Assembly (NCBI GenBank): GCA_023078555.1
Contig: CM041196.1
Span: 3,348,001-3,412,000, forward strand
From: Ulva prolifera
Taxonomy: Eukaryota > Chlorophyta > Ulvophyceae > Ulvales > Ulvaceae
DNA: 64,000 nucleotides
Direction of reading: 5' to 3'
In this document: positions 1 through 64,000 of the stretch, one piece after another
How the letters are laid out: every line of letters starts with the position of its first letter
How positions within the stretch are numbered: position 1 is the stretch's first letter
Notes under the pieces: generated by a model
Seen by the model: only the letters and a program-made list of their open reading frames with translations
Database searches by the model: none
Told to the model about the DNA's origin: nothing
Position numbers and translations under genes: made by a program

Positions 1-249
1 ACCTGCACATGATGTCGGGATGACCGAACAGGCCATGGGTCGCTCTGACACAGCTCATGGCACAAATCTGCCGGTACGGTGATGGAAGCACGCGCCCCAG
101 AAACGCTGCATTACGAGTGCGCAGTACGCAGGGAGGTGGCCGACGTCATGCAGAAATGTATAACAAGCCCCATGACACATCATGCGCGTCGCAAGGCTCT
201 CGCAGTCAGGGGAGCATCCCAGCGCGGAGCACACTGCAGACACCACGTC

Positions 250-3200
250 TCATGCACAGCCGCGGCATCCGGCAGGTGACACGAGCGGGGGCTCCCCATG
301 ATCCCACAGACGCAGCGAAGCACATCGTCCTTGGGGGGGGGGGGGGCAGGTGGGCGCACCAGTGTGCAGCGCCGACCGCACGGCAGCCTTCGACATCGAG
401 TACTGCGCAGCGCAGCGCAGCAGCGCGAGGCACTCATGGCACCGCCGCTCGCCGCCGTCCGCGGCCGGGAACTCCGATAGCTCCAGCCGGCGCTCGCAGA
501 ACGTGCAGCGCGCGCCGCTCGCGGCCTCCCGCGCCGCCGCGATGATGTCCCGCTCCACGTCGCCGCCCCCGGCCGCAGCGACGTAGCCCCCCTCCTGCTT
601 GACGTCCTGCCGCTTGGCCCGCGGCTCTGCAGGGTCGTAGTACGGGGGCGCGTCCGCGGCGGTGAACGGCCGCGCGGACACCGCGGCTGCGGATGGGGCG
701 GGCGCGGGGGCGCCGGGCTCGGCGGCGGAGGGGCCGTAGATGGCGGCGACGATCGCGTCGATGTCGACGGCGAGGCGGTAGCTGCTCGCAGACTGGCCAA
801 CCCGCCAGTCCGCAAAGGCGCTCTGCACCACAGGCGTGCCGATGTCAGGCTGTGACTGGCTGCGGCACAACAGCCGCATGCTCGTACTGCACATGCATAT
901 GTAGTGCCCGGCGGAATCTCCTCGTCCTGTGCGGTGCTCGGAGACGAACAAGCGTGCCAAAAGTTGCTGTGGCCGGTATGATCCAGGGGTGAGACGTGGA
1001 AGGAGCATGCAGCTTCGACGTTGAGGCTGGCCCGGCCACATGCACGCAGCCGCGAGAAGTTGAGACCACACAGGTGTGGACACGCTGCTGCCAGTTGCAC
1101 TGCAGCTGCACTGGGCGTGCCGGCGCACCCTGAGTATGCGCACAGCCTCCTTCACTGGCGGCCCGTGCACGGCGGTGCCGAACGCGGTGCGGCAGTTGGT
1201 GAACTGCTTGCGCGTGGCGTTGGTGACCTTGCGGGAGCTGTGCAGCACGCGCGCCGCGAGCTCGTCGAGGAAGATGACGCCAAGACCCGCCTCGACGAGC
1301 GTGCGCAGCGACGCCATCGTGACGCCGTGCCGCGTGCTGATGCGGCGGAAGTGGTCACAGGGGCCGCAGTACGCGCAGCCGCCTGTGCCGTCCCGGGAAA
1401 ACGCCTCGAGCTTTAGCCTCTGCCGGCATAGCCTGCACGCATGTATCGCATGCATCAGCACACATGGGCTGACTCATGCATGTGATGCATGCATTGGAAA
1501 CGAAGTCGACATTGCGTGTGGTCCCCTCAACGATTGCGCTGAACGGCAGCCGTGTCCGTCGTGGGCACACATGCGGGCGCTGCCACATGACGCTTGAAGC
1601 ACGTGAACAGGGCAGTTTGGCACCAGGAGATCTTGGCAGCGCGCTGTTGATGCCGCAAGCGGGAGGGCCGCACTTGCAAGGCTTGGTGCCGTCTGCGCCC
1701 TCCGGCCCGGAGCTGTCATCGTCCTGCTGCGGTTGCGCGGGCTCGTCCCAGTCTTCGTCCACCGCCGGCCGCCGCCGCTTGACGGCAGCCGCCCCGCGCG
1801 CCTCGGTCAGCAGCTCGCTGGGTCGCGCATCCAGGGGTGCGGTCACCGAGAGGGGGGCGGTGCGGGGTGCTGCCGGGGCGAAGAAGGGGGCCAGCCGCGG
1901 CTTGACGTCTGACACGGGGGGCCGGGACTTGAGCGCAGCGAGAAAGGCCTGCCCGCAGGTCTGGTTGAGGGTAGACGCATCTTGCACAGTGATCACCAGC
2001 GACGGCGTGTCCACCACACCCTGCACCACGTCACAGCACGTGGTCCACCATGGGCTCAAGCGTCACCCCGGCTCAAGCGCCGCCACGCTGCATACATGCA
2101 TGGTCGCACACCGAATGGAGCGGGCGATGCGCGGGAGGTGAGAGGCACACCCGCGCATAACGATACGCCTTCGGGATGTTGTTAGGGTTCGCGTGGCTGA
2201 TCGCAACCGCACCGGCTGCGATCGCGGTGCGTAGCTCGGGGAGGCTGCCCTGCCACACCCGCAGCGCCCGCCTGCAGCCGACGCATGCCTTCACAGCCCC
2301 ACCGCCGCCGGCCACCGCGCCGTTGCCGTCCGGGCCAGGTGCTGGCCCGCCGCCATGCCCGCTCGCAGCATCGCCGTTGGGCACGGCCACAGGCATGTCT
2401 GCAGCGCTCAAAGGAATCTCCTTGAGCTCTAGGATCGGTCGTGGGGCGTCGCAGATGCCACAGGGGGTGACATCCGCGAGGCGCGAGAGGTTCGGGTTGC
2501 GTGGCACGGCAAGCGACATGAAGTCCGCAAGCGACCCGGCGCCGGCGGCGGAGCGCAGGTCCTGGAGCGGCACGTGGAACGCCTTCCGTACCGCGACATC
2601 GCACTTCTGGCAGCACAGGCCGCGCTTCGGCTGGCCTAGCGGCGGCGGGGGGTCTGCCGTCGCGAACATCTCCCCAAACGCCGGGAACTTCGTGATGGGC
2701 TTTGGGAAGTCGCAGATGTAACACTCGCGGGTTGCGGGGAGGCCGGCGTCGCCGGGTAGGGCGTAGTCTGGGTGAGCAGCGACAACAGCCGCTTGCACAT
2801 CCGACTTGCTGATCTGGCCGGCGGCCAACATGTCGCGGAGCTGTGCAACGCGGAGGTGCTTGTGTCGGGAGCGGAGCGCGTTGCAGTCGAGGCAGTAGGT
2901 GCCAAACGCATTGCGCTGGTTGATGCGGAACTCGTTCATGGGGAGCAGCTCCTGGCAGAGGCCACAGGCCTTTGTGGGCTCGTTGGATGCTGGCTCCGGC
3001 ACAGCAGGTGCGGATTCGGCAGGTTGAATGGTAGGTTCTACTGCACCGCTGGTGTGTGGAGACTGTAGTTGCATCGGAGAGTGAGGGCGAGGGGCGCTGC
3101 GTGGGTCAACACGAGGATTGGGCATGTGCTGCTGGCTGGGCAAGTGCACAGCTTGGCCCCGACGCGCCAGCTCGAACTGTGTTCGGGATACATCTTCCAT

Positions 3201-3416
3201 TAGATGCGAAAATGGCAGCGTCGAGCCGTTTGGTGAAGGAAAGGTTGCTGGGCTGCTTGGCAGGGATGGAAGTGCCGGGGAGGGGCTGGGACCTGGAGAT
3301 GCGAGCCACCCACTTGGCAAGGACGAGTCATCATTGACGAGCGCGTCCAGGCCGCCATGCGGTAGAGGGGAGAATGCGTCGCGCATGGTGTGATCGTCAG
3401 ATGGCGATGTCGCCAT
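250..3416 (-). CDS. Unrecognised protein with five tandem CxxC...CxxC modules
   Basis: I do not recognise a family. The model has four exons, about 3416-2151, 2020-1674, 1432-1144 and 822-250, joined in frame to give about 824 aa; the ATG at 3416 opens a Ser/Pro-rich, probably disordered N-terminus. In exon 1, module 1 has Cys151/154/175/178, module 2 Cys232/235/269/272 and module 3 Cys319/322/378/381. Module 4 is assembled across the exon 2-3 junction, where a CKLC pair appears only after splicing, with its second pair CGPC. Module 5 (CTFC...CHEC) is in exon 4. Each module is followed by a short helix-like stretch with the pattern LRxxxxAG. A basic KRRRP run between modules 3 and 4 could be a nuclear signal. 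Paired CxxC suggests zinc binding and perhaps a nucleic-acid or protein-binding role, by inference only. A run of 14 G at 333-346 lies in the last exon, so the exact C-terminus is unsure. The intron 3 junctions are the least certain. Confidence 0.65.
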
Positions 3417-4168
3417 TGCTCAGTCGCGCCCGGCGATCGTGCCTGTCGGTGTCCGGGATCGGCAACGCTGCCAGCAGGCTGACTAATGCTATGATCTGCT
3501 GCAAAGCAAAAATCGGCACTGCCTATGCGCCGTCCTTAGTAGCCGGCTGTCAACATCCAGGAAAGGCCTACCTGCACGCGCGAAATGAAGCACTTACACG
3601 CCCGGAAGACCCGCGACTGCCGAGCTCACCTGCAGTACAGCAACTCCGACACTTCACAATTGCTACAACTGCAGTCGTCCAATGTGTATTCCGAGATGCG
3701 TGGTTGGGCTGTGCCTCGTCTCGACGCTGTTGCATGCCATGCCACGCGCGCAAAGCAAGTTGCACAACAACAGTGCCACACTTGAGAGACAGCGGAACAA
3801 TTGACACCAAATTAGATGTTTGAACAGCATCAGCAAACTGGGCGGGCAAGATTTCTGCGTTGCGAGGTGCCACACTCGCCCAGGTCACACCAACGGGCAT
3901 GGCGCGGGCATAAATTGACAGCATAACACTGCACGCGCACAAACGTGTGGAGCGATTTGGTGCAGTGCCCTGGACATCAGAGGCAGTCTTGCTCTGTGCT
4001 ACTTACGTGTGCCATATGCGCGTGCCATACGATTTTCGCACTGACAGGTCAAAGCCATGCACAGTGGAACAACAGGCGACGAAGGTTGTAGTGTCTCGTG
4101 GATGGTGGCGCATGTGATGTGCAACGACGGCACGGTCGATACGTACCTTAGGCCGCCGTGCGTAGCGA

Positions 4169-4188
4169 CAGGTTTTCCGGAAAACCTG
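4169..4188. repeat. 20-bp perfect palindrome
   Basis: The half-site CAGGTTTTCC is followed directly by its reverse complement with no spacer. It is isolated in gene-free DNA. It could bind a dimeric protein or be chance. Confidence 0.6.
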
Positions 4189-5880
4189 CGCTGAGACCAG
4201 GAGATCTGCGCGCTAAGAAGTCGTTCCGATATTTCAGCCTCTCGGTGAGGGTCTTCGCAACCTGAGACGGGTTGTCGGCAGCGAAGTGCAGCTGCCTCGC
4301 CTGTTCTGTGAGCGCGCATGTAGCAGATCCTCACGGCGGTGGCGGATCACATATACTTTGTTTGGTTGTCACCTCATCTTCAAGTGAGTCCATGTTCGCC
4401 ACCGACCGCTGCAGGTCTTCACTGGCTCCTGGGATCAACCCGCACAACACCCATCGCCACGTCACTTGCCGGTCTCAGAAAAGCGTCCGCAGCGCAGCGA
4501 AAGGCACATGTCGGCAGATTCAGGTCCGTGGGTGCGTATCCCGGGTCCGATTCATCGTTCAGTGTCTACGTGTCTGTGGATCACTGCCTAAACTCGCAAG
4601 GGGTGTGACGCTGGATGCCGCGACAGCTGTTGCATCAGCTTGCACGCGGCGTGATCCCCGAGCCGGGTGGCAGATCACGGCCGCAAGTCCCCCGGATTCC
4701 ATGCGCAGGACATGCCAGATGGATCAGTGTTCGATCAATCAACAACATCATACCGACACCTCTCGAGCATATGCTTGCGTACTACGCGATCGGTGCTAGG
4801 CGGTGCGAACACAGGCATGAACCGCGACGCTGTGGCCACTGCAGTACCACAAGAGATATAGTCCACTTGCGCTGCAGGTTGAGTGACGTGAGCTTGTGGG
4901 GCTGCGTGAACGAAAGCGTCACGCGTGGTCTCCCAGCCAAGGATATGCGCTGGTTCCTGTCAACGCATAGCGCTGTTAATGAGTGGGCATGTCGGCCAGT
5001 GCACGTAAAATCATCACATGCATCCTTTAAAATGCAACCTCTAGCCGTCGACGCTGCGAAAAACGTGTCCGGTAAGCGCCATTCACAGCTCGCTAACCCG
5101 GTGTCGCGAACGGTCATGACTGCACTCAAGACCGCAAGTTTATTGTATGGAGACTGCAGTCGGGTGTCTCCATGTGCTGTCACGAGTCCCCAAAGCTGCA
5201 ACAACCATGTGCCACCCGTGCGCCAGGCATAGGCCTAGCCACACGCTCCCACGCTCTCACCGTCAGCACGGCCGCGATCGAATGTTCACAACATGCTATC
5301 GAGAGCGTTGAGTACGATTATCACTGCGCACTGTTTTCAATTTCGAATCTTGCGCACAGCCGAAGTGGCGAGCGTGAGCAGTCACGGCCATGCAACTGCA
5401 TTTGTGCAGTAGGTACAGGTTCTCCAACGCAGGACACGAGTTGTGCTGAGCCTGAAGATTGCATGTATGTTCTTCCTGATAGTGTCACGCATGGCCTATC
5501 CTGTTTGGTGGCCACCTTCTCTTTCGGGATGTGCACAAAGTGAGCACCATCGTACTACGCCCGCATCCACTTTCGTGATACCTGGAGCTCCTGACAAACT
5601 TTATTCCGTCCGTATGTGAGCAAGATGTTGCATATGCTGTAGACGTATCCTCACGAGCCCAATAGCACACATGTACGAGCGCATGTTCGATGGTCAGTAT
5701 GCGAGGGTCGGTGACACTGGGCCGTGCACACGTGCCTTGTGAGTGTACGGAGCCAAAGTCAGCAAACATGCGGCTTTCTGAAGTATCAGGCTGCAATTCT
5801 TGCGCAATCTGCAGCACCACGATCCGTGGGTCGTTGCGCTGATCAGTGCCCGACGCTTTTACACAAACAGCGCTTCTTGT

Positions 5881-5919
5881 GTGTTACAAGGACTAAGCCG
5901 TAGGTACAGGTAGCAACAC
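5881..5919 (-). repeat. Dispersed ~40-nt motif, copy 1
   Basis: Read on the minus strand it has the shared blocks GCTACCTG, CGGCT and GTCCTTG followed by AACAC. It matches copy 2 near 11984 best. Flanking sequence is not conserved. Confidence 0.4.
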
Positions 5920-6403
5920 AGAATATTCACAGCAACACAGCGCAAGATCGGCCTCAAACCTCAAATGATCTGATATCACCCTTGCTACCCTGGTGCAGCC
6001 TCCAAGCATACTCTCAGGCGCACCACACTGCGCCCTCACTCACACACACCCAGACATCGCCAACTCCAGCTCCCATCGCTCTCTTTGCCCCACCGTCACA
6101 GAACACCATGTCATAACCCCACCTGCCGCGCTCCAGCGCTCTGCTCAGCGCTCAACGCAATGATGTACAGCGTGAGCAAAAGCATCATGTGCAAACACAG
6201 CCTCTCCACCTCCACCCGCCTCCGAATCCCGCACTGGTCCCATAACATCCCGAAACCATCATGCACGCAAGCCACCACCCTGGGCTGATCTGAACCCACC
6301 CCACACGTGTGCCCGATGCCATAGGTCCTTGAGGCACATGTGGTCCCGTATATTCGCAGTTGTCACTGTCCTCTTTATGATACGGCTCCACATTGACTTT
6401 ACT

Positions 6404-6408
6404 TTACA
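6404..6408 (-). terminator. Possible TGTAA polyadenylation signal
   Basis: TGTAA on the minus strand lies about 135 nt beyond the stop of the glycerol-3-phosphate dehydrogenase gene. TGTAA is the usual polyadenylation signal of many green algae. A 5-mer is weak evidence. Confidence 0.3.
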
Positions 6409-6541
6409 TTGCCACCTCTGGTGTGTTGGTGGGTCTGCCAGTGAAGGATACATGTACAATTGTGTCACCCCAGTACTCAGCGCTCGCGCCACGCACTCAG
6501 CGCAGTCAGTTGCAGCGGTGTCCCAGACGATGGCCACGCCG

Positions 6542-9417
6542 TCACCGGCTCGCGCCGGCCCCTGGCCCCGGCAGCCCCGCCCCCTCCGACGCCTGCTGGA
6601 TCGCGGCCGCGACCCCGAACGGGTCCTCGCCGCTGCTGTCCACCTCCTCAAGCGCGACGTCACGGAACTGTAGCACACGCCGCACGTCCGCGGCACCCGA
6701 CACGATGCGGCTCGTGGCCGTGAACAGTGGGTAGTCGCGCTCCCAGCCACGGTCGCGCAGCACCTCCTGCACCTCGTCCGACGTCAGCACGCCCTGCAGC
6801 TTCTGGCCGCCGAGCATGCTCGCCTCGAGCTCCTCAAACGTCGGCGCCTCACCCTGCATGCCGCCCCTGTGGTCACCGAAGGGTCTACGGGGATCCCACA
6901 GCGGTGCGTTGACGTGGCACCAAAAAAGAACCGCGGGCCAGGTGGCGGCCACCTCTTTGGCTGCGCCTCCGAGCAGCATATTGCCGTAAAACACAATCAA
7001 CATCCGGTCCAGCAGGGAGCCATCTCAATGTAAATCGAGTCTCCCCCTCCAATTGCAAAGCTGTAGCATCCTCACATGGGGGCTCTGCCATGCACGCCGG
7101 CGGTGGGGCGCACCTGTAGCCGCGCAGCGGCCCAGGCGGCGGCGACGCGGCGGTTCCGGCCGCCGTAGCACGTGGCGATGAGGTCGGCGACACCGCACGA
7201 CTCGAGGAAGGTCTCGTCGCGGACGGTGGGGTAGAGGGCCTTGGACAGGGCGCGCATCTCAGCGAGGCCCTGCCGCATGATGGCCGCCTTGGAGTTGGCG
7301 CCGGCGCCGATGCCGTCCACGAAGCCCGCGGCCAGCGCGACGATATTCTTCAACGTGCCCGCCATCTCCGCGCCCACCTGCACCGCGGCGACCGTTGCAT
7401 ACAAACACCCATCAGACGCTGGCCATGCGTCTACATTGCCAAGGCTTGAGCACGTTGGTTCTTGCTTTGCGTGTGCGTTGCACCCGTTGACTCTTCCGTG
7501 ACGTGTCCACGCACAGCACATATGCATCTGGTTCTCCCGTGCCGCATCACGACGTACTCTCGGGGTCCTTGGTGTCAGAGATAGGCTGCGAAGCAGCGCA
7601 CTGTGCGGGGGTGTCCTGGATAGCTGATGCTACGCACTTGACCCCAGCTGGCACGGTCGACACTGCACATGGCGGCCGTCCCCATCTGGGATTCTTGCCT
7701 ACCCGACAGCTTCCACAATGAGCGCCTCATCACCCCAGAGCATGCAACCACCACCGCCAGCCCATCAGGCTCCGGCGCACAGGCAGATGAGCTGGCGAGC
7801 GGGCAGAAGCAATGTGCTAGTTATGTGGCACACAAGAAATCACATGTAGTTTTCGAACATCATGTCCCGTGGGAGCCCGGGCGGTTACGCCAAAGTGGCG
7901 TGAGGTGCACACCACGTCGGGCACGGGCTTGACAAGGAAGTAGGGTCGCGAGAAGAGCTTCGTGAGGAGGTCGGCGTGGCCGGGCACGGTGTAGCCGAGC
8001 GTCGCCTCGGAGAGCTCCTCGCGGCCGATGTCGTGCGCGATGTTGGCGCCCATCAGCACGCTGCAGTCCACGCGCAGCCGTGTCGCGATCATCTGGCTGA
8101 TCAGCTGCGGCCCGTCCTTGCGCACGCGCATGCCCTTCGTCAGGCTGACCGCGATCGCGTCCTCGCGCACCTGTAGCCACTCCTAGTCAGGCACAATTGT
8201 GACAGCTCCCCCCGCGAGCCGGGGTCGAGTTGTGGCTGGGGCGGTTGCAGATGCGTCGGTGGTGGTTCACAAGGGAGGGCCAGCAGCAACCATCTCAAGC
8301 GTGCTGTGCAGCCGCGATGCCTCTCGTGGCCTAAATCCATGGCCTCCACGCAGCCTGTGGAATTGTTGCACAGTTGCATGGCTTGACGCCCGCTCCCATG
8401 CATGGTTCCGTGATACTGCCGTGGCCTCTATGGGTGGTGGCATCCGCGCTGTGGCAGAGGTACAGCGTGCTTTTGTGCACATGCGCATTGGCAGGGCGGT
8501 TATGGTTGTGCGTGCTGACAGAGTGGGCAGGATCTGCGGGGGATGCGGGAGGCATGGGTGGGGCGCGCCTTGCCCTGCAGCTGCTTGACGATGCCCCGCA
8601 TGAACTGGTGCGGCACACAGAAGACGAGGATGTCGGCCCCCGCCACCGCCGCCTCGAGGTCCGGCACCGCCACGAGGTTGTCCGGCAGCTTGATGCCTGG
8701 GAAGTAGCGCACGTTCTCGTGCTCCTCGTTGATGATGTCCGACAGCATGCGCCCCTGCACAGCACCACCTGCCTCGTGCACACATGTCGCGCGGTGGCGT
8801 TGCTTGTGCTTGTGCGGTTCCCCCGCGGTGCTCCCGGCCTTTGTTATTGAAACTCACGTGTCGCACGGAGCAGCACACCCCAGCGCAGCGCTGTACAGGT
8901 TGTGATTTGGACGTATGCATACTGTGCTTGAGCAGCAGAACAGACCAGAGCATTCATTGAGATGGGCTGTATTGATGTGGGCCATACAAGAGGCCACTGG
9001 TGGGCCCCCTCAACGGCTGGTCCTGGTGTATCGCGGCGGACTGCAAAGCGCCCCGGCGCTGAGCATGACCCGATAGATCTGCGCAGTCAGCTTGAGATCA
9101 TGCATGGGCACACCACGGCGGCGGAGCGGCGCCGCACCTCCACGTCCTCGTCGTGCACCCACATCTTGACCTCGTCCGTGAACTCGTCAGCGGGGTCGAA
9201 TTCGAGGGCGTTCTGTGCGACGATGCGCGCGGCGGCGCACGCCCACGCTCCCGAGCCCACTACAGCGACCGTGTACCGCTGCAGCGCGTCCAGCAGCTGT
9301 GAGAAGGAGGTCACAAACCACTCTGCCTCTTCCTTCACTGCCGCCCGCTCCTGCATCCCTCAGCTGTAGGTGGGCGCATTGGTCATGGCCGTTTCAATTG
9401 CTGTGCGCGCATGTGCA

Positions 9418-9452
<35 letters not shown>

Positions 9453-11539
9453 CTTGCATGGTCTGCCGGCGCGGAGCTGGAGACCGCGGCAGAAGATCGG
9501 CTGCGAAGGCTAAGTTCTATTCTGTCAGGAACTGTGGCAGCTGACGCATGTGAAAGCTGCGCGGAAAGCTGCGCGGGGAGCTAGGGATCAGCCGTGGTAT
9601 TGAACATTTGGGGGGTGGGGGGGGGAGGGGGAGGGTGTCACACCACGACGCCACCGTAGCCGATGAACAAATCCGCAGCCCCGGTCTCCTGTACAGCACA
9701 GCCAAGAAGTTGTGTACAGCACAGCCAGGACAGTCAAGAAGTGCTCCGATCGTTAGAAACAGCAGTAGCAACCGGCACAGATTGATGTGGAAGCAGCGTC
9801 TGTGCAGGTGGCTATCGGCCAGTACCACCACAAGCAGCTGCGCAATATGGAGCGTGGGTGATGCGGTGGTGCGAGGGGCGCCACCTGGACGGCCTCGAGG
9901 TCGGTGATGCCGTCGCCGATCATGACGACGTTCTGGTACGGGTGCTGCCGGCGCAGCTCGCGGATGGCGGAGGGTTTGCCGCGGTTGTGCGCGACCGCCT
10001 GCCGCGGGTCGAAGCCCGCGAGCTTGCTCGGCAGGCCGCTGTCGTCGTCGAGCTGCCACTGCATGCGGTTCGCCATCACGTTGCGGGTTGGAACGCCCAG
10101 CAGCCGCGCCAGTGGTAGGATGAGCTCCCTGAACGCAGGAAGGCACATGTGGGCAGGGCACCGGCTCTGGTCGGGGCAAGCGCCGGGGGACCAGTCCTGA
10201 AATGTACACCCAGCATCAGATCAATCATGGTGGAGGGCTCATGCAGATGGATTTGCAAGGCAGATGCCGCAGAGGTGCCACACAGGAGATGCAGACTGAG
10301 CTGTCCTGGGCTGCAGGTCATGTCCCCATGCCTGACAACCTGTATTTGAAGCATGGTGTAATCCGCTCTAGCACAATGTCCAAGCTATGGAGCAAGCTGT
10401 AAAGATCCTGTCTTGAACACAAGGGCTGTATATTCGATGACCGGTGTTGCAGTCAGCTGCTCGAGGTCTTATGAATAACCACAGTGCCTGGTTGATCTTA
10501 TTTGCCTTGTGAGGGCGAGCGCAAAACATGAATCCTCAGCCAACTAGAACACCTGTGGATCATCGCGGTGTCCAACCTTCTTATAAATTGCGTATCAGCC
10601 GTGCAACTACTGTGTGCCCCCAGCACCCCAGCTTTCTTGCAGTTGGTCTTACTGAGGACTTTCATGGCAAGGCAAATCTTAAGTAGAGACGTTTGGGACC
10701 CGTGAAAGTCGTGCATATAGGCATGATCCATCAGAGCTGATATCCGGCACACCTGAAGCCTCCAGAAATGAGGTACACTTCTATGCCACGTGACTGAAGC
10801 GATGAAATGAGGTCGACCGAGCCAGGTGTCAATCGTGATGCAGGAGGGTGTGCCTGGGTGAATTGTTGAAGATCTTGAGGAGTACAGTCCAAAATCTGCA
10901 GCCGCCTTTCAAGTGCCTGCACGTATGCAGACAGGGCGATCGGAGGTCTGTAGCATGTTGATCTGGGCTCACGTGTGTCAAAAGAACAAGGAGAGCATTG
11001 AAGGCATCCTGTAAGATAACAAAGTTCATGGCAGAGCTGCTCTTTTGTTTGGTGTTCGTTGGTTACAAAGCTGTGCACCTGCTCTAAATTCATACTACCG
11101 TCCATAGCCTGGTTCGTCAGGTCAGCCACCTCGGCCCCTTTCCCCATGTATTCTCCCAGCAGATCCAGAGAGTCATTCTCCAGAATTGTACCTGCACCCA
11201 CACTGGAACACATCCTTGCATGTGTCATTTGCGTTTTTGTTCGCACAGGCTGCGATCCCTGGGCGGTTTTTGTAGTCGGCAGGAAGCATAGGTGTGGAAA
11301 CGTCCACTCCAGAAGAACGAGCACGCACAGTCCACATCGAAGCAGACAGCTTGGGCATTGCGCCAGATCTCAAGTGCGTCATCGCTCGGCTTGCTGTTGT
11401 CCCGGACTGCAAACGCATAGACTGATCTTTTCGATTCTGCCAGCAGCTCTCGCGGCCATCTACTCCGGCATATTCTCGCCTGGATACGGGGAGCCTGTGG
11501 CCCACGATACGGAGTCCAAGAACAGTGTAGGTTGATCAT
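6542..11539 (-). CDS. GPD: Bifunctional glycerol-3-phosphate dehydrogenase with N-terminal phosphoserine-phosphatase-like domain
   Basis: Ten exons (11539-11329, 11191-11079, 10916-10753, 10128-9885, 9688-9644, 9350-9138, 8754-8569, 8170-7913, 7377-7114, 6853-6542) join in frame to 669 aa. Residues 1 to about 60 are Arg/Ser-rich, like a chloroplast transit peptide. Next is a SerB-like HAD domain: motif I FDVDCT is formed across the first splice, with SGGF and [10 protein letters not shown] further on. The second half is NAD-dependent glycerol-3-phosphate dehydrogenase: nucleotide-binding GSGAWA, SLTKGM with the catalytic Lys, TLKN, and [13 protein letters not shown]. In Dunaliella this fusion makes glycerol from dihydroxyacetone phosphate via glycerol-3-phosphate, so the HAD part is probably a glycerol-3-phosphatase. 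The role would be glycerol synthesis for osmotic balance or lipid supply. Intron 7 appears to start with GC. Exons 4-10 are much GC-richer than exons 1-3. ATG 11539 is the first in-frame ATG, and an in-frame GTG lies upstream. Confidence 0.93.
9418..9452. repeat. 35-nt G run in a GPDH intron
   Basis: An uninterrupted run of G on the plus strand (C on the transcript) lies in intron 5 of the dehydrogenase gene, between exons ending at 9644 and starting at 9350. A second interrupted G-rich tract follows at about 9610-9635 in the same intron. Confidence 0.9.
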
Positions 11540-12524
11540 GGTTTCAGCTTTCACAGTGAAGATGGGATTGATCTCAGGCACACGTCCAGAGTTGCGTTAC
11601 TCCGACAGTGACCCACTCCGATGTGACCTAGTAGTAGTCTGCAGAGGACAGAGGCAGGCTACTGCGCGAGTCAAGGCTTTAAAAAGTGATCGATGAGAGC
11701 TGCGTTGTCGAGACTCTAATCTCAACAGACTGCCGTAGATCCCTGCATGCTGGCGGGTACGGAATTGAGTGGGTGTGACCGTCCGGGATGCTGCCGCAAC
11801 GATGCAGCGCGGTGTGGCGAAGTTGCCTGCATAGCACGTATGATTCGGTGCAATTTGGCACCAATTACATGTCGCAGATCGAATCTACTGCATCCAGAAG
11901 CCGGACTGCCATCCAACAGGGTGGCACTGGAGAATTCACACACCTGCCTGTTACAATTTGTCCATGTCACACGTGCAACCTGGGCGGTGCTACCTGCGTC
12001 TCCGGCTCTGTCCTTGCAACACACGCACGGCCGAGCCTGGCCCCACCATTCATCATGCCAATTGATTTGCTCCAGCATGCCCCGACCGGCGCAACACGCG
12101 ATAGCTGACACGGGCTCATGAACATGTACACCACGTGTGTGTCCTCCGCGCGTACAAAGATACCACATCACAGGGCTCCCGGACCAGCGATAAACCGCAC
12201 AACTACAGCAGACTGGACACCACCAGTCTCCTCTATCATTGCACGTGCTTGCATCAAGTCGCTGCAGCAACAGTATATTCCAAAAGACCAGCGCAGATGT
12301 CAGTGGCACATGCCTCGCTTTCACTGGTCCTAGCACATCCACATCATGTGTACAACTCGCGACGCCCGGCATACCTGCACATAACATCGCCCCTCCCCCG
12401 AAAACGAAAATGCCGCCGAAACCTTTCCCTCAACTCGCTCTCTCACCTGAGTGGTAAATCTTCACAGCAGCAACATCCTTGCAGCTTCTCAACCACAAAC
12501 TATCTCTAACTGACATCGGGCCAC
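11540..12524. other. Spacer between GPDH start and NAGS stop
   Basis: About 985 nt separate two genes read in the same direction. No coding exon is supported. It should hold the dehydrogenase promoter and the NAGS 3' end, and it contains copy 2 of the dispersed ~40-nt motif. Confidence 0.5.
11984..12024 (+). repeat. Dispersed ~40-nt motif, copy 2
   Basis: It carries GCGGTGCTACCTG, CGGCT and GTCCTTGCAACAC in the same order and nearly the same spacing as the other copies. It sits in the spacer between GPDH and NAGS. Confidence 0.4.
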
Positions 12525-15522
12525 TCAGTACCCTATCCTCGATCCAGGCAGCATCCCAGGCAGCGGCGCCTCCAGCCGTTTCACGTACAGCTGGCTATTT
12601 CGCGCCGGGTCAATCGTGCGGCGCCGCGACGCCGGCAACGTGTGGCTCGCATGCGCCGGCCCGCTCGCGACAAACTCCCGAGCCTGGAACCAGTCCGCGG
12701 TGCGCGTCGTGAGCAGCACGATGCCGTCAAACCCCCGGCAGCGTGCGTCCTGCTCGACCCAGTCCAGCAGCGAGTCCCCACGGCCGGTGCCCCGGAAGTC
12801 TGAGTGCACGCAGAAGGCGGCGACCTCGGCGACGTGCGCAAATTCACCGCTGTCGCTCGCGCCGAGATCGCGCAGCTGCGCGCACGCCAGCACGCGCGCC
12901 TCGCGCTCGATCACCACAAACGTGTCCACCTCGGCAGCGAGTGCCTCCTCGGCGCGCGGCACCACAATCCCGGCCGCCTCCAGCGGCGCCAACAGCCCCT
13001 GCACACCCCGGCAGGTTCTCAATCTCAAAGCTGATCAGGCCAATTGCGTTCGGCGCTAGCAGCAAAGTGTTGGTGCATCAGGCAGGGACCACTCAATGCT
13101 GGCGTCTCTCGTGTTTGATGCTGGCAGCATAAGTGACAGCGGTCGTGCATGCAGCTCGGCCGCTACATTCCTGGTGAGCATTGCATGCACTTCGTAGACC
13201 ACACGCTGCGGTGGCCCTCACTGCCAATCAGGCACAGTGAACATTGCAGCTCTACAGACATTGTCCCTCGACCGATACACGGCCACACATCCGCGCCACG
13301 GTCGTCCTCACTGACTGTGTCAGCTTGGCGCATATTGCACGCATGGCAAATCAAGGCCTGCTGCGTGCGCAGCCTAGGGACTAGAAGGCAGAGCACACCT
13401 TCACTGCAGGCACATCGAGCGGCCCCGCGCGGCGGATGCCCTCATAGAAATCCGCCGAGATCATCGTCCCGACACCGTCGCGGCTATACAACTCCAGCAG
13501 CAGGCCGCCGTCAAGGCGGGCGTCGACGAGGTGGGCGCGCTTGATGCCGCCCCGGCACACCTCATACGCGGCCATGACTGCCGACGGGATCGCCGACGGC
13601 TTCCGGTACAGGTTCAGCCCCCCCAGGCCCGAGCTACCCGACCCCGCCGCACCACCCCCGCCCCAAGTCCGCCCCTCCCCTGCCGCCTCCCCGCGCAGCC
13701 GCACCGTCTGCCCCTGCAGCGCCCCCCGCGTGATCCGCACGGCACGCAGCAGTGAGTCTGAACCCTCCCCGCTGTCCCCGTTTCCCGCAGCGCCGGCGGC
13801 CCCCCACGCCGGCGGACCCTGCTCATCCAGCGATGCATCAGCATCGTCCATGAATGCCGGCCTCCGCCCCGGCGCAAATGTTGGGTCGATCTCCCGGAGC
13901 CGCGCCTCCGCCGATGGCACGCTGAGCCACTCCGGCAACCCCAGCCCCGCGACCTCGTCGAGATGCATGAAGATCACCTTGTCGGCGTTGCACTCCACCG
14001 CCGCACGCACGGCGACGTCGAACGTGTTACAGTTGAGTAGCTCGCCATTCGCACTGTACCCGAGGCTGGACAGGAGTACCACGTTGCCGACATCGAGCTG
14101 CGCGTGGATTGCAGGTGCGTGCACGAAGCGCACGGCGCCAGTGTAGCCGTAGTCGACACCGTTGACGACCCCGAAGCGCCGCGCCGCGATGTAGTTGCCG
14201 CTGACGACATGCATGGCCGCCGCGTAGTGGAACTCGCCTTCGGTGCGGGCGTGCCGGCGGACCATCGGCACAGACGGCCCCTGAATGCGGCAGGCGGATA
14301 TCACGTAGAGATAGGCGCAGCTGAGTTGCCTTGCAGTGCCAGGTTCACATGGATGTAGCGTCTGGTCCCTCGTTGGATGCAGAGCGTATTGTTGACCAGT
14401 CTGTGTGCGCAGTGCCATCAATTGACAGACATGTACTCAACATGGAGACACGTTGGCTACTGGAGCATGGAAGACCAGAGCTGTGAGAAACGCTGGCTGT
14501 GCCAGCTCCATGGAAACGCTGGTTGATCTGCCGATTTGTCATGCCATGTAAAAATATCTGAGCCTGATTGTAGGGATGCAGCGTGGAGATCAGCCTGTGG
14601 CACACCTTGGAGAGCAGGGCCTCGAATAGGATGCGATTGGAGCCTGCGGCCTCCATGACCGCTTCCATGCTCAACTCATCGGTGATACGGTAGCCAGCTT
14701 CAAACCGAGGTTCCTTTCCACGCAGCCGGACAAACCGATTGATCTGCGGGACAGCACCGAGCACCAGGATGATGCGAATGCCCATACCTTGAAGCATTGC
14801 AATGTCATCGACGAAGGAGACCTGTGCACAAGCGGAAGCATGGAGCCAGCAATGCACGCAGTCTTCCTGCTATTCACAAAATACAGCATCTGCACAAGCT
14901 GCAGCTCCACAGCAGTAAGCAACAGGACGAGTCATGATCATTTCCCGCTACTCCTGTGTGGGATGAGCTTTGTAATATTACAGACTCGGTATGCATAGCA
15001 CGAACACAAGCACTGACTGTGGCAAAAACTGTGTTGCAACTCAGGATGAACGAGGGAGACGGAACTCATCCCCCGTCCGCTGCTCAAGAGTCAAAGAACA
15101 TCCCATTCCGCAGCGTACCACAATATTTTTGTCAAGCATTGCTTCTCCTGGTAGCACGACGAGAAAAGTCCCCCCGCGATGGCATGCAATGTACGGTGCA
15201 GCTGAACGGAAGTGCCTGATGAAGCCTGCGGGATCAGTTGCGGATACATTCGCGTTCCTGTAACCTTGTTCAGAGAAGCCCCACGTCTGCAGCAGCAGAT
15301 TTGGGACATTGATTCGCGCAACTGTGTGCATTGGTTGCTGGGCCAATGTGATCCCCATGTCGCGCAAGCGCACATACCGGCACTGCAACAACTTGAACGC
15401 ACCTGAACAATGCGCTGGGAACGAATACTCTCCAGACGAGATCGGCGCGATCCTCTTCCTCTAGCGCATGGCGCTGGTGCACGAACTTGACTGGCCGATC
15501 TACATGTCCCGGTCAGCGCCAT
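12525..15522 (-). CDS. NAGS: N-acetylglutamate synthase, plastid, plant type
   Basis: It transfers an acetyl group from acetyl-CoA to glutamate, the first step of arginine synthesis. Five exons (15522-15378, 15225-15143, 14821-14606, 14280-13399, 12998-12525) join in frame to 599 aa. The first ~48 residues begin MALTGTCRSAS and are rich in Arg, Ser and Ala with few acidic residues, as in chloroplast transit peptides. Next comes an amino-acid-kinase fold: FIRHFRSAAPYI, HRGGTFLVVLPGE, then an ILVLGAVPQI segment. The C-terminal part is a GNAT acetyltransferase domain with FCVHSDFRGTGRGDSLLDWV, the acetyl-CoA loop RGTGRG, and VLLTTRTADWF. The kinase-like domain carries a Gly/Ser/Asp-rich insertion of roughly 100 residues (about 13640-13900) not expected in land-plant enzymes. 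Intron 2 appears to have a GC donor after PGE. The two 3' exons are far GC-richer than the three 5' exons. Confidence 0.92.
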
Positions 15523-18500
15523 AGCAGGTGACACCACAACCGATATTGATCTTTGTCAGATGTGTCGGATCAAATAACGTTGAAGAAGGAGTTGATACCC
15601 GGTAGAGCCCTTGTTCAGCTGTATGTGAACAGGGCCCTCCATCAATTGACAATGCGACGTGCGCAGCATCGGCACATATGTAAGATATAAGGCAGGCCAG
15701 TGCCGTTCGGACAGAGCTTTACAAAGCCAATAGATGCATTGTCCGTCTGACAGAATTGGGAAGATGTTTCATCCGCCAACAGCAGAAGCAGACTTTGCTC
15801 TGCGTTCTCTGTACATGCCAAAATGCATGGCGAAGGAACTGTGCCTGGGCAATACTGACACAGGCACAGCACGCATGCACGAAATGGGCGCTTCCACACT
15901 CTTATAAAGTGCATGTGCAAAGCATCGAAAGCAACACCGGTCGGTACTGCGTGCGAGCATGTTTGATTCAGGCTGCCACATAGTGTAGACAGACGACTTG
16001 TACAACCAGATCCGTGAACTGCTTCAATATAGAATCTCGAAAAACCTATTCTTGGGAAGAATATGTTTGTATGATTGTAAGCAGCATGATCTGACCTGCG
16101 CTGCGTCGTACCTCGGCGTGCGATGTTTTCGCCAGCTGGTACACTGCCCGGCCATGTACACAGTAGCCAAACATGTGTGCCAGAGAAGACCTAGCAAAAG
16201 TCTCCCACAAGAATCAGCATTACTGTGATCTCACTGTTCCCGGACATGATGTGCGCTCGTTCCCGGGGCGCAGGCTCTGATCCAGCGCAACAGTCTTTCC
16301 GCGAACGCCAAGTTGCTTCGTTGCTGCGACGACACATTGCTACGAGTTTGTCGCTCTCGGCTTGCTGATGCCAAACCATCCGTGGCGGTGTTCCATGCGC
16401 TAGCACACAGACTCCGCGCGTTGGTTGTGATTGAAACTGCTTGTCGCAGATGACATTTGTTCCCCTAATCTCAAATTAAACAAGGTGGCAATTGCATTCT
16501 AACAATGACTCAGTTACAAAAGGTATTCCATGCGAGCCGCGTCGATCAGGCATCAATTGTCTCCGGCGTCGCTGAATCTCCTCGAGCCTGGCTCCACGGT
16601 CCACTATCAAACAACACACTGCGTCAAGCTCTGAGAAACTCATACACAATAAACGGCTTTTCGTGAAACAACACGCACTTGGGTGCATGTGTGCAGAGGT
16701 GATCAGGCATGTGGTGTGTCAGACTTTCCGATTGTCAGAGGCCTCCACAACCGGCCTACCTGCACCAGAGCTACACCGAAAACACTCAATTCTGAAGGTA
16801 AATTTCGGGCTCTGGCGAACGTCGATGTGTGTGTTCCCTTCTACCACGCGTACATAAAGTCAGCATTCCTTGCCATGACAAAAGCAGCAACTGTGTTCCA
16901 ATTGACGCTGCCTTGCTCGAGGGTGCACATGCCGCAGGCCAAGAGGAGAACTCTCACAGACTAACATGGGGAAGAGCGATCACAGCACTGCTGTCACTGC
17001 AATCTATGAAGCCCGGCCACAGATCTGTGAGATTTACCATGGATCCACTCAAGCGACTGTCCGCAACAAGCTCGAGCAGATGGACGACCTGCTGGCTACT
17101 CTTCATGACCGGTTGCGCATCAGCAACAACTCCATGAAAGCTGCTGTGCGCGCTGTGGGGCTCAACCTACGCAACGGACACTTCTATGGCAGTCCAGCAG
17201 AGCTCAGGAACAGTTTGCGAGGCAAGAATCGAAGGGTGCCTATGTCGATTTTGAAACAAAAGCCCGTTTTGAAGCATGTCAAGTACTGCTTGATAACTGT
17301 GTTGTAGCTGCCAGCATGCATGCGCCCTCGCGGCCTAGCTGAGGATTTGCACAGCTTAAGTGCCCACACTTGAGTCCACTTGCCAGGTTGACTGAACAGC
17401 TGCAGCTGTCGGGGTGCTTGGTGCAGATGTGTTGTATTCATATTGCCATGTACACTTGACTATTGCTCCAGGATACATGTAATTCCTGGGAACGGGATCA
17501 TATATGTGTATTTAACACATCAACTGCAAGACCAACACAGGGCAGTGCCGCACCACACAATGTTGATCCGCAGTGATTGTGAGTCAAGCACCTTGGCTTT
17601 CATTTGCTCTCGATCAGAGCCTGCCTGGCGTCTTCACATCATATCGCTTAAGGTGCACATTAAAGGCAACAATGTTGAGCATGACCTGTCACTGGTGCAC
17701 TCTGTACAGCCACAATCACTTGTGGTCAGGACATCAGCTGCGCATTTCACACCAGCACCTGAACCCAAGCACATGCAGGTATCAGCCAGACGTTCTCAAC
17801 TTCAACAGTGGCACCGCCATTGTCATCGCTGAGAATACATGGAGACGCTGTATAATCCTGCTGTCATGTGCCTGGACAGACAAGCACATGGCAGCAGCTT
17901 ACATGGACTGTCAGTGCGAGACCACAAATTGAGGCATGCCAAACCCATCCTGAAACAGCTCAGGCAGGTAATGATTCTGAACGTACTAGGTGCTGGGCGT
18001 GGTGCTCGGGCATGTTTATTGAGATTACCTGTGACCGTTCTTACAATGACCAAGGGATGGCCACACGTTGACCTGGCCCCAAGATCCTTGGCACTGCTCT
18101 GGCACCTCCCGGTGCACACCCACGTCAAAACACTGATCACGTATGATCATACAACTCACACTTGACTCCGACAAAGCCAGGAGGCTCTACAAAACAATGC
18201 ACAGCTAGCGCCGCCTGCAGCCACACCTGACTCTGGCAAGATATCCAATTGCTACTGCCTGTTACTATCTCTCTGTGCAGCAGCAAGTGCTGCAACATGT
18301 CGACAACCACAAAAGATCGGTGCTGTGCAACAGCAGCATGCCGAACCATCTGCAAGGGGCTGACTGGCCAGGATCAACAACGGCGTTGTTTTGGTATACG
18401 GGTGTCCACAATCGCACCGCACAAGACGCCCTGCCGTTGATCAGCCACCAACGTGGTCATAGTCATTATTAGTCCCTGCCAAATCAGAGGCTTAGTAGTA

Positions 18501-18829
18501 CACAGCCAGGGCTAGCCCAACAGCCCGCCCGCAGTGGACACACGCACACCCGGACCCCGCTCCCAGAAATACACGCACTCGTGTCCAACAGACACTATGA
18601 AAGCCACTCCGCCCATCGCTCCCCCATCCCGGCGCTGCGGAAAGCAACAACATGAAGCTTCAGATGCGAGTGCCCACGCTCCACCACTGCAGCGCATCGC
18701 GACTGCCCTGTACCATCTCACCACACAGCCCTGCAATCAGCGTTATCCTCCACGCGCCCACACTGGACCACTGGGGACCGCAGCACATGCAGTCTTAAAC
18801 AAGCCACACCTCCACACCCCTCAGCATGC
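15523..18829. other. Mostly gene-free stretch, about 3.3 kb
   Basis: It lies between the start of NAGS and the stop of the arrestin-RING gene. One short frame near 16966 may be coding and is listed separately. No other frame shows a domain or convincing splice-linked partners. Confidence 0.4.
16966..17307 (+). CDS. Possible small protein or exon, unrecognised
   Basis: An ATG-started frame of 113 codons whose third positions lean to G or C for the first ~90 codons, unlike the surrounding DNA. The predicted product is helical and charged, with KLEQMDDLLATLHDRL and RISNNSMKAAVRAVGLNL. I do not recognise a family. It could be the first exon of a longer plus-strand gene, with a donor near the AGGGTGCC at about 17235, or a chance frame. 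No downstream exon could be joined convincingly. Confidence 0.25.
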   Translation: MGKSDHSTAVTAIYEARPQICEIYHGSTQATVRNKLEQMDDLLATLHDRLRISNNSMKAAVRAVGLNLRNGHFYGSPAELRNSLRGKNRRVPMSILKQKPVLKHVKYCLITVL

Positions 18830-21800
18830 TCAGGCAAAGGTGGCGCCCATGGCGCCGAGGTAGCGTCGGTACACGCGGCGGCAAACCGGGCACTGCGGCG
18901 ACGGCGCAGCCGACGTTCCGGCCCGGGCCGCGAGCGCCTGCTCGTGCCGCAGCAGGCACACGCTGTGGAACACGTGCCCGCAGTCCGTCACCACCAGATC
19001 CTCCTTCAGCCACTCCGGCGGGGCCGCCGGCCGCGGCGCGCCCTCCGCTGCGCAGCCCCCCGCACAGCTGGCGGCGGCAGCCTCCCAGGCCACTCCACCC
19101 TCAGCGGCACCCCGTTCGCTTGCAGCAGGCATGTCCAGGCCAGCCAGGGGTACAGGTGAGCTCATGCTGGCTGGCAGCCGCTGCGGCGGCGGCGGCGGCG
19201 CCGCTCCCGCCGCCGCCTGCTCCCGCGCGGGGGTGTCGGCATCCAGCGAATGCACTATGTGGCACTCGCGGGCTAGAGTTGAATTCACGTCTGAGTCATC
19301 GTCGTCGCTCGCGCTGCCGCTGGACGTGGCCGAGCGCATTGCCTCCGTCACAAAGACGTTGCCGGCAGACACCGCCGGCGTTGCGGCCTCCGCAGTCGGC
19401 AGCACCTTCCCGCCAGCTTCCTCCGTTGCTGCATTGCCGGGCTGTCCCGGGGTGCAGCCGCTGCATGGCGCATCATCAGTGCTGCTGCTGGAGCAGCCGC
19501 CACATGCACCTGCCCCAACCTCGTGCTCTGCCTGGACAGGCGCTGAGTCATCTCGTGGACCGCTCAGCTCAGAGGCTCCTGCGGAGCTGCTGGACTGAGC
19601 TTGCACCTCCAGCGGTGACTCTTGCGCCACGCCCGCGGGTAACGGAGCGGGAGGCATGCTTGGGGCGACGAGCGCCGCAGACCGAGGGAGCTCCGAGTCC
19701 AGGGAAAGCCGCGCAGACTCAGAAGACGATCTGCGAGAGCCATGCATGCACTCGAAGCATATTGGACACTCGCCGAGGCTGCTCGCACGCCCTCCAGCGA
19801 GATCAAACGCTTCCTTCCAGCCACCAGGAGGCGCGGTCGAGACGTGCAGAGGCCCAGCGCTCCTGCAGACACGGACAGTGAGCTGTTGTGCGCACAGGCT
19901 GCGCCGCGATGGCAAAGTGGCGCCCGCAGCCCCCTCACGCCGCGGGCCGGGCACAGCCCCACGCATGCTGAGACTCATAACTGCATGCGCACTTCTGTGC
20001 ACGACAGGTAGCCACGCTGTAGGGCAGTGCATGCAAGGGTGTGTGGCTCACCGACAGATGCACCGCGTCGGTACAAATCCAGCGGGAGGCATGCCAAATG
20101 ACAATGCCAGGGGGTGTGGTGGGAAAGATAGCAATGGCAGTGGTGGGAGATCAGCGGCATACCCAGCGTCCATCTGGTGGATGTGCACAGGCACCTGCTT
20201 CTTCAAGGAGCGGCCCATTCCAAACCGCAGCGACACACTGAGGTGGTGCTGCACTTGTACCAGGTCTGTCTTCACCGAGAAGCATCTGCATGCAGGGCAT
20301 GATTGTGGGCAGCTCGCGCTACGGGAGGTAGTGGCCAATGGGCCCTGGGCGCCCGGCTTTAGAAGGTGCTTCAGGCGCTGCATGGGCCATGTACAGCACC
20401 CCACCAGCAGGAAGGGAAACCAAAGAGACGACACTCGGGAAGAATAGCGTGCATCTGGACTGAACAGGTGAAACCCAGGACCTGGTTTCCGTGAACACAC
20501 GCAGCTCACTATGCCATGCAGGTCCATAGGGAAAGTCAGGCTGATCCTGCTATCGACGCGAGGCATGCATCGGCAGCAGGCCACCGTGTCGCATACAGCT
20601 GCGGTACAGAGGCGCATCCAGGGGCGTACGAGTGCGGAATGCGGATGTAGAAGCAGCCATCAAAGGAGTGTCCGAATGGCTTCCCGATGATGACCCGTTG
20701 CACAGTCGCGACAAACTCGACCGTCTGCTGTGCTTCTGAGCCGCTGCGGCGGCCGTTGCGGGTGCCACTGGAGTGCGTGTTGGCAGCGTCGCACAGCTCA
20801 GATGCAGCCAGGATGACCGGGGCGGAGGACTGTCGTGACGGCGTGCTGGTGGCGGAGGTGCCGCTGAAAGGGTGCGTGCTGCGCAGGCTGCGGTCTGCTC
20901 GGCCTTGAGAGGCCACGCTCGGAATTGTGACGCCCGGCGGGAGCGTGTGGGCTCTAGTGGAGAGCGCATTGTACCGTGCTGTGGACCGGCTGACAATGGC
21001 GGGGGGAGTCGCGTTATCAGCAGACGTAGATGTGAGGAGTGCTTTGCGGAATGGGGGGAGGGCGGCACGGGTCGCAGGAGCGTTCAGGCGGCAGCGCATG
21101 GTCCGCCGAATGGAGAGCTTGATGGCGCGTGGACGGATGCCACAGAAAGCCGTCATGTTGATGAACAGGAGCTCGCCAGCTGTTGCATTGTCCGCGTTGG
21201 GCACACTGATAGAGAATGCAGCGGCCTTGTTGGTCAATACGGATCCGAGCCTGTAAACCAAGGACATCAGGTTAGGACTTGATTCGGCGTCATGCTGGTT
21301 CACTGGTGACGAGCGGTGGCTGGGCGGAAGAACCAGCACAGTCCCGGCAGAAAACCACAGCCGCTACCTGGCCCTTCGTACTCGAGGGCGCACAGCGAGG
21401 ACGTTTTCACATCAGACGATTGTATGGTGCGGGCGATGCCTTACCTGTCGACCCGTGGAAACACCCACAGGTTCCTTTTGACCACGTACTCTTCATCCGT
21501 CGGTGTTGAATCTGCTTCGCACGTTGGTTCGTGCACAGGACTGGCCGGTAGCACACGCAACGTGTGCTCGGCGACAACACGACCATGCTTGTCCTTGACG
21601 ACCAACGCGTGCTTGCACGAGTAAACGATGGTATGATGTAGCGTATCATGCAGCGCCGTTGCGGTCGGTGCCGTGGCGTAGGGAAGAGACAAGGCGAACG
21701 GTGCTTGACGGGCTGGGACCAATGGGGCGACCCCGAGTCTTTTGACGACGGTCCTGAGAGGCTGGGTAATCTTCACAAGCTCCCGTGTTGCTCGATGATC

Positions 21801-22103
21801 AGGAAACATCATCTTCAGAAAGCTCTCCTCACACGTGTGCTCGATACAGTGCGGTGAGTCTGTGGGAGCCAGGTCGCTGACAAAACCCGTGCATGTAGAT
21901 CCAGGCCTAGCTATCAGGTCTATTACAGTTATTTGCACCGGAGTGCTAGTACATGATGTTGTGCGCGCCCAAGACATGCTCGCACACCAGAGACAAGATT
22001 TACAACAAGCGCGAATCACTACCACCTGCGCACAGCCTACGGGTTGCAATTGAACGCGGAGTTTTCTGGTCTCGCGGCACGCACAGCCCAGGAGTACTTG
22101 CAC
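18830..22103 (-). CDS. Arrestin-fold protein with C-terminal RING-H2 finger
   Basis: Exons 3 to 5 (21250-20630, 20285-20163, 19967-18830) and the end of exon 2 (21445) join in frame. Exon 2 carries an arrestin N-domain end with FALSLPYATAP, a TIVYSCKHALVV strand and AEHTLRVLP. Exon 3 carries the C-domain start with SISVPNADNATAGELLF and RAIKLSIRRT, and ends IRIPHS. Exon 4 gives the closing strands DLVQVQHHLSVSLRFG and VPVHI. Exon 5 encodes a basic linker and then a RING-H2 pattern: CPIC, DCGHVFHSVC and CPVC. Unusually, about 220 acidic, Ser- and Ala-rich residues separate the first CxxC from the DCGH part. If it is one gene, an arrestin-like cargo adaptor and a ubiquitin E3 would be in one chain. 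The arrestin call is good. The fusion rests on one phase-matched junction (20163 to 19967), so two genes remain possible. The true start upstream of about 21.8 kb is unresolved. Confidence 0.65.
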
Positions 22104-22152
22104 AGCAGTTTATGCTGACATTGTGTTGATGATCCATTTGAGGCATATGGTA

Positions 22153-22387
22153 TGCGGTCTTGGCACAACGCGTCGCAACGTCCAGAACACCTGGTAGCCG
22201 ATGCTTGCTCATGCATGCATGCGGACATGTCCCGAAATGTCGCTGACCTCGCCTGTCCATCGACACATTCACACAGGGCAGTACGTGTTGGCCTTGACGC
22301 GTGTTTGAAAGATTCGCCTACAAGTTTTGTAACTTGGTAGTGATATCTGCGAAGCAGGCGTTCTCTTCGTGCACCCAGGCCGTCAGT
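22153..22387. promoter_or_regulatory. Probable shared promoter of divergent arrestin-RING and Rieske genes
   Basis: The two genes are read away from each other across a few hundred bases, so their promoters must lie here. No specific element is recognised. The left edge depends on the unresolved start of the arrestin gene. Confidence 0.35.
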
Positions 22388-23933
22388 ATGGCGCTACGCA
22401 GGGCAGCACAGCTATTTCCTCGCCTGGCGGGAGCCGCGCCAGAATTAGTTGCTCCATTGTCACGGGTATCCTTCGGGAACCACGATATTCAAGAGCGGCT
22501 TCCGACTCCGTATGCTCAGGTCATGTCTCAGTGGCGCGGTGTGTCTCACTGTCACCGATGGTGATGTGAAGAATACAATATATAATATCTGTGACTGGAC
22601 CCCTGCTGCTGAGTTCGTGAAGGAGCTGACCGGCACGGGTCCCACTGGTCGACCCGGAGTCGAGATGCTACGCCTCTCGACGTACTGCCATCTGGACAGG
22701 CCGGATTGCATTTCGCAGGCAACCCATAGATCACAATTCACCCCGACAAATTGGCTGAGTTTGCTTTTGGGATGTGCAGTATATGCGTCCGACGTGCAAG
22801 TCCAAGTTGACCAGAAAGTGGGTGCCATCGCAAACACGCCAACAGGCCTCCCACCAACTGCGCATTTGAAGGCCAATCCATCGCATTTGGTCACGTGAGT
22901 AGCTCCATGCTCTTGAGCCTTTCTGTACATCCAGCTTGTAGTTTTTGAGTATCCCTTGCTTGGCTGATGCAACATCTGTGCAGGTATGATGAGGCAAATC
23001 ACGAAAGATTTCCTGTTGGAGATCCCAACAAGCGGGCTTTTACCTACTTCGTGCTGACTGGAGCTCGTTTTATGTATGCATCAGCGATGCGGCTGGTTGT
23101 GCTGAAGTTTCTGCTGTCATGGGCGGTATGTCCTGCTGTAGCTCGCAAGAAGCGCTGGGTCGCTACATGAATGGCAAGCCTTGCCTGATCAGGTCTCCAC
23201 GATAATTTGTGCAGTGCGGCAAATCACGTGTGTCGCTGGTGCAGGCGTCGGCCGATGTGCTGGCGATGGCCGCATTGGAGGTTGACCTGACGACAATCAA
23301 GGAAGGAAACACGATGACAGTCAAGTGGCGCGGAAAGCCTGTCTTCGTCAAACATCGCACTGATGTTGAAATTGAAAGGGAGCAGGCTGTGGCACTGAGT
23401 GATCTCCGTGATCCAGAGACTGATGCAGCCCGAGTGGTGGACCCCAAGGTATTCTCTTCTGGTGTTGCACAATTCTGCTGCGTAATCAGACTAGAGCCGT
23501 TCCGAAACGATTTTTCTGATCTATCTGTCTGCTTTGGGTTTATGATATCTCTAGCTGATGTGGTCGAAGTTCACAGCCACAGCCACAAGGCATTCCGGAC
23601 TGGCACATCTTCTTTAGTGAGGTGTTCCATGAAGTGACATGTTGTATCCATGCGATCAGCATCCAATCTAATGTTCTTGCATCCATGTGATCTGTGTGGC
23701 GATTTCTTTACCAATGCTGCTCCATCACCTTGCAGTGGGTGGTCTGCCTGGGAGTTTGCACGCACCTTGGATGTGTCCCGGTGTCCAACGCCGGTGACTA
23801 CCATGGCTGGTTCTGCCCTTGCCATGGCAGCCACTACGATGGATCAGGCCGAATTCGTCGCGGACCGGCGCCATACAATCTCGAGGTGCCCGAGTACAAG
23901 TTTATGGAAGACAACGTGCTGGTCATTGGCTAG
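22388..23933 (+). CDS. UQCRFS1: Mitochondrial cytochrome bc1 Rieske iron-sulfur subunit
   Basis: This is the 2Fe-2S subunit of respiratory complex III, which takes electrons from ubiquinol and passes them to cytochrome c1 at the inner mitochondrial membrane. Four exons (22388-22509, 22984-23125, 23245-23448, 23736-23933) join in frame to 221 aa. The N-terminus is Arg/Ala-rich, as for a mitochondrial presequence. It is followed by [14 protein letters not shown], the single membrane helix in [20 protein letters not shown], and the flexible hinge. Cluster ligands are in CTHLGC and CPCHGSHYD. The last residues [18 protein letters not shown] match the plant mitochondrial family end. The sequence is closer to the mitochondrial than to the chloroplast b6f Rieske protein, because [11 protein letters not shown] and the EVDLTTI[10 protein letters not shown] segments are mitochondrial-type. 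The length is normal. It is divergent from the arrestin-RING gene. Confidence 0.97.
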
Positions 23934-26146
23934 ATATCCCAGATCAGGGGTTGCACCCCACGTTTGACGGTGAAGGCCCGGCGCATGAGTGTGTTGGGAA
24001 GAGGGGAATTCTGACGTTCCTCCCTGGACATGTGACTACAAGTGTCAGAGGAATCTTTGTCTTCTGCCTTGGTAGTGTTATCAGCAGACACCTGCTTCAG
24101 CATTGCGGCGAAGACCCTGATGTTGCATGTTGGTATTGTTGATCTGTGGAGATCCTGCAGCTGTCAATGGACCATCCTGTGTGGTGTGCAAAGAACGACA
24201 TGTTCGCTTAGCATCCTCTGTAGCTGTGTCTGGTGATGATGGCTACAGTGCGACGGCGTGAAACTTCAGGCAGTCAAACGTGTTCTGCGGAGGAAGTTGG
24301 TGCCACTTCAGGGTACAGCATAGTAATCGCATACTCTCTTGCAGTTCTCTTGCAGTGAGACTCTAATGCCATGGGGTATAACCACTTTCTTTCTGGTGTG
24401 TCACGGAGGTGATGTGGCTGTGCCGCATCGGTTTTGATTGACATGATGATGGTGATTGTGTCAACAGGTTTCATATCACTGCTATATCCTATTTTTCACC
24501 TCGCTTAAATCGTTTCATCGTGGCACAATCGGTTGTTTGCGATATGTATCATATCATTTGCCCGGCTTCGTCATCCGCACCAACGTGTCTCTGGTGATCA
24601 TGCCCAGTAATGCGGGATACGTACATCATGATCTTACAAAGGCCCTGAACCAGGATGGTTCCAAGGCAGCTAGGCATGTGAGTGGCCTAGACAACACAAG
24701 AACGCCAGTCTTGCTTGATCTTGACTTGGTACTACTTGACTTGAACTCGAATCTTGATATCTAGATTAGTTTGAATGCACCATCTTACACTCCCTTTCAA
24801 CACTGCTCCGCACCGACGCCTTTGCTTCTCCATGCATGCTCACCACTCGGAGCACTGCCTATTTTTCACTGTTTGCTCGACACATCGCAACATGAATGCC
24901 ATTCACCTTGATGTAGTGGATAGTATTTTAGTTTCGTTCTCAGCCCCGATCGGCCGACCATCATTAATGATGAGAAGGCTTATGGGCTCAGAGACTGAGC
25001 AACACAGAGTCAACCGTGCATTGGAGATGGTGGCACGACCGAGTGCACAACATCGCATGCATGCAGGTGCAGGCATATGCACGCAGCGCCAGTGCAGTTG
25101 CGCGTTGCTGCATGGGCTGGAGCAGACTATAGCAACGAGCCTGGCTCAGTTACATACTTAGGCCATAACACGTCAGCATTCAGCGATGGGCGCAGGTACC
25201 ACAATCTACCTTGTTAACATCACAGGCGGCCAACAAGATAGCTGCCATCGTCCGGCGCATGCCCAGTTCACCCGGGTACAGGCATCATGTAAATGTGCTC
25301 TCAACAGTCCATATGATCAGAATGTTCCCAACGGTATTGATTGTGATACCATAAAGTGATACAAAGTGCGCTGTTGAGTCCATGACTGCAGTCCATCTAC
25401 AGTAGCTCGACAATCAAGAAAGGCGACTACACCCTACGAATGGGCTTATGCTGATCAGTGCCGCGCGAGGCATGTCGTGCTCAGAATTGAACGCAAGATG
25501 AAAGTGAGATCATCACACCAGAGCCATCACGCCGGCATCAATCTGTTTTCGTTTCAGGAGCTGAGCTCGCGGCAGACAGCTTTGGCAAATGAGTGTGAAT
25601 ATGTGCACATGAATCACGTGTCTCTTAACAGAGTAGCTGTGTGGATGTGTGTCTGGCTGCTGTGGTGTCCATCAATTCTGCAAGAGATTAGGCACATATC
25701 TGCTTTGCATCACCGTCCAACGAGGGGGAGTTCAATGGTCCAAACCAATATCAGCATGACACAAGTGGCTGTCGGTGTTTACTGTACGTGGCCCACAGCA
25801 CAGCCATCAACGCCTAAACCTGTCCCCACTCAGGCTTGCAAATTCACATGGGTGCCTGGATCAGAGAGCGAGTCAACAGCAGCGGACCCTGAGACAACTG
25901 ATCGAAGCCACTTTTAAAAATCAATTGAACCCGATCAAGAAAAGCACAACTAGCCGACACTACGGCATGCAGCCACCAGCACGCAACCCAAGATCTCCAG
26001 AAGATTGCACGTATCCATAGCTGGTGTGGTGGGAGGTGTAAACATGCTGGCTTCTCCTGCTGGCATCACAGCCTGGGTGCATGCACAAGCTGGGTCTGAT
26101 TGGTGTGGGGCATGCCTGTTCGACCTTCTCACAGGTCACACACGGC
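23934..26146. other. Gene-free stretch, about 2.2 kb
   Basis: It separates the converging ends of the Rieske and eIF4E genes and so should hold two 3' ends and no required promoter. AT content is higher than in flanking exons, and no frame shows a domain. Confidence 0.5.
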
Positions 26147-27225
26147 TCAGGCAGTGTAGGTGTCCATCTTCGGTGACTTTCGATTTTGATTGTTCTTGGC
26201 TTGTTCATGGGATATGTAGCCAATTGTCGTCGAGGCTGGCAGCTTCAGGAGTGTCTTGAGCTGTTGCCCAATGCTGTACTGCACCGCTTCATCAGATGAT
26301 GTCTTGGTCCACACCTCAATTCTGTCTTGCTGCTTTCGAACATTGCAGCCAACACCAAGGATGTCCATTCCCTCATCAAATTGCTCCCCCAAAATGTGCA
26401 AGACCTGAACAAAAACGCTCCTCACGACACCAGGTGAGTCAATACACTACACACAATGCCTGTTTCCAGATGAAGCTCACCCCAGCTTTCGCTGCCTCCG
26501 AGTAGACATAATCACAATCCAGCTGGCACCCAGACATAGGCATGTACACATGGGTGCAGTGGCCGATAAACTTTGCGGATGGTGTGATCGATTCATTCAC
26601 AGTGACAAAAGTCGAATGCAGGATGAGCAAGCACAATCCAGGTGAAAGCAGCCACACCACATCCACCCAGTACTGCTCCAGCCGCTCTTTGCAGTCGGGC
26701 CCCCGCTTGATAGGAACAGACCAGATGCCCCCACTCGCAGTTTCTTTGTCATCCCAGTCTGGTTTGACACCGTTCACGAAGAACTTGAGACCAGACCTCT
26801 CTTCCAGCATGGACGGAGACAGGATGTTGTTGAACAGACTGTACGATGCACAGCACTGTAAGAGGGAAGCAAAGAAGACGCACACACTGAAATGTTCACT
26901 AATTGTAGCAACGTGTCGAGGCCTTAACTAATTTGCCCTCCTGGGCAGATCTCAGCAGATGGTGTGTGCGCGTAGCCTATGGGAGCACAACATCACACAT
27001 ATGAACAGGTTTCTTAAAGCAAATTGTGAAGTCTTACCACCAGAACTCTTCGATGGTGGATACTGTGCATACCGATCGCACAGAGTCCGACCAGTTGCCT
27101 TTCTTCTGTGCGTCAAACCACAATGTCCACCGCCTTTCTAAAGGATGCTTAATGGAGAAGTCTGGTTGCTCTGAAGCTGTATCTGCCGTGCCGTTTGCGT
27201 CTGGCTGGCGGTTTTCGTCGGCCAT
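26147..27225 (-). CDS. EIF4E: Translation initiation factor eIF4E, cap-binding
   Basis: It binds the 5' mRNA cap and brings eIF4G to start translation in the cytosol. Three exons (27225-27038, 26838-26667, 26404-26147) join in frame to 205 aa, the usual size. The acidic, polar start MADENRQPD leads to the core HPLERRWTLWFD. Further family marks are a Trp in KKGNWSDSV (human Trp56 position), EEFWCLFNNI with the dorsal eIF4G-binding Trp, DWDD (human Trp102-Glu103), ILGEQFDEG, and NVRKQQDRIEVW with the phosphate-contacting Arg. The C-terminal strand is TTIGYISH. The Glu103 equivalent, which pairs with the m7G base, is Asp here. Exon 2 uses the acceptor at 26839, giving EFWC-LFNN; a nearer upstream AG would break the family alignment. 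It could be a standard eIF4E or a plant-type variant, and the tryptophans favour the standard class. It is divergent from the kinase gene. Confidence 0.93.
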
Positions 27226-27929
27226 TTTCGTCTGCTTCGTCTTTAGGAGCCACAAATGCTGCTGGGTTATTGCTCGATTGCTGATGCGCGTCAGGCCGAT
27301 CGCAAGATGCACAGCGGTTGGGTAGGACAATGTAAGGGGTGCTGACAAGCGATAGTGGTCAGGATATCGGAGCAGGTGAATACGTGCCCGGTGCGCCGTC
27401 CTTGTACGCGCGCGGGACGGCTATCAGCAATGCATGCGTGTGGGCTGTTGTCAGATGCCGTGAGCCCAGTCGTAGCACGCACAGTGGATTCCCGCCACAC
27501 CCCACTGTGCCGTACAACAGTACATGATTCAAGTGAGGATGTTAGGAGATGACGTAAAACTACAGTTGATGCGTTAGGCGTTGAAGTAGCATCTGGAGCT
27601 GAGGTGCCTAGATATGTATTAGATCCTTGCAGCAGTGCGAGTAGCATATTACTGCAATTTGCTACAATTGGCTGTTCACTGCTTGCAGCAGCGGTGTTCA
27701 GGCTCGCGCGGTCCCTCCTCCGCCGGTGCTCCCACATGATAGGCGGTTTATACCAGCCGCTTTCATAGCTTTGTTTGGAATATGACAGAGCATTAATGAG
27801 TTGAGGATGCAATGCTGCCTTGAGGATGTAATGCAAATGGTCGTGTGCAGCTTGTGGTAGTGTGCAGCTTGATGGCCGTGATGCGAGGCGTGAGGGTGCA
27901 GCAGCCGCGTTGCATCTAAGCCCGTTGCT
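27226..27929. promoter_or_regulatory. Probable promoter interval between eIF4E and the kinase locus
   Basis: About 700 nt lie between the divergent start of eIF4E and the ATG of the plus-strand frame at 27930. No coding exon or specific element is recognised. Promoter function is inferred from gene orientation only. Confidence 0.35.
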
Positions 27930-28913
27930 ATGACAGACAGTGGCCAGCCCGAATCTGCATCATCTTCTGGGATTCTACGTCGCACGCTGCGGGCCATCTG
28001 TGCTCTGCCGTGGACGCTCTGTTCAAGAAGCTCAGCAGTTTGGCAGGACCGTGCATCTGTTGCTCCTTCACCTGACGATGCACCATGGCATGGTTCTCGG
28101 TGGCAAGCACACTCACCTGATCACGCGGACCAGCCCGCCCAGGAATTTTTGCAGACTGCACAAGTACAAGTCAGGCCCTACAGCAGCAGCTCTCATTCCA
28201 GATCCGCGGCTGGGCACTTGGCAGGGCCGCTGGGCAACACTGCCAGCACAACGGCGATTGTCCCATCCCCAAAACCACCCGCATCTAGTCCGGTGGCATT
28301 GCAGGATCTGCCAGCTCGTGCTGCAGACCACCTGGACATCATTGACATCACATGCCCACAGTGTTTACAGGCATTCCAGTATCGATTGCCGGTCCAAGAA
28401 AGGGGGATGGACACTTCTGGTATGCAATTGATGCAATTTCGCACTCTCAACTTTGGCCATATGTATACTATCGATCTAGCCTCAGGCAGGCTGGAGTGCC
28501 GCAGTGCCCCTGGCTGTGCAGGAATGGCTGTGCCCAGAGTTGTACTCAAAAGTGGCGGTTGGCAAAACATCGGAAAATCACCAGGAAGCAGCAGAGATCA
28601 CAATGGACACCCGTTACCTGGAACACTGGTCAGGCGGTTAAACATGCAGTGCTCCAATAACTCGCTCCCAAGCTTCGGTGTCCGACATGCACTGCCACAA
28701 GCTGTTGAAGGTGCAGCAGCAAATGAACCGCAGACTCCTGGATTTGCAGCTTATGTTCCCCAGATCCTTCAGGTGCCTTCCCAGGAGCAGCCCACGGCCG
28801 TGCAGGCTACAATTCGGCAATCAGCCTTCTCGTCAAGGCTTGCAGGGTGGGGCTCATGCTGGGAGGTGTTGGTGGATTATGGGTCAAGGACCTGGACCTG
28901 CATCACTAGTTGA
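27930..28913 (+). CDS. Long open frame, possible N-terminal part of the kinase gene
   Basis: An ATG-started frame of 327 codons, long enough that chance is unlikely in DNA of moderate GC. The product is Ser/Ala/Pro-rich, with a CPQCLQAFQYRL segment and a later Cys pair that could form a zinc ribbon. No family is recognised. It stops 20 nt before the kinase ATG at 28934. A phase-matched splice from about 28847 or 28882 to the acceptor before 28933 would fuse it to the kinase, but the intron would be only about 50-85 nt, shorter than its neighbours. It could also be a separate gene or a long leader. Confidence 0.35.
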   Translation: MTDSGQPESASSSGILRRTLRAICALPWTLCSRSSAVWQDRASVAPSPDDAPWHGSRWQAHSPDHADQPAQEFLQTAQVQVRPYSSSSHSRSAAGHLAGPLGNTASTTAIVPSPKPPASSPVALQDLPARAADHLDIIDITCPQCLQAFQYRLPVQERGMDTSGMQLMQFRTLNFGHMYTIDLASGRLECRSAPGCAGMAVPRVVLKSGGWQNIGKSPGSSRDHNGHPLPGTLVRRLNMQCSNNSLPSFGVRHALPQAVEGAAANEPQTPGFAAYVPQILQVPSQEQPTAVQATIRQSAFSSRLAGWGSCWEVLVDYGSRTWTCITS

Positions 28914-28933
28914 CGTAATGCAATTGCTGCAGG

Positions 28934-31395
28934 ATGTCGCTGCACGACTATTACATTGTTGGGCGGAAATTGAACAGCGGCCTGTCGGCAGAGGTATTTG
29001 AGGCGACGGAGAAGGCGACTGGAGATAAGGTGGCACTGAAGGTGTACTTCAATTCTGATCGGACTGCAGTACACGAGACAATCACAGAGCATGTGTGCAT
29101 GTCACGAGTGTCCTGTGACTTGGTCCTACGATGCCATGGAATCGTGTTTGATGGAACGCGACCCGCTTTGGTACTGGATCTTGCAAAGCAGAGCCTACGC
29201 GACTACTTGCAGGTGAAGCCTGCTCTTCCACCTGCACTTGCGGCTGCGTGCAATGACAATCCAATGCTTTTGCATGTGGCACGCCTGCTACACCGACCCA
29301 CTACAGCACTCCACGCAAATCAATTGGGCATGAGCAGGATGCGAAGAAGGCAAATGCATCATCGATGGGGGCAAGTGAGGAGAAGGATGGCGGCTTTCTT
29401 AGTCCCTTTTCATCATTTTCGTCTGTATCACAAGGTGCCAAGGCTTCAACAATGTCCATGCAGTCAGACAAGTCTCTCGGTGGAAATCTCCAAAGCGGTG
29501 ACAGGGGTGTTGACGCAGAGCAGTCCCAGCCATGGGCAGCACGCATGTCAGCTCGGCAAAGCGAATTCCTCAATCGCTCGGTGGCGATACCACTGACACA
29601 TGTCATGAAGTTTGCATCATCACTGCTGGAGGCGGCGGTGGTATGTGTTGAAGCACCCGCGAGGCCATTTTGGCAGCCCTTGTGCTGATCCTGCAGGACC
29701 TCATGGAGATTGTGAAATCTTATGGGCAATACTTATGGGCAATAACTTGTGGTAGTCCACTACAGTTCGCCACAGCTGGCCGTGACCGCATGTGCAATGG
29801 GGCACTATGGCATTGCCTGACAGTTGGGCTGCTACTTGAAGTGGCTGTCCAGTTCAGAGCCATTGGGCTCAGCACACGCCTTCATGAGATGTGGCAATCA
29901 GCACTGTCGCTGCATTTCAGTGGACCCGACTTCTGCCACACATGTATATGCATTGAGCACTGAATTGCAGTTGCAGATTATTCATGGCAGTGGTTTGGCC
30001 CACTGTGACATAAAGCCGGAGAACATCATGATCATGGATGACTCGACAATCCGCGTCTGTGACTTTGGAGCCTCTGCCGCGATTGATCCACGTACTGGCC
30101 GTGTGTCAGCAATGCCCATTGAAATCAATGAGCTGGAGCAGCAACTCGGGAGTCTAGATGGAAGCCAGAACAGCACCGACGAGAACAGAGAAGCAAGGGA
30201 GACTAGAGCATCGAGCGAGAGTAGAGGAGCACATGACCCTAATCAGGGCAGTATGACACCTTACACACTTCGCAAGGTCACACAGGTAGGAACCTGCCTC
30301 ACTCCGCAGGTATCGACGTGGAGCAGGGGCATATTATCCGGGTACTGACACTGATGAATTTTGGACACGAATGTTGCCGACAGCACGTCTGCAAGCCATG
30401 TGTATGCATTGTTGCAACATTGCGGCGTGGCGGAGCATATGAGCTATGTGGCACCTAATCCAGATTGTGCCTATTTTTGCATGTGCACATGTGTGGCTTA
30501 TTGCCATGGACTCAGCGAGTGTTTGTGTCAATGTATCGTGGGTATATACAATCAGAACTGCACGGGGATGCCTGTCTGCTGCTGCATGTTCCAAGCTGCT
30601 GGTCAATTCCAAGATTGGCCAGACTTGCTAGATGACTCAAAGTCCGCTTGTATCATGCGACATCAGAGGTTTGAAAGCAGCATCTTTCATAGCAATTGAT
30701 GGACGGGCCTCAACAGTTCCCAGCACAGTTTTCAGCGCTTGCGCTTCATGGTGAGCTGGCCGATGTGCCGCCAGCACCTCACCGCTGACGTAACATCGGG
30801 ACAGAAGCTTGTTCTATAACCTTGTTACATGATGGACCAAGAATTTCGCAACAAATGCAGGGTACAGATTCTTATAATGCACCGGAGCGGAGCAACAAGT
30901 CAGACATGCGGAAGGCTGACGCTTGGGCAATCGGCTGTGTGGTGTATGAACTGTGCACTGGTGGCCAACGCCTCTTCAATTGGCGGAACGACAGGGAGAA
31001 GTACATGCAGCTTGCACAGCTGTACGACCCGAATTGGGTGCCACCTCGAGTGCCTGCGCATGCAGCAGGGTGGCAGGAGGTGATAGATGGCTTGTTGGCC
31101 GTAGATCCCATGAATCGCCTACTGCCCGAGGAGGTCCTCCGCTTACCGATCTTCGAGTGCGATCTCAGACACAACAGTTTGGAGAGCACCGTGCACACTT
31201 TGCATTGCTTTCTATCGTGTATTCTGTCAGCTTGCATGGCCTGCATTTGAATATGCGCATATGGTGCTCTAACATGCAATGCCCGACCACCATGTGCAGG
31301 AAGATGTACAGACGGCCTACAGGTCTGGCTATAGCAAGCTCACGCCGAAGCATGGTAATTCATTCGTCAGTCTGTCCTCCAGTATATCACGCTGA
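28934..31395 (+). CDS. Protein kinase with atypical HCD catalytic loop and long activation segment
   Basis: Exons at about 28934-29212, 29464-29640, 29977-30285, 30861-31190 and 31300-31395 join in frame to about 396 aa. Residues 1-93 form the N-lobe: a glycine loop read as NSGLSAEV, then VALKVY with the ATP-binding Lys. The catalytic loop is HCDIKPEN, so the Arg before the catalytic Asp is Cys (a non-RD kinase). DFGAS is intact and the APE motif is NAPER, but about 80 residues separate DFG from APE instead of the usual 20-30. The C-lobe has DAWAIGCVVYELCTGG and an Arg near the end (MNRLL). The Lys, catalytic Asp and DFG Asp are all present, so activity is plausible. A Ser/Gly/Asp-rich stretch lies between the hinge and the helix before HCD. 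The substrate and kinase family are not known. The second exon's acceptor and the small last exon are the least certain parts. Confidence 0.8.
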
Positions 31396-31995
31396 GAGAA
31401 GGCAAGCAGCATGTTTTACTAATGCATTGCCAGCAGCTGTGACTCTGTAGGCAGGAGATGAGCTCATGCAAAACTCCGTGGGGAAACGGGTGATGAAAGT
31501 ATAACTATCAAATGTGGCCGCGGAAAGCCATCAGATAAATGTTCTGCACGGTGACACAAGGGTAACTGACAAAGGGGTGTCATAATGTACACCAGTGCAT
31601 TGTACCAGGCTCCAGCTACAAACTGTCGCCCAGAAGTGTCGCTTGCAAGACGATTTATGCAATACGGGAAGAATTGTCAAACCTCAAAGAAAGCGTGTGT
31701 GCTGGGGTGGCTTGGCGCTACCGCGTGGCTGGACCATGTTTCGAACACAGCGCATCCACCCCAATGTGTTCAGTTAGAACAAGTTCTTCAAAAGATTGCT
31801 TTCGTTGAGCTCGTAAGTCTGTTCAAGAGCGGATGCAGAGCACGATACTCGGTGGACTTGTTTTGAGCGATCACGTTACATATCAATCTTCCACTCACCA
31901 GACTATGATTCTCTCAAAATAATGAGGGCTCTTGACCTGAGTACGATTGATTCGTGGCAACTGCGCCGCGGTCGATGGTGCAGGCACACCATCGC
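31396..31995. other. Spacer between convergent kinase and eL39 genes
   Basis: Six hundred bases with no supported gene. It contains a possible TGTAA signal for the eL39 transcript. Confidence 0.5.
31876..31880 (-). terminator. Possible TGTAA polyadenylation signal of eL39
   Basis: TGTAA on the minus strand lies about 116 nt beyond the eL39 stop codon, a suitable distance for a green-algal 3' end. The motif is short. Confidence 0.35.
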
Positions 31996-32151
31996 TTAAA
32001 TGCCGAGCTTGGTGCGGCGCCAGTGCCTCCTCTTTGCGTTGTAGCGAATCTTATTGTCCGTTCGGAAACGAATCCAGTGAGGAATAGGCCTGTTCTGCCT
32101 AGCCTTCTTGGCTAGGACCTTCTTTGTCCTGAATGTCTTCTGGGACGGCAT
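31996..32151 (-). CDS. RPL39: 60S ribosomal protein eL39
   Basis: A single 156-nt exon encodes a 51-residue protein, the family's normal length. It begins [20 protein letters not shown], continues [19 protein letters not shown] and ends [11 protein letters not shown]. eL39 is one of the smallest proteins of the cytosolic large subunit and lines the end of the nascent-chain exit tunnel; its high Lys/Arg content fits rRNA contact. There is no intron within the coding region, which is rare among genes in this window. The start is shared head to head with the PRPP synthetase gene 453 nt away. Confidence 0.98.
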
Positions 32152-32604
32152 CCTGAAGACCTCGGGCAATCGCTATGGAACAGGAAAGGGCGTAATGCTA
32201 CGGCATGTCGGGCTTTGTTTGCTTCGGAGCCTCGAATATCGTTTGTGCGCCTGCTTTGCTTCGGCCGCCTCTCCAGCAGGTGTGTGCGAGCTCGCGCGGG
32301 AGCTACACGCCTGCAGGCCTCCAGGTGTCCGGGCGGCGGTGCGGGAACGTAACGTGATTCAAAACTGAACAGAACACACCGACTCCCGAAGCGTAAGGCC
32401 TTGATGGCACACATTCGAGTACACCTCAACTTCTCTTGCGTCAGGGTGTCACAATACCAAACTTCCATGTCCTTCGGGGTTGTCAAAAGCACGAGCATGT
32501 ATAGCCAACCTACATACTCCTCGCAAAAGCGACTCGGTGCGCTCATGCGCTTTGCGACGGCAAAAACAGTTTAGAAAACCTCGTTCTGAGTGTTAGCGTG
32601 ACGT
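32152..32604. promoter_or_regulatory. Probable bidirectional promoter, eL39 and PRPP synthetase
   Basis: The two start codons point away from each other across 453 nt, so this interval must hold both 5' leaders and promoters. No named element is recognised, and part of it may be a 5' intron. The pairing could couple ribosome supply with nucleotide supply, but that is inference. Confidence 0.45.
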
Positions 32605-34438
32605 ATGAGTGCATCTTCAGGTGCAGACGTGACAGCCCGGCGCTTCGTCGCTCCTCTCATAGTGCAAGCGAGGCCGGTATGTTGTCTTGCGTCCTTGTTG
32701 TTGCAGAAGGGACGTATCTATGTCATTGAATTTGCAACATCATTGTCGTCTAGCTTCCATTTTGCGAATGGCGAGCATGGTGCTTCCCTGAGCTGATTCT
32801 GCATTGCATGCAGCGTTTCCGGCCTCCATGTTCATTCAGCGGGTGCCAAGATCAAGGAAACTCTGCAAGAAGTCTTCGGGCTGCTGCAGCTAGACCCGTT
32901 CTAGATGCTGCTGTCACGCCGTTCAGTAGCCATGATGGTAGCGGGTTCCCTGTTGCTTATGGCCACCACAGCATCCCGCCTTCTGTGCGTGGAGGCACCA
33001 AGCTCAAGTTGTTCTCCGGCACAGCTAATCCCGTACGATCCCATTGTCAACGTATAACTTCGCATTTCGCAGTGCTTTCGCTCAGACTCTAGCACGTTTT
33101 GCAGGGCCTCTCCACTGAGGTTGCAAATCATCTTGGGTTGCCATTGGGTCCTATTCGGATCAAGAGATTTGCGGATGGAGAGATTTATGTGCAAGTTCAA
33201 GAATCGATTCGAGGCTGCGATGTGTTCCTGCTGCAACCAACTTGTCCCACCGAAACAGCATCAGTCAACGACATGTTAATGGAGCTGATGGTAATGGTAG
33301 ATGCCTGCAGGTACTTCTTTACCAGTGCGCCAGCTGCTTTCATAGCATCGCTCTGCTGTGAAGTGTCCGTATTCAGGTGTATATTGGTGATGTCTGGCTG
33401 AAAACCAATTCCTCCCTCAGCAGGCGCATGCTATGCAGCATGCATGTAGATTTGTCATACAAGTATCAGCAGGTCCACGATGTAGGCCGTACAATGGCTT
33501 GCGCGCGTTTGCAGGAGAGCGTCTGCACGCAGTGTCACTGCAGTCGTTCCATATTTTGGATATGCACGAGCTGATCGCAAGGTCCATGGACGTGAGAGCA
33601 TTGCTGCGAAACTCACAGCAAATCTGCTCACGGAGGCTGGTATAGATCGGATGCTCTCGATTGACCTGCACAGCGGTCAATGTGTAGGCTACTTCGACAT
33701 CCCAGTGGACCACGTATACGGGGAAGGGGTGCTGCTGGATTATCTGGCATCAAAACGCATCCCCAACGGTATGTGCCTGTGCCTGACGCACTGGATGCCT
33801 ACACATTACTGCAGCTGTATAGCAATGCACAACCACCCACACCTATCACCCAGTTCTGTGTATTTCAGTACCTGCATCTGAGTCATGGCTGCTTTATCTG
33901 CAGGGGATTTAGTGGTGGTTTCTCCAGATGTAGGAGGGGTGGCCCGGGCTCGCGCTTTTGCCAAAAAGCTGTCTGACGCGCCTCTTGCCATTGTGGACAA
34001 ACGGCGTTCGGCTCACAATGTCTCAGAGGTGATGAACATCATTGGTGATGTCCGTGGCAAGGTTGCGGTGCTGGTGGACGACATGATTGACACAGCTGGG
34101 ACCATCACTAATGCAGCCAAAGTACTTCATGAGGAAGGTGCCAAAGCTGTGTATGCGTGCGCGACGCATGCAGTGTTTTCCCCGCCAGCGGCCGAACGCT
34201 TGAGCAGCGGTATGCAGATAAACAGTGCTGTGTGATGTGTCTGCTTCTGGTTGCCCCTACTGCATGCATGTTGAGGCAAAATGGTATGATTTCAGGTGTT
34301 TTCCAAGAAGTGATTGTGACGAACACAATCCCAATTCGTGATGATGACGATTTTCCGCAATTGACAGTTCTGAGCGTTTCCAACCTGCTGGGTGAGACTA
34401 TCTGGAAAATATACAACCAGACACCAATCGGCCACTGA
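32605..34438 (+). CDS. PRS: Ribose-phosphate pyrophosphokinase (PRPP synthetase), probably plastid
   Basis: It transfers pyrophosphate from ATP to ribose-5-phosphate, giving PRPP for purine, pyrimidine, His and Trp synthesis. Six exons (32605-32676, 32814-33032, 33105-33310, 33515-33768, 33904-34209, 34296-34438) join in frame to 399 aa. About 85 N-terminal residues precede the core, rich in Ser, Arg and Ala, suggesting a transit peptide. The core starts [11 protein letters not shown] and continues [20 protein letters not shown] and VFLLQPTCP. The ATP and flexible-loop region is [15 protein letters not shown], followed by SIDLHSGQ. The PRPP-binding loop is [14 protein letters not shown]. The end is [14 protein letters not shown]. 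All catalytic segments are present. The last 13 codons and the stop are duplicated just downstream in the 3' UTR. Convergent with the P4-ATPase gene, 287 nt apart. Confidence 0.95.
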
Positions 34439-34486
34439 GATGTATCTGGAAAATATACAACCAGACACCAATCGGCCACTGAGATG
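34399..34486 (+). repeat. 44-bp tandem duplication across the PRS stop codon
   Basis: Two identical 44-nt units, 34399-34442 and 34443-34486, each begin TATCTGGAAAATATAC. The first contains the last codons and TGA of the PRPP synthetase gene, so the second lies in its 3' UTR. No mismatch between copies was found, which implies a recent event. Confidence 0.92.
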
Positions 34487-34535
34487 TGGACGAGACAAAC
34501 GCGTAGTATGTGACTTCTCCACAAGGCGCCCTCTT

Positions 34536-34540
34536 TGTAA
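34536..34540 (+). terminator. Possible TGTAA polyadenylation signal of PRS
   Basis: TGTAA lies about 98 nt after the PRS stop, beyond the duplicated unit. Position and motif fit green-algal 3' ends. Confidence 0.35.
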
Positions 34541-34725
34541 ATTCACTTGTTTTTGCACAGCAGACCGTAAGCCAATGGAAGCTTTAGGTATATGTGCATG
34601 GTAGGGTTCACAACACTACAGAGCTAGTTGTGCTGTTGAGAATTGAGTCCATAGATTGCCTAGACCTACGCTAGACGTAGCTTGGGCACAAGCACCTGTG
34701 GACGAACTCAGGCATTCTGAAAATG

Positions 34726-37700
34726 TCATGACATTGAAAGTTCGGCCCCATCAACATCCCGTGGGCTGTGATGTGTGGCATTAGCTCCACCTTGCATGTG
34801 CCCAGATATGCTCCTTGACTGGGCATCATTTATGAAGTGATACTGGCTGTTTGCAAACACATCTTCTGGTCGTGATGTGGGAGAGACTGCGACTAGTGGG
34901 GCTGTGTACTGGGACTCGGCCATGGCCGTGCCCGCGGGTGCCTGCATATCAGTTTTGGCCTTACGTGCACCCTACTACGTGATTGCACTTGCATCATGGT
35001 GCAGTTTGTTGTCAGCTCAGAAATTGCATTCCAGAAAATGCGTACCGCTTGTGGATCTTCCACGACGGGATAGATGGGTTGAGGATCAGGCTTGGAAGGT
35101 TTCATTGACACTGTGCCTTGGCGAGCCTCAAGCTCAGCTAGGATCATGTTGTCATCGGGCCTGAACAGCCACTTCAAAGACCGTTCAAAGTACCTGCGCA
35201 CAGATACGTAACACTCTGGCTACACATTTGCAGCTTTCAACATTGCTGCAGTGAGCCAGCCTCAATTGTGCATCACCTACAATGTCTGAGCCAATTGTTT
35301 GAGCCAATCATTGCGCCAGCACTGCGGCACCACTGCTGGGCACGCTCAACAACTCATGTGCGCTCTTGAAACAAATTCTTGACGATGTACACATTCAACC
35401 CAAAACATTGGCAGAGTGAAACGTACAGTAAAAAGCAGGCATGGCGAGACACACCTGATCGTGAATGTCATTGTGTACACCGTCACCAATGCAACCCAGA
35501 AGAACGCAGTCGACATGATGTTGACACCGACACCAGAGTTTTCCATGTCCCATATGCCCATTGACTGCATCACCACCGGTGAAAGGAGTACGTATGGGTA
35601 CACCAACAAGTATGAAAGGGCGCAGACTGCTGCAAACCATGCTGTCCAATAACGCGCCACAATCATGATTTCACTTGTCACAACACCCAGCATACAGATG
35701 AAGATTGTCTTCCCGACAGAGAAGATGTCAATAGTAGATCTGTCAGCCAGGGGTGATGCCGCAAGGAAGGGGACGAAGAAGCAAATGGCAGCGTCCAGAA
35801 AAGCCTGCACAGGTATGCACGCTGCTTAACCTCTATACAAAACCACAGCAAAGGTGGGTCTCCGCCTGCTTGCATTGACCAAGCAGGGCCAATCACTGAC
35901 CCAATCGAGACTGCGCCACGCGGCAGAAACATTCATCAAGAGCATATGCAACTGTCGACATTGCAAATGTAGTTTTGTCATCCCATCTCGCCCACACGAA
36001 GTACATGTGCCAGCATCCCCAGCCAAACATTGGTCACATAAACCAATGACCAGACGGCAAATGTGTAGTTCTGCGGAATCGCACATGCAGCACGCCCGTC
36101 TTCCAGAAGATTGGGATGCTGAGGCCACGGCTCTTGTTGTATGTCCGTGGGAAGCGCTGCATCGTCTCAAACTTGCAGGGCTGATCCAGCAGCGAGAAGA
36201 ACAGGATTGGCAGGGACGTGAAGATGACGTTGTACACCGCTGCTGAAATGTCATCTACCAGCGTTTGCCCTGAAAACCCGTTGAAAATCTGGAAGTAGAA
36301 TAGGACGCCCGCAAAGCATGAATTTTTGTAGAATGAGTACTTGATCAGGCGCCCTAGACGATACTGACTGACCTGTCCATGCACCAACAGTAGCCGTGTG
36401 AGGAATCGGAACTGTGTAATCGCATAGTCACTATTGTTCACAGCCTGCCGGCCTTCCTTGCCGGCAATTCCGATGCCAACATCGGCCGCCTGAATCATCG
36501 CCACATCGTTGGCACCATCCCCAATTGAAAGCATCTTGCCCTGCAACAAACTTCACGGTGGAAAATCACACAGTTTGTAAGAGGGCTGAAACCCTGTTGT
36601 GAAATGTAGCACAATACAGACAGCTCTGCTGTCTATCTACCTGTCATGGCCAGAAGCACGGCTATCAGGTCATCATAGCTGTGAGGAGGTTGCGCTGCAC
36701 TATCTGTGGTAGCATACCTGCAAGTTTCGTGTCTGCTTGGCGAACTTCTTCAGCAGCGAAAATCTGAGTGGCTCTGTGACCAGCCTCAGCTCGAATTCGC
36801 GCATCATTGTCACGATCCGCGCCTTCTGGCTTGGCGATGCCCGGCACACAACAACAGACCCGCACAGGGACCCCAGCTTGGCAAGATACCTCTCAGCTTC
36901 CGCGTCCTTGAGCACGTGAGTTAGAGTCTTGCCGTCAACGACGAGCTGGGTCGCATCCAGCGTGTCTCGCATTGCAACAGCCCGATTTATCAGCTGCATA
37001 TCCGAGACACATCAACAAACACCAAGTGCCGCCTGCTTGATGTCCTCCCATGAAAGGCAACAATGACCAACACAGAGACACAGCGTACAACACGCCAGAT
37101 GATGCGATCTTCAGGGAGCAGTGCAGGACCTTTGTTATTAGGCTACAATTCCCAGCCGCAGTGAATTGCAAAGATTGCTCCACTTGCACAAAATAACACC
37201 AACAGCTTTGGGATACAACACCACCAATGAACACGAAAGGCACCTTTCTCCTCTGGAACAACCTGGTCGGTTCTGGTCAACGAACTTGGAGATGGGCCCC
37301 ATACCTCTTGCATCCGGGCCATGGCAGCGTCTCTGGAGTTTGAGTTGCAGATCAGGAGATTGTCCTGCCCTTGAAAAAGTCGGCATGAAATTGCAATGTT
37401 GATCGCCGTTTCCTGCTTGTCACCCGTGATCATCCACACCTTGATGCCTGCCTCAATCAGTGTTGCAATCGATTCCGGAACTTCATCCTGAAGCTTGTCT
37501 TCAATTGCTGTCACGCCAATAAGCTCAAGGTTGCTCTCGATTTCATTCATCAGCTGCAGAACACATCTGGCACGTTATGTTGGTACCACGGTCCATGGGT
37601 GTTGTAGCGATGATGTGATCGGCCTTTGCGACCCACATTTCTACACACAAAATTTCAAAACAGAGATGTTGTGTACCCTGTTCAAGACTCAACACAAGAT

Positions 37701-40700
37701 GCGTCAGGAAAGAGTATCAAGTAAGCTTCCGCGCGATGGCAATCATGGCATACTGAAAGCACATCAGCAGCACACAGTTGTGCCATGGCATACATCTCAG
37801 TCGAGACCATCACATGGAAGGCTGTGTTTGACAGGCATGTCATTGAATTGTTGGGATACACTGAGATCTGAGCCTACGCAAGACCACTGAGGAAAGGCTG
37901 CCAGGGCACCTTAGTGAAGATACGAAGTCCTGATAATGACGTTTCGTGCACAAGATGGAAGGCACAAGACCATCGACAATCAAAACAGCACCACGACATC
38001 GCATTGTGGTGGACCAGCACGTGCAAGACAAACTGCGCATAAATGACATTGACAGTGCCAACATGCTTCGAAGACGCACCTTGTCCTCACAGCTCTCATC
38101 ATCTGCGAGAGCCCCTTGCGCCTCAACAAAGCGGCGATCCCAATCCGCGTACACATTCGCCGGGATGATACGTGTGCCAATCACTAGTGTGCGCAAGCCC
38201 TTGGTGGCAAAGTAATGGAGGTTATCCTGCACTCTCTCCAGGAGATCTGGGCTGGTGTCCGGCGACAGCCTCTTTAGCATCATGGCATCTGCGCCTTTGC
38301 ACATCAGCTTGATGGTGCCATCCGGACACCGCAAAATGACGGACATTCGCTGCCGCTCGCTTGAGAATTCCATCACTTCCAAAGTCTCGAAAGCATGTTC
38401 CTCGCCCAGGATGTTAAGCACAGTATGTGTTGCTGACCGAGACACGAACTCAAAGCCCAGGGTCCGTGCGCACTCCACCAGGGCCACTTCGTCAGGCGAT
38501 GGTCCCTGCAACCATAGCCACATGCCCAATGCCGAAAAAGACGCAGTTGTTCTGCATCAGATCCCCAAGTGGCAGGGAGTGTCATGCACAGGTGATACTC
38601 AAGGCATTATCATGCATGCTTTGCTGCCGGATGGTATAGATACACCACAAGAAAAGTCAACTACAAAAATGTGGTCACACTGCAACGGTAGTCGTACTGA
38701 TGGGCAAGATAGCTCACCTGATACTGCGCATCGCCATCCGAAGTGTCGACCAGTAGTGCATGGCAAAGTGCCAGGTTCAACCAGAAGTCAACCAAATGGT
38801 GAGGCAGGAAGTGCCCTGCCTCTGCACCCAGACTTCCCTGTTTCCCAGAAACAGAGTCCTTCATGGAAAGAATGTCTTGAGGGCTGCCAATGCCTGATAT
38901 CGCTTTGGACCACGCTTTGGGGTCATTTTTAATCGTCTGCAATCAATTGATCACGATCTAGACATTTGATGCATTGACAGCAGAAGCGATTGGCGAAATG
39001 TCATGTTCCAGGATCAAAATGACGAGCTGACTTGCGAATGTACGCTCGCTGCGGCATCACAGGTTTCTAGCATTGGCTGGCATTGCGATTGCATCATGAC
39101 TCGGTGCAAGACGCAGCTGTCAGGTGTGGCGCTACCAATTGACCACAGATCAAGTCAAAATCAATGCAGCACGCTGAGGCCAGTCACACCTGCATTGCAC
39201 TGTGCATCTGTTCAGAGAAATACTTGATACCTGAGAACCCTTGCAGATCTGTATGGTCCTCCAGCCTCTTATTCAGGTCACCAAGGGGCTGCCCTTTGAT
39301 CGCAATTAGACGCAGTCGCATCTCATTAGATGTCAAAGTGCCAGTTTTATCACTGAAGATGTAGTCGACCTTTCCCAGATCCTCATTGAGGTTGGAGTTT
39401 CGGCAGCGTGCCCCCTCCCCGTTCTCATCCCGCATTTCCCTGTCAAAGTTGATGAACACAAAACCTTGCCAGAACTTGACAATTTCCAGTGTCACAAATA
39501 AGGAAATAGGTACAAGATAGGAATATAGGATCCAGAAGGTGATGAACACTAGCAGTGTGTAGAGCAAGCCATTCTCCTTGTTACCTTGAGTGTATGACTC
39601 AAAGTCCAGGTAGTACCGCCGCTTGCCCTGCGAGAACAATGCAGCATAATCATGCATGTGGTCACTGCGAAATCTGCATATAATTATTGTATACAACAAG
39701 ACTTGATCTTATCGCAGATATCAGGTGAGTAGCATACCTCAGTTTCTCGCCAAATGTAGTTCAACACGGCACAGATGACGCATAGGCACACTTGCGCCAT
39801 GATGAGGATTGCCACCTGAATGCCATTCCAACAATCAGGTAACCCACATAAGGAGACTCGCAGGGACGTTCACAAACTGCAACCAGAGTAAGTCCCAACA
39901 ATGCCGCATCGTCGCATGCAGTTAAGGCCCATAAATTGCCAAAGACTTGCCTGCATATTCAGGAAATGATCAAAGCTCCCGATCTTCAGTGGTGCCGCTG
40001 CGCTGTTCATCTGGATGCGTGTGTCCTTCCCTGTGTAAACTACGAGTCCCAAGACGCTGTGGCTGTTTTTCAGCATGCACCCACGCAGCAGCATCTGGTT
40101 CATGGTGATAGGGAGAATCTTGCCGGGATCGCCAGGTGCTTGTTTGATTGAAGCACGTCCGCGGAAATTATGCAGATTACTGTTTGGCATCTCACATTCT
40201 ACTTCCAGCATCAAGTCCAGCAACGCCTCTGGATCTGGGCTATCAGGATAGTCTTCGGCATCAAGAACTTGCCTGCAGCATAAGACAACTACTAAACAAG
40301 CAATCGATCCCATGGTGCAATGCCTGCCGAAAAATGAGTTGAGTTGCAGGTCTACTGACATAGCTTTGACAGAGCAATGTGCACAACAAAGCAAGCCAAA
40401 AATGGTACAAACAGCATTCTTATCAAATGGTGTGGGCTGCAGTCCAGGACCGACTGGAATACAGCTTGCCACACAGCTAAGATGCTTCAGGATACAACAA
40501 TCCAAAACAAGCAGCACACAAGATCCAGAACAGACCTCTTGACTTTCAGATTTGTTTCACCGTCCAAGTTGGTTGTCTTGACGTAGCAGATGCGTTCTGG
40601 AAGTTCGCAGTGCAGACAGATCAGATCTGCTGGGAACAGGTCATTGTCAAACACCTTCACCACATCCCCGACCTTGACCTCACTCCATCGACATTGGTGC

Positions 40701-41651
40701 TCTTTCCACGGTCCATCTGCGTCACGCTTCATCACAGTCGTCATGGAATTGTTTGTCTTGTGATCCTCCCCCTGCCGCTTTTTATCCTCGACAACAGCTT
40801 TGATGGCTGCTGCCAACAGAACAAAGCTGAGAGCCATTGTTGCTCCGTAGCCAGCAAATGGTGAAACTTCTTCCCACCAGGACAATGCCGCCTGGAACAG
40901 TGGCATGAGCTCAACACATGCGGCAGTCATGCATCGAATGAAATTGGTCAAAATTTTCGCATGCCTTTTTTGACAGTCATACCTGAAAGAGGAAATACAC
41001 GTATGCCACGCGCGAGAACATCTCAAAAAGGAACTTGGGTATGAAGGTGATGAAGTAGCGATCATATTTGGCAGTCGACACTGCATTGCCCTCCAACTTA
41101 GCCAAGTGAGGATGATCATCTTGGCCGGTCCACGGAATATAGCGGGAGTTTTGATTGGACGTATCGATCCCCTGTTCATTTGAGCTCTGCAGCAAAGCGA
41201 TCATTGAGAACAGTGCAGAAACGGGGCAGTACATCCTTGCATGCAAATGTGAGACTGGAGTCCGATTGATTTTCAAATGGAATGTCACTGCATCTGACCA
41301 ACACTGTGAACACTTGATTTCACGTCCTGGTAGGAATGACCAAGTGCCAGTGCAATTCAACGTAGAGACGTGACATTGCTCACTGAAGCAAGCATAATGA
41401 CATGCTGCCCTGGTGAATGTGTTGCCAGACTCAAGGTGTCCGGAGAAGGAAGTGGGAAGGCATACCGCAGCAGCATTGGCCTCTCGCTTTGACACGGCAT
41501 AAGCCTTCTGGGCTCTATGGTCTGCAATAGACGACATACGACGGACATGCTTGCTATTTAAAGAACTTGTTTCTGATAAACTCTGAGCATTGTCCACACT
41601 GAGCGGCACCGTCGCCGTCTCTCGCCCTGAGTGATCCTGTGGCGCGTGCAT
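34726..41651 (-). CDS. ALA: P4-type ATPase, phospholipid flippase
   Basis: It uses ATP to move phospholipids to the cytosolic leaflet of secretory or plasma membranes. About 13 exons run from an ATG at 41651 (MHAPQDHSGRE) to a stop at 34726. In order: the N-terminal family stretch KYDRYFITFIPKFLFEMF, VWSEVKVGDVVKV-type actuator text, TTNLDGETNLK (the P4 form of TGE), PISLFVTLEIVK in helix 4 (Ile-Ser in place of cation-pump ligands), and the phosphorylation site FSDKTGTLTSNEM near 39.35 kb. Then come GPSPDEVALVECA, MCKGADAMM, WMITGDKQETAINIA, VVCRASPSQKA and GDGANDVAMIQAADVGIGI, followed by the C-terminal membrane helices with YKNSCFAGVLFYFQIFNGFSG. The last exon is a polar tail. P4-ATPases usually need a Cdc50 partner; none is in this window. 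Individual splice sites were not all resolved, and the start could lie in an earlier exon. Confidence 0.93.
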
Positions 41652-44600
41652 CGTCAAGCAGGTGGTCCACACCCAGCCCTTCGACTTGTAGCAGGACCTT
41701 TCTTCTGTGTGCCCGAGGTCTCAACGGGACAGGCGGAGAGTCGACATGTCGTCATCCTTGCCTACTTCCGGCATCAGCATGTACTGTCGGAAACACGGAT
41801 TCAAAAGCTTCGACAATATCCTGAGCAAAGCTCTGAAACTATATAGAGTTCACCCATAGGTTGTCACGAGTCACGTATGGCATCACATCATGACGAGGAG
41901 AATGCGTTAGATCCACGCGCTTCATGTCAGTTTGTGCCATAGCGTCTGGCAGCCGAGACTTTTCGGGAGGTGATATGTTCAGGTCACTCTGCCGTTAGCT
42001 GTATTGTCAACAAGTGGTGAGGTGATGCACAGTCAACGCGATCACGCCGATCCAGCTGCATGCATAGTCACCGAAACACGTTCAAGCCTTGATATGGCGA
42101 ATCGCTTACACCAGCATGCTAGCAGTTCATCCAAAGGTATAATGCTTGCTTAATGTTTCTGGCTGTAACAAAATACTCGTAGCTTGCAGTCTTTGGACCG
42201 TACACATCGTTCCACAAATTGGCCGCACTTCTCTGCAGGATCGGCATGGCAGATTCAGGCGGAGTCAATGTGTAATTTCTCTTGGCCAACGTGCGGGCGA
42301 TCGGCTAGACCGCGGCTTGACACCGCGACAGCTTCACGCGCAGTGCATTCCGGGAATGAGCCGGTCTAGCGTTGGCTACGTATTCTCTCCTCAGGGTGTG
42401 CTCGCACCGTTGCAGACATTCTTCACCGTGGTAGCGTGGACATTTGTTCTGCAAAATCTTAGTCAAGCATCTGAGGCCACATCGACTGCCTGCGAGAGAC
42501 ATGCGCTTGATCTAAGCTGCCCAAGGGTTTCAGCAGTTATAGCTGGACTCGCGATTGGCCCTGTAGTTCTCTGCGGCACCTCGTGCATGTTCTCTGCTGC
42601 TCAAAGTGGCTGACCGGTCCTGAGGACACACTACCAGAGTCAGCCAAGGGCAGCAGTCGGACCAGGCCATGCTATCAGAGCCTACGATTGTGCAGTGATC
42701 ACGTGCAGGACAGGAGTCGCGGCCGTTAAGTTATGAGCCCTGAGAAACCTTTTGATGACCATGTTCGCTTGGCGCCGATCACTGTACGTGTGTTAAGGAG
42801 AGGATGCCATCAACGTAGGATGCTAAAAAATGCCATCATATTCGAAGTCAAGCTAACAGGCCCAATGGGCACAGAACGACCTGACACCAGAAAATGCACA
42901 CAACATCCTGACATGAGGACACGCCATCTATGCCGTAGCATCTGACAGCTGTCCCCAGGTGACAGAATCACAGGGCGCCTTTCTGCTTCACATATAACAC
43001 AAATACACAAAATCACTAACGCCAGCAGCTCATGGCCTCATGGCTGCTCCGAGCACCAATGGGCGAGACAAACAAACTCAAGCGAACACCCACGCGCTCG
43101 GCCTGGGGCACACCAGTATGCAGATGCAGCTATGGCAAAATCCAGCCAACGTCCGACAGCACAAACCAAACAAAGGGCCATGGTCTGGGGATGGGCTGAT
43201 GGTTAGCTGCTGCAAAAGACAAGGGTCGTTGCAGGCCGCTAGGCGGAATTCTTGACAGAGCATGTACCCCTCAGAGCTGCAAAGCATGAGAGGCGTAACG
43301 AGGGATCTGGATGCAGCATGAGTCAGCGCCTCAATGGTAAGGGCATTGGATGACCTGTGCATTGGCCCTGCATCTATCTATCCATCACTCAGGAAACACA
43401 TCAGCTCGAACGCAATGCTTGAACTATTCTCACACCGATCGCATGGTCACCCTTGGGCTTCCTACTTGAGCCTGAATCGCGGCAGCTTGCACAACATTGA
43501 TGGCATCATCTCTGATCTTCAGCGCACACACCTGATATCCATGGACTTGGGTTGCGCACGTTTTGAGCGTCTGGGGTGCAAGAATGTTGTTGCATGGCGG
43601 TTGTGTCGAGCGCATCCAGTCATGATTGTTCTGCTTCAGGCCTTGGCTGTACCTTGGGTATGCTGTGTTCCAGAACTTGTGCTGCACACGGTTTGTGCGG
43701 TGCTACCTACCTCTTTTATTGTCCTTGCATTACACAGACCTGGGCAATATCGTCCCGTGGCTGACAGGACAAGACGGTGAGTTCCGTGCTGTAACGGCAG
43801 CAACCTTCTCTCATGCAAGACCATGCCTGTACATTCAGTGGTTTCATCCCTAGCCGATGCATGCACAGATTCATGCACGGCGAATTCTGTCCGCGTCCGT
43901 GTCGGCCATGGCGCGCTTAACACAAAGAACCTTCCGGCGATGTGGCTACATGCTGCCCAGCGCTCTGTCGCACGGCTGCAGCATACCTCGCATATTTTCT
44001 GGCCAAAATTTCACATTAGCAGCAACGGTCCAACTTTGCGGTGTATTGCGCATTCCGGCAGAAGCACGCTGAATTTGTGGCCGCAATAGTTAAAAGCTGC
44101 CGTGCAGCAGGAGCCTTCGAAAATTTGTGCCGGAAGTGGCAGGCAGTTCGTCTCAAGCGTTTGTCGTCATTGTATCGTGTTCTTGAGTACATCTATCGCG
44201 TTGCATAGATTCTTCTTGAAGGGGTCTGTATGGCTGCCGTAAAATCCATACACAAGCCTGGTGGACGGCAAACATGCGCAAGGCCAGCGAAAGGGTAGGC
44301 TGAAACATCTCCGACACATCGTTTTTTTCTGCTCACGGCCGCTGCATGGCTGCATATGATCGCTACTGCAAACTTCCACGTTCATGGGGCGCACAAGCTC
44401 CGACTGTCGCGCTGCCGTCGCATCTATGCCCGTGTATTCGTTGCCTACAGCGGCTCCCGGCCTGATACGGAAGTCATCATCTTTCTTTCCGGTCCATTTG
44501 CGGCTTCCGCGCGTCCGCTGGTTGGAACTGACGTTGACATTCGCCACCTGCCACGGAGTACGGAGTGTCGGAGGGTCTTGTCTTGCACAGCATTTGCTTG

Positions 44601-44659
44601 CAAATATGTGCCCCTTGCTAGCTTCTGCAGGATAGTCTTGGTCCGTGATCGCCTTCTGT
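41652..44659. other. Gene-free stretch between divergent P4-ATPase and SPP genes
   Basis: About 3 kb that must include both promoters. No frame shows a recognisable domain. A copy of the dispersed ~40-nt motif lies near 43697. Additional 5' non-coding exons of either neighbour could be present. Confidence 0.45.
43697..43735 (+). repeat. Dispersed ~40-nt motif, copy 3
   Basis: It shares GCGGTGCTACCT, then GTCCTTGCA and ACAC at the same spacing as copies 2 and 4. The middle is more diverged. Confidence 0.35.
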
Positions 44660-47600
44660 ATGTGCAGTGCGGCGAGAATTGGCTCTCGCGGACCAGCGGC
44701 CAGGCGCATCGGCCCGCACACCCGCTCCACGACCAAGGGCGTCACTGCGACTGCAGCCATTCCTCAGGATGGCGAACGCAACATCGTGGCAACAGCAACA
44801 GCAGAGTCAGCTCCTCCCGTTTCAGTGGACCTGGACACACCTCTGCCTTCGCACCCAGAACTGGTTCGTGGTCGCCTTGAGAACGGTTTCGAATACGTTA
44901 TCATCCCCAATCGCAGCCCACCAAACCGCTTTGAGGCGCATTTGCAGGTGTGCATGCCTTTCAATCTCTGTGCCTCTGCAGCAGCGTGTCATTTTGCACC
45001 ACCGTCCTTCGGTGCCAAGGCTGTCCAGATATCGGGTGTGACAGAGGCCTTCCCCAACAATACGCGGGATGACACGCATACATGCAGTGTCAGACCATCA
45101 ATTCTTATTGATGTCGGCTGCATGTGAGGCACTGCCTGTGCATTGCCATGTCACCGCTGCGCTGGAGCACATTGTCAGTGACTTGTCCAGCTGCATCCTC
45201 TGCCATTCACATTTTGCACCATCCTACTCATCGCGCTCACTCCTATGTTCCTCACATTTTTTATTACCTCAAAGGACCGGAAATCCACGATCGATTTGCT
45301 TCTGTTGCGCCTACCCCGTCTCACCCTCCTCCACCTGGCCCTCACATACAGATGCACGTCGGTTCCATCCATGAGAATGACGACGAGCAAGGCGTCGCCC
45401 ACTTCGTTGAGCACGTCACCTTTCTTGGCTCAACAAAGCGTGAGTCTCTGCTGTCGCTCGGCGTGCGCTCGAATGCATACACCGACTTTCACCACACCGT
45501 CTTCCACATGTCGAGTGAGATCAAGAACGACTTGTACAACATGGAGATGCTACCGCACGTCATCGATGCCCTGGCAGAAATTGCCTTCCGTGCGGAGTTC
45601 CTGCGCACACGAATTGAGAAAGAGCGCAAGGCAGTGCTGGCAGAAGCGCAGATGATGAACACTATCGAGTACCGCATGGACTGCCAGCTCCTAGGCTACC
45701 TGCACCAGGAGAACGAGCTCGGCAATCGCTTCCCCATCGGCCTTGTTGACCAGGTATAGACCCACGTGCTGCTGCTCAATCATTGCACCCAGCTTGGTGG
45801 GCTGGCGACCTGTGGTGCCGGACTGCAGCTGAAAAGGTTGGACCGAAGTCAAAGCATATAGAGTGACTCTTTTTAAGTCAGCCTGGTCACCGCAGCGGTG
45901 CTGGGCCCATGCTGCCAAAGAGCTCTAGATGAAAACCAACATGCGTGATTGCTGTCCACAATCATGTGTCTCTGTACTTGCATCTAGTTTCCATCATGTA
46001 CACCTCTTGCTTCATCATTGCCCTCCAGATGTCTGCATTCAGAGTCACCTGCGGGCGCTGACACCGGATTGCAACCGCATCTGGTCAATATGCCCGCCCG
46101 GACAGCAGGAGGTGCCGAAACCACCTGGCAAGCAATACGGCTGTGTCCGTGTCTCATCAGGCCACGCTTGCCTGCAGGTCAAGGCGTGGGATCGCGAGAA
46201 GCTGCACGGCTTCTGGCAGAAGTGGTACTTCCCAGCCAACGGGACTCTCTACATTGTCGGTGACATCTCCACCCCGGCTGCCCTGAGCATGACGGTGAAG
46301 CTCATCCAGACGCACTTTGGCAGTGTTGATGCTGGCAAGCAGGCTGATGGGTCGCCTAAGGCCCGCAACCTCGGGCTGCCTCCTGTGAGGCACGCTTTTG
46401 GCATTGGGGAGCTTCCAGAGGGTGTGCCTCTGTCACTGGTCGCTGGGCCATGCATGGCATGCTGCCGTCGGTGGCATGCTGATCGTGTACTTGTCTACAC
46501 ACGGCACGGGCATTTTGATCGTGCATCTGTGGTGTGTGGCTGCTGGGTTTTGCTGGAGTGGAGCTTGTGTGGAACGATGTGTGTGATGCACTGAAAAGGT
46601 CAGCTTTTTACACTGGCTAATGATCTGCCTGCAGCTGTAGCGAGCGTCAATGTGCTGGTGACCTCCGCAGCCATGTCCGGTGTGATGAGTGGGCTGTGGA
46701 ATTGTTGACCGAGAGAGGATTTGTTAGTGTTTGATCGATGTGTTGGTGATGTGCAGGGGAGCACAAGCCCTGCAAGGTGTCGATGTTCCGGCACTCGCTT
46801 GTCTCGAACTACATCCTATCTGTGTTCGCCAAGCTGCCAGTGCACCCAATGAAGACTCTGCGGCACGCACGGGAGCAGGTGTGGCACCCTATTCTCCTGC
46901 TGTGCCCACGGCTGCAATGAGGGCACCCGCTTTCAGGGCTGGATCTGGCCCGCAAGTGCCCATTCTTAGATCCATCCCTCATGAGCTGTGCTCTTTTCGC
47001 GCGGAACGCAGGTTTGGCTCTGTGAATTGGTGAGCATGGAGCATGTCGCCATTTGCTGCAGCCTACGAGGTATGTGGCGACTATGGTCGTGTGCCAGGAT
47101 GGGACCCATATGCACTGCAAGGTTGGTCCGCTGGTGATATTGACGCCGTGAACACTTGCCAGGAAGCACGTGTTCTTACAGACACGATGCTGCGGACTCC
47201 CGCGCAACATGTCGGATGCTTTCCTGCCGGCTCATCAGTCCCCCAACGGCGGATGACGCTATTGCCATGCCGATGCATCCAACTCGGGTATACCTGTGCA
47301 TGCTCAAATATCGCGCTCACCCGTTTGTTCAGGCTCGGTCGCCTCGCAGGTGATTTACCGGATCCTTGTGTCGACATATCAACGGCGAATAAATGCACGG
47401 TACATCGATGGCGACGAGCAGTTCCATGCTATCGATTACGAGATCGCAGACTCGAGCCGCGAATCAAGTTGCGTTGTCGCACTCACGATCACGGCAGAGC
47501 CGAAGGACTGGGAGCAGGCGACTCGCGTCGCTGTCCAGGAGGCCCAGCGCATGCAGCAACACGGCATCACGCAGAGCGAGCTCGACCAGTACATGGCCGC

Positions 47601-48447
47601 TCTCATGAGCAGCTCTGCGCAACAGGCAGCCGCGACGGACACGACGCCGCATATCGAGATGCTTGAGCTCGCCATGGAGTGCCTGACAAATGGCCAGGTC
47701 CTCAACAGCAACAACCAGGCGCACGAGGTACGCAAGCTCTGCAGGCGCCCGTGCGTCATCTTCTGCAGCGTTTCTAATCTGTTGGCTGCCTGTGCGGACG
47801 GGTGGTCAAGCTCATTCTGATAGCGACCTGCCGGCCACTATCAATCGAAGAGCCTGTGCTTCCTCGCACTTGCAGCGCCATCTTCATCGCCCTCTCTGCT
47901 TGATCTGCTGCTTTGCGAGACAATTTTCTGGCCACCCTCAAAGCGGACACCGCATGAGCCTTCCCACATCGCCATGCCGACAGACGATGAGCCAGGTGTC
48001 CTGTGCAGGCGATGGAGGCGATCGCGGACCAGGTGACGCTGGAGGACGTGCACGCGATCGCACGCTCCTTCTTCTCGTTCATCGGCGACTACGGCCACGA
48101 GGCCGAGGCACGTGCCGACCACGCCGCGAACCCTGGAAAGTTCTACCACCCGGGGCCGATCCGCACGACGTCCATCATCGCGTGCGTGCCGACGTTTGTG
48201 ATGGAGAGCGGCGACGCGATCGAGGGCGGCATCAGCGCGCGCGCTGGCGCCAGCATGAGCACCGGTGGCCACCTTGACGGCTCGGACATCGATGTCGACA
48301 AGATCGTGCAGCCCGGCAGCCTGCTCGAGGTCGAGTCCGAGGAGCCCCCAGTTCCAGGGTCCATCAAGTGCGCTCCACGCGCCTTTGCTGAGCCTTGCGG
48401 TGTTGTCACACTGCCCCAGCAGCGCAGCGTGTCAGGCAGCGTCCACA

Positions 48448-48482
<35 letters not shown>

Positions 48483-51400
48483 ATTTGCTGCATACGCGTG
48501 TGAGGGGGACAGAGCGGTATGCGAGCTGCTGAGCGGTAGGCCTGTGTGCGCCTCAGCCCGCGTGCACGCGCCACGCCTGTGGCATGGTGCCGTGATGCCG
48601 GCTAGCGTTCACTGCAGTTGTCTCAGATCGTAAACAGCGCTGTTTTGGGGGGCCGCTGTGCCCAGCAGCCAGCAGCTGTGGCTGCCGGGTGGCACTCTGG
48701 AGCCGCATCGCGGCGGCCGCTGGCATGGCAGGCCACGGACGCAGACAACGAGGCGTGCAGATTTGAGCAGTGTCGCGCCGCGTGCAGGTTTGACATCACG
48801 GAGGCGGCGATCCAGGGCGTGCTGAGCGAGGTGCACGACCTGCCGCCGGTGCAGGACGTGAAGGCCCCGGAGACGCTGCTCGCCGCCACCGACCTGCAGG
48901 CGCTGCTGGAGGAGCACAAGCCGCAGTTCGTGCCGGTGCGGGGCCGCGAGGCGGAGGGCACGCACCCGCCGCCGGACGCCGCCGCCGGCGTCGTGCAGCG
49001 CCGCCTCAGCAACGGCTGCACCCTCAACTACAAGGTCTCGGACAATGACCCGTCGTCGGCGGGCATGCGGCTGTGCATGAGCGGCGGCCGCGCGGCCGAG
49101 GTCACCCAGGGTGCCGGCCCAGCTGGCGTCGGCGCGATGCAGATCGGCCTGCGCACCAGTACGCCCTTCCTTCCCCCCCTGCCATCTCTGAAGCACCTTG
49201 GCAGCCATCACCTTTTGATTATGGACTATCAATGGCTGACCTGATCATGCGCAGTCCTGGATTCGGGTAGCTGGCTCCGTGCGTGGTTCAGTGTCTTGTG
49301 GCGTGACGTGGAGGCTGTTATGCCAGTGCATAGGCTTCTGTGATGGCAGCTTGTTACCGTCATTGCGTCTAGATCCTCTGGGAACACAGCCAACGTCACT
49401 GGGGTTGGATCACTGTTGTTCAATTGCTGCTGCTGCTGCACTGTTTGTGCGCTCGTGGATGCGTCATCTGCGATTTGTCCACCCCTCGGGGTGTTCATGC
49501 CCGTCTCCGTGGGCGTGATGCACAATGCGGCGTGTTACTTTCCCGAGCGCAATGCCTCTGCCCCACTTCAACTCTGGGCAAACGGTATTTCACACCAGGG
49601 CTGCAGAAATGTGTGCTGCGATCAGTGCACTCGAGCAGCAGCCGTCACACGACGTGACCCATGCAGTTTCGGAGGGCGGCACGATGGGCACGTTCTGCCG
49701 TGAGGAGATCGAGATGTTCTGCCTCGCGCGCCTCATCAACTGCTACATCGACACGGACCCCGAGAACAACTTCATCGACTGGTACTCCTCCGCCGACCCC
49801 AAGGGCCTGCGCGGCATGTTCGAGCTCTGCCACCTCATGATCGTGCAACCGTGCTGGACGGAGAGCGGCTTCCAGCGCGCCAAGACGACCATCCTCAGCA
49901 ACTCACGGGCGGTGAACAAGAGCATGGAGCGCGCGAACCATGACAAGATCCTGCACATGGTGTTCGGGGAGGACCGTCGGTTCCGGGAGCCGAACGCTGA
50001 GGAGATCGAGGCGCTGACGCTGGAGGGCTGCCGCGAGGTGCTTGAGAAGTTCATGCGCCCCGACAACATCGAGGTGTGGCCTCGACACATGCGGATTGCG
50101 AATCAAGTGGAGTTAGCACGATTGATTATTTTTTATATGTTGCTACATTTGACTACAATGCTTGGTCTGAAGCAGTAGATATAATGATACAACTGTATAC
50201 TCAACATCATGCGGTCTCGACCTGGGTCCAGCTCGGCCTGGGTCCGTGCGGTCGTGTCTAGACATGCGTATGTGGCGGGGTGTATAGACCATGACGGTGG
50301 TTTGTCATGTGCAGGTGTCCCTGGTAGGCGACTTTGACCCCGAGGTCGCGGAGCAGGCGTTCTTGGAGTTCATGGGCACGATCCCGGCGAGGGAGGAGCC
50401 GTTGCCACTACCACACGTGCCCATCACCTTCAACACTGCGCTGCCCGTTGGCGACCGCCATGTGGTGCGCCTCCAGCCACCTATATTTCTCCTTCCTTAC
50501 AGGGCTTGGCGTGTGCACCGGGTGCCCGCCAAGTGCCCCACATGTCAATGCGCACGTCACGCCAGACTTCACGTCCCAGCCTGGCATGGCGTCACCAGAG
50601 AGTTCTGACAGAGCTGATGTGTGTCGCGGAAGCTGTCGCCGCCACAAGAGCATAGCATCCCTGCACCTCCGGGCTTTCGCACATACTCAGGACCCCACGG
50701 AGGCTTTTCTTTTTATGTTCGATTTGCAATAGAGTGCATCGACAGAGGAATCATGATCTACATGGTGGGGCTGCTGTGCAGGCGTGGCACCTGGACGACT
50801 CAGACGAGCGCGGCGTTGGCAACATCGCCGGCCTCGGCTTCCGCCGCTGGGGGGATGTCAACGGCAGCGGGCCGGTGGAGGCGCTCGCGTCGCGCGTGCA
50901 GCCGCTGCCGGACCTCGCGTCCATCCGCACGCAGACCGACATGGTCCTCGCGCAGACCCTCCGCCGCGCACACCCGCTGTTCGCGCCAACAGTGCTCCTC
51001 TTCCTGCAGGTGCCCCCCCTTCTCGCCGGCGCACATTCATCCCGGATGCCTAGCCTGAAGCCTGCCTGCGTGCCCTTCCCCTCTGGCAGTCTCGCGGCAC
51101 CCGGCTGCTACAGAAGCGCATGCTCTGTTCGTTGTCCCGTGGTTCATGGCATCAACACAGTGATGTCGATTGATGTGGACACTGCACACCCATTGTCCAT
51201 GATGCAACAGATCCTGGGGTCCAGTGAGTTTGCCACAGCAGTTGGGCGCCGCTGCTGCCCCGCGACAGGCTGCTTGGTTCCTGTGACGGCATCGGTGAAC
51301 CAACCTGCAAATCGCTGATGCTGTGTTGGGTGCAGGAGATTATCAACTCGCGGCTGTTTGTGACCGTGCGAGACCAGCTCAACCTGACATACGATGTCTC

Positions 51401-51506
51401 CTTTGAGATTGTGCAGCACGACCGCCTCAACTCGTCGTGGTGGTGCGCCACCGTCACAGCATCGCCGCCGAAGATTGCAGATGCCACCCAAGCCTCCCTG
51501 CAGGTT

Positions 51507-51570
<64 letters not shown>

Positions 51571-52370
51571 TTCCTTCCCCTACGTTCCCTGTATTCTTAC
51601 CATGCTGTGCCTGCAATGCTGTCAGGTTGTTGTGTTCGAGTCTGGCGCTTTGTTCTCTTCTGCTTTGGTGCGTTGGCCCGTGCCCATGTGGCTCCTTGAA
51701 CGCTGCCCTATCATGGGGCCGCTGCTGTTGCTTGGGTGCAGGCTGAGGGGCTGTGCCGTGCCTATGCGTTGGTAGAGGTGGCATCGTGGCGCATGGGACT
51801 GCAGGACAAGGCATGCAGATGGTGGTCATTGCTACCCAGGCGCTCCAGTGCGTGTTTGAGGGGGCAGTGTGTGTGCAGGTGCTGCGGGACTGCAAGACGC
51901 GGAATCCGGTGCTGTTCAGCGAGGTGCAGCGCACGCAGACGACACTGCTGACACGGCACGAGAGCGACCTGAAGGACAACCAGTACGTGCTCAACCTGCT
52001 GACCCACCTCCAGGCGGTCGACGTGCCGCTCAAGACGATCGACACGCTGCGGGACCTGCCGGCGATGATGCTGAGCATCACCGCCGCAGACATCAATGAC
52101 GCGCTCGCACTGTTCGGGCTCAATGATGACGAGGTGTACACCAGCATCGCGACGTCCGGGCCACGGCAGCTCGACCCCGCGCCGGCGCTTAAGCTGCAGG
52201 CGAGCGGCGAGAGCGAGGCTTTCAAGAGCAACCAGGCGGGCGGCGGCGCGGTGAGCGACTTCCTGATGAAGGCGATGGCCGACGCGATGACGGCGCAGAT
52301 GCGGGGGAAGGCCTGGGGGGAGGGCGGCCTGGGGGCCGGGTCGAAGGCCGGGGGGAATAGCAGCGAATGA
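44660..52370 (+). CDS. SPP: Stromal processing peptidase, M16 metallopeptidase
   Basis: The chloroplast enzyme that removes transit peptides from imported proteins. Twelve exons (44660-44947, 45352-45753, 46178-46421, 46757-46878, 47350-47727, 48009-48367, 48788-49158, 49667-50073, 50315-50464, 50782-51009, 51336-51503, 51879-52370) join in frame to 1202 aa, the family's size. It opens with a basic, Ser/Ala-rich transit-like peptide starting MCSAARIGSRGP. The active M16 domain follows: HVGSIHENDDEQGVAHFVEH with the inverted zinc motif HFVEH, RSNAYTDFHHTVFH, and the third-ligand region RKAVLAEAQMMNTIEYR. Then come the structural M16 domains: WYFPANGTLYIVGD, ISEGGTMGTFCREEIEMFCL, EIINSRLFVTVRDQLNLTYD and TLLTRHESDLKDNQYVLNLL. 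The match to plant SPP is close throughout. Introns hold a 33-nt G run and a 62-nt C run. The 3' exons are GC-richer than the 5' exons. The end is a Gly-rich tail not expected in land plants. Confidence 0.96.
48449..48481. repeat. 33-nt G run in SPP intron 6
   Basis: An uninterrupted G homopolymer on the coding strand, lying between exons ending at 48367 and starting at 48788. The true length may differ because such runs are hard to sequence. Confidence 0.9.
51509..51570. repeat. 62-nt C run in SPP intron 11
   Basis: An uninterrupted C homopolymer on the coding strand beginning 5 nt after the donor GT of intron 11. It is the longest homopolymer in the window and sits almost against the 5' splice site. 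Confidence 0.9.
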
Positions 52371-52919
52371 GCTAGGGGAGGTCGGCGCCAAGCGCCTCGC
52401 GGTGTACGGTTGTTTTTGCTGAATTAGATGCACTGGACTGGATTTGCGTGTGCTTGAGATTGAACACAGGGCTGTGCTGTGTGAGGCACATGGTGTCGTG
52501 TTTGTTTTAGGCATCTCCCGTGTGTGCATATCAAGTGTGTTCGTGACTGGCACTGGTAGACGATGTGGTGTCATCCTGTCGTCACACCAATTGAATTTGT
52601 ACGAGGCCAAGGACGTGCATTGCAATCTCCAAATTTACCGGCGTCCAAAGATGTAGATCTCCAGAGATACGCCTTCCTTTGATGCTCGGGTGCAGAGCTG
52701 CGCGCAGAGCATCCTTGACAGGCGAGTCGACTTCCCGGATACGCACCAAGGTCACAAGTCAGCGAGCAAACGCCACTTGTCTGATTGATAGACCTGTCTT
52801 CTACCAATTGCACGGCCAATCCTTCTCACAACCTGCTTACGCCCGTGGATCACCATGACACAGTTGTGCGTCCGCACGTGGGGGCGGGCCGGGCGGAAAT
52901 ATCCTGTATGTAATTCCGC

Positions 52920-52955
52920 GGAATAGTACCCGTTACATGTAACGGGTACTATTCC
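52920..52955. repeat. 36-bp perfect palindrome
   Basis: Half-site GGAATAGTACCCGTTACA is followed with no spacer by its exact reverse complement. A smaller palindrome, ATTCCGCGGAAT, overlaps its left end. It lies about 550 nt after the SPP stop. Confidence 0.9.
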
Positions 52956-54263
52956 AGGATCTTTTGCGCACGTGCCAACCGTACGATGCCGGGGCTAATG
53001 AATCGAAATGATGGCGCTTGATGTGGTAGCACGTGGCTGATAGCTAGCATTCGACATCGAGTTGGATGGCCTCAGGCAGCTGCGCCGGCAGCTGAGGTTT
53101 CGCCAGTGCACTCGCCACACGCACGCGCAGCGAGGCCTGGCACAGTTGTAGACAGCAGCAGCTGCAAATGTCAGCAGTTCAATGGACCCGAGAGTTCAAG
53201 CTCACTTCTGTACGCACACACGTGCAACGGCCTACTTGCTCATCCATGTAAATCTTCTCACTGCAACATTGACCTACCCATCACGCTTACATTGTATGCT
53301 ACTTTGGCACCCAGTATGCACGCTGCTCTGGCAGCTGCATGCCGTACATGCGCACATGCGTGGCCCGTGGACCCGGGTCTTTTCTGGCAAGAAAAGATGG
53401 CATCCACCGTGTGCCGTTATACTACAATCACGTTCACCTTGGAGGAGGCATCACACATGCTGACTTGTTCCGGCCGCACCTACACTTCCACCTGAATGAA
53501 TAAGCATTCAAGAATTCGTGACAGCCGTGCGTCACGTTCTGTACAGAACCTCATCAGCTGGACAGCTCTCCCACTGGAGCACTGGATGCGACATCAGAGG
53601 TTCCAAGACCTATAGGTGCGCAACATTCAGGAGGCTTCAGCAGTTGGCCAGGTGGCTGCCTGGTCAGGAAAATGTGAGACGTCAGCAGGGGCTGAGCACC
53701 ATGCGTTCGAAAGTGCTGCAGCATGCAGAGCTGTATCTCGAGATACCCGATGTAGAACAGGAACCAGGAATGGCGGGTGCATTCCTGTGTATCAGCATGC
53801 GTAAAGACGTGCACGCACGAATGCAGAGATGGTGAAGTTGTCCATAGTTAATCACCAGCATCTTTAAGCTTATGGTGGCCACCATGGACTTGTGAGAATG
53901 TAAAGCATATTTGCAATAGTACTATAGCAACATGCGGGATCCTAGGGCAAGTATGCATGATTTCGGGGGCCATATCAACACCTGCACTTAAGTATATCAA
54001 TTGATATTGTTAACAGCGAAACCCCAGAGTGCAGCTAGCACGCCCAGAGGAGCCCAGCGGCTTCTGAGACAAGAAGCCTCGTTCAATGTTGTGGCAGTGC
54101 CTAAAGTGCATAACCTGTGCAGCTGTGAGGACCTGGGCACCTCTAGAGGGCAAATGTTCACATGCCGTATCCCGCCTGCGCTCACTGTTGCACCTCTACG
54201 GATGTTTTGGTGTGCGCTGCGTGTGGCTTGCTGCGTGGTGTGCGGTTCCCCTGGTTCTTGCTT

Positions 54264-54304
54264 GCGGTGCTACCTGCCTCGCTTGCTTTGTCCTTGTAAA
54301 ACAC
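54264..54304 (+). repeat. Dispersed ~40-nt motif, copy 4
   Basis: It shares GCGGTGCTACCTGC and TGTCCTTG followed by ACAC with the other copies. It is located in gene-free DNA. Confidence 0.4.
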
Positions 54305-55902
54305 CTCTACGGATGCGGCCATGAAGCACGGAACCCTGCGCTCTTGGCTGGGCGCCCTCGCAGCTGGGCTGCTGAGCGCGCGCGGCTTGTCCGACTCATC
54401 ATGCACGCTAGCCATTTGCAGCTGACTATGATGACTGGTGCCGGCGCTCGAGTGGGCTAATGCTGCGGTCGAGGACGATGCCATCATACTTGCACAGCAG
54501 GCAAATGCCGCCTGGCGCTCTTTGAGCTCGTGCGTGCGCTTGCATTAGTGCGCTGTTGCTGCTCTCGATGTGGAGGTCCGGTCGTGCTTACACCTTATCA
54601 TAACCATTCCCAATACCAAATTGCGTGTGGCAATGCGGGCGGTGACGGACTGGATGAATGTCTGCCTGGTTCGTCCAGATCCACAAGTCACCAATCCTAC
54701 GACCCATGATGAAGCATAATATGCCCAACATTATTGTAGCAGATTCCGTTCTGGGGCTTACTGGCGAGCTGGTTTAAAAAGAGAACGTATCGTGTTGCGA
54801 ACAAGAGCGGTGCATGCATTCAGCTTCCAGTCCCCATTGGCCAAGCTTGGGAGAGGAGCTGGCACTCAGATCCGGACTGCCGTGGCACGCGTCTCTGCGG
54901 AGCAAGTCTTAAGGGAGTCAGCCTTGCAATTCGTAGAATAATGTTGTACCTGGTTTCGTGGTTGCGGACGATCTACGAGCGGAGGGGGCGCCCATCCACG
55001 TCTACCGCATGCACCGCGCACTTTCCGCGTGAATTTGGCAGCAGTATGTGCGTGCTGGCAACACGGCCACGTCTGTACAGCCAGCAGAGATCTCAACAGT
55101 GAGACAACCACTGACAGCAGCATTGCCCACACAGGCGTGCGATCGTGCGGTCGTGTTGGCGCTTGTTTGCGAGGGCATTGCCGCTGGCAATCCGTCACAG
55201 CGTCGTTGGTGCGTCTCACGTCGAACTGAAGTGGTTCTGAAGCAACTGATGTTTCAGGAAACACGTGACAGCTTCAATCAAGCAACCTGATGGACAGAGC
55301 ACATCTGTGTGCCTGGTGCGCTCGTCTCTAGCTGCACAACTGAACGGCACTCAATTGCACCCCAGCGCCCAAGTGCTGGCAGCCTGTAAGCTACAACTTT
55401 TGAAATTTCATAGAATATGTTTTCCATTCGTCGGATCAGCAGAACATGTTGTCGCGGCACCGCCGTGCATGTCCCTGCGAACGTGGCACGACATGGAAAG
55501 AACCGGCGTATTTGGGTCATTACATACCCCCAGCCACGATGTATCGTACATGTGTATTCCATAGGTCATAGGACACTGCAGTGGTAGTTGCAATCGAATG
55601 AATTGTGTCGGATCTGTTGCGTTGCGCAGAGATATACAGATGTATTTCGGTTGTACATGGTATTGTCTTTATGAAATTGTATGGAGAATCTCTGTACTTG
55701 ATGCATTGATGGCACAATGCAACCAGCGGTTTTACTTTTCCGGGAGAAGCAAGCGATGGCGATCTCGCCGGAAGGTGTGATGATCATACACGGGATCGCG
55801 TTCAGCCAGCTTCATGAGCGTGGAAATTTCTCATAGGGAATTAACTCTTTTCATGATCGCAGAATTGTTTCCAGCGATGAACGGATCTGTGTCTGCAGGC
55901 CC

Positions 55903-58900
55903 ATGGATGGAGGATTGTCTGCAGCTCCCACTGGGGCAGATGTTCCTATGCCAATGATTCCTTCCGGCGTACCTCCCCAACAGGTGATCGCAAAAGGTAA
56001 AAATAAAACATACAGAGGCGTGCGTCAACGGCCTTGGGGGAAATGGGCGGCCGAGATCAGAGATCCGACTGTCGGTGCTAGAAGGTAACAATCTTCTACT
56101 TTCCCTTGCATCATCCACCAAAGCAACCTGTTCCCCGTCCGCAACACACAGCCGTGTAAACTTCCGCACATCAAATAGTACATGCCTGACTCGCCCCGAA
56201 TGACTGGAACATGGGTCAAGGTGGCTCGGCACATTCGACACAGCAGAGGAGGCAGCCCGGGCGTATGACGCTGCAGCCCGCAGCATCCGCGGCAAGCATG
56301 CCAAATGCAACTTCCCTCTCACAGAAGGCGGCGAGGAGCTGCCTGCGCCCATGTCCATCGAGCAGCGGCGGCGCATGGCCAACGGCGATGCCGCGCACGC
56401 CAGCGGGGCGGCCCCGCCCCGCTCCGCCCGTGCCCGCGCCGCGCGCAACCGGCCGCACCCTGAAGCCGTCGCCCCGCCGCCCGCCGGCCAGCCAATCCCG
56501 GTGTCCGCAGGCGCACCCATGCAACCAGAGGCCCCACACGAGGTGAGCCACTCCCGCCACACGCACCCGAGCCCCAACGTCTGCGCAAATTTCCACGCGA
56601 ACCCGCCCCCTGCATGCCGCCAAGCCACGCCTCATGCATGCACTCGGGATCCCAAAACCCTGTCAGGTGTGTGATTGTATCTCTGCTCCTGTCGTGTCAG
56701 TGCTGCACGGTGTCCGAGCCGCATGCATGTGCTGCAGCCGAGCAGCTGTGCCCTGGGTGCGCCAATGTGGAGCGATGCATTGCTGGCGTTCACACCGCTG
56801 CTGCCCACTCTACTGTCAGTGGAAAAAGTATCACCCCATCAAGTGTCCTTCTCCATCGCCCAAGGCCTCGTTTGCATCAAAATGCCGGCGCCCGCCCTCT
56901 CCCTCACTCCCATGCTCGCCACACCACCACCGCATCCCGCGCCCCCGCAAAGCTCGCCTGTGCACGCACCACACGCACCACATGTCATCGGGGATCGGCT
57001 CCGCACCACACACCGCTGTGCACCCGGTGTACGCGCTGCAGCCGCGCACGTGCGATTCACCGGCTGATGTGCTGAGTGCGGCGGTGATTGAGCGCAGATT
57101 GTGTCGCCGTCACTGCAGCAGGCTGCAGCACTTGCGAACGAGGCGCCGGCGCAGTGGATCGCGTTTGGCTCACCCCAGGACCCACTGGTGCTAGCACCGG
57201 AGACGGCGACACCGGCGTCGCGCCTTGGCACGATGCTGCTGCCGCCTGAGCGGGCCGACGCGGGGGGTGCGGCCGCCGTGGGGGGAACCCCCCCGGGCCT
57301 TCCCCTCTGGCCACCCAGCCTCTCGGCCTCGGTCATGAGCGGCATCTCCATCCAGGCCGCTGACCCCTTCCACGGCTCTTACCTCGGAAGCAGCATGGGT
57401 GCCAGCCTCGGTGGCCGCGCAGGACGGGTGAAGCGCTTTTTCACTGACGGCCACGACAGTATGCCCCTGCCTGCTGCTGCCCGTGCTGTGCTGCGCGTGC
57501 TGTGCTGCACTGTGGTGTCGCCGGGGTTACCCCGCTTGGCGGCGCCCCTGGTTGTATTCTAGGGTGTGTATGTCCCGCCATGTGTAATGGGGCTTGTGGG
57601 GCAGGGCGGCATGGACACCGACAGGGTGTGTCATCGTTTTAGTCAGCGCTTGCGACTGTCCAAGTGTATCTGTGAACCCTCGATGATCCGGGCGGCAAGA
57701 CAGGCAGGGAGCTTTGCTGGAAGTCATGAACCAGTCTCGCCCGGCCCTGACCGCAGTGCTAGATCTGCTGACACCGCGGGTTAGCTCCTGAGAGTCGGCG
57801 CGCACCGGCCTCACGGCACTCACTGCGGCATGCGTGTGTGCAGCAGACATCGTTATGGGCAGCCTGCGGGGCGAGCTTGATCAGATGCTGCTCGCAAAGC
57901 GCGCCTCCGAGAACCCTGAGGACCTCGCGATGCTGATGCAGCGCCTCGGGGACGGCGGCGGCGGTGGCGACGGCGGTGATGGGGAAGTCAGCGACGACGA
58001 CCTTGCGCTCGGTGCCCCCCCCCCCCCCCCCTTCTTCCCTGTCACCACTGACGCGTGCACACACACGCGCACACACACGCGCACGGGAAGGCCACACAGA
58101 CAGGCCGAATGCACAGGGGGCTCGCAGGCGGCCAGGCGTTGCCGTGATGCGCGGAAACAGACGCTGTGCTGGCTCCACTGGGTCTGGCAGACCCTGACGC
58201 CATGAGCAATGTATACGCTCTGGATGGTCGTCCGGCTAGACACACGCCATGACCTCGCTTCCGCTGTCCAAGGCCTCGTTGAGCTTCACACTTCCCCACC
58301 TCTCTGCAGGAGAGGCCCGGGTCTGCATACACCATGCCTGGTTTCATCTGGGGGTTGCGGTGTGCTAGGATCAAAGGAACCAGAGCGCCGGCGCCGTTGC
58401 AAGGTCGGTGTGGTGCAAGGTCGGCGTGGTGCAAGGTCGGTGTGCGCTGCGGTGCAGGGATGAGCCCGGACGACCCCTCCGGCTGGATGCAGAAGCACTT
58501 TGACGGCCGCCACGCGGTGGAGGCAGGTGGGTGCGCATTCTACACCTCGGCCGCCCCCGCCGAGCACGCCGCGGCGCCGCAGACGCCGATGCAGCGCGTG
58601 CCGACGCCCTCCATCGACCTGGCAGCTCAGCACTCACAGAGCCCGCCGGCGGCGGACCCCGGCGAGGCGGCGGTGGCCATGGGCGGCGACGACAGCCCGG
58701 CCTCCGGCCACGCGCCCCCCCGCAGCGTGCCGTCCCCGCCACGGCAAATACGTGCGCCGCCGCCGGTGAAGGACCCGCCCGCGGCACCGGTGCCTGTGCC
58801 CCCTGTGGCGCCGGCTGCCACGGATAGCGGACGTGCACCATCCGAGGGTGTGTCCTTCGAATCGCCTGTCTGGATTCTGTGGACTGCTTCTATCTTCAGA

Positions 58901-60134
58901 GGCCTTGCATCGCGCTGGTTACATCCTGATTCGATGGGCTGAGTGCAGTATAAAGCTTCCTCCTCGGGAGTTTAGGGGTACAATTCTGCGTTGGCTTCGG
59001 GTATTTGCATCAGCTGTGTGTGACCACTTCGATTACCACCGGCGGAGGCCCTGTGAACTACGTGCGGTCGTCCATTGGGGTCTTCCAGGTGGTTTCCGCT
59101 TGTTTGCGATTCCGGCTGTTAGGTTTTGTCCACATCCTATCAAGGACACGGCTGCTCTAATCCAGATGCGCTTCACATGCTTGCTTGCATATATGTTGGT
59201 CTGCACCGCAATCACCGCAGCGACTGCACCGGCCTCAGCCAGCCCCTCACAGCGTGTCCGCAAGCTCATGTGTTCTCGCACTCCAGGTCGGCCCCCGGCC
59301 ACCACGCCCGTCCGCCCTCCCCCGGCCGCCGGTGCTGCGCACCCCAGCCACCGCCCGACGAGCCCGATGCCCGTGCCTGTGCCGTCCGCGGCCCCTGTGT
59401 CCCCCCCGCAGCCCCGCGCCGCCGCGCCTTCAGGAGCCGTGCCCAAGCCCATCTTCCCGCACCTCCCTCGGCCCCTCCCCGGCCGCCCAGGCGTCATGCC
59501 GTATGCCACTGCCCCCTTCAACCCCGCACTGTACCACCAGTACCATGCACGCATGCGGCCGCCGATCTGGAGGCCGGGCATGCCGTGGCCACTGATACCC
59601 CCGCCCGCGGCACCGCCTGCCACCTCGGCCGCCGCGACGGCCACGGCCGGGGCCGCCCCCGCGGCGTCTGTGGTCGCTTCAGCGGCTCCCGCGGGGTCAG
59701 CAGCAGGCACCGCCACCCCGCCAGCCCCCATGCTGCCTCTCCCCCTCCACTTCATGGCTTGGCCACCGATTCATGGTGCGGACGGCCGCCCACCTCCTCG
59801 CGGCATCGCTCCCTACTTCCTCCCTCCCGGCTACCTCTCCACATTTCCTCCACGACCTTCCGGCGACCGCGGCGCACCGTTCCGGCCGCCGGTCCCGGCC
59901 GGGGCCACGCGGCCCCCCGCTGCAGAGGCCCCAGGCACCACGCCGGCGGCCCCTCCCGCCACCTCCTCCGCGTCACCGCCCCCAGCTGCGGCGAGTGCGC
60001 CGCTCCAGTCAGCTTCTACCCCCTCAGTTCCTGAGTCTACAGACTCGTGCGCAACCCGCGCCGCCGACTCCGCTACAGCCGCCGGCCAACCGCCTGCTCG
60101 GCAACCGCCAGCCGTCGTCGCAAAGGCGCAGTGA
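55903..60134 (+). CDS. AP2/ERF-domain transcription factor with long Pro/Ala-rich tail
   Basis: Six exons (55903-56084, 56221-56542, 57098-57458, 57844-58011, 58458-58847, 59287-60134) join in frame to 756 aa. One AP2 domain spans about residues 34-92: [20 protein letters not shown], then [19 protein letters not shown], ending NFP. The DNA-contacting Arg and Trp residues and the WLG and RAYD elements are present, so GCC-box or similar DNA binding is likely in the nucleus. At the exon 1-2 junction the usual Val before WLG is Arg. The rest has no named domain: a basic Arg/Ala patch, an acidic helix with [20 protein letters not shown], and a C-terminus of over 280 residues rich in Pro and Ala, probably a disordered activation or repression region. 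AP2 proteins are abundant in Viridiplantae. An additional small exon between 56543 and 57097 cannot be excluded, and target genes are unknown. Confidence 0.88.
58399..58446 (+). repeat. 16-nt unit repeated three times in an AP2-gene intron
   Basis: The unit GCAAGGTCGGTGTGGT recurs three times with few changes immediately upstream of the acceptor of exon 5. It is a small minisatellite. Confidence 0.7.
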
Positions 60135-63100
60135 CCTGCGCAACTGAGTTGCTGAACTCCCTGGTTTAACTGCCCAAGGCCGTGCCGGGTCCAGCGGCGG
60201 GTCGCATCGGCCCCCGTCGTGCGGCTGCCCGGCGGCCTGTCTTGCAGTAAAGCCGAATGCCTCCACTTGCGCCTCAGTGGCGAGTGCAAACTGCTGCGCG
60301 GACTGATGCCTTCCCCATTCTTGTGCTGCGTGGCTGCATTTGCTGGCTTGCCCACCACACAGTGCTGGCTGCGGCCGAGTCCAAGTGTCTATCTCGCCAT
60401 CGCCGGCTCTGTATGTGGAGGGGAGGAGTCTGGTGGCGGCTCTGCAGCCGGAGGCGGCATGGGGGCCCTGGAGGGCAAGTGCAGCGGCAGCGGCTGTCTG
60501 GCAAGCCGCGATGACGGCCATGTGATATTTCATTCTGTGTTGAAGTTCCTGCGGCTGTGGAAATTGTGGCATCGCAAGCTTAGTTGTGATGGCATGAGGG
60601 GCCGGGGCAGACTGCGTTTAAACATGCCTTGGCCCGCTTGCAAGCTTGCCAAAGGAACAGTGATTTGCGACAATGATGGTGTACCTGTAGCAGCGCATGT
60701 CCATGATGCAACGCTGGGCGACCGCCGCACCTCTGGGCGACCTGTAGGATGAATGGCGAGTCTCCAGAGCTGATTTGCGCTGCCTTCCAAGGATGGGGCC
60801 CACAGGCGCCAGCTGAACGTAGCCACCAACATGGGCGCAGTATTCTGGGTTGTAATGCTGAAGTGTATTCATGAGTATGACTTGGGAACAGGATAAAGCT
60901 GTACCTTCCACAAAGGTAGCTCTGGCCGTAGATCATAACAGTTTTAGTCCTTTTCAAAAGTACGACAACTCATTAGATTATTCCATGTGACACCATTGCA
61001 GCACAATGTGCCCTCTGGCCGCTTTCCCATCATGTCGGGGTTGCTGATGTGTCCATCATCTGCCTCCTAGATGCAAGCAAGGCCACCTGGTGAGCCCGGC
61101 ATAGCCTTCCTGAATGGATGTGACATGCACTGTTTCTGTCCTTCTCTGCTGATAAGGAAAGCTGTATATTCTCTTGTACAAGATATGCAGTACTTGTTGA
61201 TCAAGAGACGGGGTTCGCTGCGACTCAGTCGCTGATTCCTCATAGCCACAATGGAGCTCAGAATGCAGCATGCAGAGCAAGTGTCCGGCTGCTACGTTGC
61301 AACAATGTGTTCCGACAACCTTGACATAGTGAGCAAGCGCAGTTGCCAGCAACATGGTACTATAACCAGTCGTATGGCATTGAGCTCGGGCATATCTTGG
61401 TCGCAGGATGCGAAAGACATCGCCCAGAGTTGCATGAGAATCTTCTATCAACCTGTCTGACCTTTTGCTGCAGTTCGTGTGTACAGTTCGTGTACATCAT
61501 GTTGATATTGCTGGAATCGTTGGGACTAAGCATTAGCGACAGTGACAGTGCACCACCCGTGATATTGCAGTTTCGGCTCTTGGCAGTACTGAATCTGCCT
61601 CACAATTGGTCAAGCAAGCTCATTGCCACATAGTCATATTCACACTGGTTGCACTTCGTTACACTCGGTGGCGAAGGGTGGCACAGTCTGGGCAGACATG
61701 TTCGTGCATGGGACAACGGTTCATGCACAAACCTGAACAAATTACACGGTGGAAAACGCAACGAAGAGCGCTTGAAGCAAAGACGTGATATATGGCCTGG
61801 ATGGTGCAGAGACTGGGTCTCCAGAATTCTCACAGGATGCATACACATGAAAGAGTGTGTGTGGCATACATAAACAGGATTGAGACAGCCTGGCGCACCT
61901 TCTAAGCCGCCGTATGCACTGCAGACACATTTCCTGTCATTTCCTGATCATCTGAACGTCGTGCAAGCTTGGTGGCGAGAAACTGTGACATTCCAGTGAT
62001 GGGACGGAACCTTGCACATCGCCGCCCATAAGGTCAGTCATATGAGTGAGAAAGAAACAGAGATCGAGGCGAGTCTAAATCCAAATCCTGTACAGAGTCA
62101 GCTTGTACACACTGCGAACGCAATCCTCAGGCATGCGGTGTAGTCATTGCATACACAAAGCTAGGTGATGTTACATACTGACCTTTGGCACCCCCTGTGA
62201 CATCGAATCTCTGTGTGAAGGTCCGCAAGCTGATCTCTATCAATGCGATGACATTTGATAGTAAGAGTTTGTAGATCGTGTGACTCACCACAATGCCGAC
62301 ATTCGGAATGGCTCTTTCGCGTCCGTGTGCGATGCATGCTTCCATGCTCTCAGATGTGCTTGTGCTTGTGGTGTGGCAGCGCAGTGTGTGTCGGCCAGGT
62401 GTGAGCCCAATGCATTGCTGACTGGCTTCATCGCCTTCACCAGATCAGTGTCAAGCACAAGCTTCGCCTTCTTCTTGCTTGCTGCACATGCCGTACCAAA
62501 TTGAGTCCATTGACATGCAACGCGTAACGCTGGCTTTTCTTTTCTAGGTACCCAGCTAGGTGAATATAAGCAGCAATTTTCGTGGTGACTTGCACAAAAA
62601 AATAGATTTATTAGACCTAGACCCCATGTAACGCTGCCCATTTTGCCGATGGACTTAATCTAGTACGGGATATGCTGTGTATCGGCCATCCCGCAAGGAC
62701 GATTGCCGCTGCATTGCCTTTGAATGCACGTGCTCTGACGATCTGCTTGCAATGGATTCAGGCCGCTCAAAGCTCAAGCTTGCGCAATCGCTCATGGCCA
62801 TTCATATCAGTACGAGGTCGATGTCATGGCTCTGATGGCCGGGACAGCTGCTGGATGGCATATCCAATACATTGTGTTTCAGCCGGCCACAGGTGAATTG
62901 AAGAGGTGATTTTGTGGCTGACATGCAGATCAACCGTCGCAGTACTCGTACAAGCAGTTGCATAAAGGTTCACAAAAGCCTGCAGTTGAACGCCAGCTCA
63001 GATTTGTGGTTGTCTTAGCAACCTGGGGGTTGGGGTGGTTGCTCCAAAGCAGACTAGATGGCATGCATTTATGGAAGCCCACATGTCCCCCTCCCGTACT

Positions 63101-64000
63101 GCACAAGATGACCAACGGCTTTGACCAACGGCTTTGTCATGCAGAGCAGCAAGGACTTGGGTCCCCAAGCTGTGTGTGCATTCCAGATCTCGATCGCTCT
63201 CTGTGTGGCTCTGCTAACAGACGTGTGACTGGCCTCGTGGGGTCTGGCTGCCTAGTCGACATGGTGCTGCAGATATCTGTCTCTGAGACAGAACACAACA
63301 TGATTGAAGATTGCTTGGGCGACTGTCCTTCAAGGGGTGTCATTCCAGAGGCTGTGCGATTCCTGAAAGCAGTGTCTACGTCTTGTGCTAATGATAAATG
63401 ATGTGAGGTGGTCGAGGCAGGGGCCGCAGGCAATAGGCTGGCAAACTGGCATGTGTTTTGAAGCAGCCAAAAGGGGGGCGCCCAGCGACAGCATACCGCA
63501 GCACCCTGTTCAGCATGATGCATATCGATACTATTGATAGATGCTATCGTCTGCCTGGTGGGCCTGACCAAGGGAAAGGTAGATGCCTCATGTGGTCAGC
63601 AGGATTGTCACGCAAACTTAACTGCATGTGGTGCTGGAGTGCTGATGTTAGTTATGTCCACCTGTGGATAAGCTTCTTCCGCATTGTCCATGACAGAATT
63701 GCATCATTGCCGACATGCCCTCGTCGGTACACGTTGTGGTGCAACAACCTGGCTCACATGTGTACTCCAAGCTGAGCCACACGTAATGTAATGTTTGTGA
63801 GCCACGAGTGATCGCGCAAGGTATGTCTGCTTTATGCATGGTGCTATACCTCATCGTGCATATACCATCCGCTATGCAGCTGCAAGAATTATTCACAACC
63901 AGTGGATCAGCTCCTGTAAGGGTCACACTGAGTCACAAGACTGGCCGCTGACCCCAGACTGTACGATGTAAGTGTCTGCTTTGCGACTCCTTTTATGTAC
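60135..64000. other. Terminal stretch with no supported gene
   Basis: About 3.9 kb. The first 450 nt are GC-rich, with open frames on both strands that overlap the end of the AP2 gene; none has a recognisable domain. A minus-strand segment at about 62291-62490 (containing KKKAKLVLDTDLVKAMKP) ends at a good GTGAGT donor and may be an exon of a gene read from the right edge, but no family or joined partner was found. A 13-nt direct duplication lies near 63112. Confidence 0.35.

Follow-up and report, generated by a model that had tools for sequence, protein, structure and literature searches.

Phage HNH and endonuclease VII proteins can carry a four-cysteine finger ahead of their catalytic core, and this finger is absent from some endonuclease VII proteins. 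In the phage N-terminal finger (PHROGs 2255, 1035, 2633 and 2340; gp43 of phage Teutsch), C-x2-C is followed by F about 8 residues on and by a second C-x2-C that starts a basic helix, an arrangement shared with the gene described here. Such fingers also occur as tandem pairs: P0004 of Virus Rctr197k (APU88886.1, L013, record 74840-75571) has two tandem fingers of this type, both covered by a match to PHROG 5558 (130 positions, annotated as Lar-like restriction alleviation protein) at aa 3-128, after which a match to the endonuclease VII family phrog_1035 extends as far as the protein does. The enzyme Hpy99I (PDB 3fc3) has a CxxC...F...CxxC stretch at residues 76-111, mostly within its N-terminal part (1-105), which is reported to serve DNA binding and dimerization (PMC3765158). 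For TagI, an HNH enzyme, it is reported that changing either CxxC Cys to Ala drastically lowers activity (PMC6212794).

We analysed a stretch of DNA of 64,000 nucleotides, referred to as the window, in which one minus-strand gene encodes five units of this kind, each a finger followed by a short helix (M1 to M5, Table 1).

Gene model and the five units

When the four exons are joined on the minus strand and the last one is read on to the stop at 250, they form a single open frame of 829 aa, and all three introns are of the GT...AG type, with the frame kept across them. The first-pass annotation had described a protein of 824 aa with five modules; the five modules stand, and the length to the stop at 250 is corrected to 829 aa. 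Codon scores were between +0.21 and +0.33 for exons 2 to 4 and for the second half of exon 1, and between -0.34 and -0.12 for the introns. The first half of exon 1 (2801-3416), whose start is a predicted one, scored only -0.13, and the last 110 bases (359-250) had an intron-like score of -0.30. This tail opens with a GTGCGC donor at 359, and a TGCAG acceptor has its last base at position 3; in all probability the gene extends past position 1 and out of the window, which makes five units a lower bound. It had also been proposed that the first Cys pair of M4 is made only by splicing. However, the unspliced frame also has a Cys pair there, CRLC, because the acceptor TGCAG creates a Cys codon, and this pair was rejected as proof of splicing.

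Table 1. Features of the five-unit gene and of the rest of the window
Feature	Positions	Strand	Remarks
Exon 1	2151..3416	-	M1 to M3 and an N-terminal Ser/Pro-rich stretch
M1	2817..2966	-	Finger of phage HNH type and LRDMLAAG (aa 193); CxxC at aa 151/175
M2	2535..2723	-	RGLCCQKC and LRSAAGAG (aa 287); CxxC at aa 232/269; no DHxH
M3	2211..2462	-	Related to M2; long Gly/Pro spacer and LRTAIAAG (aa 395); CxxC at aa 319/378
Exon 2	1674..2020	-	Linker with KRRR; first Cys of M4
KRRR (aa 503)	1769..1780	-	Between M3 and M4; possible nuclear-import cluster
M4	1285..1678	-	Finger and HGVTMASLRTLVEAG (helix LRTLVEAG, aa 580); split by intron 1433-1673; CxxC at aa 537/557 or 560, as CAYCGPC allows two registers
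Exon 3	1129..1432	-	Remainder of M4
Exon 4	360..822 (822-250 if read to the stop)	-	M5; probable donor at 359
M5	358..507	-	Finger and VRSALHTG (aa 787); CxxC at aa 745/767
ORF like acetylglutamate synthase/kinase	13384-14436	-	AA_kinase, E 6.8e-6; PDB 2r8v, E 1.7e-23
Two ORFs, P-type ATPase pieces	37843-38556, 40980-41720	-	Cation_ATPase, PhoLip_ATPase_N
Pure run of 35 G	9418-9452		
Pure run of 33 G	48449-48481		
Pure run of 62 C	51509-51570		
44-base unit	34399-34487		Two copies, 100% matching

All five CxxC...CxxC modules reported in the first-pass annotation, each with a short helix, were recovered, and each is followed by [L/V]Rxxxx(A)G. The last Gly codon of M5 is read across the probable donor, M3 has L at the position where the other units carry F, and in every unit the stretch that runs from its second CxxC through the end of the helix carries a net charge of +2 to +3. 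A pattern describing the unit, which was composed after the units had been seen, occurs five times in the real protein; among 5000 shuffles of the whole protein it was found once in 6 and not at all in 4994, and among 5000 shuffles in which the Cys residues were kept fixed it was found twice in 16, once in 552 and not at all in 4432.

The units are also related to each other. When each unit was omitted in turn and an HMM was built from the others, the omitted unit ranked third against the 1588 ORFs of the window, after the gene's own two unit-bearing ORFs, with E-values of 3e-7 for M4, 9.8e-7 for M1, 1.3e-4 for M5, 0.0014 for M2 and 0.0045 for M3; the best single stretch was weak for M2 (0.092) and M3 (0.78). 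Searched against the window, a profile of all five units had no other strong match, the next best being at E 0.018. In pairwise comparisons, M1-M4 (z 9.7), M4-M5 (z 7.3) and M2-M3 (z 5.0) were clear, none of 500 shuffles scoring as high in each case, which suggests from sequence that the units fall into two groups, M1/M4/M5 and M2/M3. Similarity was moderate for M1-M2 and M1-M3 (4/500 shuffles each), weak for M1-M5 (13/500) and M2-M5 (21/500), weaker still for M3-M4 (39/500) and M3-M5 (40/500), and absent for M2-M4 (177/500).

These results bear on whether the five-fold array is one protein at all, since a wrong gene model, in which two genes or a decayed copy had been joined, would fit the location of M1 to M3 in one uninterrupted ORF and of M4 and M5 in a second, as well as the weak coding character of the first half of exon 1 and of the gene end. 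However, one frame runs across three GT-AG introns, the remaining exon sequence is coding-like and the introns are not, and the units are kin across both ORFs, as in the case of M1 and M4. We therefore regard a wrong gene model as very unlikely.

The window has a GC content of 57%. In Pfam, the N-terminus of a phospholipid-translocating ATPase, an M16 peptidase and cation-ATPase pieces were above the cut-off, and RING-like matches were below it. The two ORFs with P-type ATPase pieces presumably belong to one gene. With its GT-AG introns, ATPase, M16 peptidase and acetylglutamate synthase-like ORF, the window looks eukaryotic, and its source is presumably a green alga. Rfam and tRNA scans returned nothing.

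Comparison of the fingers and helices with phage endonuclease VII-type proteins

The first-pass annotation had noted a likeness to the CxxC...F...CxxC knuckle seen near HNH nucleases, and this was supported by PHROGs, tblastn, profile-profile comparison with permutations and, less strictly, Foldseek. In PHROGs, whose families were built independently of the window, M1 matched the HNH endonuclease family phrog_2255 (E 1.9e-4) and the endonuclease families phrog_2340, 2633 and 1035 (E 0.0026 to 0.02), and M4 matched endonuclease VII phrog_1035 (E 0.004). The entire exon 1 repeated the M1 match (E 5.3e-5); the raw read of exon 3 had no PHROGs match, and that of exon 4 had one unrelated-looking match (E 0.04) and none to the nuclease families. 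At an E limit of 10, tblastn with M1 yielded 27 phage records, three of them below 0.01, namely the HNH endonuclease of Streptomyces phage Teutsch (8e-4), in which the matched region is the N-terminal finger, and two records of NootNoot (3e-3).

For profile comparisons, 12 phage fingers were assembled from 9 of the 27 tblastn matches, 1 of 7 matches of another search and 2 IMG/VR loci. Against the HMM of these fingers, M1 scored 46.8 bits, a value reached by none of 2000 permutations with Cys fixed; this score is partly circular, because the phage fingers were gathered via their similarity to M1. M4 (12.9 bits, 0/2000, the highest permutation reaching 12.8) and M5 (12.7 bits, 2/2000) were both borderline, and M2 (285/2000) and M3 (106/2000) were not above chance. 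When an alignment of M2, M4 and M5 was compared by hhalign with 11 of the phage fingers (alignment A3, from which L002 was omitted as a near-duplicate), the probability was 94 and the score 37.4, whereas no score above 24.6 was seen when the columns were permuted 100 times and the Cys columns kept in place. Thus, the finger that precedes the core in endonuclease VII-type proteins is clear in M1 and borderline in M4 and M5.

The structure of M1 was predicted by AlphaFold2 from a 7-row alignment including two phage fingers (pLDDT 80). In this model the first CxxC is flanked by two short strands and the second opens a helix, an order that we would read as a treble clef; the LR helix and one further helix follow. 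Modelling exon 1 as a single sequence gave a poor result (pLDDT 39). In a Foldseek search of BFVD with M1, 17 of the 50 matches listed (563 in total) were named HNH, endonuclease VII or a related nuclease, and these were from phages and giant viruses, with probabilities of 0.85-1.00 and E of 0.037 or more. No Foldseek match in BFVD or PDB reached E 0.001.

The Stc1 domain is a tandem finger pair in fungi and is not known to have the LR helix; the Stc1 finger of fission yeast connects RNAi with a histone methyltransferase. It could therefore be supposed that the units of our gene make protein-protein contacts in chromatin, as the Stc1 finger does. Stc1 (PF12898, 2luy) shares with the units a four-Cys finger of similar spacing, M1 matched the Pfam Stc1 model below threshold (E 0.018; profile positions 53-83 of 84), and 2luy was listed second in the Foldseek search of PDB (E 0.99), at a probability of 0.63 that none of the 50 rows shown exceeded. 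However, the M1 match, at 16.0 bits, fell short of the cut-off of 24.8, and 7 of 11 phage fingers also matched Stc1 weakly and no less well than M1 (best E 0.0069), so that the likeness is common to this type of finger rather than specific. Membership in the Stc1 family was thus ruled out, and a role in chromatin contacts appears quite unlikely. A search for the Stc1 family in one phage record found none, with silent controls.

A known domain family comprising all five units, an outcome that the first-pass annotation had reckoned with, was not found in Pfam or NCBIfam: no family of either library takes any of the units at its cut-off, the Pfam matches being sub-threshold and NCBIfam having nothing relevant. 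Matches of the unit profile to CMD1 and cytochrome c in PDB were rejected, as the alignments shown fail to pair both CxxC; an S14 hit was recorded as well, and the three matches of M1 among PDB sequences were all unrelated. No close relative was confirmed in IMG/VR for exon 1, M1 or exon 4, none of the 104 pattern stretches from prokaryotes (one genome per species) was confirmed, and megablast of 5 kb against phages gave no match. Among the matches listed in a literature search of titles and abstract openings, none describes such an array.

The helix that follows the finger provides a second point of comparison. The helix at this position in endonuclease VII has the consensus YGITFEQYWQMYEEQ in 12 of 13 sequences, L027 having been left out for its shorter helix, and the Pfam Endonuclease_7 model starts at this YGIT helix (aa 41 of L004 and aa 53 of L019, both above the Pfam cut-off). 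When the units are laid on it, the LR or VR of M1, M2, M4 and M5 share columns, and that of M3 is off by one. The score of M4 (RHGVTMASLRTLVEAG) against the YGIT helix was reached in 20 of 20000 shuffles and the summed score of the units in 219 of 20000. M1 (3334 of 20000), M2 (10840), M3 (10880) and M5 (3391) were not significant singly, and therefore their shared register means little alone. Plausibly, the LR helix is the same element as the YGIT helix, the sequence support being in M4. The statement that the finger-plus-helix repeat belongs to no known family agrees with Pfam and NCBIfam at their cut-offs, and it is weakened in that phage endonuclease VII-type proteins have a helix at this place, with significance in M4 only.

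M2 and the core of endonuclease VII

A likeness of M2 to the RGLxC of the endonuclease VII core was spotted by eye before testing. The core set consisted of 13 sequences, namely L004, 2 IMG/VR loci and 10 of the 40 listed among 1582 phage records matching L004. Against the HMM of these cores, M2 scored 12.3 bits, a value reached in none of 2000 permutations with Cys fixed, although the match is modest, with an E-value of 0.0059 alone and 0.052 within its ORF (next ORF, 0.14); M1, M3, M4 and M5 were not above chance. All 13 phage cores contain RG-x-x-C-x-x-C, and its single occurrence in the window protein falls in M2. In an hhalign comparison of aa 145-305, containing M1 and M2, with five endonuclease VII proteins that have a finger, a single ordered alignment, 108 columns long, scored 43.8, compared with at most 24.4 in 100 permutations with Cys fixed. 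HMMER with whole endonuclease VII aligned separate weak stretches only (E 0.11, 0.87, 0.11 and 0.37; whole protein, 1.9e-9), and no Pfam match was listed for M2 at E up to 10, a search whose filters drop most matches above 0.1.

We infer with moderate confidence that M2 may represent a decayed zinc site of the endonuclease VII core, in which case M1 and M2 together would mirror a whole endonuclease VII minus its active site. DHxH, present in 13/13 phage cores, does not occur in the readable 829 aa, and M2 reads ADPPP at its position. A loose H-N-H spacing at aa 71 and 602 was dismissed as chance, with no adjoining DH.

Alternatively, the protein could be a working HNH nuclease with many fingers, the exons for its catalytic core being located past the low end of the window. 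The probable extension of the gene past position 1 is compatible with this, as is the position of the finger in the phage relatives, N-terminal to the core, with P0004 having its phrog_1035 match after two fingers. Nevertheless, five units and about 800 aa pass without a DHxH among them, and M2, the most core-like unit, has ADPPP in the place of this motif. An active nuclease thus seems to us rather improbable.

Proposed function and comparison with known systems

Since the fingers are of a phage nuclease type and the visible part of the protein lacks a cutting site, the protein probably binds DNA. The explanation that we favour, and consider reasonably probable, is a protein with many fingers that probably resides in the nucleus and binds DNA, or possibly RNA, and that repeats the finger-plus-helix found before the catalytic core of phage and giant-virus endonuclease VII/HNH proteins. 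This agrees with the nucleic-acid-binding array suggested in the first-pass annotation. Computed directly were the five units, their mutual kinship, the strong likeness of M1 and the weaker likeness of M4 and M5 to the phage finger, and the lack of DHxH in 829 aa. According to this explanation, each unit would form a treble clef in which its four Cys hold one zinc, nucleic acid would be contacted by the basic helix that follows the second CxxC, and flexible linkers would join the units so that together they might read a long or repeated target, the zinc-held fingers gripping nucleic acid without cutting it. It is also conceivable, albeit unlikely, that a nuclease of endonuclease VII type was acquired by a eukaryotic, probably algal, lineage, that its active site disappeared there, and that its half with finger and helix was amplified to form an array which reads sequence as TAL and C2H2 arrays do; this would be a novel type of modular DNA-binding protein.

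If the favoured explanation is true, the DNA-holding half of a nuclease has been freed from its blade and repeated, which would account for an orphan, probably algal, gene and provide a compact zinc module as a reader of DNA or RNA. Furthermore, no Pfam model was above its cut-off among the best matches listed for 11 phage fingers, and this type of finger may therefore hide eukaryotic relatives. The gene family may already be annotated in algae, for instance as "hypothetical protein".

The units match Hpy99I, which is an enzyme, only weakly (E 0.048 for the whole sequence and 0.47 for the stretch), and Hpy99I was absent when the phage fingers were searched against PDB at E up to 10. The comparison with endonuclease VII (Pfam PF02945) is closer, in that M1 and M2 follow its order of finger, helix and core and M2 retains RGLxCxxC, whereas DHxH is found in endonuclease VII and not in the window protein. 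PHROG 5558 was not among the PHROGs matches listed for the window units. As far as Pfam, NCBIfam and PHROGs show, tandem pairs of fingers were known from phages, and five fingers with helices and no core seen are new. The gene differs from the phage HNH and endonuclease VII finger proteins in its introns, in the lack of a visible core and in the number of its units: P0004 and PHROG 5558 have tandem fingers as the window gene does, but two of them instead of five.
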